A DNA stretch of 64,000 bases. Source: Notolepis coatsorum. Lineage: Eukaryota; Chordata; Actinopteri; Aulopiformes; Paralepididae. Shown in pieces: positions 1-64,000 of this stretch. A model generated the notes under the pieces. The model had not been told where the DNA came from. It searched no databases and was given only the letters and a program-made list of their open reading frames with translations. The stretch covers positions 113,695,474-113,759,473 of the forward strand of contig OZ020594.1 in the NCBI GenBank assembly GCA_963971535.1, read 5' to 3'. Within the stretch, counting starts at the first letter, position 1. Each line of letters opens with the position of its first letter. A program made the translations under genes and the position numbers.

Positions 1-406
1 CAGGTCAGCTGAGCCATGAGCCCTGAGCCTCACAGCTGTTAAGGCTGAACCAATCAGCCATGAGCACAATGACTTGCATATTCTGAATTTTCTTTACATG
101 ACTGCATTGTCACGTTGATTAAAAGAAAACTATAAGAGATGAAGCGTTGTGACTCGCACAGGAGCACTACAACGAGTAGGCGAAGGGTTGTGTGCGATAT
201 TGTGGCATTCGTGCGATATTGTGGCACTCCTTCGGCGATCGGAACAGAAGGCTAAAAAATAGTGTGAAAAAAGAGATTCCTAGAGTGCGATTGCATGGCG
301 GTCAATGGAGAGGAGAACCTTCAAAGAAATGGTCGTCAGTTGAGATGGAAATGTCCAATTCCATTTATTTTTCTTTTGTGAGCGGGCTGACAGCCGTGTC
401 ATCGTT
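1..406. other. Unassigned flank, no supported gene
   Basis: No coding similarity is recognisable. A short open frame at 192-410 has no domain and runs into the neighbouring repeat, so it is not called. A TATA-like CTATAAGAG occurs near 132. Two direct copies of a short motif (gtgcgatattgtggca) lie at about 191-227. This could be the end of a truncated LTR or other repeat that begins left of the window. Confidence 0.3.
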
Positions 407-848
407 TTGATGTGTTTGTTTTATTTCTACGTCCAAAATTGAGATCACACTCGCAATTCACCCAAGGTAGGGGAAAAAAGATTATTTCAGCTGCTACACT
501 CTAAATTGCAATGCATTTCCAATGGGACCGTAATTTTACCGTTGAAAGTTGATTCGTAGCCAGACGGTGCGGTGAAACTTTACGAGTTCGAATACCGCTG
601 TTGCTATAGGCAAGCCGCTCGTTTTGATACCTTTCACGTGTATGGGGCGCGAACGCTCTGGCACGAGTGGTGTTAGCAAAATCGGTGGAATAATAAAGAA
701 GAATAAAAAGAATAAAAAGACGTACAATAACTACAGTGTGGGTGGCAACCTGGCTTCGCCAGGTCCAGGTCACCCACACTGTAATAAAAAGAGTATAGAT
801 AACTATAGTGTGGGTGGCAACCTGGCTTCGCCAGGTCACCCACACTAA
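407..848 (+). repeat. Hairpin-bearing interspersed repeat, copy A
   Basis: This block is repeated with high identity at 40973-41386, so it is an interspersed repeat. It has two strong hairpins, at 735-780 and 807-846. Each has outer arms AGTGTGGGTG / CACCCACACT and an inner stem ACCTGGC-ttc-GCCAGGT. A B-box-like GAGTTCGAATACC at about 587 follows an A-box-like TAGCCAGACGG at about 556, which hints at a tRNA-derived promoter. On the minus strand AATAAAAC near the far end looks like a polyadenylation signal, so an LTR origin is also possible. The family is not known to me. Confidence 0.7.
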
Positions 849-882
849 CTAGACAATTCCGCGCGGGGGAAATTGTGAAAGT

Positions 883-3297
883 GTGGGTGACGCCTGTGCA
901 CCGCCGGCCAACGGGAGAGGGTCTCTCGCGAGTCTCTATGACAAACGGTTCAAAGGATACAAAAAGGGGGCGCGGCCTAAGGATCGGGGGAGTGGTCAAC
1001 ATAGACCAATGAAAGAGGATATCCCTACTGAGTGCAATGACACAACCCGCAAGTCGCATAGCACACTATTACACACTATATCTAGAGAGGCCTTTAACCT
1101 AGAACTGGGGAGCTTGGACTGGTCAGATGAACTCAGTGGTACACAGGTTGAAGAAACATGGCTTGGATTCAAAACCAAATTCACAGCAATACTCAACAAC
1201 ATGGCACCCATAAGAACCACCAGGGTTAAAAATCGCGCTGAGCCATGGATGCACACTGAAATACTGGCCGCTATGAAAACCAGAGACAAAAAATGCTCTG
1301 AACTTCATAAAAGTCAAACAAAGCTTTCCAAAAGCTCAAACAGTGAACTCCAAGCCCACGTGGTTGAACTAAAAATTCAAAGAAACAGACTAAGAAATGA
1401 CGTAAACACCATGATCAGATCCGCAAAAAGAAATTTCATCAACGACAAAACTGAGGAAAACAAAAACAAACCCTGCGAACTTTGGAAATTACTCAATAAT
1501 CAACTAGGCTGCAGTAAAAAACTTAAAGCCAGATTCTCAAACATAAACATAAAGACGGACAACACGCTCATCACAGACAAGCTGGATGTAGCCAATTACT
1601 TAAACATCTTCTTCACAAACATAGCCACAACACTGGTAAACAAACTACCCTCCCACTCAGGGCATTATGGGGTAGAACACATAGTAGAATACTACAAAAA
1701 CCTAGGGGTCCACAAAGATGACTTCAAACTTGAAATGGTAACAACTGATGAGGTACTCAAAAAATTGAGCGCCCTCCAACCTAACAAGGCCACTGGCCAT
1801 GACAACATCCCCTCCAAATTCCTCAGAGACGCAGCAGCCGCCATCACCCCAGTCATCACACACATAATAAACCTCTCTATAAAACAGGGACACGTCCCCA
1901 AGGACTTCAAAATTGCGAGAGTGACCCCTCTGCACAAAAAGGGCAGCAAATTAGACCCAGGCAACTACCGCCCTGTTTCTATTCTTACCTCCATCTCGAA
2001 AGTCATGGAGAAAATAGTCTACGAACAGGTCGAAAAGTACCTGGCGGAAAAAAATCTAATCTACGAATTCCAATCTGGCTTCAGAACGTCCCACTCCACT
2101 GACACATGCCTCCTCTATTTGAACGACCACATCAAACAAGAGGTGGACGCGGGCAAATACTGCGGCATGGTCATGCTGGACCTACAAAAGGCCTTCGACA
2201 CTGTCAATCACTCCATTCTGATGGACAAGCTAAAAGCAATTGGTTTTGATAGCTTATCAGTGAGCTGGATGCAATCCTACCTGGAGGGGAGAGAACAGAT
2301 GGTAGAGGTAAACGGTACTCTATCCCCCCCCCTCACAGTGAGCTGTGGTGTTCCACAAGGAAGCATACTAGGACCACTACTCTTCCTAATTTATGCAAAT
2401 GACATGTCGTCAGCCTGTGACTGCAACTTGTTCCTGTTTGCGGACGACTCAGCCCTGCTGGTCTCTGACAAGAACAAGTTGCAGGTTGAAAAAACCCTCA
2501 GCACGGAACTAGGCAAAATCTGCATATGGCTCGCTGATAACAAACTATCATTACACATGGGCAAAACAGAGTCCATTCTCTTCGGTTCAAATAACAAACT
2601 CAGCAAGACCGACGGCTTCTCAGTTACAGTGGGTGACAATATTGTCACAAGGAAAGACGAAATTACCTACCTGGGTTCCATCCTAGAGGCAAATCTTTCC
2701 TGTGACAAAATGGCATCCAATGTAATAAAAAAAGTCAACCAACGAACTAGATTCTTGTACCGGATCTCCTCTCTGGTAAACAAGAATACCCTGAAGACTC
2801 TGGCAGGAGCACTCATTCAAGGGTACTACGACTATGCGTGCACCTCATGGTACCAAAGCACCTCAAAGGCGCTTAAAACTAAATTACAAACATCACAAAA
2901 CAAACTGGTCAGACTACTACTTGACCTGAACCCCAGAACCCACCTCACCCCTGCCCACTTTGACAACCTAGGATGGCTTAGAGTAGACGACAGAGTACAG
3001 CAACTTGCAATGGGCCTGGTCTACAAGATACACTATACGACCGGGGTACCCATGTACATGTCAAAATACTTCCCAAAGGTCAGTGAATACCACAACCACT
3101 ACACCAGAGGAAGCTCAACAAATCATGTAAAACCCAGATTCGGCTCAAACAAGGGACTAAACACGTTTCGCAATTATGCCACAACAATGTGGAACGCCCT
3201 ACCCAAAGCTGTAAAGGAATGTGAATCACTACCCACATTCAAAACCGCTCTTAAGGAGCACCTACGGGAGGCTGCAATTCGAAACTGGCCACCGTAA
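883..3297 (+). CDS. LINE reverse transcriptase (endonuclease missing)
   Basis: Open frame of 804 residues. Residues about 1-45 derive from the upstream repeat. About 50-330 are linker, with the post-endonuclease motif around EPWMHTEIL. The reverse transcriptase lies at about 340-600: HKKGSKLDPGNYRP near 349-362, LQKAFD at 434-439 with a catalytic Asp, VPQGSILGP from 490, and the FADD box at 519-522. About 610-800 is the C-terminal region with WLRVDDRVQQL and WNALPKAVKE. In the family this enzyme copies its own RNA at a nicked target in the nucleus. Here the apurinic-type endonuclease is gone, so the copy should not be autonomous although the frame is fully open. The frame is shared, in broken form, by the copies at 32098, 34700-36696 and 17601-18113. 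The first ATG is not a native LINE start. Confidence 0.85.
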   Translation: MGDACAPPANGRGSLASLYDKRFKGYKKGARPKDRGSGQHRPMKEDIPTECNDTTRKSHSTLLHTISREAFNLELGSLDWSDELSGTQVEETWLGFKTKFTAILNNMAPIRTTRVKNRAEPWMHTEILAAMKTRDKKCSELHKSQTKLSKSSNSELQAHVVELKIQRNRLRNDVNTMIRSAKRNFINDKTEENKNKPCELWKLLNNQLGCSKKLKARFSNINIKTDNTLITDKLDVANYLNIFFTNIATTLVNKLPSHSGHYGVEHIVEYYKNLGVHKDDFKLEMVTTDEVLKKLSALQPNKATGHDNIPSKFLRDAAAAITPVITHIINLSIKQGHVPKDFKIARVTPLHKKGSKLDPGNYRPVSILTSISKVMEKIVYEQVEKYLAEKNLIYEFQSGFRTSHSTDTCLLYLNDHIKQEVDAGKYCGMVMLDLQKAFDTVNHSILMDKLKAIGFDSLSVSWMQSYLEGREQMVEVNGTLSPPLTVSCGVPQGSILGPLLFLIYANDMSSACDCNLFLFADDSALLVSDKNKLQVEKTLSTELGKICIWLADNKLSLHMGKTESILFGSNNKLSKTDGFSVTVGDNIVTRKDEITYLGSILEANLSCDKMASNVIKKVNQRTRFLYRISSLVNKNTLKTLAGALIQGYYDYACTSWYQSTSKALKTKLQTSQNKLVRLLLDLNPRTHLTPAHFDNLGWLRVDDRVQQLAMGLVYKIHYTTGVPMYMSKYFPKVSEYHNHYTRGSSTNHVKPRFGSNKGLNTFRNYATTMWNALPKAVKECESLPTFKTALKEHLREAAIRNWPP

Positions 3298-3713
3298 ATG
3301 CCCAAAACCCCCACCACCTCCTAATAGACAGTCTCCTCCCCACCGCATGTATATATTCCCTCCCCGCCGTATGTATATTTCTCTCCCACCCCCTCCTAAT
3401 GTACAGTCCCCTCCCCATCATATATACTCTGTCAGGATCTAGGGGTAACAGTACTGTATATTTGAATACCGTTTATGTCACAAATGTATCAGTACTAAAT
3501 ACCTATATGTCCCTATGCCATAAATGTCATGTATGTTGTGTATGTCATAAATGTCTATATGAATTGAAAATGGGGGACCCTGATGGAAACAAGACAAACG
3601 TCTTTCTCAGGTCTGCATCCCCTTAACAATTGTATGTATTGAGCCGTACTGTATTGTACCCATTCTGCAATCTGTTAAATAAAGTTTTCATTCATTCATT
3701 CATTCAATCACAG
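1020..3713 (+). mobile_element. 5'-truncated L2-like LINE with 3' ATTC tail
   Basis: A non-LTR retrotransposon copy. Recognisable protein similarity starts in the linker between endonuclease and reverse transcriptase; the endonuclease is absent. After the stop come a C-rich 3' UTR with repeated tgtaca/ctcccc blocks, a conserved tail shared by at least eight other copies in this window, an AATAAA at about 3678, and a terminal (ATTC)n/(TCAA)n repeat. Ending in short tandem repeats is typical of L2/CR1-type LINEs. The 5' side abuts the hairpin repeat, so the start of the open frame is chimeric. Confidence 0.85.
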
Positions 3714-5459
<1,746 letters not shown>

Positions 5460-5718
5460 CCTCTCTCTCTCTGTTCAATGATTTAAAGTGGCCAAACGTT
5501 ACAATATAAATACTAATTGGATTTTTGGCTGGTAAAAAATCTGCCCGGCTGGTAGTTTTTTTAAATCTACCAGCCAAATGGCTGGTAAGTCAAAAAGTTA
5601 AGTTTGTTCCCTGGGTATATATATTATAATATATATACGCGATGGACGCAGCAGGCGATGTTTGCATACTTCATATATGTGTCTACCTCTTCTTGCTGTC
5701 ATTACATCCATGTATGTG
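5460..5718. other. Spacer with small inverted repeats
   Basis: At 5527-5587 the word gctggta and its complement taccagc alternate, giving a small foldback. An AT palindrome lies near 5618-5638. No gene is supported. Confidence 0.4.
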
Positions 5719-5793
5719 ATTGATTGATTGATTGAAAAGTGTATTAACAGATTGCAGAATGGGTACAGTACAGTACAGCTCAATGTGCATCTT
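5719..5793 (-). repeat. L2-like LINE 3' end fragment
   Basis: TGATTGATTGATTG followed by the conserved tail (ttaacagattgcagaatgg) in reverse orientation, as in the other LINE copies of this window. Confidence 0.75.
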
Positions 5794-5859
5794 CTGTGTT
5801 TGTTTCCTTAATTTTGATCAATTGCAGGTATGAAAAGTACCTGCGGTACATGATTCAGT

Positions 5860-6000
5860 TAGATTTGATTTGATCTTTATTTATCTCGAACATTTTCAAC
5901 CATAAACACACACATTTGTAATAACAAAAAATAAATAAAAACGAAATAAAATACATTTAAATATATCTTCCTATGGAGGGAATAATCAACATAGCTCAAG
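5860..6000. repeat. LINE-tail-like repeat, small copy
   Basis: Near-identical to 6610-6760 and, inverted, to 19430-19530 (cgaacattttcaaccataaa and the segment after it). Probably a LINE 3' end whose tail is a GATAAATA-type sequence. Confidence 0.6.
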
Positions 6001-6530
6001 ACAAATGGTTTTGTTCGAGAAGGGACGGAAAGAAGCAACGCTTATCTGGTCCTGCCCCTTACAATATCATATTAATATGTAATAAGTTATCTATCAATAC
6101 ATAGTTAACTAACGGAATAGATAGTTAACTAATCAAAGTATCAGAATGTTTATAGAAATTCCTGCGGCCTGCGGGCCATCCTCTCCTCAGTCACGAGTCA
6201 CGACTCACGAGCATGCGCAGCGCATATCATTGTCAAACGGTGCGCGTCTCGAGTCGTGCCACTGTCGGTCGCATGGTTGACAGTGGCACGTGACCACTGC
6301 ACAAGACCCGCGGAAATATCAGAATGGTTCATCAAAACTCCCGCGGTGGCCATCTCAGTGCACGTCTCGCGACAGCTGTCGGCTATACCGGTCATCAACA
6401 CCGTAATGACGTAACGACCAGGAGGACAGCGCGATAAGGGACGCGTCTATAACACCGGTGTAAGGCGTGCGTATGTTTAAAAAGGCAAAACATAATATAA
6501 CCGGTAAGTCAAGTGTCATTACTTTAGTTA
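6001..6530. other. GC-rich spacer, no supported gene
   Basis: 6180-6430 is CpG-rich with several short palindromic words (cgagtcgtg, gccactgtc/gacagtggc). The open frame on the minus strand here has no recognisable domain. Confidence 0.35.
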
Positions 6531-6539
6531 TCAAAGGTG

Positions 6540-7125
6540 CAATCTCTGGACATAAGCAATGACGTTGCTACGTTTTTCTCTCTTGTTAGAAAGGGGATAA
6601 CTTCTTCAGTTCGATTTGATATTTATTTATCTCGAACATTTTCAACCATAAACACACACATTTGTAATAAAAAAAATAAAAATAAAAACGAAATAAAATA
6701 CAAATACATTTAAATATATCTTCCTATGGAAGGAATAATCAACATAGCTCAAGACAGATAGTTGACTAACGTAGCTAGCTAAACCATGTATTCAACTGCA
6801 TGTAGTATGTATGTATTGTAAGTGATGTTCTATGTTCTATGTTGGAACAATGCTGTAACAATGCTGCACTGAAAACAAATTCCACCAGCCTGGCTGGGTG
6901 GTCAGTAAAGAATCTAATCTAATCTAATGAGGACTTGGATGTCTTTAACCAGGCTAGCATTTGTGTCAGCTGATCATCAGAGCACACAGGCATTTGCATG
7001 AACGTTAGTAGCTCATATTATATTATGTGCTGAACGTGATAGTCTCAAAGTCTGGTGACTGCTTTTATTTGGGAGTAAATCTTTGAGTTACCGTATCCCA
7101 ATCTGTGTGTTTAGTGACATAGTTT
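6540..7125 (+). repeat. Interspersed repeat, inverted partner of 19080-19605
   Basis: About 560 bp that recurs inverted at 19080-19605, including the words aatgacgttgctacg and the (TCTAA)n tail near 6912-6930. At least two elements are fused: a GATAAATA-tailed LINE end and a TCTAA-tailed LINE end. Confidence 0.7.
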
Positions 7126-7553
7126 CTAATTTGTAAATATCTGTATAAGTGCTATTTATTTTTCTAAGCAGTTTCAATTCGCATTTGATGCCCTGTTAAA
7201 AAACAAAAAATGTCACTGCAATAAAATGATGATGGATGAATATTCTTCTCATTCTTTTCCTCCTTTTTTCAGAATGGGTTATTGTTTCATTTACATAATT
7301 TAAACATGATTTAATTAATCACAATTGAAAATTCATATTTTATTGAACCAAAAGATTACTGTGTGTAATTTCAGTTCTTATCTTTCAGATCCTTATTTTG
7401 ATCACTGTGTTCTGATGCAATGGCCTGTAGCATTGTGACTGGGAGCTGGGACTTACTGCCTGTAAGAGAATACTCTTCAATACATTATTAGATGAGTCAT
7501 AAGCACCTTGAGATTTGGTGTACATTTTAAAGTGTGCCATTATAAATTGAAAC

Positions 7554-7555
<2 letters not shown>
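7126..7555. other. Unassigned AT-rich spacer
   Basis: No coding, RNA or repeat structure could be supported. Confidence 0.35.
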
Positions 7556-7760
<205 letters not shown>

Positions 7761-7998
7761 GCCTAGTAGTAATAGTTGTTGTTGATATATCTGGTTATCA
7801 TTGATGTCAAGACTCTTGCTCACACACATGCACACATGCACACACACTGGACTCTTGCACACACTCTTGTGTGTGTGACTCTTGCACACACCTACGCATA
7901 TTGGTCATACGCAACATCATTCCCACACATAGTCTTTGCACCATATACTTAGTTCCACACTCCATAACAGTTAAATACGCCTATATGGGCTAAAGAGT

Positions 7999-9602
<1,604 letters not shown>

Positions 9603-10202
9603 GTGGAGTCATGTCCTGGTGTGTGGAGTCATGCCCTGGTGTGTGGAGTCATGTCCTGGTGTGTGGAGTCATGTCCTGGTGTGTGGAGTCATGTCCTGGT
9701 GTGTGGAGTCATGTCCTGGTGTGTGGAGTCATGTCCTGCTGTGTGGAGTCATGTCCTGCTGTGTGGAGTCATGTCCTGGTGTGTGGAGTCATGTCCTGCT
9801 GTGTGGAGTCATGTCCTGGTGTGTGGAGTCATGTCCTGGTGTGTGGAGTCATGTCCTGCTGTGTGGAGTCATGTCCTGCTGTGTGGAGTCATGTCCTGCT
9901 GTGTGGAGTCATGTCCTGGTGTGTGGAGTCATGTCCTGCTGTGTGAAGTCATGTCCTGGTGTGTGGAGTCATGTCCTGGTGTGTGGAGTCATGTCCTGCT
10001 GTGTGGAGTCATGTCCTGGTGTGTGGAGTCATGTCCTGGTGTGTGGAGTCATGTCCTGCTGTGTGGAGTCATGTCCTGGTGTGTGGAGTCATGTCCTGCT
10101 GTGTGGAGTCATGTCCTGCTGTGTGGAGTCATGTCCTGGTGTGTGGAGTCATGTCCTGCTGTGTGGAGTCATGTCCTGCTGTGTGGAGTCATGTCCTGCT
10201 GT
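9603..10202. repeat. 20-bp minisatellite, 30 units
   Basis: Thirty head-to-tail copies of gtgtggagtcatgtcctgNt, where N is G or C. Units are otherwise almost identical; one has gcc for gtc and one gtgaag. Because 20 is not a multiple of 3 and the unit has no stop, all three forward frames stay open and encode the same cyclic peptide. These frames are artefacts. Confidence 0.97.
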
Positions 10203-10465
10203 GTGGACCTGGCTGTTTCTAGTGTCTGTGTGTCAGGATGTGTGGTATATAGAGAATACCATGATCAGAGTCTGTGGATATGCATGGGTGAGCCCGCCAC
10301 ACCAGGGAGGGGGAGGGGGGACGATGACGACATATTGCAGACAATTTAATCAATTGATCAACTATTCAATACTATTAATACATACATAAATACAGTTGTA
10401 ATCCATTTTACAAACAACAAAAGAACAAAAGGAAAGACACATAATATAATCCCTTTGTTATCTAC
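10203..10465. other. Spacer and LINE 3' UTR
   Basis: Lies directly 3' of the minus-strand LINE stop at about 10466 and is probably its 3' UTR. It has an A-rich section near 10330-10445. Confidence 0.4.
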
Positions 10466-10658
10466 TCCCAGCTTCTGCTACTCATGATCCACCTCTTTAT
10501 AGATGATTTAAAAGTGGAGAAGGGGCTTATGGACTTCAACTCCATTGGTAGGTTATTCCATAGTACTGCTGCTGAATACAGGAATGAGTTTTGGCCCATT
10601 ACTCTGTTGCATCTCACTGGGACGAGGTCTGTAGGGCTCCCCCTAGTGGCGTGTCCGT
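10466..10658 (-). pseudogene. LINE ORF C-terminus, left of LTR insertion
   Basis: Read on the minus strand this encodes the C-terminal tail of an L2-like protein: ATRGSPTDLVPVR, then VLWNNLPMELKSI and FSTFKSSIKRW, then a stop. The matching part of the intact copy is its last ~85 residues (TRGSSTNH...WNALPKAVKE). The upstream half of the same LINE resumes at 17601. The reading frame is cut exactly at the CCGT target duplication of the LTR element. Confidence 0.8.
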
Positions 10659-11014
10659 TGTGGGATATTTGTGGATATCCTGATGAAGAATGTCTCAGTC
10701 AACCGAGGCTTGGATAATAACAAGGTTTATTAACCAAACAGATAGAATACATAGAGAGAATGGCTGAGGCTCTCGCCCCAGGTGATCAGCTGAAATTACC
10801 CAGGTAAGAAGCCCTGATTGTGGTCGGGAGGAGCCCTTTATAGTTCAACAAAGGGGGTGTGTGGTCCCATTTGATAGGTCAGATGGGGGGGGGGGGGGTA
10901 CAGGTTTGGGGACACAGGGGAGGGGGGTGATTATTCCACAGAGAGGGGGGGGGGCACAGGTAAAGGGAACACAGGGGAGGGGGATATATTTACATGAGGA
11001 CATATTATACCACA
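10659..11014 (-). repeat. 3' LTR of the zinc-finger element
   Basis: Direct repeat of 17242-17600, with TATA box at 10836-10842 and AATAAA at 10726-10731 (minus strand). CCGT target duplication is at 10655-10658. Confidence 0.85.
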
Positions 11015-11017
11015 ATA

Positions 11018-11033
11018 CTCACTTTTCTTTCTT
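11018..11033 (-). promoter_or_regulatory. Polypurine tract candidate
   Basis: Minus strand AAGAAAGAAAAGTGAG, three bases from the 3' LTR. This purine run is in the place expected for plus-strand priming. Confidence 0.6.
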
Positions 11034-11034
11034 A

Positions 11035-12640
11035 TAATGTGGGTGAGATTAATGTATAATATACCAGGATTGTTTGGAACAGGTAAAAGTGGGGATAATA
11101 GTTTAAAATAGAATTATTTACATACATGATTAATAGAATTATTTACATACATGATTCATGACATGATCGACTGGACTGCGGTCTGTGTTATTTTGATATC
11201 AGAGATGTGGGAATAGATATCACCCTTTTCTTTTATTAATCGCTCAAAATACCTATATCAATGAGTGGTCCTCATCTCTGATATCAAACAACAATTAACA
11301 TCATCATTAGAAGCTATCGCTGTGCAAATATCTTGGCATACCTTCAGTCGTTCATGTCGTGACTCTGGGGAGCTAATGTGATCGTTGTGCATACAGGCAT
11401 CGTAATAAACCAATTAAATACATGCACTGTCTGTGTGGTCAGAGTGCACAGGGTGAAAAAACAAAATTGTGTTCATAATTATTAGGAATCGGATTTACAC
11501 ATAAGGCTAATGTGTACAAAAACATTTTAACAACTGTTAACCTGGTGGTTAATAAAACTAACATGATTGCTTATGGGAAACTGTTCACAAATATATATAT
11601 ATATTTTTGCACATTTTGTGATGATTCTTGATGAAATTACTTAGGATCCAGTTGTATTTAATCTGAGTTTGAGTGTCACTTTCATCTGTGATTGCCTCAG
11701 CTTTGTTGGTCTTTACTTAGAATCAGGCAATTTTCTCCATTTCTTCTCTATAAATGAGGAGATAAAACGTCTTATGCATCGCTTCTGTATGTAATTCTAG
11801 TGCATATACTATCAATGGTTCACCATACAGGTGCAAAACAACGTTACATGTCCTCTTCTATGAGAGAATAAAACAACTGATTCTTTCTTGTCTGACAATA
11901 CAATTTTGTAACCTAAGTAATTCTAATGTGATGTAATGTGATCATGTGGTCACTTCTTCCTTCAGCAATACATTTTAGCTCATTATTACTAACCATTGTT
12001 AATGCTTTCTCATTGATTTCTTTTCATCACATCCCTAGTTCATCGTTTTGCAGATACATACAATTGTGTGAAAAGTTTCCTGCTTGTGAAGGTATTAATC
12101 TGAATGATGTTGCGTCGTTGTTGACAAGGTGTTCTCTGTCGGTCGTGTGGCAGGGCCAAACAGTAACACATAAAAATTAAATAAATACATACAATAGACA
12201 TTACCTTAGTGGCTAATGTGTCAAAATAAAATTGAAAACCGTTAACCTAGTGGTTAATATAAAAGGTGATTATGATAATCGTTATGCATTGTTCTGTGGT
12301 CAAAACAAACTTGGTGTCTTGGAACAATCCAACTGGTTCTGCCCTGTTTAACAATACCATTTTGCAATGTGACTCTGTGATCATTTCTCATTGTCATTAT
12401 AAAATTACAGTTCTTGTTTGTGAATCTGACAGTTGCTGTGAAGTGTTGATCATCTGTTCTCGGTCGGGGATGTGTCCTTCTGTGTGACCTGCTGTGTGTT
12501 GAACGTATCGTACATTCAGTTGATGTTTCTGTGAGCCTGTCGTGTGGCAGTAAGACAGTCTCATTTGCTATGTGTCTCTTCTTGACGATGCAGTCGGGAA
12601 TATTCACTGGTCGCCGTCCATTCCCTGTCAAGGGTCACTT
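11035..12640 (-). other. 3' noncoding part of zinc-finger LTR element
   Basis: AT-rich, no domain. It contains a 29-bp tandem duplication (11100-11158, word agaattatttacatacatga), a perfect 16-bp inverted repeat (TTTGATATCAGAGATG at 11192-11207 with its complement at 11273-11288), and a diverged duplication in which gttaacctRgtggttaat recurs at about 11537 and 12241. Confidence 0.45.
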
Positions 12641-12649
12641 GTCTGCGCT

Positions 12650-12905
12650 GCTCTCCATCACCACCACATGTCTGCCACTGTGCTCACGCTTGGCCCCCAT
12701 CAGGCCCAGAGACATGGTGGTCAGGGCGTTTTTGAATGTGTTGTGCTGGTTTCGCTGTCCTCTCCTCGTCATTGCGGTACCACTTGATGGAGGGCGAGGG
12801 CCCGCCGGTGTAGTGGCTAGTCAGTAGGACGCTCTTTCTCACACGGATGACAATCTTGTCATGGGAATCCACCTTGATGGTCGGGGACTTCAGTTCCCGT
12901 TTGCA
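12650..12905 (-). pseudogene. Ig-like (I-set type) domain remnant
   Basis: Directly 3' of the zinc fingers on the same strand. One frame reads KSPTIKVDSHDKIVIRV and then PSPSIKWYRNDEE, the strand C tryptophan region of an Ig I-set domain as in titin-like muscle proteins. A second frame continues with NALTTMSLG and then KREHSGRHVVVMES, resembling the late strands where D/H-S/A-G-x-Y is usual. A frame change separates the two, and a stop precedes the second part's end, so it is broken. It abuts the zinc-finger tail with almost no spacer, which suggests one chimeric captured transcript or two captures. Family placement rests on motif memory only. Confidence 0.5.
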
Positions 12906-12923
12906 GGTGATGGGTTTGTTTCT

Positions 12924-13634
12924 TCAGGTGGCGCTTGCGAACGAAACTCTTCCGGCACATGTTGCATTTGTACGCTTCTCTCCCGAGTGGACCCCCCTCT
13001 GGTGCTCCTTCAAGTTAGCCGCGGTTGCAAAGCACTTCGCACACTGTGTGCATCGATGGGGCTTGTCCCCTACTACCCCCACGGCGTGGGTCTTCTGGTG
13101 CTTCTTCAGATGCCTCCTGCGTACAAAGCTCTTCCTACACTGGGTGCACTTGTACGGCTTGTCATCCGAGTGCATCTTCATGTGTTCTCTGAGAGAGATG
13201 GCCGCCGCGAAGCTCTTGCTACACTCGGAGCACTGATGGGGCTTCTCCGGCATCTGGTGAGACTTGAGGTTGAAGGCGTCGATGACGCCCTTGCCGACCA
13301 TCTCGACCCCGGTGGGGGCGTACGCCTTTTCTTTCGTGTGGATTTTCATGTGCTGCTTGAGGCTGGCCTCCACGGCGAAGCTCTCGCCACAGTGGACACA
13401 GATGTACGGGTTGATGTCCTTGTGGATCTCAAAGTGCTGGTGGAGGTCGGCGATGCTGCCAAAGATCTCGCCGCACTCGCTGCACTCCAGGCCGTGGGTC
13501 TCGTGGATCACCATCCCGCTTCGTCTCACTCGTCCTGTCCTCTCACCAATTCGTGATCTGAGGGTGATAAACACTGCCTTAGAAAACTCCTCACATAAAT
13601 GATTCAACGCCTTTCTGCTAAAGTGGAAAATCAT
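12924..13634 (-). CDS. C2H2 zinc-finger protein, sense in LTR element
   Basis: A 236-residue frame with five complete C2H2 fingers: C51-H71, C79-H99, C135-H155, C163-H183 and C195-H216, with spacing C-x2-C-x12-H-x3/4-H. Linkers are irregular (KDINPY, SDDKPY, GDKPHR), and a 35-residue gap separates fingers 2 and 3. A sixth finger begins after GEK220, but the frame shifts at about 12974, so it is read out of phase. Proteins of this family bind DNA or RNA in the nucleus. The ATG at 13634 may not be native: an acceptor-like ...tttagCAG at about 13615 would fit a spliced start from 13975. The region is more GC-rich than the rest of the element, as expected for captured host coding sequence. No KRAB, BTB or SCAN domain is visible. 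Whether it is expressed is unknown. Confidence 0.75.
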   Translation of the reverse strand: MIFHFSRKALNHLCEEFSKAVFITLRSRIGERTGRVRRSGMVIHETHGLECSECGEIFGSIADLHQHFEIHKDINPYICVHCGESFAVEASLKQHMKIHTKEKAYAPTGVEMVGKGVIDAFNLKSHQMPEKPHQCSECSKSFAAAISLREHMKMHSDDKPYKCTQCRKSFVRRRHLKKHQKTHAVGVVGDKPHRCTQCAKCFATAANLKEHQRGVHSGEKRTNATCAGRVSFASAT

Positions 13635-13639
13635 TTTGG

Positions 13640-15390
13640 GATTAATTCAATTCATTGTAAATAAAATCACTTAATTGACAATAGGAAATGCAAACCAATT
13701 GCATTAGCAGTGATCAAATCACTTAATTGACAATAGGAAATGCAAGCCAATTGCATTAGCAGTGATTCCTTACGTCAAGAAGGTCACATTCACTACAATT
13801 TTATCAGCTCTTGTATCTAACTAGATCTACCTAGATCTTACAGCATTAGGCTTTAAATAAAATTGTAAATGAATGGCCAAAGTCTTGAATTAGATAAAAT
13901 AGTCTGTGATGTTAAATTGAAGTTGATCTTACCTCAGGATGCGTTGAGTGTGCCTCAGGATACTTACCTCGCCATGACTTCTCTGGCGTTCTTCACATCT
14001 CAGTGTGGCTCATCATGGCATAGGGGGAAAAAAACATAAAATCTAGGTAGCCAGTTAATTTTTGCATGAAAAACAATCATTCGTTCTGTCATCTAACCCT
14101 AACTAACCTTACTGTCATGCATTTGTCCTAATAAACTAACCTACACTGTAGCACTCAACACTTTGATGACCATTGTTACTCAGCTGATAGAGGTGTGCCT
14201 TGCCTGATGTCCTGTCGTACAGAACCTGTGAGTCGCTTTGGATAAAAGTGTCAGCTAAATGATCAATGTTGTTGATATCTTGTACATTTAGATAATTGTG
14301 CTGCAATTTTGGTGGTTGATAATTTTGCAGTCATGGAAAGTATTAGTTGATAAAAGAATAGTCTAAGGAATAGTCATGCATGTTATTGGTTATAAACAGA
14401 GAATAGGAGGGGATTGTAAATAAAGTTGTTTTCATCATTAATCTTTCATCTCGGGCACTTCTCTAATTCATGTGCCTCTTGAAAATAGATGATGAAAACG
14501 ACTGGTTAGTTATTGTTAGTATGGGAGTTAGGTAGATTTTCATAACTGCAAATTCATCACCGGTGTCTAATTCATGTTAATTAAGTGGTTCTCTGTTGCC
14601 ATCCACCGCCAGGTGAGTTCATCAAGTCTGTGGTCACGAGTGCAGGCATTTGCATTGCTTTGTCTCCTAAGTGCCCACTCTGAAGAAATTTACATGTGGG
14701 TGTTTTGGATGTAGATTTGTTCCAAATGGTCAATCGATTGTCTCTCAGCTCTGCACTGTCTCTCGGTTGACATGCAAATTGTTGGATTTTCTGTCTTTTG
14801 TGATACAATTTGGGTGTAGTCATTCACTGTTTTGCATCTCGCCTCAGAGCCAGATCTGTAAATACAAACACATGTTAATTTTCCACTCTTTTCTAAGACC
14901 ATCTGGCATGGGTTCTCCTTGATTGTCTGTGAGCTTAACAAAACATCAGCTATTTCTCATCCATCCTGTCCTAGGATGTAATGATAGTGTTATCATTTAT
15001 CAATCATATCGCATATGTACACAAGCATCATATGAATGTGGAACCACACATTTTGAATCATGTTTAAAATGTCTTACAATGGAAAGGGCTAGTTATCTTT
15101 CATTGGTTCTTTAGATAAACACATTAACTCAAGTGAATATAACCTAAACATCTTACTTTTAAACATGATCTATGTTGTTTGTGCCCAAGTTTTTTTAACA
15201 TTAAAAGCTTATAAAGCCTAATCTAACGCTGTTTATGTGGACTACAAGGTACGCCCACAGATGTATTATAATTCTGAAACAGACATTGTAATTAGCTTTA
15301 TGTGACTTATAATGTGTAAATTAAAGCAACATAAACACTCAAGTGATCTGAGATAGTTGTAATTTGCTGTAGCTGAGATGATATTTGTGT
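13640..15390 (-). other. Interior of LTR element upstream of the zinc fingers
   Basis: No coding domain was recognised. A 51-bp tandem duplication lies at about 13664-13765. At 13968-13975 the minus strand reads ATGGCGAG followed by GTAAGT, a possible short first coding exon for the zinc-finger frame. A second GTAAGA donor-like site lies about 36 bp further on. The rest is AT-rich and unassigned. Confidence 0.4.
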
Positions 15391-15654
15391 ATGTACAGTT
15401 TCTACGTCAAATGACTCCCTTTTCTTGACTCCTTTTGTATCACAAACAGTACTGAATTTGCAAATCTGGTATGTCATAAATGTATAGTTGTAGCAGTACT
15501 GACTATCTGATGAATTGAAAATGGGGGACCCTGATGTAAACAAGACAAAAGTCTTCCTCTGGTCTGCATCCCCTTAACAATTGTGTGTATTGAGCTGTAC
15601 AGTATTGTACCCATTCTGCAATCTGTTAATAAAGTTTTCAATCAATCAATCAAA
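15391..15654 (+). repeat. L2-like LINE 3' end nested in the LTR element
   Basis: Matches the 3' UTR and tail of the LINE copies at 32995-33260: gtacagtttctacgtcaaat, the atgggggaccctgatgtaaa block, ttaataaagttttc, and a short (AATC)n end. It lies in antisense to the host LTR element, so it inserted later. Confidence 0.85.
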
Positions 15655-17223
15655 GCATCTATATAATGATTTTCATACTCACCGGGGAAAGCTGCAATGT
15701 TCGGTTCGTTTCTCCGGTGGTCTGGGATAATGCAACTCGCATCTCGCCACCGCAGTTCAACACTTTCCAATAGCAGCGCGCACATACATATACAAATAAA
15801 ACATATACTACAAGTGGATTTCACGCACCTACGGCCTTGGGCACATTAAACTTTACGTTCGCCTATGGATAGTTTAATATAAAATCATAGCTTCACGGCG
15901 CGCATAGCGTGACGTCATCGCTCCATGCGACGTTCGTGCGTTCTCATTCGCCTCGGAAATAACGCTTTGCAATTCATACAGTATTTTTCCCACGAGCTCT
16001 CACTAGCCTGGAATTCCTATACCAGCGTTTTGTTACCGAATGAACGCGCCTGTGCATATGTGAAACATAAACAAACTGAAACGATAAAACTATACTTCCC
16101 CAAATGGTTGTTCCCGTGGGCCGGTTCCGGAAATTACTATCCTAATATGTCGCGTGAACTGCACTTCAATGTTATTACCTGAACTTCAATGTTATTCTCT
16201 ATATAACGGTAATAGTCTCTCAATGCTCGGCGCACGCAAATACAAACGAGACTTTAAACAGACAAAACAACAATAATACATATAAGCTAACGTGTGTGTA
16301 TATCTGACTGTATTGGATCGCTGTACGTTTAGTCGGCCAACATCTGTTGCGACAAGGCATTTTTCCCTTGATTTAACTACACATCGTTATTAAAGTCATA
16401 ACGACCGAACCTGACTTCGAAATTTACCAGCGATATATTAGATTATATATACCTTTTAATCATACTCTCGGCATCTTAACCCGCGACTAACGTCCTGTTT
16501 AATGTACTTTCCGCGACTGATGTCCCGTTTAATGTACATTTACGTACTCCCGGGACATCGCGTAATCATGTACTAACTAGGACATCGCGTGATCATCTTC
16601 CCGCTATCTGTATTGATCAATTGGTTAATTTAATCCAAAATACATCGTTTTCAGGAAATGGAAGAGATTGTGAGCTTATTTTAAGGTTGTATCTATGAAT
16701 ATATATCGTTACTCTGTTAAATCTAATTAGATTATAACAGCTTCTCGGTCCTAGCGTCCCGCCTCTTTGCCACAAGAATCATAGAATAGTTTCTAAGAGA
16801 GTCGCGTTTTCCAATGATATCACTCTAATAAGCTCACGTATCTTCCTTTGTTGACAACCTTACTGTGTGCCTTAGCTTTTGGTCGGCTCCGACTCGACCA
16901 GGAATAGCACTTCAACCTTTGTGCCTAAACTTTAGGGACTAGCACATATAACCCATCCTTTCAGAACCGCCTGATAAGGACCCAGGTGCACGCGCGCCCT
17001 GGTAACGATTCTCAATACAGATCAGATATATTAATGCACATTATTTTTACTCAGCCATGATCTCAATATTTGACAACATTCTGTAATGTTCACCTGGCAC
17101 AGAGAAAAGCAGGAAGGTTCTAATTCCTTTCCATACATTTTTGGTCGACCAGTCTATATACTCACTTTTCTCTGTATAGATGAAACGATACAGCATGCCG
17201 GGAGGACGCAAAAAGTCCGTCAC
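15655..17223 (-). other. 5' untranslated region of zinc-finger LTR element
   Basis: No gag-like frame is recognisable. A splice-donor-like AAAAGTGAGTAT occurs at about 17163 on the minus strand, shortly after the PBS. A short duplication (acttcaatgttatt) is seen at about 16162 and 16183. Confidence 0.4.
16480..16600 (-). promoter_or_regulatory. Cluster of GGACAT/CGCG motifs in the leader
   Basis: Two direct copies of a ~25-bp word (cgcgactRaYgtcc followed by gtttaatgtac) are followed by two inverted partners (ggacatcgcgtRatcat). It is an ordered cluster of four related sites in the untranslated 5' part of the element. Function is unknown; it could be a binding-site array or structured RNA. 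Confidence 0.5.
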
Positions 17224-17241
17224 AAGTTCGTAGACGCCAAT
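17224..17241 (-). promoter_or_regulatory. Primer-binding site candidate
   Basis: Immediately inside the 5' LTR, minus strand ATTGGCGTCTACGAAC. Starting with TGG one or two bases after the LTR is typical of a tRNA primer site (complement of CCA). The tRNA identity was not determined. Confidence 0.6.
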
Positions 17242-17600
17242 TGTGGGATATTTGTGGATATCCTGATGAAGAATGTCTCAGTCAACCGAGGCTTGGATAA
17301 TAACAAGGTTTATTAACCAAACAGATAGAATACATAGAGAGAATGGCTGAGGCTCTCGCCCCAGGTGATCAGCTGAAATTACCCAGGTAAGAAGCCCTGA
17401 TTGTGGTCGGGAGGAGCCCTTTATAGTTCAACAAAGGGGGTGTGTGGTCCCATTTGATAGGTCAGATGGGGGGGGGGGGGGGTACAGGTTTGGGGACACA
17501 GGGGAGGGGGGTGATTATTCCACAGAGAGGGGGGGGGGGGCACAGGTAAAGGGAACACAGGGGAGGGGGATATATTTACATGAGGACATATTATACCACA
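17242..17600 (-). repeat. 5' LTR of the zinc-finger element
   Basis: Read on the minus strand: TGTGGTATAAT start, G/C homopolymer-rich U3, TATA box TATAAAG at 17419-17425, AATAAA near 17309-17314, end ATATCCCACA. Near-identical to 10659-11014; the visible differences are mainly in the lengths of G runs, which suggests a fairly recent insertion. Confidence 0.85.
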
Positions 17601-18113
17601 CCGTGTACATCCCTAACCCTGTTAAAATATCCACTGAGGTACAGTATTCCAGAGTATCTTGTGTACCATGCAGAGTTTTAATTGAGAGACCCTCTCCTCA
17701 ACCCTGAGCCACTTGAGGCTGTTAAAATGTGAAATGAAAGGTGAGTCCTGGGTTGGAGTTTTAAAATCAGTCTAACTCATTTGTTCTGAGCTGTCTGTAG
17801 CCTACCTTTCAGTGACACGTCTGTTGGAGTGAGGAGGAGATGCTCCCATTAATCTCCACTACTTGTTTCCTGCCTCTCAGATATGACTCCATCCACCTTA
17901 AGGATATACTGTTAAAACCCATAGCCTTCAGTTTATATAAAAGTATGTTGTGGTTAACGGTGTCGAAGGCTTTTTGTAAATCTAATAAAACCATCCCACC
18001 GAATTTACCTTTGTCCACCTCTGTTCTAATGTAGTCTGTCAGATATAATAAACATGTGTCTGTGGAATGTGATGTTCTAAATCCAGACTGGAGCTCGAAC
18101 AACAGGTTGTTTG
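17601..18113 (-). pseudogene. LINE reverse transcriptase part, right of LTR insertion
   Basis: Minus strand encodes FELQSGFRTSHSTDTC, LLDLQKAFDTVNHN and WMESYLRGRK, followed after a large internal deletion and stops by LKWLRVEERVSQL and VHKILWN. These match residues ~400-480 and ~685-720 of the intact LINE frame at 883-3297. The VPQG and FADD boxes are missing. The chain resumes at 10658 after the LTR insertion. Confidence 0.8.
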
Positions 18114-18164
18114 TAGAGACTGTTGCAGGTCGACCAGCTGCTTGATTTATGCTGTGGCCTGGAG

Positions 18165-18766
18165 GTAGCTGGGCATGCTGAGGCCTGGGAAAAGCCTGGT
18201 GGTAGCTGGGCCACTGCTGAGGCCTGGGCAAAGCCTGGAGGTAGAAGGGCCACTGCTGAGGCCTGGGCAAAGCCTGGAGGTAGCAGGGCCACTGCTGAGG
18301 CCTGGGCAAAGCCTGGAGGTAGCAGGGCCACTGCTGAGGCCTGGGCAAAGCCTGGAGGTAGCAGGGCCACTGCTGAGGCCTGGGCAAAGCCTGGAGGTAG
18401 CAGGGCCACTGCTGAGGCCTGGGCAAAGCCTGGAGGTAGCAGGGCCACTGCTGAGGCCTGGGCAAAGCCTGGAGGTAGCAGGGCATGCTGAGGCCTGGGC
18501 AAAGCCTGGAGGTAGCAGGGCCACTGCTGAGGCCTGGGCAAAGCCTGGAGGTAGCTGGGCCACTGCTGAGGCCTGGGCAAAGCCTGGTGGTAGCTGGGCC
18601 ACTGCTGAGGCCTGGGCAAAGCCTGGAGGTAGCAGGGCCACTGCTGAGGCCTGGGCAAAGCCTGGAGGTAGCAGGGCCACTGCTGAGGCCTGGGCAAAGC
18701 CTGGAGGTAGCAGGGCCACTGCTGATGCCTGGGCAAAGCCTGGAGGTAGCTGGGCTTCTGGAAAAC
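18165..18766. repeat. 39-bp minisatellite, about 15 units
   Basis: Unit ggcctgggcaaagcctggagg followed by tagcagggccactgctga. A few units lack the ccactgctg part. Because 39 is divisible by 3, frames on both strands stay open for hundreds of residues. One minus-strand frame runs in phase into the LINE RT piece, which creates a spurious 342-residue fusion. Confidence 0.95.
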
Positions 18767-18771
18767 TGGAG

Positions 18772-18776
<5 letters not shown>

Positions 18777-18805
<29 letters not shown>
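18777..18805 (+). repeat. A29 homopolymer
   Basis: Twenty-nine consecutive A. Possibly the poly(A) end of a retroposed sequence, but no body was identified. Confidence 0.9.
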
Positions 18806-18807
<2 letters not shown>

Positions 18808-18965
18808 AGGATAGTTGTGGAGCCCCACAAACCACACCTGCCTTCGGCCGCCATTTTGTGCATGTGTCTACTGTATATGGGTAGACAGTGAAGCAGACCA
18901 GTAGGTAGGTATAAGTTGAGTATATGCAACAGAGTTCAGAGTCGTACAGTCTGGGTATTAAACAA

Positions 18966-20160
18966 GCATTTATTGATTGATTGAACATTTTATTAACAGA
19001 TTGTAGAATGGGTACAATCAGGGGCGTATCTAGACCCAGCACTCTACTGGGGCACAGGGGGGCACAGAAGTATATGAAGCGGGCGGGGTCACTAAACACA
19101 CAGATTGGGATAAGGTAACTCAAAGATTTACTCCCAAATTACTACGTTCATGCAAATGCCTGTGTGCTCTGATGATTAGCTGACACAAATGCTAGCCTGG
19201 TTAAAGACATCCAAGTCCTCATTAGATTAGATTAGATTCTTTAATGACACCCAGCCATGCTGGTGGAATTTGTTTTCAGTGCAGCATTGTTACAGCATTG
19301 TTCCAACATAGAACATAGAACATCACTTACAATATGTACATTCTACATTCATGCAGTTGAATACATGGTTTAGCTAGCTACGTTAGTCAACTATCTGTCT
19401 TGAGCTATGTTGATTATTCCTTCCATAGGAAGATATATTTAAATGTATTTGTATTTTATTTCGTTTTTAGTTTTTTTTTTATTACAAATGTGTGTGTTTA
19501 TGGTTGAAAATGTTCGAGATAAATAAATATCAAATCGAACTGAAGAAGTTATCCCCTTTCTAACAAGAGAGAAAAACGTAGCAACGTCATTGCTTATGTC
19601 CAGAGAATACAGTACAGCTCAATACAAACAATTGTTAAGGGGATGCAGACCAGAGAAAGACGTTCGTCTTGTTTACATCAGGGTCCCCCATTTTCAATTC
19701 ATCATAACATAATGACATACATGACATACAGATAGACAGTATACTGCTACATCTATACATTTATGACATACCAGATTTACAAATACAGTACTGTTTGTGA
19801 TACAAAAAGAGTTAGGTAGGGGTTGGGTAGGTGGGGTGTGGGGGGGGGACTGTACATTGGAGGTGGTTGGGTGGGGTGGGTTGGGGGGGGATGGGTAGGC
19901 GGGGTGGGGGTAACTGTACATTACATTGGATTATCGACGAAACCTTACTTGGTCCAAGAAGAGGGTCTCGTGTATTACTGGGTTAGGACATTTACTGTAC
20001 ATTGGAGGGGGTTGCGATAGGACATTTACAGGGGCCAGTTTCGAATTGCAGTCTCCCGTAGGTGCTCTTTTAGAGAGATTTTGAAAGTGGGTAGTGATTC
20101 ACATTCCTTTACAGCTGTGGGTAGGGTGTTCCACATTGATGTGGCATAATTGCAAAACAC
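18966..20160 (-). mobile_element. L2-like LINE 3' part, interrupted
   Basis: 3' tail (TGATTGATTGA...gattgtagaatgggtacaa) at 18971-19017. The same tail resumes at 19606 with acagtacagctcaat. It continues through the G-rich 3' UTR to the coding C-terminus at about 20040-20150 (minus strand, WNTLP and KECESLPTFK). The interruption is 19018-19605. Confidence 0.85.
19018..19605 (-). mobile_element. Insertion in LINE tail, hAT-like edge
   Basis: Splits the LINE tail. The left edge CAGGGGCGTATCTAG resembles a hAT terminus. No matching right terminus or 8-bp duplication is readable. From 19080 it is the inverted partner of 6540-7125. Probably a composite of repeats. Confidence 0.5.
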
Positions 20161-20615
20161 TGAAGACAGTAGGCTACTGCTGATTTAATGTAGCTGACAG
20201 ATATCGATGCTTTTATCATCTGGAGTTTAATTAAGGTGCTGGCTAAGATTAATTACCATAGTCATTAAGTCAAATAATATGAGACAGCTAGTTGGGCTAC
20301 GCTAATTTAGCAGCAAGATATCATAAGCTAACAGATGATTGTTTGTTTACATTTTCCTCATCTAGCTGACTAGTAGTGATTGGCGATCATATGTGATGAC
20401 ACACATGTTGATAAATAAACAAACTAAAGACTAAATTTGAATAACTGTCCCGGAGACACGACTGCTCTCTTCAGCGCCGCGCTCCATCTCAATCTCAATC
20501 CGTGACGTCATCTTTAGCGCCGTGAAAACTTAATTGGAAACGTACATAAACAGACAAACAAACCTTTCACATAATGGTTTCCACAGTACAGTACAAACAT
20601 CATTAAATAACATTG
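20161..20615. other. Unassigned spacer
   Basis: CpG-containing unique-looking sequence left of the second LTR element. No feature is supported. Confidence 0.35.
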
Positions 20616-20619
20616 GTAT

Positions 20620-21236
20620 TGTCGTGGAATATATTATCATGTCATTATGGATCTGTGTTGTATCATTTTACAGACTGTTACACTAGGATCGGCGTAATGT
20701 GTGTGTGTCTCTTTAAAGGACACACAGAGTATTCTATTATAAAGGCCCAGACTATAGGTCACGGGATTGTGTTTCTTCAGAGCCATAACCCAAGGTTAGA
20801 GAATTCCCATTACACTGGTTAATGTGTGCATGTCTCTTTAACATCTTAGTCATAACAGAGTTGTTGTCTGTTTCTAGTTTCTGAGAAAACCATTCTGCTT
20901 ACCTTAAGTCATCATATCTGATATATTGTTATGTCTGGCAACTGTGTATTTGACATGCACGTGGACTTGTCTCTGGGTCAGACCTGGGCCAGACCAAGTG
21001 TTAACAGACTTGTTTTCTGACTCACGGCCTGCCCTTTCGACGTGGCCACGTGGAAATTACCTTTCTATATTATTTGTAAATCACCTTTCTATTATTATCT
21101 GTTAATCACTTTTCTATTATTATCTGTTAATCACTTTTCTATTATTATTTGTTAAATAAACCTTATTATTATCAAACGTGACTCAGAATGATTTGTAAAC
21201 GGCTCATCATTTAAATCCTTGAGAATTCCCATTACA
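20620..21236 (+). repeat. 5' LTR of second LTR element (617 bp)
   Basis: Begins TGTCGTGG, ends CCCATTACA. The motif taatgtgtgYRtgtctcttta occurs twice (about 20695 and 20821) and may be a duplicated enhancer. AATAAA lies at about 21156. ctttctattattatctgtta is tandemly repeated at 21060-21150. Confidence 0.85.
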
Positions 21237-22105
21237 GTTGGCGACGAGAAGAATTATGGGATATATTTTTTTTTAATTAGGTTAATATATATATTTTAAA
21301 GCGATGGGGGTCGAGTTGGCCGCGAGCCGAGGCGCTATGCGGGCAGGTTGAAATCTTGGGTTTCAGGGAAAGCGCTTTCTCATCTCAATACTCCTCCGCA
21401 CATGGGAAGGGAGTGAGAAACCACCTGCTAGCGTCCGTTTGGCTGCCAACTACGGCTAGGATCCATGGGAACGCGTGGGGGAGATATTCGGTGAGCTGGG
21501 CATTCTGTTTAGAAGTGGTTATCTATAAAGTAGCCATTCTGTTTAAAAGCGGTTATCTATAAAGTAGCCATTCTGTTTAAAAGCGGTTTTTGTTTTTATC
21601 TATAAAGTAATTATGCGAGTGGGGTATTGAAGTTATTTTTGGGGTTCTGGGAAGTGGGTGTCTAAACATTAGAATATAGGTTAATGTGTGTAACCCCCCT
21701 GTGTTTCCTTGAGTACTGGGGTTTAAGGGGTATGTTCTGGTAATTATCGAGAATTGCATGTGTAAGGTGTACTGTGGAATATGATGGGAATTACAGGAGT
21801 TCATGCGATGGTTCACTATTTAGCGTGGGTTATCTTTTAAGCACTGTTTTTGGGTTATCACAAAGAGGCGGGAAGAGGGTCCGTGCGTGAGGATACCAAG
21901 AGGGAACAGGTGCTGGGTTGTGCGTGATTAATTTCTATCACCTATCTGGTCAAACTGCAGTTTTTCTGAAAGGAAATAGGATAGGGCGTGAAATACGCTG
22001 TTTAACAGAGCTTTTTATCTCCGAGTGCTCAGGAGGAACCACATTTTTGGGGGCCACATAATTTAGTTTTGTTTTGTTTTTGTTTGTTTTGTGTTTACCT
22101 AGAAA
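21237..22105 (+). other. Leader of second LTR element
   Basis: PBS-like GTTGGCGACGAGAAG at the LTR border, then an untranslated leader. The word taaagtagccattctgttta is tandemly repeated at about 21525-21580. Confidence 0.5.
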
Positions 22106-22713
22106 ATGGAGAATGTGGACAGTTTAGAGGGGCCAGAAAGGGGGGCCTGTGGGGTCATGACGGGAGAAGCTAATAATCTGTTTTCTGTCTTTTCTCCCAC
22201 GGTGTGCCCGGGGCTGGATTTTTGGCTCGGTGTCTTTCCGTGTGCGTCACCGCCACCGGCCGTCCCGTCTCCTATCCGCTGGTCTCGCCGGCGACCATCA
22301 ACTCCGGTGCGAGGAGAGAGGGCTTATATGCCACCCGCCGCAGCGGCCACACATGAGGCTGGATCGATAACAGCAGATGAATTGGCCAGGCAATTGGAGA
22401 TGATGAGGTTGTACGCTGAAGAGTTGATGCAGCGTTCACACCTGTCATTGATATCAGCGGTCGGACAGTCGCAGTTAGCCCTGGTGAAAAGGTCTCACAG
22501 CTTGGGCAGGGCAGGAAGGTGACAGTCCCAGGAAAGAGGCAGCGCAAAGCTGCTGGGATTTGTTTTATATGCGGCGGTGCCGGGCATTGGCATAAAGACT
22601 GTGCCTATAAGGAGGTGTTTGAGGGGAAAAAAGCACAATGGCGTGCGGAGGTGCAGGACGGGACGGGCCCACAGCGCATTGGCTGGACGCACGGCGGGGA
22701 GACATCGACCTGA
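22106..22713 (+). pseudogene. Gag-like protein with CCHC zinc knuckle, frameshifted
   Basis: The first frame (138 residues) is Pro/Ala-rich and then has a helical stretch, ADELARQLEMMRLYAEEL. It ends at 22522. The downstream frame, read from about 22505 in another phase, has KRQRKAAG followed by CFICGGAGHWHKDC, a C-x2-C-x4-H-x4-C nucleocapsid knuckle that binds RNA in retroelements. A frame change separates the two halves. The position just after the leader of an LTR element supports gag. No capsid fold can be assigned by eye. Confidence 0.65.
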
Positions 22714-23499
22714 GCTCAGGCAAAGTATAGCGCACACTCACATGCACGCACACAGCAAGGGGCTGATCGATAGAGATACAGGTACAGAAATATATTAAGG
22801 CCATGTGAACAAATCACTGACAATGGGCCTTCTGAAATTTGTATTAGTAGCTCCAAAGTGATCATAAAGTGTATAGGGTTAGGTATACCTTTGAGACTGC
22901 GATTTAAATACATTTCAATATATACCCTGCTTTGAATCAACATAAAAAAAGAGAGCAGCCATAAAGGCACAAATATGGGTAATTATTTTTATTAAATGCA
23001 GCATAGAATAGAAACAAGTGCATACTGTAGCACAGGCAGGTGCACGCTAACCGCTGCACTGTTATATTACATAGAAATCTTTTCCTCTGTCTGTGTAGAC
23101 ACACACACATGTTTACATGCACGCACGCTGTGGTAGGGGATAAACAATTCGCTATTTTATCTGCATCGTTTGTGTGTGTTGACATTGCCATGGGTGAATT
23201 TACGTCAGTTAGTATCTTGTTATTGACAGTAGAGCTGGACTGTTTTTTGCTCATCATCACATTGTACCAGCCACCAAAATACTCATCAATATTTACATAG
23301 ATTGACACTTGTGTCTGTGATCAATACATAGAACTTATCCATACTTAAGTGTCGAATGTGTTGTCGTTATACAGCACAAATACAGTACAGTGGGAATACA
23401 TGTGGCAAACATAGTGAGTCTATAGAGAGCGGTCTATAGTGAGAGTTTATAGAGAGACGTCACTGGGTTTAAAAGGTCTTATGTGCGCTATCATACAAT
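22714..23499. other. Interior of LTR element, unassigned
   Basis: No domain is visible in the short frames. Any remnant of pol would have to lie here or further right, and none is recognisable. Confidence 0.35.
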
Positions 23500-24157
23500 A
23501 AATAAATCGATTAATTGCCGCAAGGTTTGAAATAAATGCAATGATTTTGAGCTTGCCTAAAGCAACGCCAGCCACGTATAGTTTAACTACATTTCTCAAT
23601 AGTGTTGTTCACTTTTAACCGAGTAGCGTTATCACGTATGTTGTTTTACTTGCTACTGCCGGAGAAATTGGGCTGCTAAATGAGGATTAGAGATCAGTAA
23701 CGTTTGGTGGTGTTCGTTCAGTGATAACAACATTGGCTAAATAGCTAACAAAATGAATACAACATATAGCGTGGCTACGACACAGAATAACGTTAAAACA
23801 ATTGCATGCATCATTGTTTACAATAAACGGGTGGGCACTGATCAAAGGACTGACACGGGGACAAGTTAAACATGAATCAATTTATTATAACGGGTAGATT
23901 GCCTACACACCACAGGGCTACTGTTCTGGGATATACGGGGTGCCGCTTCCTTGGTGTTTTCATCGTTGATTGCCTGTAGTAGTTGCATCTAACGTTAGGA
24001 GCTAACGTTAAATCGAACCTAAAGTTAGTTGTTTACCAACAATGGCAACATTTGTTTTATCATTAGCGTATCATTGGTTCAAAAACACAGAACCGGACGA
24101 GACGAGTGGTTCGCGCAAAATAAAAGTCTAAAAACACGGCGTTGTCCTCCACGAGTA
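23500..24157 (+). repeat. Diverged fragment of the TAGGCCTGCC hAT MITE family
   Basis: Shares aaatcgattaattgccgc, aataaatgcaatgattttga, tttctcaatagtgttg and accggacgagac with the complete copies at 35465-36456 and 36790-37570. Both termini are missing. Confidence 0.7.
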
Positions 24158-24165
24158 CTCTAGTA

Positions 24166-24784
24166 CAGGGGTTCCCAAACTTTTCAGGCCGGGGCCCAGA
24201 AAATAAGGCGTCAGAGAGCCGCGGCCCAATGCACATCGTCTGGCTTTTTTTTTTTTTTTTTTTGCCAGGCGACCGGTTTTTTAAGTCAAATATCACTTCA
24301 ATCCTATTAAGTTAGTTCAAGTTAGTTATTCATTTATATGTGCTATTTATGAGAGGGCTAACTTGTTGCAAAATAATAATGATAATAATAATAGCCTCAT
24401 TAAAATACTATTGTTGCTTCGGTTGTTTTCAGTGTTTTATGTGCATAATCTGTTATTTAGTTTGAAATGTTCGTTGAAATAAGTAGATTTTTCGTTTTTG
24501 TTTATTTATTAAGTTAATATAAAACCATATAGTCACATTTTAGAATACAATAGAAAAGAATTTTAGAATACAACTAGAAACACTGTCCTGGCCTGCTTCT
24601 AAGTTCAGTGGCCTGACAAAAAAAATTAAAATTCAAAAATTAAAAATTTAAAAATTAAAAATTAAAAAAATGTTTTTTTTTGTTTTTTTTATTTTTTTTA
24701 GTTTTTTTTTAAATCATCTCGCGGCCCATCCGTGGCTGCTCGCGGCCCACCTTTGGGTCGCGACCCCGACTTTGGGAACCACTG
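24166..24784 (+). mobile_element. hAT MITE (CAGGGGTTCCCAAAC type)
   Basis: Termini CAGGGGTTCCCAAAC and GTTTGGGAACCACTG are imperfect inverted repeats of the classic Charlie/hAT form. The 8-bp duplication CTCTAGTA lies at 24158-24165 and 24785-24792. 619 bp, AT-rich core, no coding capacity. Confidence 0.92.
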
Positions 24785-24792
24785 CTCTAGTA

Positions 24793-25794
24793 CAGCGGAG
24801 ATCTGCCAGGGGTTCCGCGAGAGGCCTGATGGGAATGTTTCTTTAAGAATATAGAATGACTATTTAACTAAACAAATGGTCTGTCTAGGGCTTCATGTGT
24901 ATACAATAATTGCCTAAATCTAATAACATGGACTAAAAATGAAAACGATCAAAATGTCTTCACAAGTTTCGTAAAGTTATTATAGGAACTTTACCAACTT
25001 AACGTCCGCGGCAGGCGTCATTGCTTTTACCAAAAGGTTTTCCAACGCATTTCCACTGAGCAGTCGCATTCGTGTGACGTCACTCCGGGGTCCTATCTCC
25101 GTTACAGAGCTGGCTCGCGGCTCTGGTTCGTTATTTACAAGGGAATACAAAGCGGCTGTCGTGATAATCACTAAAGGCATTCAGTGCTAGATCTACTCAA
25201 ATGGATATATCGAGACACGTTACGGGAAGTTCATGAGGGGAGCAGACCAAGTGTGTGTATTAGCTGCTGTGTTATTCTCGAAGTCAACTTCCTGTCTTTT
25301 TAACTTTCTGTCAGCTTGGGGGGGGGGGACATGCACTTAGAATCACCAGTAGGGCTTTCGAAATAGGGATATGCCATGTTGGCCTCAATATTTTCAAAAC
25401 AAATTATATGAAAGGGTTATGAAATTAACAGGAATGTGATAAAATAGGTAATAAAGACGGAGCTCGACGCATACATTTGGTGGTAGAAATCCGTTTTTGT
25501 TTCCCCAATACCAAGATGGCGGCAGTCGTGTGACGTCATAGTGTCTTCGAGAATGACAGGGAGCCAGACAGAGGGCATGTGTCCAGTTTCATTTTGCTCA
25601 AACTCATTCAATCATGGATAGAAGGTCCGTTTGCTATACAGTGGTCATTGAGACAGCTGATGGGAGCAAGAGGAGGGGGCCTATTAAGAAACCAAATATG
25701 ATTTATGATTCTGGGGTTGTTAGAATCATAGGGGGGGGGGGGGGAGTTTATTTCGATGTATATTTGGTTTATAAACAACGTGAGATTATGACAA
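24793..25794. other. LTR-element interior, unassigned
   Basis: Short homopolymer G runs at about 25319 and 25732. No gene domain is visible. The frames at 25614-25811 and 24980-25180 are unsupported. Confidence 0.35.
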
Positions 25795-26060
25795 TCACAA
25801 TGATAATCTAAAAACGGTAAACATTGTAGACATCATTATCAATATCAGAATATTGTGCACACATATTTAAGTAGTGCATTCTCAGGTGGTATTTGAAAGA
25901 CACACTTTACTATTCAATTTACTTATGTTCAGTGGGCAGTTATTCCAATGATTGATGGCACGATAAACGACAGTCCTTTTTAAAGCATTTGATTTTGGAC
26001 GTGGTGACAGAATCTGTCCATCATCAGCTGACCTAGTAAAATAGGAATGAACCTGAGTGA
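25795..26060 (-). repeat. LINE 3' region fragment
   Basis: Near-identical to 34020-34225, with the word gcagttattccaatgattga. The 34-kb copy includes the outer end (gatccccattagctgccacc, inverted), typical of a LINE 3' end. Confidence 0.65.
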
Positions 26061-27299
26061 AAGGTTAGCCAAGTAAATCGATTAATTACATATAGAAAGA
26101 CAATTATTATTATTTAGTTCAAAGTTCCAAAGTTCACAATGACCTCAGCCCTTACCTAACATAATATGTACTGTGTTTTGCATTTACACGGGTCAAAGGT
26201 TTTTGGCATGGCATTCCCTAGACACGTCAGACCAATGGAGAGCTAGTTTGCATTAAGGCCAAGAGTTCCCAGAAGTTGCCAGCACAGAGCTGGTAAAACA
26301 ACCGGTGATGCTTTTCTCTTTGTATAGTGAAGACATGCTCTCTTTACTCACATTTCTTCTGAAACAGGAACACGGCGCTGCCTTCTTTAATCCATGTATA
26401 GGCTAGATGTCTTAATCCTTCAATATTTTTTGCTGTCATTTATGACATCAGCCAGCTGCCTAAAATAAAGTCCCCTCAACAGAAATGAAAAACATAAAGA
26501 GTCCTCTGAAATAAACAGTTTTTTGGTTGTTTCTGTTTTCCTGGGTTTTATTTATTTTTTGTTTTGTTTTGTTTAGCCATTGGATTATGAGCGAGACAAA
26601 ATATGGCAATTACAAGTAGCCAAACTAGCCATGGTGAAGGGCACACAAAGGAGGTGCACACTGTCAGTGCACCCACAGAGGACGTGCGCCCAGACAACAT
26701 ACAACCAGGTTATCGTTTTGTTTGTAGTGTATAGTGTTTGTTTGTTCTTTTGAAGGTATCGTTGGCATTTGCTTTGTATCACATGCAATTGGTGCATAAT
26801 TATGTGGTAAATAAACCCATTTGGGGTATTAGTGGAACAGACCTTGTGGACATTCATTCCTTTCACCAGACGGTATACAACAGTGGCCACAGACGCACAA
26901 CTATAGATTTTAGCCGGTAACAGCCTCCTCAAGGGCTTTATAGTTTTATTATTTTTGTCAAGACAAGTTGGCCCTTATACAAGTCAACAACTATTTTTGT
27001 TTTGTTTTATTTTTGTCTGTCAAAAGAAAATAAGCGTGTTAAAATGGAGGTATCAACAACCTGACTGAATGGTGTGGGTCAGATGTATGTACAGATAGAG
27101 ACAGGCATTATAATCCAACCCAATGTTAGATAGTTTCTTTAGAAGTAAATAGTGATCAACGCTGTCATCATATATCGACGTAATGTGTGAGTTTATCTTT
27201 AAGAGAAGCACACATTAGCCAGTCAAAACAATATGGTTATGAACTATGTTGATCCTTGCTATAAGGCCATAAGTCACAAGGTTATGGGATCCGTTCTGT
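26061..27299. other. LTR-element interior, unassigned
   Basis: No coding domain. At about 27175-27300 the sequence (cgtaatgtgtgagt, tctttaagag, aggccataagtcac) resembles the promoter part of the 617-bp LTR, so a diverged LTR scrap is possible. Confidence 0.35.
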
Positions 27300-27670
27300 T
27301 TTCCTTGTAGGGCAGCCATAATAGTAATTTCAGCCAATCCTCAATGTATTTACAAAGGAGTCCAGGGGACTGACCATCAATTTCAGTGTTACAATAAGTA
27401 TCGGGAAGAGCAAGATCATCTAAAAAATGATTCGTTAATAAAAGATTTAAAATTCCTCCTTAAAACTGTGGGGCAATGGTCACTTATGCCTAGGTAGAAA
27501 ACCCCACAAGCTGAGATCCTGTCATGTTTATTGAGAAGTGAAAAAACAATCAAATCAATAAGGGTAGACCTAGAGTAATTTTTAAGGTTTGGTCTGGTGG
27601 GCTCAGTAATGAACTGGGAAAGACTGAGGTTTACCACTGACTTCTTTGTCAATATTAAAATCATGTAGAT
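27300..27670 (-). pseudogene. LINE endonuclease C-terminal fragment
   Basis: Minus-strand frame with LSLSQFITEPTR, then STLIDLIVFS and GISDHCPTVL. This is the end of an apurinic/apyrimidinic-type endonuclease of L2/CR1-like LINEs, where SDH is a conserved catalytic motif. It lacks the N-terminal half and the RT. Embedded in the interior of the LTR element. Confidence 0.7.
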
Positions 27671-29806
27671 TTATTGTGGAGTCAGAATCAGATTTCTTCA
27701 ACCAGGACTCAGATATGACCAATATATATCTAATATAATGTATTGTCATTATGCAGTACAAGTACAGTAGGGCTCAATACACACGGTGATCGAAATGTGT
27801 TTGCCTTAGCAAAGGGCGATAGAAGGAGTGGTTCAGAGGCAGAATGTTTAGCACACTGCCAGCAATAGTGGGTTTTTATTTTTTGTCTTTTATTTTTTGT
27901 TTGTTTGGTTTGTCCAGTTCTATTCATATCTGATTTAGCGTAGTATGGAATTTTGCCATAACAATGACTGAATGGGGTGTATTTATGGAGTGGTAAAAAG
28001 AGATATCCAAAATCCCCTCTGTAATAGCCTTTGGCTCTAATATGTGGGCAAAATGGAGCTATAATTTTGAAAAAGGGCTTTATCCAAGGTTCAGATTTCT
28101 GTCCTGGAATTATATGCAAATTAGTGCATATTTAAGTAAATTAGGCCTCATGTGTATATTTGAACATACAATTGAATTGTGATAAAAAAAAAAAAAAGTA
28201 TTGTCTTAAATGTGAGTAGTCAACTGGGGAAGTTTCATTGTGATATATATATATAATATATATTAATTCACCTGCAGTGTCTCCTCTTTAAGTTCAGTTC
28301 AGTCTTACAGTGTGATTGAATGATCTTCGTCTAGCTTCAGAATACAGTTTTTCTTTTTTTATTTTAATTTTCTTTCTCTCTCTTTAATCTTGGAGAATTT
28401 ACCTGTTCAGTACTTGCATGTTTAGTAGCTGCTAGCGACGGCGATCATCTGATTTCATGTGACCTGCAGAGATCATTATGGCCTGTTTGCAGACGAGACT
28501 CTTAAAGACGTTGTTTTTGTTGTCATGACTTAGGGAATCTGCCTGATCGTTGGAGCTGATCGAGGTACTATAGAATGTCCTAACTTCAAGCCTGGAGTGG
28601 ACCCTTTCTACCGTTTTAGTGTGTGACTGTCTATAATGTGTGGTAACGGGCAAATATTTTTTAAGCGTGGTTGAGGAAAAAAGGGGAAGAAAGGGAGATT
28701 ACAGCCAGCCACTCATATCTCTCTTTTGTCTCTTCTCTCCCACGTACACCCCTCTCCTTTGTAGTTTCTCGGGGGGGGGGGGTCCTCCATCTCTGTGCCA
28801 AACCAATGCCCGCCGGCCCTACTGACCACTGCCCCAGTGAGAGGAAGCTGTTCCCGGAGAAGCATATGCCTACCAGCCTCAGCCTGCTCTGGCCTGCAGC
28901 TGGACACTACGACGCAGCTATGAGCTACATCAGACACTGCCCAACAGCTGACCACAGCTGGGCCAGCACTGGCCGAATCATTGGTCGAAGATAAAGAACT
29001 AAGAGACAGTTCAATCCTAACTGTCCAGGTGGTTGACGTAGGGGAGGCCTCACACACGGAAGGGCATCGAGGTCAGGGTCCAGACAAAGCAGCAAAATGT
29101 TATCCTCTACATCAAGACAGTTAGCCTGTTTTCAGTTTTCAGTTGTGAAAACGAACCAGGGGCAGTGAGAACAGACCATCGGCAACGACGAGGGAACCAT
29201 CGGACTGGGTCGGCCCGGGGGTGTTTGGTGCGAGGAGAGGGGGGACCTGCCTGAGATTCAACAACTGATTAAGAGGCAAGTCTGACCCACATCACATTAC
29301 ATTATCTCGGAAATATTAAGTAACAATGTACTGAACTTTGTTAAAGAATGGAGATGTTTGTTTGCAAATTGTAGTTTTGTTTTGTTTTGGCTATCTCCCG
29401 GCCTCTGTGAGATTGCAGTCACGTGTTCTTGCTGTAATCTGTTTTCGCTCTACTGAAAGAGTTTTGTGAGAATGTTTTTGTTTTGAATAAGGGGAATTAT
29501 TGTTCTGCAAGATACTCTCCTGGTTTTCTTTTGTGATTTCAATTTTTCAGCTTGGTGGTGGGAGAAGTATGGCCTTGACAAAACCAGAGCCTGGACACTG
29601 TGTTGTGAAATCCCGATCATCCAGACAGGGGTTTTGCTGGAGACCACCTGTTTACCTGTCATCCGTCATCATTCATTGATGTGTGGATTTCGTTCTCCCT
29701 CTATTGACTGTTTTTATATAATAAAAATAGTTTTTTGCTGAGTTTAATGATGATAATATTTTTTGTTGTCTTTATGAAGTGATAATGATTGTGATTAATA
29801 ATTATC
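27671..29806. other. 3' interior of second LTR element
   Basis: No pol or env domain is recognised. An A14 run lies at about 28183. A Pro/Ser-rich open frame at 28671-28994 carries no known motif. 28650-29290 is more GC-rich and may be original element sequence. Confidence 0.35.
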
Positions 29807-29819
29807 AAGAGGAGGGAAC
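29807..29819 (+). promoter_or_regulatory. Polypurine tract
   Basis: AAGAGGAGGGAAC, immediately 5' of the 3' LTR. Confidence 0.75.
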
Positions 29820-30686
29820 TGTCGTGGAATATATTATCATGTCATTATGGATCTGTGTTGTTTTATCATTTTACAGACTGTTACACTAGGATCGGCGTAA
29901 TGTGTGTGTGTCTCTTTAAAGGACACACAGAGTATTCTATTATAAAGGCCCAGACTATAGGTCACAGGATTGTGTTTCTTCAGAGCCATAACCCAAGGTT
30001 AGAGAATTCCCATTACACTGGTTAATGTGTGCATGTCTCTTTAACATCTTAGTCATAACAGAGTTGTTGTCTGTTTCTAGTTTCTGAGAAAACCATTCTG
30101 CTTACCTTAAGTCATCATATCTGATATATTGTTATGTCTGGCAACTGTGTATTTGACATGCACGTGGACTTGTCTCTGGGTCAGACCTGGGCCCTGTTTC
30201 ATGTACGTGGTTCAACTAAGTCGATCAACATGTCCATTATCCAGCTTCAGTTAACCCGATGTTCAAAGCCGGGATTTTCCTGTTTCACAAAGGAGGATTC
30301 AGTCTCGTTAACTCAAGCCAGACTTGAGAGTCAGGCTCAAGTCAGGCTAGATGCGCGCTCCCGTTTTAGGTGGAAAGCCAGCACGTATCGATGGCAGAGA
30401 CCCTGATTCTCAACGGCATTGATTGATTAATTGATTTAAGACTTTATTGACAGATTGCAATAGGCTCAATCGCCTCGCCGACAAGTTAAATGCGTTATCT
30501 ATAGGCTAATTCTAAGTCCCTCATTACCTCAATCAATCAGATTATATTTCTTTAAACTTGCCTGCTGGATTGAATAATCAAATGAGATCTTGCTAGCGAA
30601 AATAACTAGTTAACTGTTATACAGAATTACGAGACGGCTTTCTTGCCCATTGATTGATGTATAGTCAATATTTAACTTATCTCCAA

Positions 30687-30745
30687 TGTGGTCCAACGGG
30701 TTGTTCTTTTGACTTCCACACGGACGACCCGGGTTCAAGACCGGG
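30687..30745 (+). repeat. tRNA-like segment (A and B boxes)
   Basis: TGGTCCAACGGGTT (30689-30702) resembles an A box and GGGTTCAAGACC (30731-30742) a B box. The T-arm can pair CCCGG/CCGGG. No matching acceptor stem, so this is a tRNA-derived relic and not a gene. Confidence 0.5.
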
Positions 30746-30895
30746 GTCCTTCTTTTTGCAATATAGGAATAATTCAATTTGGTGCACGTTGAGAGCTATA
30801 TAAAGAATGACATCCTCAATGCATGTAGATTTATAATATTTTAACTTAAAACCAGGCTACTTTGGCGTATAATCATTAATATTATATTCCAAAAA

Positions 30896-30976
30896 ATCAT
30901 ATTGGAAACACGGGGATTTGAACCCGGGTCGGTGGATTGGGAGGCTTGAGCACTACCGCTGGGCCACTGGGCCAGA
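30896..30976 (-). repeat. tRNA-like segment, Gly(CCC)-like
   Basis: Minus strand TGGCCCAGCGGTAGTGCT (A box), a CCTCCCAAT anticodon-like loop and GGGTTCAAATCCCC (B box and T-arm). The acceptor stem does not close well. It faces the other tRNA-like segment, so the pair is convergent. Confidence 0.55.
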
Positions 30977-31828
30977 TGGGATAAATTCATTGTTTATACA
31001 TTAATGAACGAGAGACCCGTGTTTAGAATATCCTTTGTTTTGAATGAAGTTTATCTCTTTATCCTCATTCATTAATGTGACGTCAACGGCTCATTCAATT
31101 TCTCAAATCCGTCAAACAGCGCATCTCATCAGACATCTTAATCCCAGTTACAATTAAAATAACCACATCATGTGTACATCGCACGAGCGAGCGCCACCGT
31201 CGCCACGGTATATATAACGTGCATTATTTAGGACAAAGTGAATTTAATATCAGCATTTTGGGTCTATTTTACATTTCAAAAGCCCCCTCTGGAAGAATGG
31301 AGCACAAAAACGTAATTCAGAATGGTATAATGCAGATCGTAGACTGTGGGAATAGTTTCAGGAAACGGGCTGTCACTTCTTTGCGGGGGCGTGGCGATAG
31401 TTCAGGCTAACTTGAACTTGAACTCTGCTTTCGACCAGGCTCAAACTTTTGGATATGTTGTCATGGTGATTTGGAAAATCCAGGTACATGAAATCGGAAA
31501 GTCAGGCTAACCCAGTTATCCAGCTAAAGTTATCCGGCTAACTCGGTTATCCCGGTACATGAAACGGGGCCCTGGGCCAGACCAAGTGTTAACGGACTTG
31601 TTTTCTGACTCACGGCCTGCCCTTTCGACGTGGCCACGTGGAAATTACCTTTCTATATTATTTGTAAATCACCTTTCTATTATTATCTGTTAATCACTTT
31701 TCTATTATTATCTGTTAATCACTTTTCTATTATTATTTGTTAAATAAACCTTATTATTATCAAACGTGACTCAGAATGATTTGTAAACGGCTCATCGTTT
31801 AAATCCTTGAGAATTCCCATTACAGTAT

Positions 31829-32097
31829 CAAACTACAAGGATTACATTACTACACAGGCGTAAAATCATTCATTCGCCAATTTCACTTTACAAAGTTTAT
31901 TGTTTATTGTTTATTGTTATTTGCACTTACAAACATACATTCTGGAATAAAATAAGTAAAAGAACAGTTAAAAATGTGCAGGAAAGGTAAAAAAAAAAAA
32001 CCAAGGGCTTATAAGCGACCTCCCCCCACATTATGCACGAACACACATGCGCATATCCCTCTCTCATACACACAGATACATACAATACAGCATTATA
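31829..32097 (-). repeat. LINE-tail-like spacer
   Basis: A (TTTATTG)n-type motif at about 31898-31918 looks like a reversed LINE tail. The rest is unassigned. Confidence 0.35.
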
Positions 32098-32760
32098 CAA
32101 CTATTGTCACAAGGAAAGAGGAAATTACATACCGGTACCTAGGCTCCATCCTAGAGGCAAATCGTTCCTGTGACAAAATGGCATCCAATGTAATGAAAAA
32201 AGTCAACCAACAAACTAGATTCTTGTACCGGATCTCCTCTCTGGTAAACAAGAATACCCTGAAGACTCTGGCAGGAGCACTCATTCAAGGGTACTACGAC
32301 TATGCTTGCACCTCAAAGGCGCTAAAAACAAGATTACAAACATCACAAAACAAACTGGTCAGACTACTGCTTGACCTTACTCCTAGAACCCACCTCACCG
32401 CCTGCCCACTTTGACTACCTAGGATGGCTTAGAGTAGACGACAGAGTACAGCAACTTGCAATGGGCCTGGTCTACAAGATACACTACACGACTAAGGTAC
32501 CCATGTACATGTCAAAATACTTCCCAAAGGTCAGTGAATACCACGACCACAACACCAGAGGGAGCTCCACAAATCATGTTAAACACAGATTCGGCTCAAA
32601 CAAGGGACTAAACACGTTTAGCAATTATGCCACATCAATGTGGAACGCCCTACCCAAAGCTGTAAAGGAATGTGAATCACTACCCACTTTCAAAACCACT
32701 CTCAAAGAGCACCTACGGGAGACTACAATTCGAAAACTGGCCCCTGTAAATGTCCTAACC
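32098..32760 (+). pseudogene. LINE ORF C-terminal third, frameshifted
   Basis: The first frame has KMASNVMKKVNQQTRFLYR, then LIQGYYDYACTS and LVRLLLDLTPRTHLT. After one frame change near 32398 the second frame has LGWLRVDDRVQQLAMGLV, then MWNALPKAVKECESL. It corresponds to residues ~590-804 of the intact copy. WYQS after YACTS is deleted. Confidence 0.85.
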
Positions 32761-33254
32761 CAACCCCCTCCAATGTACAGTAAATGTCCTATTAAACCCA
32801 ATAATACACGAGACCCTCTTCTTGGGAATTAAGGTTTCGTCGATATTCCAATGTACAGTACCCCCCCCCCCCCCCCCCCGCCTACCCAACCCCCCCACCC
32901 CACCCACCCAACTGCCTCCAATGTACAGTTTATCCCCCCAACCCCACCTACCCAACCCCCCCCCCCCCATCCACCCACCCAACCTCCTCCAATGTACAGT
33001 TTCTACGTCAAATGTATATACTTGTATCACAAACAGTACTGTATTTGTAAATCTGGTATGTCATAAATGTATAGATGTAGCAGTACTGTCAGTCTATCTG
33101 TATGTCATGTATGTCATATATGTTATGATGAATTGAAAATGGGGGACCCTGATGTAAACAAGACGAAAGTCTTTCTCTGGTCTGCATCCCCTTAACAATT
33201 GTGTGTATTGAGCCGTACTGTATTGTACCCATTCTGCAATCTGTTAATAAACTT

Positions 33255-33336
<82 letters not shown>
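32098..33336 (+). mobile_element. L2-like LINE, 5'-truncated copy
   Basis: Begins inside the RT-thumb region and runs through the C-terminus, a C-homopolymer-rich 3' UTR and a (TCAA)n tail of about 80 bp (33258-33336). Compared with 883-3297 the coding part is closely related. A frameshift near 32398 separates two frames. Confidence 0.9.
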
Positions 33337-33892
33337 GAGTGGGTGAGTGAGTGTACTGCCCTCTGCTGGATAAGAAAAGTATATCATGTAAGGAGCGACG
33401 TTGAGGTTATACATGGTGACATTCTGCCCTCTAGTGGTAAATGTGCAGAACACATCTGGAGGGTCAGGGCGTCAACATTGAATGCTGCTAGTTTAATGGC
33501 GGAACTAATGGTTGCAGCCCACAGTGTCCGGGGACGTTTTATGCCGACGCACGCAAGTCTAAATCTCCGCGGATTTAAGAGATTTTCACTTCTTCTTGTA
33601 AAGAGAGAGTTTCACTTCTTCTTGTAAACAGTTCATAAGGTCAATAGAATAGAATACAATGATCTTTATTGTCATTGTTACAAGGTCAAGAAGATGATAC
33701 AGTCCCCCTCTCTTATTGCATGCAGCCAATAAGGTACGTTTTGGTGTTGTGGTTGTTAGCTATGTGTAGGCCCAAGCCATGGAGCTAAAGTGCTGCTAAC
33801 TCAATGTTTACTAAAGAAATCCCACCAGTACTATAAAGAACGTGTTGCTGACTGTCATCATCGCATAAGAGGGAATTACACTAGGGCTTCAT
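33337..33892. other. Spacer with LINE-tail motif
   Basis: A (TAGAA)n motif followed by tgatctttattgtcattg at about 33645-33675 looks like a LINE 3' end of another family. No gene is supported. Confidence 0.35.
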
Positions 33893-34227
33893 AGTCTTTG
33901 GTTTATTGTTTATTGTTTAAAATGATCCCCATTAGCTGCCACCTAAGTGGCGAGCTAGTCTTCCTGGGGTCCACACAGAAAGACAACACAAACGTAACAA
34001 TACATGAGATGCATATGACAATCACAATTCACTTAATTAACAATGATAATCTAAAAACAGTAAAACACTGTAGACATCTTTATCAACATCAGAATATTTT
34101 GCTCACATATTTAAGTAGTGCATTCTCAGGTGGTATTTGAAAGACACTTTGCTATTCAATTTACTTATGTTCAGTGGGCAGTTATTCCAATGATTGATGG
34201 CACGATAAACAACAGTCCTCTTTAAAT
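33893..34227 (-). repeat. LINE 3' end fragment
   Basis: Minus strand ends ...ctggggtcca... with gctaatggggatcatttt, then (AAACAAT)n, a known kind of fish LINE 3' end. It shares 34020-34225 with 25795-26000. Confidence 0.65.
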
Positions 34228-35456
34228 GAATGAATGAAAACTTTATTTAACAGATTGCAGAATGGGTACAATACAGTACGGCTCAATACACACAATTGTT
34301 AAGGGGATGCAGACCAGAGAAAGACGTTTGTCTTGTTTACATCAGGGTCCCCCATTTTCAATTCATATTGACATTTATGACATACACAACATACATGACA
34401 TGTATGGCATAGGGACATACAGGTATTTAGTACTGATACATTTGTGACATAAACGCTATTCAAATATACAGTACTGTTACCCATAGATCCTGACAGAGTA
34501 TATACATATGATGGGGAGGGGACTGTACATTAGGAGGGGGTGGGTGGGTGGGAGAGAAATATACATACGGTGGGGAGGAGACTGTACATTTGCAGGGGGT
34601 GGGTGGGAGAGAAATATACATACGGCGGGGAGAGAATATATACATGCGGTGGGGAGGAGGCTGTCTATTAGGAGGGGGTGGGGGGTTCGGACATTTACGG
34701 TGGCCAGTTTCGAATTGCAGCCTCCCGTAGGTGCTCTTTAAGAGCGGTTTTGAATGTGGGTAGGGATTCACATTCCTTTACAGCCTTGGGTAGGGCGTTC
34801 CACATTGATGATGTGGCATAATTGCGAAATGTGTTTAGTCCCTTGTTTGAGTCGAATCTGGGTTTAACATGATTTGTTGAGCTTCCTCTGGTGTTGTGGT
34901 CGTGGTATTCACTGACCTTTGGGAAGTATTTTGACATGTACATGGGTACCTTAGTCGTATAGTGTATCTTGTAGACCAGGCCCATTGCAAGTTGCTGTAC
35001 TCTGTCGTCTACTCTAAGCCATCCTAGGTTGTCAAAGTGGGCAGGGGTGAGGTGTGTTGTAGGGGTAAGGTCAAGTAGTAGTCTGACAAGTTTGTTTTGT
35101 GATGTTTGTAATCTTGTTTTAGCGCCTTTGAGGTGCTTTGGTACCATGAGGTGCAAGCATAGTCGTAGTACCCTTGAATGAGTGCTCCTGCCAGAGTCTT
35201 CAGGGTATTCTTGTTTACCAGAGAGGAGATCCGGTACAAGAATCTAGTTCGTTGGTTGACTTTTTTTATTTCATTGGATGCCATTTTGTCACAGGAAAGA
35301 TTTGCCTCTAGGATGGAACCCAGGTAGGTAATTTCATCTTTCCTTGTGACAATATTGTCACCCACTGTAACTGAGAAGCCGTCGGTCTTGCTGAGTTTGT
35401 TATTTGAACCGAAGAGAATGGACTCTGTTTTGCCCAGGTGTAATGATAGTTTATCA
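34228..35456 (-). mobile_element. L2-like LINE, part 1 (3' side)
   Basis: Tail TGAATGAATGAAAAC at 34228, a G-rich (minus-strand C-rich) UTR, then coding sequence from about 34695. The LINE continues at 36465 beyond a hAT MITE whose target duplication lies in codons of the RT region. Confidence 0.9.
34695..35456 (-). pseudogene. LINE ORF C-terminal part, frameshifted
   Basis: Two minus-strand frames cover KLSLHLGKTESILFGSNNK to TLAGALIQGYYDYACTSWY, then LGWLRVDDRVQQLAMGLV to LREAAIRNWPP. One frame change occurs near 35050-35130. An extra codon (SSM for TM) is present near 34808. Otherwise very close to the intact copy. Confidence 0.85.
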
Positions 35457-35464
35457 GCAAGCCA

Positions 35465-36456
35465 TAGGCCTGCCACGATAACACATTTTGCTGGGCGATT
35501 AATTGCCCCCGAAAATATCGCGATAAGCGATATTATTGCGAACGGTTAGAGAATTTTTTTTTGAGAAATTTATTTCCCAAAACTTTTATTTTGAAGCCCA
35601 CCGCTCCGTCTTTTCCGGTGTTTTAGACTTTTATTTTGAAGCCCACCGACCGGACCGGAAGTATTGTTGTGATTATCCTAGCAGAACCTATGAGCCGACA
35701 ACTTGTCTCGTCCGGTTCTGTGTTTTTGAGCTAATGATAAAACAAATGTTGAGATTGTTGGTGAACAACTAACTTTAGGTTAGTTTTAACGTTAGCTACT
35801 AACGTTAGATGCAGCTACTACAGGCAATCAACGATGAGGAGGAAGCGTCAAAGCAGTATATAATAGAATAGCTGTGGTGCGTAGCACTGCAGCACGACTC
35901 GAAACTACCTACTACGTTATAATAAATGAATTCATGTTTAACTTGTCCCCGTGTCCAGTCCTTTGACCAGCCCCACCCGTTCATTGTAAACAATGATGCA
36001 TGTAATTGTATTAACGTTATTCTGTGTTGTAGCTATGCTATACGTTGTATTTCGTTTGTTAGCTATTTAGCTAATGTTGTTAGCATTGAATGAGAATCAA
36101 CACTCGATCTTTCATCTTTATTTAGCAGTCCAGTTTCTCCGGGCAGTAGCGAGTAACTACTTGGGTCTAAAAATAGCTAACGTTACACTATAAATAACGC
36201 TACTTGGTTAAAAGGAGCAACACTATTGAGAAATGTAGTTAAGCTATGTGGCGTTGCCCCACGGAGCTCCTGTGCTGTGCTCTGTAGTAAAGCCAGCGGC
36301 CCGCCTCCCAACACGGACAGTGACTGACAAGGGGCACTGGTTCCGCCTCATTAAAACAAACGCGCAAATAGCAATTAATCGCGCCCGTCAAAATCATTGC
36401 ATTCATTTTAATTATCGCGGCAATTAATCGATGTATTGCTTATCGCGGCAGGCCTA
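35465..36456 (-). mobile_element. hAT MITE, TAGGCCTGCC family, 992 bp
   Basis: Termini TAGGCCTGCCACGATAA and TTATCGCGGCAGGCCTA. Duplication GCAAGCCA (35457-35464) and GCGAGCCA (36457-36464), one mismatch. The uninterrupted target can be read in the LINE at 883-3297 (tatggctcgctgat, inverted). Nearly the same element lies inverted at 36790-37570. No transposase. Confidence 0.95.
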
Positions 36457-36464
36457 GCGAGCCA

Positions 36465-36695
36465 TATGCAGATTTTGCCTAGTTCCGAGCTGAGGGGTTT
36501 TCAACCTGCAACTTGTTCTTGTCAGAGACCAGCAGGGCTGAGTCGTCCGCAAACAGGAACAAGTTGCAGTCACAAGCTGACGACATGTCATTTGCATAAA
36601 TTAGGAACAGTAGCGGTCCTAGTATGCTTCCTTGTGGAACACCACAGCTCACAGGGAGGGGGGGGGGGGGGGGGGTGAGATAGGGTACCGTTTAC
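36465..36695 (-). mobile_element. L2-like LINE, part 2 (RT catalytic region)
   Basis: Minus strand encodes SCGVPQGSILGPLLFLIYAN and NLFLFADDSALLVSDKN, the RT B and C boxes. It ends at a G-run expansion (36656-36675) and at 36695, where a hAT terminus follows. Confidence 0.85.
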
Positions 36696-36781
36696 TAGGG
36701 GTGGACGGTATGGTCAAAAATGTATATCACGGTATAATTTTAAGCATAGACGGTAACGGTATATATCACGGTATATTCATT
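36696..36781 (+). repeat. Terminus of another hAT element
   Basis: TAGGGGTGGACGGTATGG followed by tatatcacggtata repeats is a common hAT end. The opposite end was not found with certainty. Confidence 0.5.
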
Positions 36782-36789
36782 TATATATA

Positions 36790-37570
36790 TAGGCCTGCCG
36801 CGATAAGCAATAAATCGATTAATTGCCGCGATAATTAAAATAAATGCAATGATTTTGACGGGCGCGATTAATTGCTATTTGCGCGTTTGTTTTAATGAGG
36901 CGGAACCAGTACCCCTTGTCAGTCACTGTCCGTGTTGGGAGGCGGGCCGCTGGCCTTACTACAGAGCACAGCACGGGAGCTCGCCTATAGCAACGCCACA
37001 TATAGCTTAATAACTACATTTCTCAATAGTGTTGCTCCTTTTAACCAAGTAGCGTTGTTTGTAGTGTAACGCTTAGAATAACACAGAATAACGTTAATAC
37101 AATTACATGCATCATTGTTTACAATGAACGGGTGGGGCTAGTCAAAGGACTGGAGACGGGGACAAGTTAAACATGAATTAATTTATTATAACAGGTCGTT
37201 TTCGAGTCGTGCTGCAGTGCCTACGCACCACAGCTATTCTATTATATACTGCTTTGACGCTTCCTCCTCATCGTTGATTGCATGTAGTAGCTGCATCTAA
37301 CGTTAGTAGCTAACGTTAAAACTAAAAAACACAACCGGACGAGACAAGTTGTCGGCTAGGATAATCACAACAATACTTCCGGTCCGGTCGGTGGGCTTCA
37401 AAATAAAAGTCTTAAACACCGGAAAAGACGGAGCGGTGGGCTTCAAAATAAAAGTTTTGGGAAATAAATTTCTCAAAAAAATTCTCTAACCGGTCGCAAT
37501 AATATCGCTTATCGCGATATTTTCGGGGGCAATTAATCGCCCAGCAAAATGTGTTATCGTGGCAGGCCTA
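36790..37570 (+). mobile_element. hAT MITE, TAGGCCTGCC family, 781 bp
   Basis: Perfect-looking termini TAGGCCTGCCGCGATAA and TTATCGTGGCAGGCCTA. TATATATA duplicated at 36782-36789 and 37571-37578. Inverted relative to, and about 210 bp shorter than, the copy at 35465-36456, with only 333 bp between them. Confidence 0.95.
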
Positions 37571-37800
37571 TATATATATTTTTTTTTAATTCTTCTGAAG
37601 GGGTAAAACACTGGTATGGCAGCTATTATTGTACTCTTGTATTACTAGGACATATTTCACATAGTACAGAGGTATTTTAAGAACATTTATTGTGCAAAAA
37701 TGACAGCAGGACAGGAGGTTTCTTTCCCTCAAACTAGTAAACACAATAAAACTCCAAGTCTCCAACATAACTTAGTGTACTGTACTGGTACTGTACATGT
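37571..37800. other. Spacer 3' of hAT transposase
   Basis: AT-rich. Possibly part of the 3' region of the hAT element at 38341-40730. No gene. Confidence 0.35.
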
Positions 37801-38200
37801 TTACTTGGCCTCATTGCTTGTACCCTTAAACAATAAAATATAGCAGCATAAAATCAAATTGAAAAGTAAATTCAAGTACAGCAGGACAGGGGGTTTCTTT
37901 CCCTGGCTCAAACACAATACAACTCCAACTTAACTTTAGTGTACTTGTTTACTTGGCCTCATTGCTTGTACCCTTAAACAATAAAATATAGCAGCATAAA
38001 ATCAAATTGAAAAGTAAATTCAAGTACAGCAGGACAGGGGGTTTCTTTCCCTGGCTCAAACACAATACAACTCCAACTTAACTTTAGTGTACTTGTTTAC
38101 TTGGCCTCATTGCTTGTACCCTTAAACAATAAAATATAGCAGCATAAAATCAAATTGAAAAGTAAATTCAAGAACAGCAGGACAAGAACTTTTTTCCCCA
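37801..38200. repeat. 148-bp tandem repeat, about 2.7 units
   Basis: ttacttggcctcattgcttg recurs at 37801, 37949 and 38097 with near-identical intervening sequence. Lies just downstream of the hAT transposase stop. Confidence 0.9.
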
Positions 38201-38340
38201 AACAATATACCAACTCTCATAATACAAAATTACTAAATAAAACAGTGCAAGTGTTACTCTCTCTTAGTGCAAAAATAAATAAGTAAACATTCCTTTTTGT
38301 GATGCTTACTTAACCAGCCTAATTTATTAAGCCAGCTACA

Positions 38341-40730
<2,390 letters not shown>

Positions 40731-40985
40731 GGCATAAGTGTCTTCCTTTGAGCGAACAAGTTTCTTTTCATTCTTAAAGGGCATCGCGTCTAATGTCCAT
40801 AGCCTCTCGACGTGCTGTAAGAGGGTGGTGTCTTCTTCGTTTATCCTCGAGTAGAGACAGCGAGTGGCTGTCGGTCGGTTGGAAGACCCGGAGAGGGGGC
40901 CTTGTAGTGTCCAACCCAGGCGGGTCTCGACCGCTGCTGGACAGCCTCTGGGCCCGATGTGGACCCGGTCCGTTGATGTGTTTGT
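40731..40985 (-). pseudogene. BEL/Pao pol fragment
   Basis: Minus-strand frame reads GPRGCPAAVETRLGWTLQGP, then LLQHVERLWTLDAMPFKNEK and LVRSKED. This is the characteristic BEL/Pao segment between protease and reverse transcriptase. Only about 80 residues are present. It is fused on one side to the truncated hAT BED finger and on the other to the hairpin repeat, so both boundaries are rearrangement junctions or ends of truncated copies. Confidence 0.75.
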
Positions 40986-41386
40986 TTTATTTCTACGTCC
41001 AAAATTGAGATCACACTCGCAATTCACCCAAGGTAGGGGAAACAAGATTATTTCAGCTGCTACACTCTAAATTGCAATGCATTTCCAATGGGACCGAAAT
41101 TTTACCGTTTAAAGTCGATTCGTAGCCAGGCGGTGCGGTGAAACTTTACGAGTTCGAATACCGCTGTTGCCATAGGCAAGCCGCTCGTTTTGATACCTTT
41201 CACGTGTATGGGGCGCGAACGCTCTGGCACGAGTGGTGTTAGCAAAATCGGTGGAATAATAAAGAGGAATAAAAAGAATAAAAAGACGTACAATAACTAC
41301 AGTGTGGGTGGCAACCTGGCTTCGCCAGGTCCAGGTCACCCACACTGTAATAAAAAGAGTATAGATAACTATAGTGTGGGTGGCAA
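40973..41386 (+). repeat. Hairpin-bearing interspersed repeat, copy B
   Basis: Closely matches 407-848. Hairpin 1 is intact at 41301-41346. Hairpin 2 is cut after its left arm (41373-41386) by the adjoining minisatellite. Confidence 0.85.
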
Positions 41387-41642
41387 GTCTGCTCTCTCTG
41401 CTCCCTCTGCTCTCTCTGCTCTCTCTGCTCTCTCTGCTCTCTCTGCTCCCTCTGCTCTCTCTGCTCTCTCTGCTCCCTCTGCTCTCTCTGCTCTCTCTGC
41501 TCCCTCTGCTCTCTCTGCTCTCTCTGCTCTCTCTGCTCTCTCTGCTCCCTCTGCTCTCTCTGCTCCCTCTGCTCCCTCTGCTCTCTCTGCTCCCTCTGCT
41601 CGCTCTGCTCTCTCTGCTCCCTCTGCTCTCTCTGCTCCCTAT
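41387..41642. repeat. CTCTCTCTGCTCCCTCTG-type minisatellite
   Basis: Nine-base units (tctctctgc / tccctctgc) repeated about 28 times. Ser-Ala-Leu and Arg-Glu-Gln frames are artefacts of the repeat. Confidence 0.95.
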
Positions 41643-41690
41643 GCATCGTCACAATTTGCGTCCTCACTTTTTGTGTATGTGTTGCACGAA

Positions 41691-41939
41691 TTACTCACCA
41701 CACGTAGTAAGCTCACGTACATCCTTATAGGTGATCCATTTATCATCTGGTTGCAGTCCATCTCGAAGGGCTTTTGTGAGCTTTATGTGTTTAGGGGGCC
41801 ATAACACAGTCTGGTCTTTAGCATTAAACCAGCTCTCTAGAACTACTGCTGTCCCACCATTTGGGAACTGTACAACTGACCACAGCACCACCTCACCATT
41901 CATCTTCAAAGGGCTGAAATGAGAATTTACGGTACTCAT
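41691..41939 (-). pseudogene. Second protein of animal CACTA element, exon
   Basis: Frame with VVLWSVVQFPNGGTAVVLES, then VLWPPKHIKLTKALRDG and WITYKDVREL. The W-(V/S)-VV-F...LWPP...W..Y pattern is that of a short protein often found beside transposases in fish and other animals. Acceptor-like ctcatttcag at about 41912 and donor-like GTGTGGTGAGTA near 41692 suggest an internal exon. Same strand as, and downstream of, the transposase at 43148-45636. Function unknown. Confidence 0.5.
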
Positions 41940-42018
41940 AATGATCTCTCCTTACAAGCCATTCCCATACCGTCCTACAAAGCCAAAGTGCACTACACAC
42001 ATTGCATTTTTGAAGCAT

Positions 42019-42990
42019 TTAAAGGAAAACTCCAACATTTTGTGAAATTTGCTTATTTGTCATCTTCCCTGGAGTTATAAGAAGATGCATACCTTTTTCG
42101 TCTCTCTGCATGCATTGGGCTTAGGGAACGCCTGGACCGTTAGCCTAGCTTAACTTCATCACTGGAAGTGGGGCAGACATCTAACCTAGTTCACTACAGT
42201 CAGGAAATATACTCCAAATACAATCAAAATACAACTCCCAAACGTTCCCGTAAACATGTTGTGACCTGTGTATTTACCACGTCTCCCAGTCACACAAGTC
42301 ACACAAGTCTCCCAGTCACACAAGTCACACAAGTCTCCAAGTCACACAAGTCTCCAAGTCACACAAGTCACACAAGTCCAAGTCACACGAGTCACACAAG
42401 TCTCCAAGTCACATGAGTCTCCAAGTCACATGAGTCACACAAGTCTCCAAGTCACACAAGTCTCCAAGTCACACAAGTCCAAGTCTCCAAGTCACACGAG
42501 TCACACAAGTCTCCAAGTCACATGAGTCACACAAGTCTCCAAGTCTCCAAGTCACACAAGTCACACAAGTCACACAAGTCCAAGTCACACGAGTCACACG
42601 AGTCACACAAGTCTCCAAGTCACATGAGTCACACAAGTCTCCAAGTCACACAAGTCACACGAGTCTCCAAGTCACACAAGTCTCCCAGTCACACGAGACT
42701 CATGTGACTGGGAGACTCGTGTGACTTGTGTGACTGGGAGACGTGGTAAACACAGGTCACAACATGTTTACAGGAACGTTTGGGAGTTGTATTTGGAGTA
42801 TATTTCCTGACTGTAGTGAACTAGGCTAGATGTCTGCCCCACTTCCAGTGATGAAGTTAAGCTAGGCTAACGGTCCAGGCGTTCCCTAAGCCCAAAGCAT
42901 GCAGAGAGACGAAAAAGGTATGTATCTTCTTGTCCAACTCCAGGGAAGATGTTAAATAAGCTAATTTCACAAAATGTTGGAGTTTTCCTG
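42019..42990. mobile_element. Foldback element with internal minisatellite
   Basis: Two inverted arms of about 280-290 bp (42019-42305 and 42710-42990), matching almost throughout: both start AGGAAAACTCCAACATTTTG and end at gtctcccagtcacac. The centre (about 42290-42710) is a tandem array of agtcacacaagtctcca-type units that is itself an extension of the arm ends. No coding capacity. An outer TTTAAAGGAAAAC on the left only suggests a TTAA-type site but this is not secure. Confidence 0.88.
42290..42710. repeat. Minisatellite of AGTCACACAAGTCTCC units
   Basis: Mixed 9-, 17- and 24-bp units (agtcacaca, agtctcca). The Ser-His-Thr-Ser frames are artefacts. Confidence 0.93.
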
Positions 42991-43147
42991 TAAGCGTTTC
43001 AATTGGCCAGCCAAACATGTTATCTGTGTACATGTAATATTGTACTAATTGTGTATTTATTAATGAGGTAAGTTATGCCCCGAAATCCGACGTTAGAGTC
43101 AGTGTGTCAATATAGTTACTGCACTTTAGCTTTGTAGGGCAGTATGG

Positions 43148-45636
43148 TTATGCTGTTAAATGAAGTAGTGGTATTGCAATGGCACCATCTCCGTCTGGAG
43201 AGAGAAGACATTTGCGCTTGATATAGCCAAGTTTACCTATCCCTATATCTTCTTGCAAGCCACTGACCTTGTATGTACCAATGTATGATGATTCACAGGG
43301 ATACATGTAGTATGGCTGTTTGTGTCTGTACTTTCTGTAAATTATATATACCTCTTCCTCTGATTTAAGAATATTCTCTACTAATGCAAATCCATCTCCA
43401 ATCTCAATACAATTGTCTCCTTTCTTTGTGGACAAAGTAAACCGATGAGTGGAGACCTTCCTGTACTGTTGTGAAGAAGTAAACTGTGTGGGGACAGGCC
43501 CATCAGTGTGAATATTACGCAAAATTGGAACATGTGGAATTTCAGACAACCTTTTCACTACCTGTTGTAGAGGCTGATGTGGCTTGCGTAGAAGATGCTT
43601 AATTTGTCCAAGATAGTTCTCAAAAGGGAATCCTGAGATATTATCTAGAGTGCCAAACTTCCTGTATTCCTCAGCCAAATGAATAAGCTGGTGTACATTG
43701 TACACAATTTCATCTTTTCCATACACTGTCCCAAAGTGTTCAACAAAAGAAACCATCAACTTGTGCGCAAAGGCCAACATTTCCTCAGAAATACTAGGGG
43801 ACAGCAACAAGTACATTCCAACAGAAAACAACATGAAGTTGTCATACAGCTCACTGGGGAGGGAATCCTTCAAAACAACAGGACCCCAATACAACATGAA
43901 GGATCGCAACTCAGTAGCTTTCCAGCGATCTAACTCTGACAGTTCCCTTGGTTTACGGTTAAATTCACAAGGCATGTAGGAACGTAGCTTTAGCAGTTTA
44001 CCTGAAATGGCTTGTACAGTTTTGGAAGGGACCCTTGTTGCCAAATTCTTCCCCTTTAACCATATATTAAGCAGTTTCCTTGTAACTCCGAGACAACAGA
44101 GATGCATGTAATCAGTTGGAAACATAGAAACCATCTTAACTAAACCTGTTAAAGGGCTCGTCCCATTGTGATGTGCCTCATCAACCATGTCTGAGAAACT
44201 GGAGTCTGTCCTAAGTCTGACTTTTGTTTCAGGATATGTCATTTTATTTCTCCATACACCCTCCTGAAAACACTTGTCACAACCAGAATAGCCATTAAAT
44301 GCCTTGGTCTGCTTTATAAGCTCTAGCCGGGGCATCACAAATGAAAGAAGAAATCTGTACATCAAATTGCTTGTCATTATAAATAATGCCATTAGACAGT
44401 ACATTCTGAAGATCTTTGACAAACTGCTCTAGGTACTCAAAAACACTCTTTGGCTTGCTTAGACCACAAAAAATGCCAACAACAAATGGGGACTTTGTGT
44501 AGTCACATTTGAGACTTCCAAGTATGGGCCAAAACTGAAGTTTAGAACTTTTGAATAAAGGTAAACCATCTATATTAAACTGTAAATTAAGAGTTGTCAG
44601 AGTTGCCGGTAAAATCAAACATGCCAACCGTGAAAGCACCCCTTTGACTAAACCAAAATGATAGTATTCTCCCTAGTGATGCACGATATATCGGCCGCCG
44701 ATATAATATCGGCCGATATGGCCGTTTTTTTACACATCGGTATCGGTCCGATATCAAGATAGGGCCGATATTAAAAAAAAAAAAAAAAAACACATTTTTT
44801 TTAATACTTTTTTTTTTTTTTTATTATTATCTTTTTTTTCTTCTTTTTACATGTTTTGGCCTTAAATAGTTTCAAAATATCAGTCATTTCTGAAAATAAG
44901 TTACAAAAGTAAAAAAAATTATGCGTTTTGGAAAATAGCTCTTTATTTGATTATCATAAAAACGTGTTTTCTATACAGAGATATCGACATCGGTAAATAT
45001 CGGTATCGGCCAGAACAGCAATATTAATATCGGTTATCGGTATCGGCCACAATTTTCACATCGGTGCATCACTAATTCTCCCCCTTCAATCTTAGTGGTA
45101 GGCACATGTTTTTGTGTTCCTAGCAATGTTCTTCCATCTTTAGGAAGGGTGGGGTGAAACATCTTCAAAATGGACAGCAAAGATGATAGTGCAACCAGAG
45201 AGACTGAATAGGATGTTGCCCAATATTTTAAACTTGTCATGAGGAAATCTTCATTATGCTCATCACTGTCAAAGACATGTTCAGGTTCAATTTCGTCATC
45301 CCCAGCTATACTTTCAAAATGTGCATTTGACTCACCTGGTGAGTCAATATTTTCACTTTGATCACTGATAGTTAGTGGTCTGTTTAGTGGCAAGTCTGAA
45401 GTTGATAAATCTAGTGGCAAGTCTGATCTAGTTGTTAAATCTAGTGGCAAGTCTGTCTTTGGTGAATCTAGCAGGCACTCAGTAGAGGCTGTGACAGGAT
45501 CTGTGTTCTCTAAAGAGTGATGGTTTGTCCTTGAATTAGCAGCAACAATTAACTTATAATCAGTGAGGATAGCCTGCTCTGTCTCTCTCACTAATTTGTT
45601 GACTCTACGTCTTTTAGCCCGAGAATAAGATGACAT
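43148..45636 (-). pseudogene. Animal CACTA/EnSpm transposase (TNP2-like), broken
   Basis: N-terminal frame 45636-45075: basic start SYSRAKRRRVNKLV, acidic middle, then SLVALSSLLSILKMFHPTLP. Coding continues across a 401-bp hAT MITE at 44673 with EYYHFGLVKG, then NIDGLPLFKSSKLQFWP, FVVGIFCGLSKP and VQISSFICDAPARA. A frame change near 44320 leads to the long frame with YSGCDKCFQEG, FPTDYMHLCCLGVTRKLL, YNVHQLIHLAEEYRKFG and FENYLG, ending at 43148. These are the landmarks of TNP2-type transposases found with a second small protein in animal EnSpm elements. Terminal CACT repeats were not located, and the MITE plus frameshift prevent expression of a whole protein. Confidence 0.85.
44674..45074. 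mobile_element. hAT MITE inside CACTA transposase, 401 bp
   Basis: Termini TAGTGATGCACGATA and ATCGGTGCATCACTA. ATTCTCCC duplicated at 44666-44673 and 45075-45082, splitting the codons for KIEGGEYY. Interior consists of repeated CGATAT/ATCGG words and A/T runs. Confidence 0.95.
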
Positions 45637-45656
45637 AGTGATGAGGTGCTGTAGTC

Positions 45657-46208
45657 AATGTAATGGTACATAAATTGTGCTATTTACTTGGCTAGAACAG
45701 GTCTTTGCTTCAATTGCTGCAACGTGCGGCTTCTTGAAACTGGTACGTGATTCTGGAAAAAGAAAGGAAAAAGGGGGGAGGGTCCTGATTAATGTGCTGC
45801 ATTGCAATGTGCAGGGTGAAACGCTTGCATAATTCTACATTTTGATCAATATCAAGAGAGTCCATTATTATATTATTGTTATATTGTTCATTAGAAAATA
45901 CCATGCATATAACCAAACGTCTAACTATATAGTAAATGTAATGGTACATAAATTGTGGTATTTACTTGGCTAGAACAGGTCTTTGCTTCCATTGCTGCAA
46001 CGTGCGGCTTCTTGAAACTGGTACGTGATTCTGGAAAAAGAAAGAAAAAAGGGGGGAGGGTCCTGATTAATGTGCTGCATTGCAATGTGCAGGGTGAAAC
46101 GCTTGCATAATTCTACATTTTGATCAATATCAAGAGAGTTCATTATTATATTATTGTTATATTGTTCATTAGAAAATACCATGCATATAACCAAACGTCT
46201 AACTATAT
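45657..46208. repeat. 278-bp tandem duplication
   Basis: Two near-identical copies starting aatgtaatggtacataaatt at 45657 and 45935, just upstream of the CACTA transposase start. Probably 5' noncoding sequence of that element, duplicated. Confidence 0.9.
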
Positions 46209-46420
46209 ACTATCTGTATGTCATGTATGTCCCTCCCTATGCCATAAATGTCATCATGTGTATGTCATAAATGTCACTATGAATTGAAAATGGGGGACCC
46301 TGATGTAAACGAGACAAAAACGTCTTTCTCTGGTCCGCATCCCCTTAACAATTGTGTGTATTGAGCCATACTGTATTGTACCCCTTCTGCAATCTGTTAA
46401 ATAAAGTTTTCATTCAACAT
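46209..46420 (+). repeat. L2-like LINE 3' end fragment
   Basis: Carries gaattgaaaatgggggaccc, ccccttaacaattgtgtgta and aaataaagttttcattc, as in the other LINE tails. Confidence 0.9.
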
Positions 46421-46633
46421 TAGCAGGACCAGTGACTTGACTACTTCCTGTTCACCCAATAAGCATGCTTTTGATTGGCTGAGTCGCACAACGTCATTCA
46501 GTACCAACGCACGCAATTGGAGCACGCAATTTCTGTTCGTTTGGCGCTAGAATAATTACATCGAAATAATAAATAACTGGTTATAGGTCTTAAACAACCG
46601 TACGATTCCACTTGCACACTCTCCAGAGTTATA
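46421..46633. other. Spacer left of piggyBac element
   Basis: No feature is supported apart from the TTAA target at 46634. Confidence 0.35.
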
Positions 46634-46984
46634 TTAACACTTTGGGTGCCGGCCAGAAATCCGGAAAAAACGTGTGGATTGCTAGGATTCCTGGGCGATT
46701 TTAGCATATCTCATGATCTTAGCGGAGCTATTTCTATATTTTATATTATAACTATGGGGAAATGGTTTGGCTCATTTGACGACGACAAGTTGATGTACAC
46801 AATGAAAAAAAACGTTTGTTTCTGCATGTCTTCGTTCGTTCACAATTACAAGTTAAAAAACTTCAACAAAGGGTAAAAATACAGGTAAATTCTTTAGAAC
46901 AGGAGTTACAGGCACTTTTATGAAAGGTGCGCCGGCCGGGATGATAATAGGTACTGAACGTGTTATAAAGCAATTTAGACTGGG

Positions 46985-47636
46985 ATGGATGGATGGATGG
47001 TTTGATTGATAGATTGTTTTATTGGTTTGATTGATAGATTGTTTTGTTGGTTGTTTGATTGATTGATTGTTTTGTTTGATTGATTGATTGTTTTGTTGGT
47101 TGTTTGATTGATTGATTGTTTTATTGTTTTATTGGTTGTTTGATTGATAGATGTTTGATAGATTGTTTTATTGGTTTGATTGATAGATTGTTTTGTTGGT
47201 TGTTTGATTGTTTTATTGGTTGTTTGATTGATAGATTGTTTGATAGATTGTTGGTTTGATTGATTTATTGTTTTGTTGGTTGATTGATTGTTTTGTTTGA
47301 TTGATTGATTGTTTTGTTGGTTGTTTGATTGATTGATTGTTTGATTGTTTTATTGGTTGTTTGATTGATTGATTGTTTGATAGATTGTTTTATTGGTTTG
47401 ATTGATAGATTGTTTTATTGTTTTGTTGGTTGTTTGATTGATTTATTGTTTTGTTTGATTGATTGATTGATTGTTTTGTTGGTTGTTTGATTGTTTTATT
47501 GGTTGTTTGATTGATAGATTGTTTGATAGATTGATTTATTGTTTTGTTGGTTGTTTGATTGATTGTTTGATTGTTTTATTGGTTGTTTGATTGATTGATT
47601 GTTTGATAGATTGTTTTATTGGTTTGATTGATAGAT
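46985..47636. repeat. TTGATTGATTGTTT-type simple-sequence array
   Basis: Irregular mixture of ttgattga, ttgatagattg, ttttattggt and ttttgttggt words. It continues after the SINE at 48120-48272. Confidence 0.93.
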
Positions 47637-48119
47637 TTTTTTTTTTAAATCTTTTTCCCCCTCCATTTTCCTCCGATTTTCTCCCATCCCAATGTTAGTC
47701 GTATGCCAATTCCCAGTCCCTTCCTGGTCGCTGCGCACTTACCCCCCACAGTCAGATCATCTGGGAGAGTGGAGGCTACCACGTGCTTCCTCCGACACAC
47801 GTCCAGCCAATCACCGCTTCTTTTCACCTGGCAGCGCGGATTCTCATCGAGAGGGCGTAGCGTGTGGGAGGACCACACTATCCCCCTCAAGTCCTATCCG
47901 CGCTTAGCAGGCGCCCCGACCGAACTGTAGGAGTCGCTGTTTACAACGACCCGGACCCACCCCGCCAGCTTCTCCCACCCTCTAATACAGCCAATTGTAT
48001 TAGTGCAGACGGCCAGCCAAGCTGGTGACAATCCCGGAGCTGTGAGCTGGATTAAAACAGGCGAATCCAGCTTACAGCTCCGGGGTTGGTGACGAACGCA
48101 ATCTCCGCTCGGCCACCTA
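47637..48119 (-). repeat. SINE-like retroposon in the TTGA array
   Basis: Minus strand begins GGCGGTTAGGTGGCCGAGCG, a tRNA-like A-box region, and ends in GGAAAAAGATTTAAAAAAA. The flanking word TGATTGATAGATT occurs on both sides (about 47625 and 48121), which fits a target duplication, though the array itself is repetitive. A 25-bp inverted repeat (ccagcttacagctccggg / cccggagctgtgagctgg) lies at about 48032-48085. Confidence 0.7.
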
Positions 48120-48272
48120 ACCGCCTGATTGATAGATTGTTTTATTGTTTTGTTGGTTGTTTGATTGATTGATTGTTTTGTTGGTTGTTTGATTGATTGA
48201 TTGTTTTATTGGTAGTTTGATTGATTGTTTTGTTGATTGTTTGATTGATTGATTGATTGATTGACAGTCCGA
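48120..48272. repeat. TTGATTGATTGTTT-type array, continuation
   Basis: Same words as 46985-47636. Ends in short cagtccgactgactga repeats. Confidence 0.9.
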
Positions 48273-48755
48273 CTGACTGACAGTCCGACTGACTGACAAA
48301 CTTGAAATGCAGTAATACTATTATATCGATCAGGTGGGAATATATTGTATTGATCAGGTTAGTAGATATTGTACCGATCAGGTATTATAGATCATGTGCA
48401 TGCAATAAACTAAAAAAAAACATTTCGACTGTTTCTCATTCATGTACTGTGCATAATCTGCTCCTGTGTTGTAGACACTGTGTTGCTCTGTACCTGTTTT
48501 CCAATTTATTCGTCCATACATGATAAACACATTCATAAAGTAATAATATCTTGTATTGATAATATATCAATTAGTTTCACCTGGAAATACTACTACCTTA
48601 TCAACCACCATGCATGGCGCTAATGAACAAGTAAGTTATAACTACTGGTGTAGGTCCAGAAAACATTATTATAAAATACAGAATACTTTACAATGCAGAA
48701 AACTTGAAACTTTGATGAAATGAACATTTTTATTGCAAAATATGTTCAATAAACT
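48273..48755. other. Unassigned AT-rich spacer
   Basis: The word tattgtaYYgatcaggt is repeated three times at about 48327-48385. Otherwise nothing. Confidence 0.35.
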
Positions 48756-48973
48756 GGGTGACAAGTCATCAGTCCCAACCATTGTTGCTGTGCATTAGAC
48801 ACATATGCTGGTAACATTCACAGTATAAAATTATGGTAATTTACCAAGACAATACCTTATAAAAAGTGAACACTGGCTGATGATAACCAACCATTGTTTC
48901 AGTGCATTTAGGAGTTTGCTGGTAACATTCACAGTATAGGATTATGGTAATTTACCAAGACAATACCTTATAA
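48756..48973. repeat. 108-111-bp satellite, left part
   Basis: First two, more diverged, units of the array that continues at 50472. Cut by a hAT insertion at CCTTATAA. Confidence 0.9.
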
Positions 48974-50471
48974 CAGGGTTCGAAATTAACGGGGGCTTGG
49001 GGCATAATGTCCTTGAAAATGGATAAAATGCCCTCGAAAATCAGTTAAGGGGGGCACTTAATGCCCCCGACAGTTTACTAATTATATATATATATTTATC
49101 CGGTAATGGAGCGTCTGTGTATCGTATACGGTTCAGATGACGCGCAAATAAAAAAAAATCATTTGGCGGAGCCGGTGTTCTGCACTGGCTGCAGCAGCAG
49201 CAGCAGCCAGGTGCTAGTCAGTTTGTGTAAAAATGGCACGCACAATATAAATCAATCTTCATTACGACTTTAAAAACATAGCCATTAACATTACATAGGC
49301 CTACACACATCTTGCCATAGCGTTAGCAGTTTGTACAATGTTTGTAGCTGTTAGCTAGCTAGCCCTTCACAACAACAGCTAACACCGTAGCTACTAGCTA
49401 CTGTAGCAGAGGAGGAAATGGGAGTCTGAGAGGCGGGGTGTTTAAAGACAATGATAGGCGTTTATTCAACATCCAAGAAGGCTAACATACAACTGTGTTT
49501 TACTAACTCCAACCGGGACTATTGCCGCTTTCGCGCTGCTTGTTGACGTTATGAACTGCTCCTAACGTGACCGGAGCTGAAGGTGGCGGTGCCACACGCT
49601 AAAATGTCCGTGGGGACCCGGCGCCAACCCATAGATAGTTCCAACTCACCGAATTACGTAATCCACCACAGTTGCACTCAATATTTAAATAATGTTAGTC
49701 TAAATATATGTAGACAGAAACACAATAATTTCAAGCAGAAAACGAATCTTTCCATTAAGAACTGACAAGCAGGGAATTTAAACATGGTTGACATTGTTTT
49801 TGTGTGTTTATATTAATTAAAGAAAGGAAAGTCTAGTGCTGGCTGAGCATATTGTTTGTTTGCACTAAATTAATACTTTGACAAATGTAGCCTATATTTT
49901 TCAGTCAGTTCGGTCTTTGTGTGCCAAACATTATTTAAGGCTGTAAACACTGTAAACCTTTTATTTTATTTTTAATAAATGAGAAACATGTTTAGATTTG
50001 AGTGTTATAGAAAAAGAAAGCAATACGCTTGGACCAGCACTCACAGATTTTGGTATATTTAATGGCAGCCTGAAACAAACATGTTTCGGAACGATTATGT
50101 TCCGAAACATGTTTGTTTCAGGCTGCCATTAAATATACCAAAATCTGTGAGTGCTGGTCCAAGCGTATTGCTTTCTTTTTCTATTATACTCGACGGGATT
50201 TCAGCACCCAGTGTTATAATTTGTGAGCGCAGTCTATCTTGACTTTTAGATTTGAGTGTTACATTTTTTTTAATAAAAATTAACGTATATCGAACTGAAA
50301 ACCGTGACCCCAAATTCGTGATATGAACCAAACCGTCCATTTTGTGAACCGTCCCACCCCTACCGTTTATCATAAAAATTCAGTGCCCCCGAAATACAAA
50401 AAAAAGCCCCTGAAAATCAATTAAGGGGGGCAAAAAAAGCCCTTGAAAAAAAATGTTAATTTCTAACCCTG
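48974..50471. mobile_element. hAT-type element, 1498 bp, in the satellite
   Basis: Ends CAGGGTTCGAAATTAACG and TTAATTTCTAACCCTG. CCTTATAA duplicated at 48966-48973 and 50472-50479. Subterminal repeats gggcataatg / tgccccc with attaaggggggca lie on both sides. No intact transposase. Contains a perfect palindrome (50007-50184) and a terminus of a further hAT (cgtcccacccctac at about 50350). Confidence 0.92.
50007..50184. repeat. Perfect 86-bp inverted repeat, 6-bp loop
   Basis: Arms 50007-50092 and 50099-50184 appear fully complementary around GATTAT. The word tttagatttgagtgtta (17 bp) occurs at both outer sides (about 49991 and 50246), which looks like a target duplication around the palindrome plus about 60 bp of extra sequence. 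Confidence 0.9.
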
Positions 50472-52074
50472 CCTTATAAAAAGTGAACACTGGAGGATAA
50501 TCAACCATTGTTTCAGTGCATTTAGAAGTTTGCTGGTAACATTCACAGTATAGGATTATGGTAATTTACCAAGACAATACCTTATAAAAAGTGAACACTG
50601 GCTGATGATAACCAACCATTGTTTCAGTGCATTTAGGAGTTTGCTGGTAACATTCACAGTATAGGATTATGGTAATTTACCAAGACAATACCTTATAAAA
50701 AGTGAACACTGGCTGATGATAACCAACCATTGTTTCAGTGCATTTAGAAGTTTGCTGGTAACATTCACAGTATAGGATTATGGTAATTTACCAAGACAAT
50801 ACCTTATAAAAAGTGAACACTGGCTGATGATAACCAACCATTGTGTCAGTGCATTTAGGAGTTTGCTGGTAACATTCACAGTATAGGATTATGGTAATTT
50901 ACCAAGACAATACCTTATAAAAAGTGAACACTGGAGGATAACCAACCATTGTTTCAGTGCATTTAGAAGTTTGCTGGTAACATTCACAGTATAGGATTAT
51001 GGTAATTTACCAAGACAATACCTTATAAAAAGTGAACACTGGAGGATAACCAACCATTGTTTCAGTGCATTTAGAAGTTTGCTGGTAACATTCACAGTAT
51101 AGGATTATGGCAATTTACCAAGACAATACCTTATAAAAAGTGAACACTGGAGGATAACCAACCATTGTTTCAGTGCATTTAGAAGTTTGCTGGTAACATT
51201 CACAGTATAGGATTATGGTAATTTACCAAGACAATACCTTATAAAAAGTGAACACTGGAGGATAACCAACCATTGTTTCAGTGCATTTAGAAGTTTGCTG
51301 GTAACATTCACAGTATAGGATTATGGTAATTTACCAAGACAATACCTTATAAAAAGTGAACACTGGAGGATAACCAACCATTGTTTCAGTGCATTTAGAA
51401 GTTTGCTGGTAACATTCACAGTATAGTATTATGGTAATTTACCAAGACAATACCTTATAAAAAGTGAACACTGGAGGATAACCAACCATTGTTTCAGTGC
51501 ATTTAGAAGTTTGCTGGTAACATTCACAGTATAGGATTATGGCAATTTACCAAGACAATACCTTATAAAAAGTGAACACTGGAGGATAACCAACCATTGT
51601 TTCAGTGCATTTAGAAGTTTGCTGGTAACATTCACAGTATAGGATTATGGTAATTTACCAAGACAATACCTTATAAAAAGTGAACACTGGAGGATAACCA
51701 ACCATTGTTTCAGTGCATTTAGAAGTTTGCTGGTAACATTCACAGTATAGGATTATGGTAATTTACCAAGACAATACCTTATAAAAAGTGAACACTGGAG
51801 GATAACCAACCATTGTTTCAGTGCATTTAGAAGTTTGCTGGTAACATTCACAGTATAGGATTATGGCAATTTACCAAGACAATACCTTATAAAAAGTGAA
51901 CACTGGAGGATAACCAACCATTGTTTCAGTGCATTTAGAAGTTTGCTGGTAACATTCACAGTATAGGATTATGGTAATTTACCAAGACAATACCTTATAA
52001 AAAGTGAACACTGGAGGATAACCAACCATTGTTTCAGTGCATTTAGAAGTTTGCTGGTAACATTCACAGTACAG
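50472..52074. repeat. 108-111-bp satellite, main part, about 15 units
   Basis: Unit contains accattgtttcagtgcattt, gtttgctggtaacattcaca and ttataaaaagtgaacactgg. Two unit types exist: 111 bp with ctgatgat (left) and 108 bp with aggat (right). A TATAAAAAG word occurs in each unit. Ends at a piggyBac transposase scrap. Confidence 0.95.
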
Positions 52075-52185
52075 GCACGTCACATGAACTACAGGGCGTA
52101 TCTTACTTGGTCTCTCGCATCGATGACTGCATTGTCCATTGATAAATGGATGAAGCGCCAGATGATCTGTGGACCAAAAAATATC
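52075..52185 (-). pseudogene. piggyBac transposase fragment, minus strand
   Basis: Minus strand encodes QIIWRFIHLSMDNAVIDARD, then in another frame KIRPVVHV. It matches LIWRFLHFADNTSLEVRD...VRPVVDHV of the transposase at 52689-54367. A second, more diverged copy fused to the last satellite unit. Confidence 0.75.
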
Positions 52186-52454
52186 CAATACATGCTTCCA
52201 AAGTATATAAATAAGAGGCCAATGGACTGCATTAGAAAAGTGGTATGTTACCTACAGTATATACTTTTATAAACTGGGTGACTGTCAGCAACCATTGGTT
52301 CTGTGCAAACGGTAAAAATGAGGGGGGAAAAAGATAAATAAAAAAATAAACTATATACACACACAATGCAAATTATGAATGGAGTCGATACAGCTAGATC
52401 GCTAACATAACGTCTCATCTGCAAGTGGTCCAAACATGCCTATGCAATATCGAC
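52186..52454. other. Unassigned spacer
   Basis: Possibly decayed piggyBac sequence between two fragments of opposite orientation. ataaactgggtgacWgtca here resembles 48752-48770. Confidence 0.35.
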
Positions 52455-52535
52455 AACCGTGGCCCAAATACATGTGTTCAACGCATTTGTCTTGTACAGA
52501 AAACAGTGCAACTACCCATACACTATACTATACTA
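52455..52535 (+). pseudogene. piggyBac transposase fragment, plus strand
   Basis: Plus strand encodes AQIHVFNAFVLYRKQCNY, matching LIQICMFNAFVLYKKKHPQG of the transposase. Its orientation is opposite to both other transposase pieces, so a local inversion is implied. Confidence 0.7.
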
Positions 52536-52688
52536 TACTATACTACTCTCAGCTAGCTATACTATGTACCGGTACACATGGTTCTGTCTGTATCACACAA
52601 TGATGGATTATTTAGAAGTAATCTGTACTTCTGTGTGCCGGATTATTTAGAAGTAGTCTGTACTTCTGTATGACAACTAATAAAGAAA

Positions 52689-54367
52689 CTATTTAGAGAA
52701 ATCCCTCTTTGTGTGGTACAGAGCGAAGCATTTGTCACGATGCAGGGGGACTTTGCACGATGTGCAAAAATATCTGGTCTCACTCCTGATGCCACGCCTA
52801 CTGCAGACCCGACATTTCCTACACGGTAGCTTTCGCTTGGGGGTGGCTTTGTATGCAACCATTACATGCTTCACAAAGCCACCCACTAATCTGCTCTGCG
52901 GGTCCCCCAGTGGGGCCCTAGGGTTGTCGCGCCCCACCTGCTCAGCCCCTGCCTCCTCCTCATCCCCACCCCCTGCCTCCTCCCCTGCCTCCGCCTCCAT
53001 CTCCGCTGTCACCCCAGGAATCTTCTTCTCCAGACCATCTGTGTAGGTCCGCGCCACAGCCCTGGTGAACCGGAAGAGGTTGTAGTAATGCCCTTGTGGG
53101 TGCTTTTTTTTGTACAAGACAAAAGCGTTGAACATACATATTTGGATCAGATACATCACAAACTTTTTGGTCCACTTTCCAGTCTTACGTGTAACCGGAT
53201 AGTACGAGATATTTTGATCCAGCTGATCGACGCCGTTCATGAATTTATTGTACGCCATGATTGATGACGGCTTGAGCATCTCCACCCTCAGCGATTTGCC
53301 CTTCTTCTGCTTCTTCCACACCATCGCCATTTCCATGGTGTCCTCGTGGTAGCTGCTGATGGTCTTCACGATTCTCTTATCGCGCCATGCCACGATCAGG
53401 ACCTCCTTGTTGTTGACCGCAATGCGCTCCCCCACACCGATGTCACGTTTGGTCACGTTCTTGATGATGGCTGGCTCCCCCCGGTGCTTCCTGAGGGTAC
53501 CACAGACGTCGGTCCTCAACTGTCGGAGCCTGTCGGAGCCTGGCGGACATACGTACCGAGTTATAGAAGTTGTCCATGTACAACGTATATCCGGCCCCAG
53601 ACAGACGTCCAAGCAGACCGACGACCGTGTCCCCCAGGAGCGAGCCTTCCCGACAATATGGCTTAAATGCAAAGCAATATCCTGTGCGTGATTCGCACAG
53701 GAAGTAAGACTTGATGCCATAGCGGGTGGGCTTGTTGGGGTTGTAGACCCGGAAGGTCAGGCGGCCTCGCCATGCCATCACCCCCTCGTCAATGGCGAGC
53801 TCACGTTCAGGCTGGTACAGGTCCTTGCACCTCGCGTTTACATGGTCGACTACAGGGCGTACTTTGCACAATTTGTCTCTAACTTCCAGGGATGTATTGT
53901 CCGCAAAGTGGAGGAATCGCCAGATCAATTGAAACCGGTTGCGTGGCATGGTCTGCGAGTAATATGGTGTGTACATCATGTCGTCAGTGGTCCACATCTG
54001 GTCCACGCGAGGCTTCCGCCGGACACTGCTAAGGAAATTGAGTCCAAGGAACTTCTTCAGCTCCTTCAATGTGAGGGCTTCCAAAGCAGTGCCCTGCTAC
54101 TGGTTAGCGTGGGGTCCAGCCGGGCAATGGACTGATCAGCGTAGAGGTTGGTCTGGGCAACAATGGAATTCAGAAAAGCATCCGTCAGGAACAGATCCAT
54201 CCATTTCGCCGGCCGGTACGATTTGAGTGCCGCGGCGTCCTGGAGCAACCCCGGTTGGGCTGTGAAGGGGATCCTGTGAGGCACCCAGCCCTCACGAGAC
54301 CAGGCATTCTCCTCTTCCTGACGGATCGCAGCCCTGCTCTTCGCTCCTCCGCGTTGCACGCCACGAC
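52689..54367 (-). pseudogene. piggyBac transposase main exon (PGBD4-like)
   Basis: Acceptor-like ...ttgacag at 54368 opens the exon. First frame: EEENAWSREGW to ALKSYRPAKWMDLF. A frame change near 54085 leads to MEALTLKELKKFLGLNF, WRFLHFADN, the first catalytic Asp in AIDEGVMAWRG, the second in LYMDNFYNS. A 10-bp tandem duplication at 53521-53540 (tgtcggagcc twice) shifts the frame again. Then KRIVKTISSYH, the third Asp in MNGVDQLDQN, and a C-terminal cysteine-rich finger CRKCRVC...CTSCKVPLHRDKC. The family cuts at TTAA and reinserts in the nucleus. All three catalytic Asp residues are present, but two frame breaks make this a pseudogene. C-terminal zinc finger and length fit the PGBD4-like group. 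Confidence 0.88.
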
Positions 54368-54549
54368 CTGTCAATTATACAAATATACTATAACACCCCT
54401 ACTGTAGACAAACATTCATATGCCACGTAGTTACAAACTGTGTGTGAGTGAATGAGTGAGTGTGTGTGGGGTTCAGATGTCAGAGCTGGACGTGGTGTGG
54501 GGGTCAGAGGTCAGAGCTGGAAGTGGTGTGCAGAGTGAGGCCAACTTAC

Positions 54550-54612
54550 CGCTCTTAGATGTGCGTTTCCGCCCTGCAACGGGTTCCGGCATGTCCAGAC
54601 TAGCATCCAGTT
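54550..54612 (-). pseudogene. piggyBac transposase small exon (ELDASL)
   Basis: Minus strand: acceptor gattctag, 63-bp exon ELDASLDMPEPVAGRKRTSK, donor GTAAGT. Basic residues at the end could form a nuclear localisation signal. In phase with the main exon by length. Confidence 0.6.
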
Positions 54613-54728
54613 CTAGAATCACATGATGTAATACATTACACTAGGGCAACGTATTGTCATTGTATTTACATGATATATATATATATATATATATATAGCA
54701 TTATGTGTTATATTTTATGTACAATTAC

Positions 54729-54800
54729 CTGCAGGAGTAGAATGTGATCCTATGTCGTTGCCAGTCTCTGCGTCACTCTCTGCGGGGTCTGCGCCAGAAT
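54729..54800 (-). pseudogene. piggyBac transposase small exon (acidic)
   Basis: Minus strand: acceptor attcag, 72-bp exon DSGADPAESDAETGND and following, donor GTAATT. Acidic, Ser-rich, like the N-terminal region of many piggyBac-derived proteins. Confidence 0.6.
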
Positions 54801-54887
54801 CTGAATTGGATTAAATTCATTCAGTAAGTAAGTCTCATAAAACACAATAGTAATACATTTACATACATAAATGTAGTTAGTACATAC

Positions 54888-54929
54888 CCAAGCATGTTGG
54901 TGTATCGGCTCCGGACTCGGTGTCAGATC
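54888..54929 (-). pseudogene. piggyBac transposase small exon (SDTESGAD)
   Basis: Minus strand: acceptor cattacag, 42-bp exon reading GSDTESGADTPTCL, donor GTATGT. It repeats the D-S/T-x-S-G-A-D theme of the next exon, so the exons may have arisen by duplication. Confidence 0.55.
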
Positions 54930-54979
54930 CTGTAATGAACACAAAATAAATCAGCGGCCATTGTACATCAAAGCATGTA

Positions 54980-54987
54980 CATGTACA

Positions 54988-55018
<31 letters not shown>

Positions 55019-55456
55019 ATATGCAGGCCTCGCCATAGTTCAAAGGTGTTTGAGAGGGTTCAAGCCTTTGATGTGGTGTGTGTGTGTGTGTGTGTTGTAA
55101 TCAATGCTATTTCATTTAGCATAGTCCCAATTCCATTGATAGCACACACACACACACACAGTGTGTGCTATCAATGGAATTGTGCTACATGCTATGCTAC
55201 ACAATCCATGCATATATAGGCCACAATGTGCTGCAAGTTCAAAGCTGTTGGATAGGGGTCATGCCCTTTGATCTTTGTGTGTGTGTGTGTGTGTGTGTGT
55301 GCAGCACATGGTGGCCTATATATGCATGGATTGTGTAGCATAGCATGTAGCACAATTCCATTGATAGCACAAGTGTGTGCTATCAATGGAATTGTGCTAC
55401 ATGCTATGCTACACAATCCATGCATATATAGGCCACCATGTGCTGCACACACACAC

Positions 55457-55497
<41 letters not shown>

Positions 55498-55514
55498 GAT
55501 CAAAGGGCATGACC
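54980..55514. repeat. CA-rich palindromic satellite, segment 1
   Basis: Modules such as ctatcaatggaattgtgcta and ccatgcatatataggccac, and their reverse complements, alternate with (CA)n/(GT)n blocks. See the other segments at 56562-57891 and 58777-59275. The satellite sits in what would be an intron of the piggyBac transposase. Confidence 0.93.
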
Positions 55515-56561
55515 TAGGGCTGGGCGATATGACGATATTATATAAATATCGGGTACAGTTCATTAACGATACACTTTTTCAACGTATCGTGGATATCGTG
55601 ATGTTTTGCCCAAGAGGATTGTGTCGCGTCAATCTGTCCACACGTTACTCGTTCATATCTCAGCCTGTGCTGAGATATGCCCATTCCGCGGTCTGTTAAT
55701 AAAGTTTTCAATCAGACAGATGTATGGAAAGGCTTTTATTATAACATTCGTTGTAGTAAAATCATTATGCCTCATTTAGTCATCCTGTGAAGCACTGGTC
55801 TCCTACTCGACGGCCGCGGGGAGCTAACGTTAGTAGCTTTGTTGATGTTCAGCACACGGGACATTCAGGAAGTCAAAAAATAATAACGCTTGACGATTGG
55901 TGCTAAGAACAGCAGGGCGGGTGCAAGCGGTGTGATGTCATTGGCAGACTCGACTGTCAATCAAAATGATTATGTTTCTGTCAGAATGAATGAATGAAAA
56001 CTGTATTAAAAGGTTGCAGAATGGGTACAATACAGTACAGGAGGATGAAGACCAGAAAAAGACTTTCGGCTTTTTTACATAAGGGTCCTCCATTTTCAAT
56101 TCATCAAAACATTTAGAGACATACATATATACAGTAGTTTCATAAAAATGCTAAAATGCTATTTATTTATTGATTGATTGATTTAAAACTTTAACATATT
56201 GCAGAATGGGTACAGTACAGCTCAATACATACAATTGTTAAGGGGATGCAGACCAGAGAAAGACTTTAGTCTTGTTTACATCAGGGTCCCCCATTTTCAA
56301 TTCATCATATTTCATATCTAAATCATATAATATCTCATATGCAATATATAATCTAATAATCTAAATCTAATATAAAAATGCTAAATGCATGGGTATTTTA
56401 TTTTGTCTTTAATGTTAGCTTGCAAACTCAAATACTGTCTTGGTAAGCCTCATAATGAATTGTTTGGGGTAAAAAAGAAAAACATCGTGATGTGTATCGT
56501 GTATTGCCGAAAGGTCAGAAAATATCGTGATATCATATTTAGGCCATATCGCCCAGCCCTA
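55515..56561. mobile_element. hAT MITE (TAGGGCTGGGCGATAT), 1047 bp
   Basis: Termini TAGGGCTGGGCGATATG and CATATCGCCCAGCCCTA. GCATGACC duplicated at 55507-55514 and 56562-56569, inside a satellite unit. It contains one LINE tail scrap on the plus strand (55680-55712) and two on the minus strand (about 55984-56125 and 56165-56310). Confidence 0.95.
55980..56310 (-). repeat. Two LINE 3' ends in tandem
   Basis: TGAATGAATGAAAACTG and TGATTGATTGATTTAAAAC tails, each followed by gcagaatgggtaca and by a cccattttcaattcatca block. Two separate insertions of the L2-like LINE end, in the same orientation, within the hAT element. Confidence 0.85.
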
Positions 56562-56801
56562 GCATGACCCCTATCCAACAGCTTTGAACTTGCAGCACAT
56601 TGTGGCCTATATATGCATGGATTGTGTAGCATAGCATGTAGCACAATTCCATTGATAGCACACACTGTGTGTGTGTGTGTGTGTGCTATCAATGGAATTG
56701 GGACTATGCTAAATGAAATAGCATTGATTACAACACACACACACCACATCAAAGGCTTGAACCCTCTCAAACACCTTTGAACTATGGCGAGGCCTGCATA
56801 T

Positions 56802-56841
<40 letters not shown>

Positions 56842-57891
56842 GGCCATGCAACCTAAAGCTACACACATCAAAGGGCGTGCACCTACACACACACACACAC
56901 ACAGTGTGTGCTATCAATGGAATTGTGCTACATGCTATGCTACACAATCCATGCATATATAGGCCACCATCATGTGCTGCACACACACACGCACACACAC
57001 ACACACACACAAAGATCAAAGGGCATGACCCCTATCCAACAGCTTTGAACATGCAGCACATTGTGGCCTATATATGCATGGATTGTGTAGCATAGCATGT
57101 AGCACAATTCCATTGATAGCCACACTGTGTGTGTGTGTGTGTGCTATCAATGGCATTGGGACTATGCTAAATGAAATAGCATTGATTACAACACACACAC
57201 ACACACACACACACACACCACATCAAAGGCTTGAACCCTCTCAAACACCTTTGAACTATGGCGAGGCCTGCATATCACACACCACACACACACACACACA
57301 CACAAGGCCATGCAACCTAAAGCTACACACATCAAAGGGCGTGCACCTACACACACACACACACACAGTGTGTGCTATCAATGGAATTGTGCTACATGCT
57401 ATGCTACACAATCCATGCATATATAGGCCACCATGTGCTGCACACACACACACGCACACACACACACAAAGATCAAAGGGCATGACCCCTATCCAACAGC
57501 TTTGAACTTGCAGCACATTGTGGCCTATATATGCATGGATTGTGTAGCATAGCATGTAGCACAATTCCATTGATAGCACACACTGTGTGTGTGTGTGTGT
57601 GTGTGCTATCAATGGAATTGGGACTATGCTAAATGAAATAGCATTGATTACAACACACACACACACCACATCAAAGGCTTGAACCCTCTCAAACACCTTT
57701 GAACTATGGCGAGGCCTGCATATCACACACCACACACACACACGCACACAAGGCCATGCAACCTAAAGCTACACACATCAAAGGGCGTGCACCTACACAC
57801 ACACACACACACAGTGTGTGCTATCAATGGAATTGTGCTACATGCTATGCTACACAATCCATGCATATATAGGCCACCATGTGCTGCACAC
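56562..57891. repeat. CA-rich palindromic satellite, segment 2
   Basis: About three higher-order units of roughly 430 bp. Each contains, in order, aaggcttgaaccctctcaaa, ctatggcgaggcctgcatat, (CA)n, aaggccatgcaacctaaagc, aaagggcgtgcacctac, (CA)n, the ctatcaatggaattgtgcta module, and then the inverted module set. Thr-His and Cys-Val frames are artefacts. Confidence 0.95.
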
Positions 57892-58776
57892 CAGCGTTTC
57901 CGTTAGCCGGTAATTACCGGTATTTGACCGGCAAAATCTGTTGAAGTCCGACATATTTAATCTCTCCGGTCTTAATGTCCGGTGAAAATAATTCCCTGAG
58001 TCTAAGCACAATTTGATTATTTGAATTGTATTAAAATAGGCTAAAATGAAATAGCCTATGCGATGAACGAAACGATCATTACATTTGTTTCCTCGTTGCT
58101 TCTAATAATGACAACGACGTTGTCAGCGAGAGCTTAGTGCTGGGTGTGCGAACTTTTGTGAAGCTGCAGAGCCGGAGCAGCAGCAGCACAATGCAGTATT
58201 CCAGCAGTACTCCAATTCAGCCATTTTCAGCCAATGTTGGGTGGGGGGCGCTGCTGTGCGGTTCCCAGAAAAGAGCCAATAACAGCTGAATCAGCTGCTC
58301 TGCAGCGCCATACTCTTTGCAAATAAGTCGTTGCGAGGTGGAGAGAGTCGTCACGCAAACCACGATAATGTTGCCGTCTCTGCTTTCTCAGTTCTTTGCT
58401 TGATATAATTAATACAAATGTCCAATATAACGGAATTCGTTAGCTCATAAAAATGTGATTATAACAGACTGCTGTTTAGTGTCGGACCGACTGCCCACAT
58501 ACGCGGTCTATTTTATTTCAAGTCAGCAGCAGCACGGAGTATCGAGGGACTTATTTTATTTGGAATATATTAATGACTGTATACGCAAAAGTAGCCTAGT
58601 TTTAAGTAATAATATTATAAGTCTACATGCCTTGAGGATGACATTCTTTATATAGCCTGCCCATCAATTGTTTTAAAGCTCAATAAACTATGACCGGAAT
58701 TAATCTCATTTGTCCGGTAGATTGAAATCTTGCAGGTCACGGAGACCGGCAACAATTTTTTCTAACGGAAACCCTG
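57892..58776. mobile_element. hAT MITE (CAGCGTTTCCGTTAG), 885 bp
   Basis: Ends CAGCGTTTCCGTTAGCCGG and TTCTAACGGAAACCCTG. CTGCACAC duplicated at 57884-57891 and 58777-58784. Near both ends the words ccggtaattaccgg and gaccgg appear. No transposase; the frame at 58455-58655 is unsupported. Confidence 0.95.
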
Positions 58777-58779
58777 CTG

Positions 58780-58811
<32 letters not shown>

Positions 58812-59076
58812 CACACACACACAAAGATCAAAGGGCATGACCCCTATCCAACAGCTTTGAACTTGCAGCACATTGTGGCCTATATATGCATGGATTGTGT
58901 AGCATAGCATGTAGCACAATTCCATTGATAGCACACACTGTGTGTGTGTGTGTGTGCTATCAATGGAATTGGGACTATGCTAAATGAAATAGCATTGATT
59001 ACAACACACACACGCACACCACATCAAAGGCTTGAACCCTCTCAAACACCTTTGAACTATGGCGAGGCCTGCATAT

Positions 59077-59107
<31 letters not shown>

Positions 59108-59151
59108 CAAGGCCATGCAACCTAAAGCTACACACATCAAAGGGCGTGCAC

Positions 59152-59182
<31 letters not shown>

Positions 59183-59275
59183 AGGCCATGCAACCTAAAG
59201 CTACACACATCAACGGGCGTGCACCTACACACACACACACACACACACACACAAGGCCATGCAACCTAACGTGTA
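58777..59275. repeat. CA-rich palindromic satellite, segment 3
   Basis: Continuation of the unit interrupted by the hAT at 57892, then three short tandem repeats of the aaggccatgcaacctaaagc/(CA)n part at the array end. Confidence 0.93.
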
Positions 59276-59343
59276 GCACATGGTCATCAACTATCGATTT
59301 GAACATGCACATAAAACAATATTCACATTGCAACATGACGTAC
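59276..59343. other. Intron sequence of piggyBac gene
   Basis: Unique sequence between the satellite and the exon at 59344. Confidence 0.4.
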
Positions 59344-59454
59344 CATTGCCCCCTCGTCGACCACCACCGCGTCCCACGTCTGACTCGTGCGATGAATCAG
59401 ACCCATAAGTACACCTCCGACCCAAATCGAGATCATCGTCAGATGACTCCGGAG
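59344..59454 (-). pseudogene. piggyBac transposase exon (DDDLDLGRR)
   Basis: Minus strand: acceptor ttatag, 111-bp exon with ESSDDDLDLGRRC and SDSSHESDVGRGGGRRG, donor GTACGT. Now separated from the next exon by 4.4 kb of satellite and hAT insertions. Confidence 0.6.
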
Positions 59455-59598
59455 CTATAATATAATAAATGCATATCGGCGTTGGTTTGGCGAACTAACG
59501 TTACATATTCACAGTATACAATGAATCAATTAGCGTTAGGTAAATCATCAAATACACGTTTCACACACACACACATATATATAAGACCGTGTAATTAC

Positions 59599-59980
59599 CT
59601 GGTGGTTCCCAATCGGCGCTCCCATCAGATTAATGGGTGGTCGAATCGCTGTCCGCTGACTCGGATAAAGAAGCTATGACCACAGCGGCCTTCCTCTTCC
59701 TCGAACTGCGTCGGGGAGAGCCGCTCCCGGTCCCGGGGCGAGACGCGTTGCTGGGCCCAGCAACGGTCTCACGGCTCTCTCCGATCGGAGCTACCAAAGT
59801 CGTTGGTGCTGCTGCTGCTGGAGCTACCAAAGGTCCGGTCGTTGGTGCCGCTGCTGGAGCTACCAAAGGTCCGGTCGTTGGTGCCGCTGCTGCAACCGCG
59901 GGTCCAAACGCCAGCTTTGTTTGAACAAACCGATCCGCTGTCGGTTTGTCGCCTCGCTTACCTACACTACGTCTCCTCAT
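59599..59980 (-). pseudogene. piggyBac transposase first coding exon
   Basis: Starts at ATG 59980 (MRRRSVGKRGDKPTADRF), then a low-complexity Ala/Pro/Thr section with tandem repeats of about 11 residues (APTTGPLVAPA), a basic RRSSRKRKAA cluster (possible nuclear localisation signal) and an acidic SESADSDS end. An in-frame TAA at 59630-59632 interrupts it; after the stop SDGSADWEPP continues the acidic style up to a GTAATT donor at 59597. Placed about 310 bp downstream of a TATA box. Assigned to the transposase from position and strand, not from homology. Confidence 0.55.
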
Positions 59981-60286
59981 ACTGAACTAATAATCTAAAT
60001 GGAACTACTAACTGATCAAACTACTATTACTACTACTGAAATATACTACCTAGACTACACACTAATCCCTCACAATAGTACTACTACTTAGCACGACTAA
60101 GTACTTTCTAAAGCACAGCTGAAACCTTACAATTATTCTGATACTACCACTATACTGTATAACACTATAAATATAGACTATAGGCTGATCTCAATTCAAA
60201 TATCTCTCTCTCAATCTCTCTCTCTCTATCGCTCTATCTATCTCTCTCTCTCCTCCAAAACCTCGTCGATTCTGGGATCGCGCAAA

Positions 60287-60295
60287 CTTTTTATA
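60287..60295 (-). promoter_or_regulatory. TATA box of piggyBac transposase
   Basis: Minus strand TATAAAAAG, about 307 bp upstream of the ATG at 59980 and 280 bp inside the right terminus. Just 3' is a CT/GA-rich stretch (60209-60252). Confidence 0.55.
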
Positions 60296-60572
60296 CCTGT
60301 GGTCACATTGGCCACTGCATCTGGCCAATCAAATGCCAGATTCATTGTGGGGTACAATATTCACCCTCATGTGATAGTGTTAGAAAATAGGGGGACAATT
60401 TGAGAGGAAATGCAGTTTCCTGTTCAAATTTTCTGCCAAAAGCTCCGTGGTGAAGTTCAGACGGGGAAAATCGAAAAAAGATGTAAACAGATCAAAGACG
60501 ATGTAAATCGTCTTCGGCAACTTGAGCATGGCCGGGAATGACGCTGAAAAGCGTTTCCCGGCACCCAAAGTG
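60296..60572 (-). repeat. piggyBac right terminal region
   Basis: Terminal CACTTTGGGTGCCGG on the minus strand, followed inward by gggaaacgcttttcagcgtc, which contains the short hairpin AACGCTttTCAGCGTc. No gene. Confidence 0.7.
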
Positions 60573-60576
60573 TTAA

Positions 60577-61146
60577 GTACACGCTAACGAATATTCATGA
60601 ATATTTATCTTAGTTGACATATATATATATTTACCTACCAAACTGCAGCATGCACATGCACAACGCCATCAAGAGTACACCGGTCACACTCACAATAACG
60701 TTATTTTTCACTGAACACAGTTAAGATAAAAGTAATATAGCCAAAACTTACTGTAAAGCACTCAGTAGAATCAAATCCGGGGGATGTCGACGTTGCTGTT
60801 CTGTTGCCAGTTCACAATGAGAGAGCGCTGCATAGAGGAAGCTATAGTATGTGGCTGGGACGTACCATATCTGTTTAAATTGGGGGGGGGCATTCGGATC
60901 GGTCCAACTTAATGACGACTAACAGCATACGTTGAACAGCATACGTTGATTCAACATTTATTAGATATTGGCATTTCAATCATTAAAATGCAACCACAAA
61001 ACAATATTGATTCAATGACATGTTTTCAACATTCGTCAATTGGTTCATCGGTTAATGGGTGATCCACCATCAATCGTCGACCTTAACCAAAAATCAAGCA
61101 TTTTGACCATAAATCAACATTGAATTAACACCTTTTGCTATCTGGG
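60577..61146. other. Unassigned spacer with AT-rich repeats
   Basis: acagcatacgttga is duplicated near 60922-60950. Repeated ttcaacatt/aatcaac words at 60945-61135 resemble a common fish repeat with a final gctatctgggg, but the family is not certain. Confidence 0.35.
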
Positions 61147-61226
61147 GTGTGCCCCAATTAGCCTGATGACCCTCCCCCACCGACCCAGGTGTGCCCCAAT
61201 TAGCCTAATGACCCTCCCCCAGCTCT
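61147..61226 (+). repeat. 42-bp tandem duplication
   Basis: gtgtgccccaattagcctRa followed by tgaccctcccccac occurs twice in tandem. The complement gtgggggagggtcgtcacac lies at 61290-61309, so the region can fold back. Confidence 0.85.
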
Positions 61227-61973
61227 GCTCTGCCAGCTCCCCCCACCAATCCTGTGAAACAGTGACAGAGCAGAGCAAGCAAACAACAATGTGGGGGAGG
61301 GTCGTCACACCAAACAATTATTTTTCAATCTTCTGTAGATGTCCACGATATTTCTATATATTTTTTTTAAATCTTTATTTTATTAATATTGTCTTTTTTA
61401 GTTGTATTTTCATTTAATTTTGTGTACTTTCTGATGAGGACATGGTCTTAGTTTTTCCAATGCGACCCTGGAAACACCACTTGGAAGACAAAAACATCTG
61501 ATTGGCCAGAAACAACAGCTGCCTGCATCAATAGCCTATCAGATGTTTTGCATCAAATTAAATGCAATATCATAGGCTTATATTCATAGATCACAACTAT
61601 AGCAGTGCATCTGTCTATATACACACCCATGTGTTTTTCAGTTCTTGTGAAAATCTTCCTGTCAGCCTCCAATTTGTTAGCCTTGGAAAATAGCACTACC
61701 TGTATAGCTGGTTATGGACTGGTGGTTCTTGTTTGGCTTTCTGTGTTCCTGATGAATTTCAACTGAAAAGTTAGACCTTTGTTTGTTAGGATGAATGTAA
61801 AATGTACTGATATTTATTTCCTTACTTTCCCCCAAGATTGTTCTGAATATGACCACCCCTCCTAGCCTCTCACACCTTGGTTTGAGAGAACCGTCTGTCT
61901 GTTTGGTGGACTGCATGAAACCGTCACAGCTGGACCAGGAGAAGAGCTGTTTGGACTGCATGGAAACAAGTAT
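61227..61973. other. Unassigned spacer
   Basis: No supported gene. The frame at 61849-62049 has no domain and runs into a repeat. Confidence 0.35.
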
Positions 61974-62195
61974 GGAAATGTTGACTTTAGTCTGTAAACA
62001 TTATCACTTTATAAATGTTGACTTTAATCTAAACATTATGACTTTATAAATGTTGACTTTAATCTGTAAACATTATTACTTTAGTCTGATTTTATAAATG
62101 TTGACTTTAATCTCTAAACATTATGACTTTAGTCTGACTTTATGAATGTTGACTTTAATCTCTAAACATTATGACTTTATAAGTGTTGATTTTAA
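61974..62195. repeat. Degenerate 35-50-bp tandem repeat
   Basis: Five imperfect units built from aatgttgactttaatct, aaacattatgacttta and tagtctga. Confidence 0.85.
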
Positions 62196-62882
62196 AAGCC
62201 TGACGGGCCCAGTACTGGGCCGAGATTAATTTCACGTCATAAATCGATCAATACAGTCCGTATTAATTAATGTTGCATTTCTTTTTCAAATGTAGCCAAG
62301 AGTAAAGACCCTAACCCTATCAAAACAGCAGTCAAAGGGTATATTTTCAGCACTGTTTGTTTACCAATGATTTTAACCTCTTATCTAGCTATATTTTCCG
62401 AAAATTCGCCTAAAAGTACTTAAGTAAATGGAAGATTGCTCCACTTCTACAAGTCCATTTGCATGTTCTTGGTATCTAGGGACCTCAGGGAATGTATTCC
62501 CAGTGTCAGAAATATTGTGTCTGTTACTAGGCTTGAGTAAATTGTAATGAACCAAAGGAGAATATACATTTTCTTTTTGTTTATTTCCATCTTTGACGGT
62601 GAATAACACCATGCTAACATTGGGCAGCAAATACCGTGAATGAAATCTGCTGTACGTACAGTTACTTTTTTGTAATGTAAATCGCTCCACCATCTTTAAT
62701 GAGATTGAGACACGTTTTTTTCTAGAAACTAACTACGTTCTGGCAATAACATTCAGGTTTGTTCGACCCGTAAGACATAATCACGGAAAAAAATTATTTC
62801 ATGTCGGAAGGCTCAAAGTTTGACAGGGGCAGGCGTGAGCTGGGTAGTGTAGTTTTATGAAATTCTTAAAGCTCCCCTATTG
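62196..62882. other. Unassigned spacer
   Basis: No recognisable gene. The 102-residue minus-strand frame at 62385-62693 has no known motif. Confidence 0.35.
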
Positions 62883-63048
62883 TGGGCACCAGGGTGGCGC
62901 ACCACGTAACTGCGCTGCAGTGCAATGCGGCCGTCCCGGGTTCGACTCCCGGACCCGGCGACCTTTACAGCATGTCCTCCCCCTATATCTTCTCCCATCC
63001 TTCCTCTCTGCAAGCAATAAAATGCCAAAAAATGTATATATATAAAAA
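62883..63048 (+). repeat. tRNA-derived SINE
   Basis: A box GGTGGCGCACCACGTAACT and B box GGGTTCGACTCCCGG (about 62938-62952), then a short body ending in agcaataaaatgccaaaaaa, the usual tail of fish tRNA-SINEs. About 165 bp. A box and B box are well preserved. Confidence 0.85.
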
Positions 63049-63722
63049 ATAAGTCCCCTATTGTAAAAATTGCCTTTTTCGTTTTCAAGCAATGTGGGAT
63101 TGTACCAACACTGAGAAAATGTTAAATCTGTACCAAGTGCAGTTTCTGCTGTTCAGCTCTCCCTACTGAAATAAGCCATTCAGATTTTCATATCATCTCA
63201 TATTTGCGAACGCATAAACTACATCTTAAATTATGGCTATGTGTCTAATCTGGCCGTCGCTTATCAATGACTTGTTTGCAGTCATCATTGTCGAAACGGA
63301 TTGTTTTTTAATCGGTTCATTTCCGTTTTATACCATTTTGAAAAACGCTTGTTTTTAAGTTTCAGGAAAATATAAAGATTCTGTGATAAACGCCCTTTAC
63401 TGGAATATTCTGGAATACACAAAAAACAAAAATGTTCTGCCTATTTATGAATCGTTTTCAAATAAACGCTAGATTATCGATAGTATGTGTATTTATGCAT
63501 GCTACAGAAGCGGGCTGAAAAATCGATTCTCTCATTTCCTGATCAGCACACACACACACATAGGGCACACGTTGATATATCTGTGAAAAAAGCTCTGATT
63601 ATCCTAATACTGGTAAAATAGATTCCTTACCTCAGATCAGATGTTCTCCAAAAAGATTATTCCAATTCCTGATCGCCATTCCAAATATCGATCGCGTTTA
63701 TTGATTGATCCAACGCTCGGCC
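63049..63722. other. Unassigned spacer
   Basis: No supported feature. A short CA run lies at 63547-63560. Confidence 0.35.
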
Positions 63723-64000
63723 TTAACACATTAATTGCCAATGACGAGTATACTCGTTATAGCCCGCTAATCGTTGGACGCCAACAATGAGTATACTCGT
63801 TATTATGATCGTTATTTATTTTATTCGCTATTTCCATTCATAATTCATCCTGCTGTGCTGTGGACATGTGTGGCACTCTGTCTGAGACAGCAACGGTCCG
63901 ATACCGCCACCTTACGCCTTGCGGCCACTATTGCACTCCATTTAAAACGATATGGCTTGTTGTCTGGGCCAAGCTGCAGCGTGGGGGCGGGGTCTAAACA
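63723..64000 (+). mobile_element. Possible piggyBac-type terminus, cut by window end
   Basis: TTAA at 63723 followed by CACATTAATTGCC and by a 14-bp palindrome ACGAGTATACTCGT (63744-63757), repeated with one change at 63787-63800. A TTAA with a conserved GACGAGTATACTCG subterminal word recalls piggyBac-like MITEs. The other end is outside the window. Confidence 0.45.

Follow-up and report, generated by a model that had tools for sequence, protein, structure and literature searches.

The window analyzed here is a 64,000-nucleotide stretch of the Notolepis coatsorum genome (contig OZ020594.1 of assembly GCA_963971535.1). Positions 10659-17600 are occupied by an LTR element that reads on the minus strand, as judged by its PBS-like and PPT-like stretches. 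The 5' LTR (17242..17600, minus strand, 359 bp) contains TATAAA (LTR position 176) and AATAAA (position 287), and the 3' LTR (10659..11014, minus strand) is 356 bp long. The two LTRs have TG...CA ends and show 0 mismatches over 356 aligned bases, with 3 gap positions in poly-G runs. The sequence CCGT stands on both outer sides, at 10655..10658 and at 17601..17604. The PBS-like stretch (17222..17239, minus strand), which begins TGGCGTCTACGAAC and to which no tRNA was matched, lies 2 nt inward of the 5' LTR, and the PPT-like stretch (11015..11040, minus strand), which adjoins the 3' LTR, is partly purine-rich. Neither ARAGORN with the bacterial code nor Rfam with its gathering thresholds gave a hit in the window. 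Both of the priming-site-like stretches are at the expected positions and are conserved between copies. The 28 bases after the 5' LTR were the same as those of the window in 14 of 17 complete copies fetched from the genome and differed at one base in the other three (L011, L019, and L028). The 26 bases before the 3' LTR were identical in 16 of the 17, the exception being L028, for which the script hit a tandem LTR instead.

The element is inserted in a LINE. The right flank (17605..18120, minus strand) aligns with residues 397-498, 670-699, and 691-736 of the LINE protein and the left flank (10468..10654, minus strand) with residues 749-812, and when the flanks are joined at a single CCGT, one LINE frame is continuous across the joint. 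This LINE copy is decayed, with a stop in one piece and pieces in different frames. The paired LTRs, the outer CCGT, the PBS-like and PPT-like sites, and the LINE frame resuming on either side had all been described in the initial annotation, which was made from the letters of the window, and all were confirmed.

The same annotation had described five C2H2 zinc fingers, in the transcriptional direction of the element, as its only recognizable cargo. The five motifs are present in a stop-to-stop frame at 12924..13646 on the minus strand, the sense strand of the element as judged by PBS and PPT, and the best named homologues of this frame are teleost proteins. The captured zinc-finger gene piece (12917..13520, minus strand) has internal deletions relative to fuller copies of the insert. 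It lacks the first part of the insert, the sequence separating two copies of CACCAG, which this second deletion joins, and a single base of the terminal partial finger. The fourth finger in this copy arose from the fusion of two, and the further, partial finger, ended by the insert boundary, follows in another frame after the 1-base loss. The window copy is a deletion derivative of zinc-finger-carrying elements.

The zinc fingers are not the sole recognizable cargo, because a frame (12684..12923, minus strand) in which the family backbone has an Ig-domain fragment and a LINE 3' tail (15525..15654, plus strand) also lie inside the element. Each was present in all 17 of the complete fetched copies. 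When Pfam was applied to six frames of the element family, the Ig fragment, scored in the version of other copies, matched Ig_3 with an E value of 5.2e-06, below the Pfam cut-off, and the top PDB chains for that version were titin and neurofascin. These matches give the Ig assignment modest strength. The initial annotation had named a gag-pol interior in all other copies as an outcome that would speak against a mobile unit. That outcome was not observed. Gag with a complete pol was not found in the window or in the 17 complete copies, for each of which up to four frames of at least 130 amino acids were considered; only pieces of pol were recognized, in 6 of the 17, and a decayed gag could be missed by such a search.

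Searching the 3.42-Gb assembly (4787 contigs) with the LTR plus 386 bp of interior, with 40 of 2630 first-look candidates scored, gave at least 41 matches. Forty of these, the window included, span all 742 bases at 98 to 100% identity. The 20 copies that were fetched were the best scoring rather than a random sample and are biased toward close relatives of the window. Both LTRs fell within the fetched stretch in 17 of the 20 and were not both visible in L014, L020, and L022. Paired TG...CA LTRs with a target-site duplication, the structure that defines an LTR retrotransposon, were found in the window and in 16 of the 17 complete copies; L023 has the LTRs without matching 4-bp flanks. Together with the CCGT of the window there are 17 duplications of 16 kinds, one of which (ATAT, L012) sits in an AT repeat and is little informative. 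The BLASTN-type check proposed earlier therefore gave many copies that share an interior and have different flanking duplications, and the window element is a member of a mobile LTR retrotransposon family. The LTR pairs had 0 or 1 mismatch, gaps aside, in all 18 copies examined (the 17 complete copies and the window), and because the pairs differ so little these copies are young.

The origin of the zinc fingers was sought in the same assembly with the first 168 residues of the homologous protein P0002, and all 106 candidates were scored. The 96 matches comprised two host genes and 94 shorter matches, the window among them; in the count of 94, some may be duplicates made by the assembly, such as a pair on C4619, one unfetched place (C8:68427056, 87% over 30 residues) may be another gene, and inserts that have lost the query part of the gene would escape. 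The two host genes match over the whole query and lie approximately 15 kb apart on C23, with frames of 598 amino acids (L029) and 588 amino acids (L030). The insert of copy L012 corresponds to positions 1745-2579 of L030, with 834 of 835 bases identical, and L029 matches the same insert at 93% and 84% in two pieces. Thus, the finger search that had been suggested for the donor locus led to L030, the donor of the insert. BLAST of a 3414-base stretch of L030 with two elements gave the insert itself, cross matches between fingers, and two short matches of 24 to 30 bases, but no LTR. The donor piece is intronless and internal to the donor protein, whose start and end are absent from the insert. 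That the gene is complete and has homologues in other fish points to transfer from gene to element. Among 25 further fetched inserts, backbone was found on both sides in 23 and on the single side covered in the other 2.

The capture site can be read both empty and filled. The cargo-free copy L061, which has the same local backbone variant as L012, reads GACAGACC/AAACCTATCACC and represents the site prior to capture. The filled L012 reads GACAGACC/GAGATC...GAAGCA/AACCCATCACC. After GACAGACC, the sequence is AAACC in L061, and it is donor and then AACCC in L012. The zinc-finger insert of 835 bp thus sits in an otherwise unbroken backbone, with donor-backbone overlaps of CC at the left joint and CA at the right and no backbone base lost. 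Use of donor bases GACCACGAC at the left joint was considered and rejected, as L061 shows that GACCACGAC is backbone.

Zinc fingers are one of several cargoes in the family. They were found in 7 of the 17 complete copies (L012, L015, L019, L021, L023, L024, and L028) and also in the three incomplete ones (L014, L020, and L022, with only 280 bp in L020), so that zinc-finger copies were seen with both LTRs in only 8 cases, the 7 fetched copies and the window. A Peptidase_A17 piece was present in three complete copies (L011, L016, and L025; 99.5 to 100% alike), another pol piece was present in three (L009, L018, and L027; 99.4 to 100% alike), and four (L010, L013, L017, and L026) had neither zinc-finger nor pol cargo. 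None of five second-tier copies (L057 to L061, 92 to 93% in the 5' region) had zinc-finger or pol cargo in the fetched cargo stretch. In a tree of the approximately 1.2 kb adjoining the 3' LTR (18 rows), the cargo types were not grouped, and 1 of 15 inner branches was strongly supported.

The L011 version of the A17 piece matched PF05380 in Pfam with an E value of 2.2e-49, and the other piece, of 298 amino acids, had no Pfam match. They had 365 and 78 protein-database homologues, respectively, the named ones mostly from fish, and among the 78 were several with RVT_1 and two with Peptidase_A17. The pol pieces are BEL/Pao-like, an assignment that concerns the pieces and not the family. Both lie in the same backbone stretch of approximately 230 bases as the zinc-finger insert. 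The L009 piece lies between two copies of ACAACCA and the L011 piece between two copies of GACC, where it has taken the place of the intervening backbone. An earlier reading of these joints as measured overlaps with the source was withdrawn; what brackets the pieces is short repeats of the backbone.

We consider that these results are best explained by a non-autonomous LTR family that captures transcripts and in which the zinc-finger insert is most likely a passenger, and we give this account as a whole a probability of roughly 0.85. The family would be moved in trans by the proteins of another LTR retrotransposon, possibly of BEL/Pao type, and reverse transcriptase switching templates at short matches would repeatedly take up pieces of other transcripts. 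One such event may have brought 835 bp from the middle of the host C2H2 gene into the backbone in the sense direction of the element. The filled element would then have retrotransposed to approximately ninety sites, acquiring further internal deletions on the way, with the window copy among the deletion derivatives. The mobile family, the donor, the insertion in an otherwise unbroken backbone, the other cargoes, and the recency were observed directly. Template switching is the simplest account of the capture event, and we infer this step together with the helper and an RNA route for the captured piece. Thus, of the earlier proposal that a non-autonomous element had captured a host zinc-finger transcript, capture stands on the many copies, the donor L030, and the cargo-free L061, and passage through a transcript is the probable route.

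It is also conceivable that the insert entered an integrated element at the DNA level, by end joining or by gene conversion with the donor locus, and was retrotransposed afterward. Two-base overlaps at both joints are expected of template switching but are also usual in end joining and could arise by chance, and because the donor piece is intronless, loss of introns provides no test of an RNA route here. However, at least three cargoes lie within approximately 230 bases, and two of them come from retroelement pol, as would be expected rather of RNAs packaged together. Although this reasoning is not a test, by it we regard DNA-level entry as unlikely rather than implausible.

Whether the insert acts is a separate question from how it was acquired. 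The initial annotation had raised the possibility of an accessory gene that could act as a repressor, self-regulator, or decoy. In such a case an LTR-driven protein with up to six fingers would bind donor targets or transposon DNA. A frame of at least 270 amino acids is open at 58 of the 94 places, and the LTR has TATAAA and AATAAA. In a substitution test on 33 inserts (four duplicate loci dropped, distinct changes relative to the donor, first 20 bases omitted, CpG correction), there were 28 synonymous changes, 43 nonsynonymous changes, and 0 stops, compared with 20.9, 48.3, and 1.8 expected. The P values were 0.04 for the synonymous excess and 0.17 for the lack of stops. Since these values treat changes as independent and some changes cluster, the evidence for purifying selection on the zinc-finger frame is weak. 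Recency alone could account for the open frames.

Other observations also weigh against an accessory gene. Frameshifting indels were found in 6 of the 33 inserts (L015, L021, L024, L038, L039, and the window); L040, which has a 308-amino-acid frame, was scored as open since the odd length of its insert is due to trimming, and the odd lengths of L020, L031, L043, and L045 are due to truncation. Shortened inserts of the same length form classes, with a 193-amino-acid frame at 8 places, of which three were fetched and all end at the same donor base, and a 201-amino-acid frame at 7 places, counted from the genome search. This suggests that shortened inserts also moved on. In the window copy, 99 ATGs precede the first ATG of the insert, counted from element position 260, and the insert includes neither terminus of the donor protein. 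The proposal of a repressor, decoy, or other working accessory gene is thus unsupported and in our view very unlikely; a passenger is the likelier status of the insert.

An immobile chance rearrangement, in which recombination trapped host zinc-finger DNA between two LTRs, would agree with the match of the insert to a host gene, the intronless donor piece, and the mosaic backbone. It is nevertheless scarcely credible, given the many dispersed copies with different duplications, the matching 4-bp flanks in 16 of 17, and the LINE that continues when its two flanks are joined.

The preferred reading, capture by a non-autonomous family, has precedents. Bs1 of maize is a non-autonomous LTR element in which pieces of three cellular genes are found. 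The family described here resembles Bs1 in that both are LTR elements that have taken up several gene pieces (in Bs1, of cellular genes, according to the review PMC5408686), and as in Bs1-type capture, a mobile LTR unit contains part of a host gene, and the donor is identified. In contrast to Bs1, the genome is that of a fish, a vertebrate, the donor is almost identical, one cargo is present in approximately ninety copies, and filled and cargo-free elements coexist. Work on LTR-mediated retroposition in metazoans by Tan and colleagues reportedly concerned individual retrocopies, whereas the chimera in N. coatsorum became a multiplying family with differing cargo. The process in that work (Tan et al. 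2016) is template switching between element RNA and cellular mRNA at short matches, in zebrafish too, as related in the review PMC5408686.

LARDs, which in PMC6431247 are described as having DNA between two LTRs instead of coding sequence and as being moved in trans, are similar in structure: LTRs, PBS-like and PPT-like sites, and a long interior without a complete pol are present here, and movement by a helper is likewise presumed. Unlike LARDs, the interior has recognizable pieces of host and BEL/Pao-like genes. Rice and sorghum LTR retrotransposons with captured genes have been reported (PMC3726574); the present family differs in being of a vertebrate and in offering both the empty and the filled site. 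According to PMC6431247, LTR elements are known to capture genes in plants and have occasionally been found to do so in animals. No captured zinc-finger piece in a vertebrate LTR family appeared among the top-ranked open-licence titles and abstract openings, which is weak evidence of absence, and the main text of PMC3118150 mentions neither a host gene nor a zinc finger. The capture process is known though seldom documented, and this family is a clear vertebrate case.

It is a speculative and very doubtful extension that the stretch of approximately 230 bases might be prone to capture and the family a standing engine that makes mobile chimeric genes from host and transposon transcripts, with the zinc-finger chimera translated in the germline and competing with its donor for DNA sites. 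The family is set apart from the known cases by features found together in a vertebrate: it is a young, high-copy, non-autonomous LTR family, its donor is near-identical, its capture site can be seen empty and filled, and several alternative cargoes share one short stretch. Because the donor, the pre- and post-capture sites, the deletion derivatives, and the alternative cargoes are found in a single genome and have hardly diverged, the successive steps are directly readable.

In L028, one of the other genomic copies of the LTR retrotransposon family, the interior is followed (positions 8143-8859) by an LTR, the two bases AT and, immediately after them, a second LTR. This LTR-AT-LTR arrangement resembles the two-LTR junction of reverse transcription. 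The outer flanks of L028 match, with GAAC on either side. Another copy, L026, is 8120 bp long and has about 1.3 kb of additional sequence in its 5' part. The stretch fetched for L012, whose insert matches the donor gene at 834/835 bases, includes 803 N bases; no 5' LTR was seen in that for L020, the copy with 280 bp of zinc-finger cargo, which includes 2869 N bases.

Within the window itself, a LINE at 853-3297 has an uninterrupted stop-to-stop frame of 814 aa with RVT_1 inside it, and long tandem arrays lie at 4737-5470 (period 4), 8003-8455 (period 3), 9603-10207 (period 20), 18157-18755 (period 39), and 50472-52075 (period 108).

The host zinc-finger genes L029 and L030 are adjacent (C23:153.04-153.06 Mb), and both have glutamine runs close to the end. 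The donor, L030, is the one of the two that diverges more from its own fish homologues.
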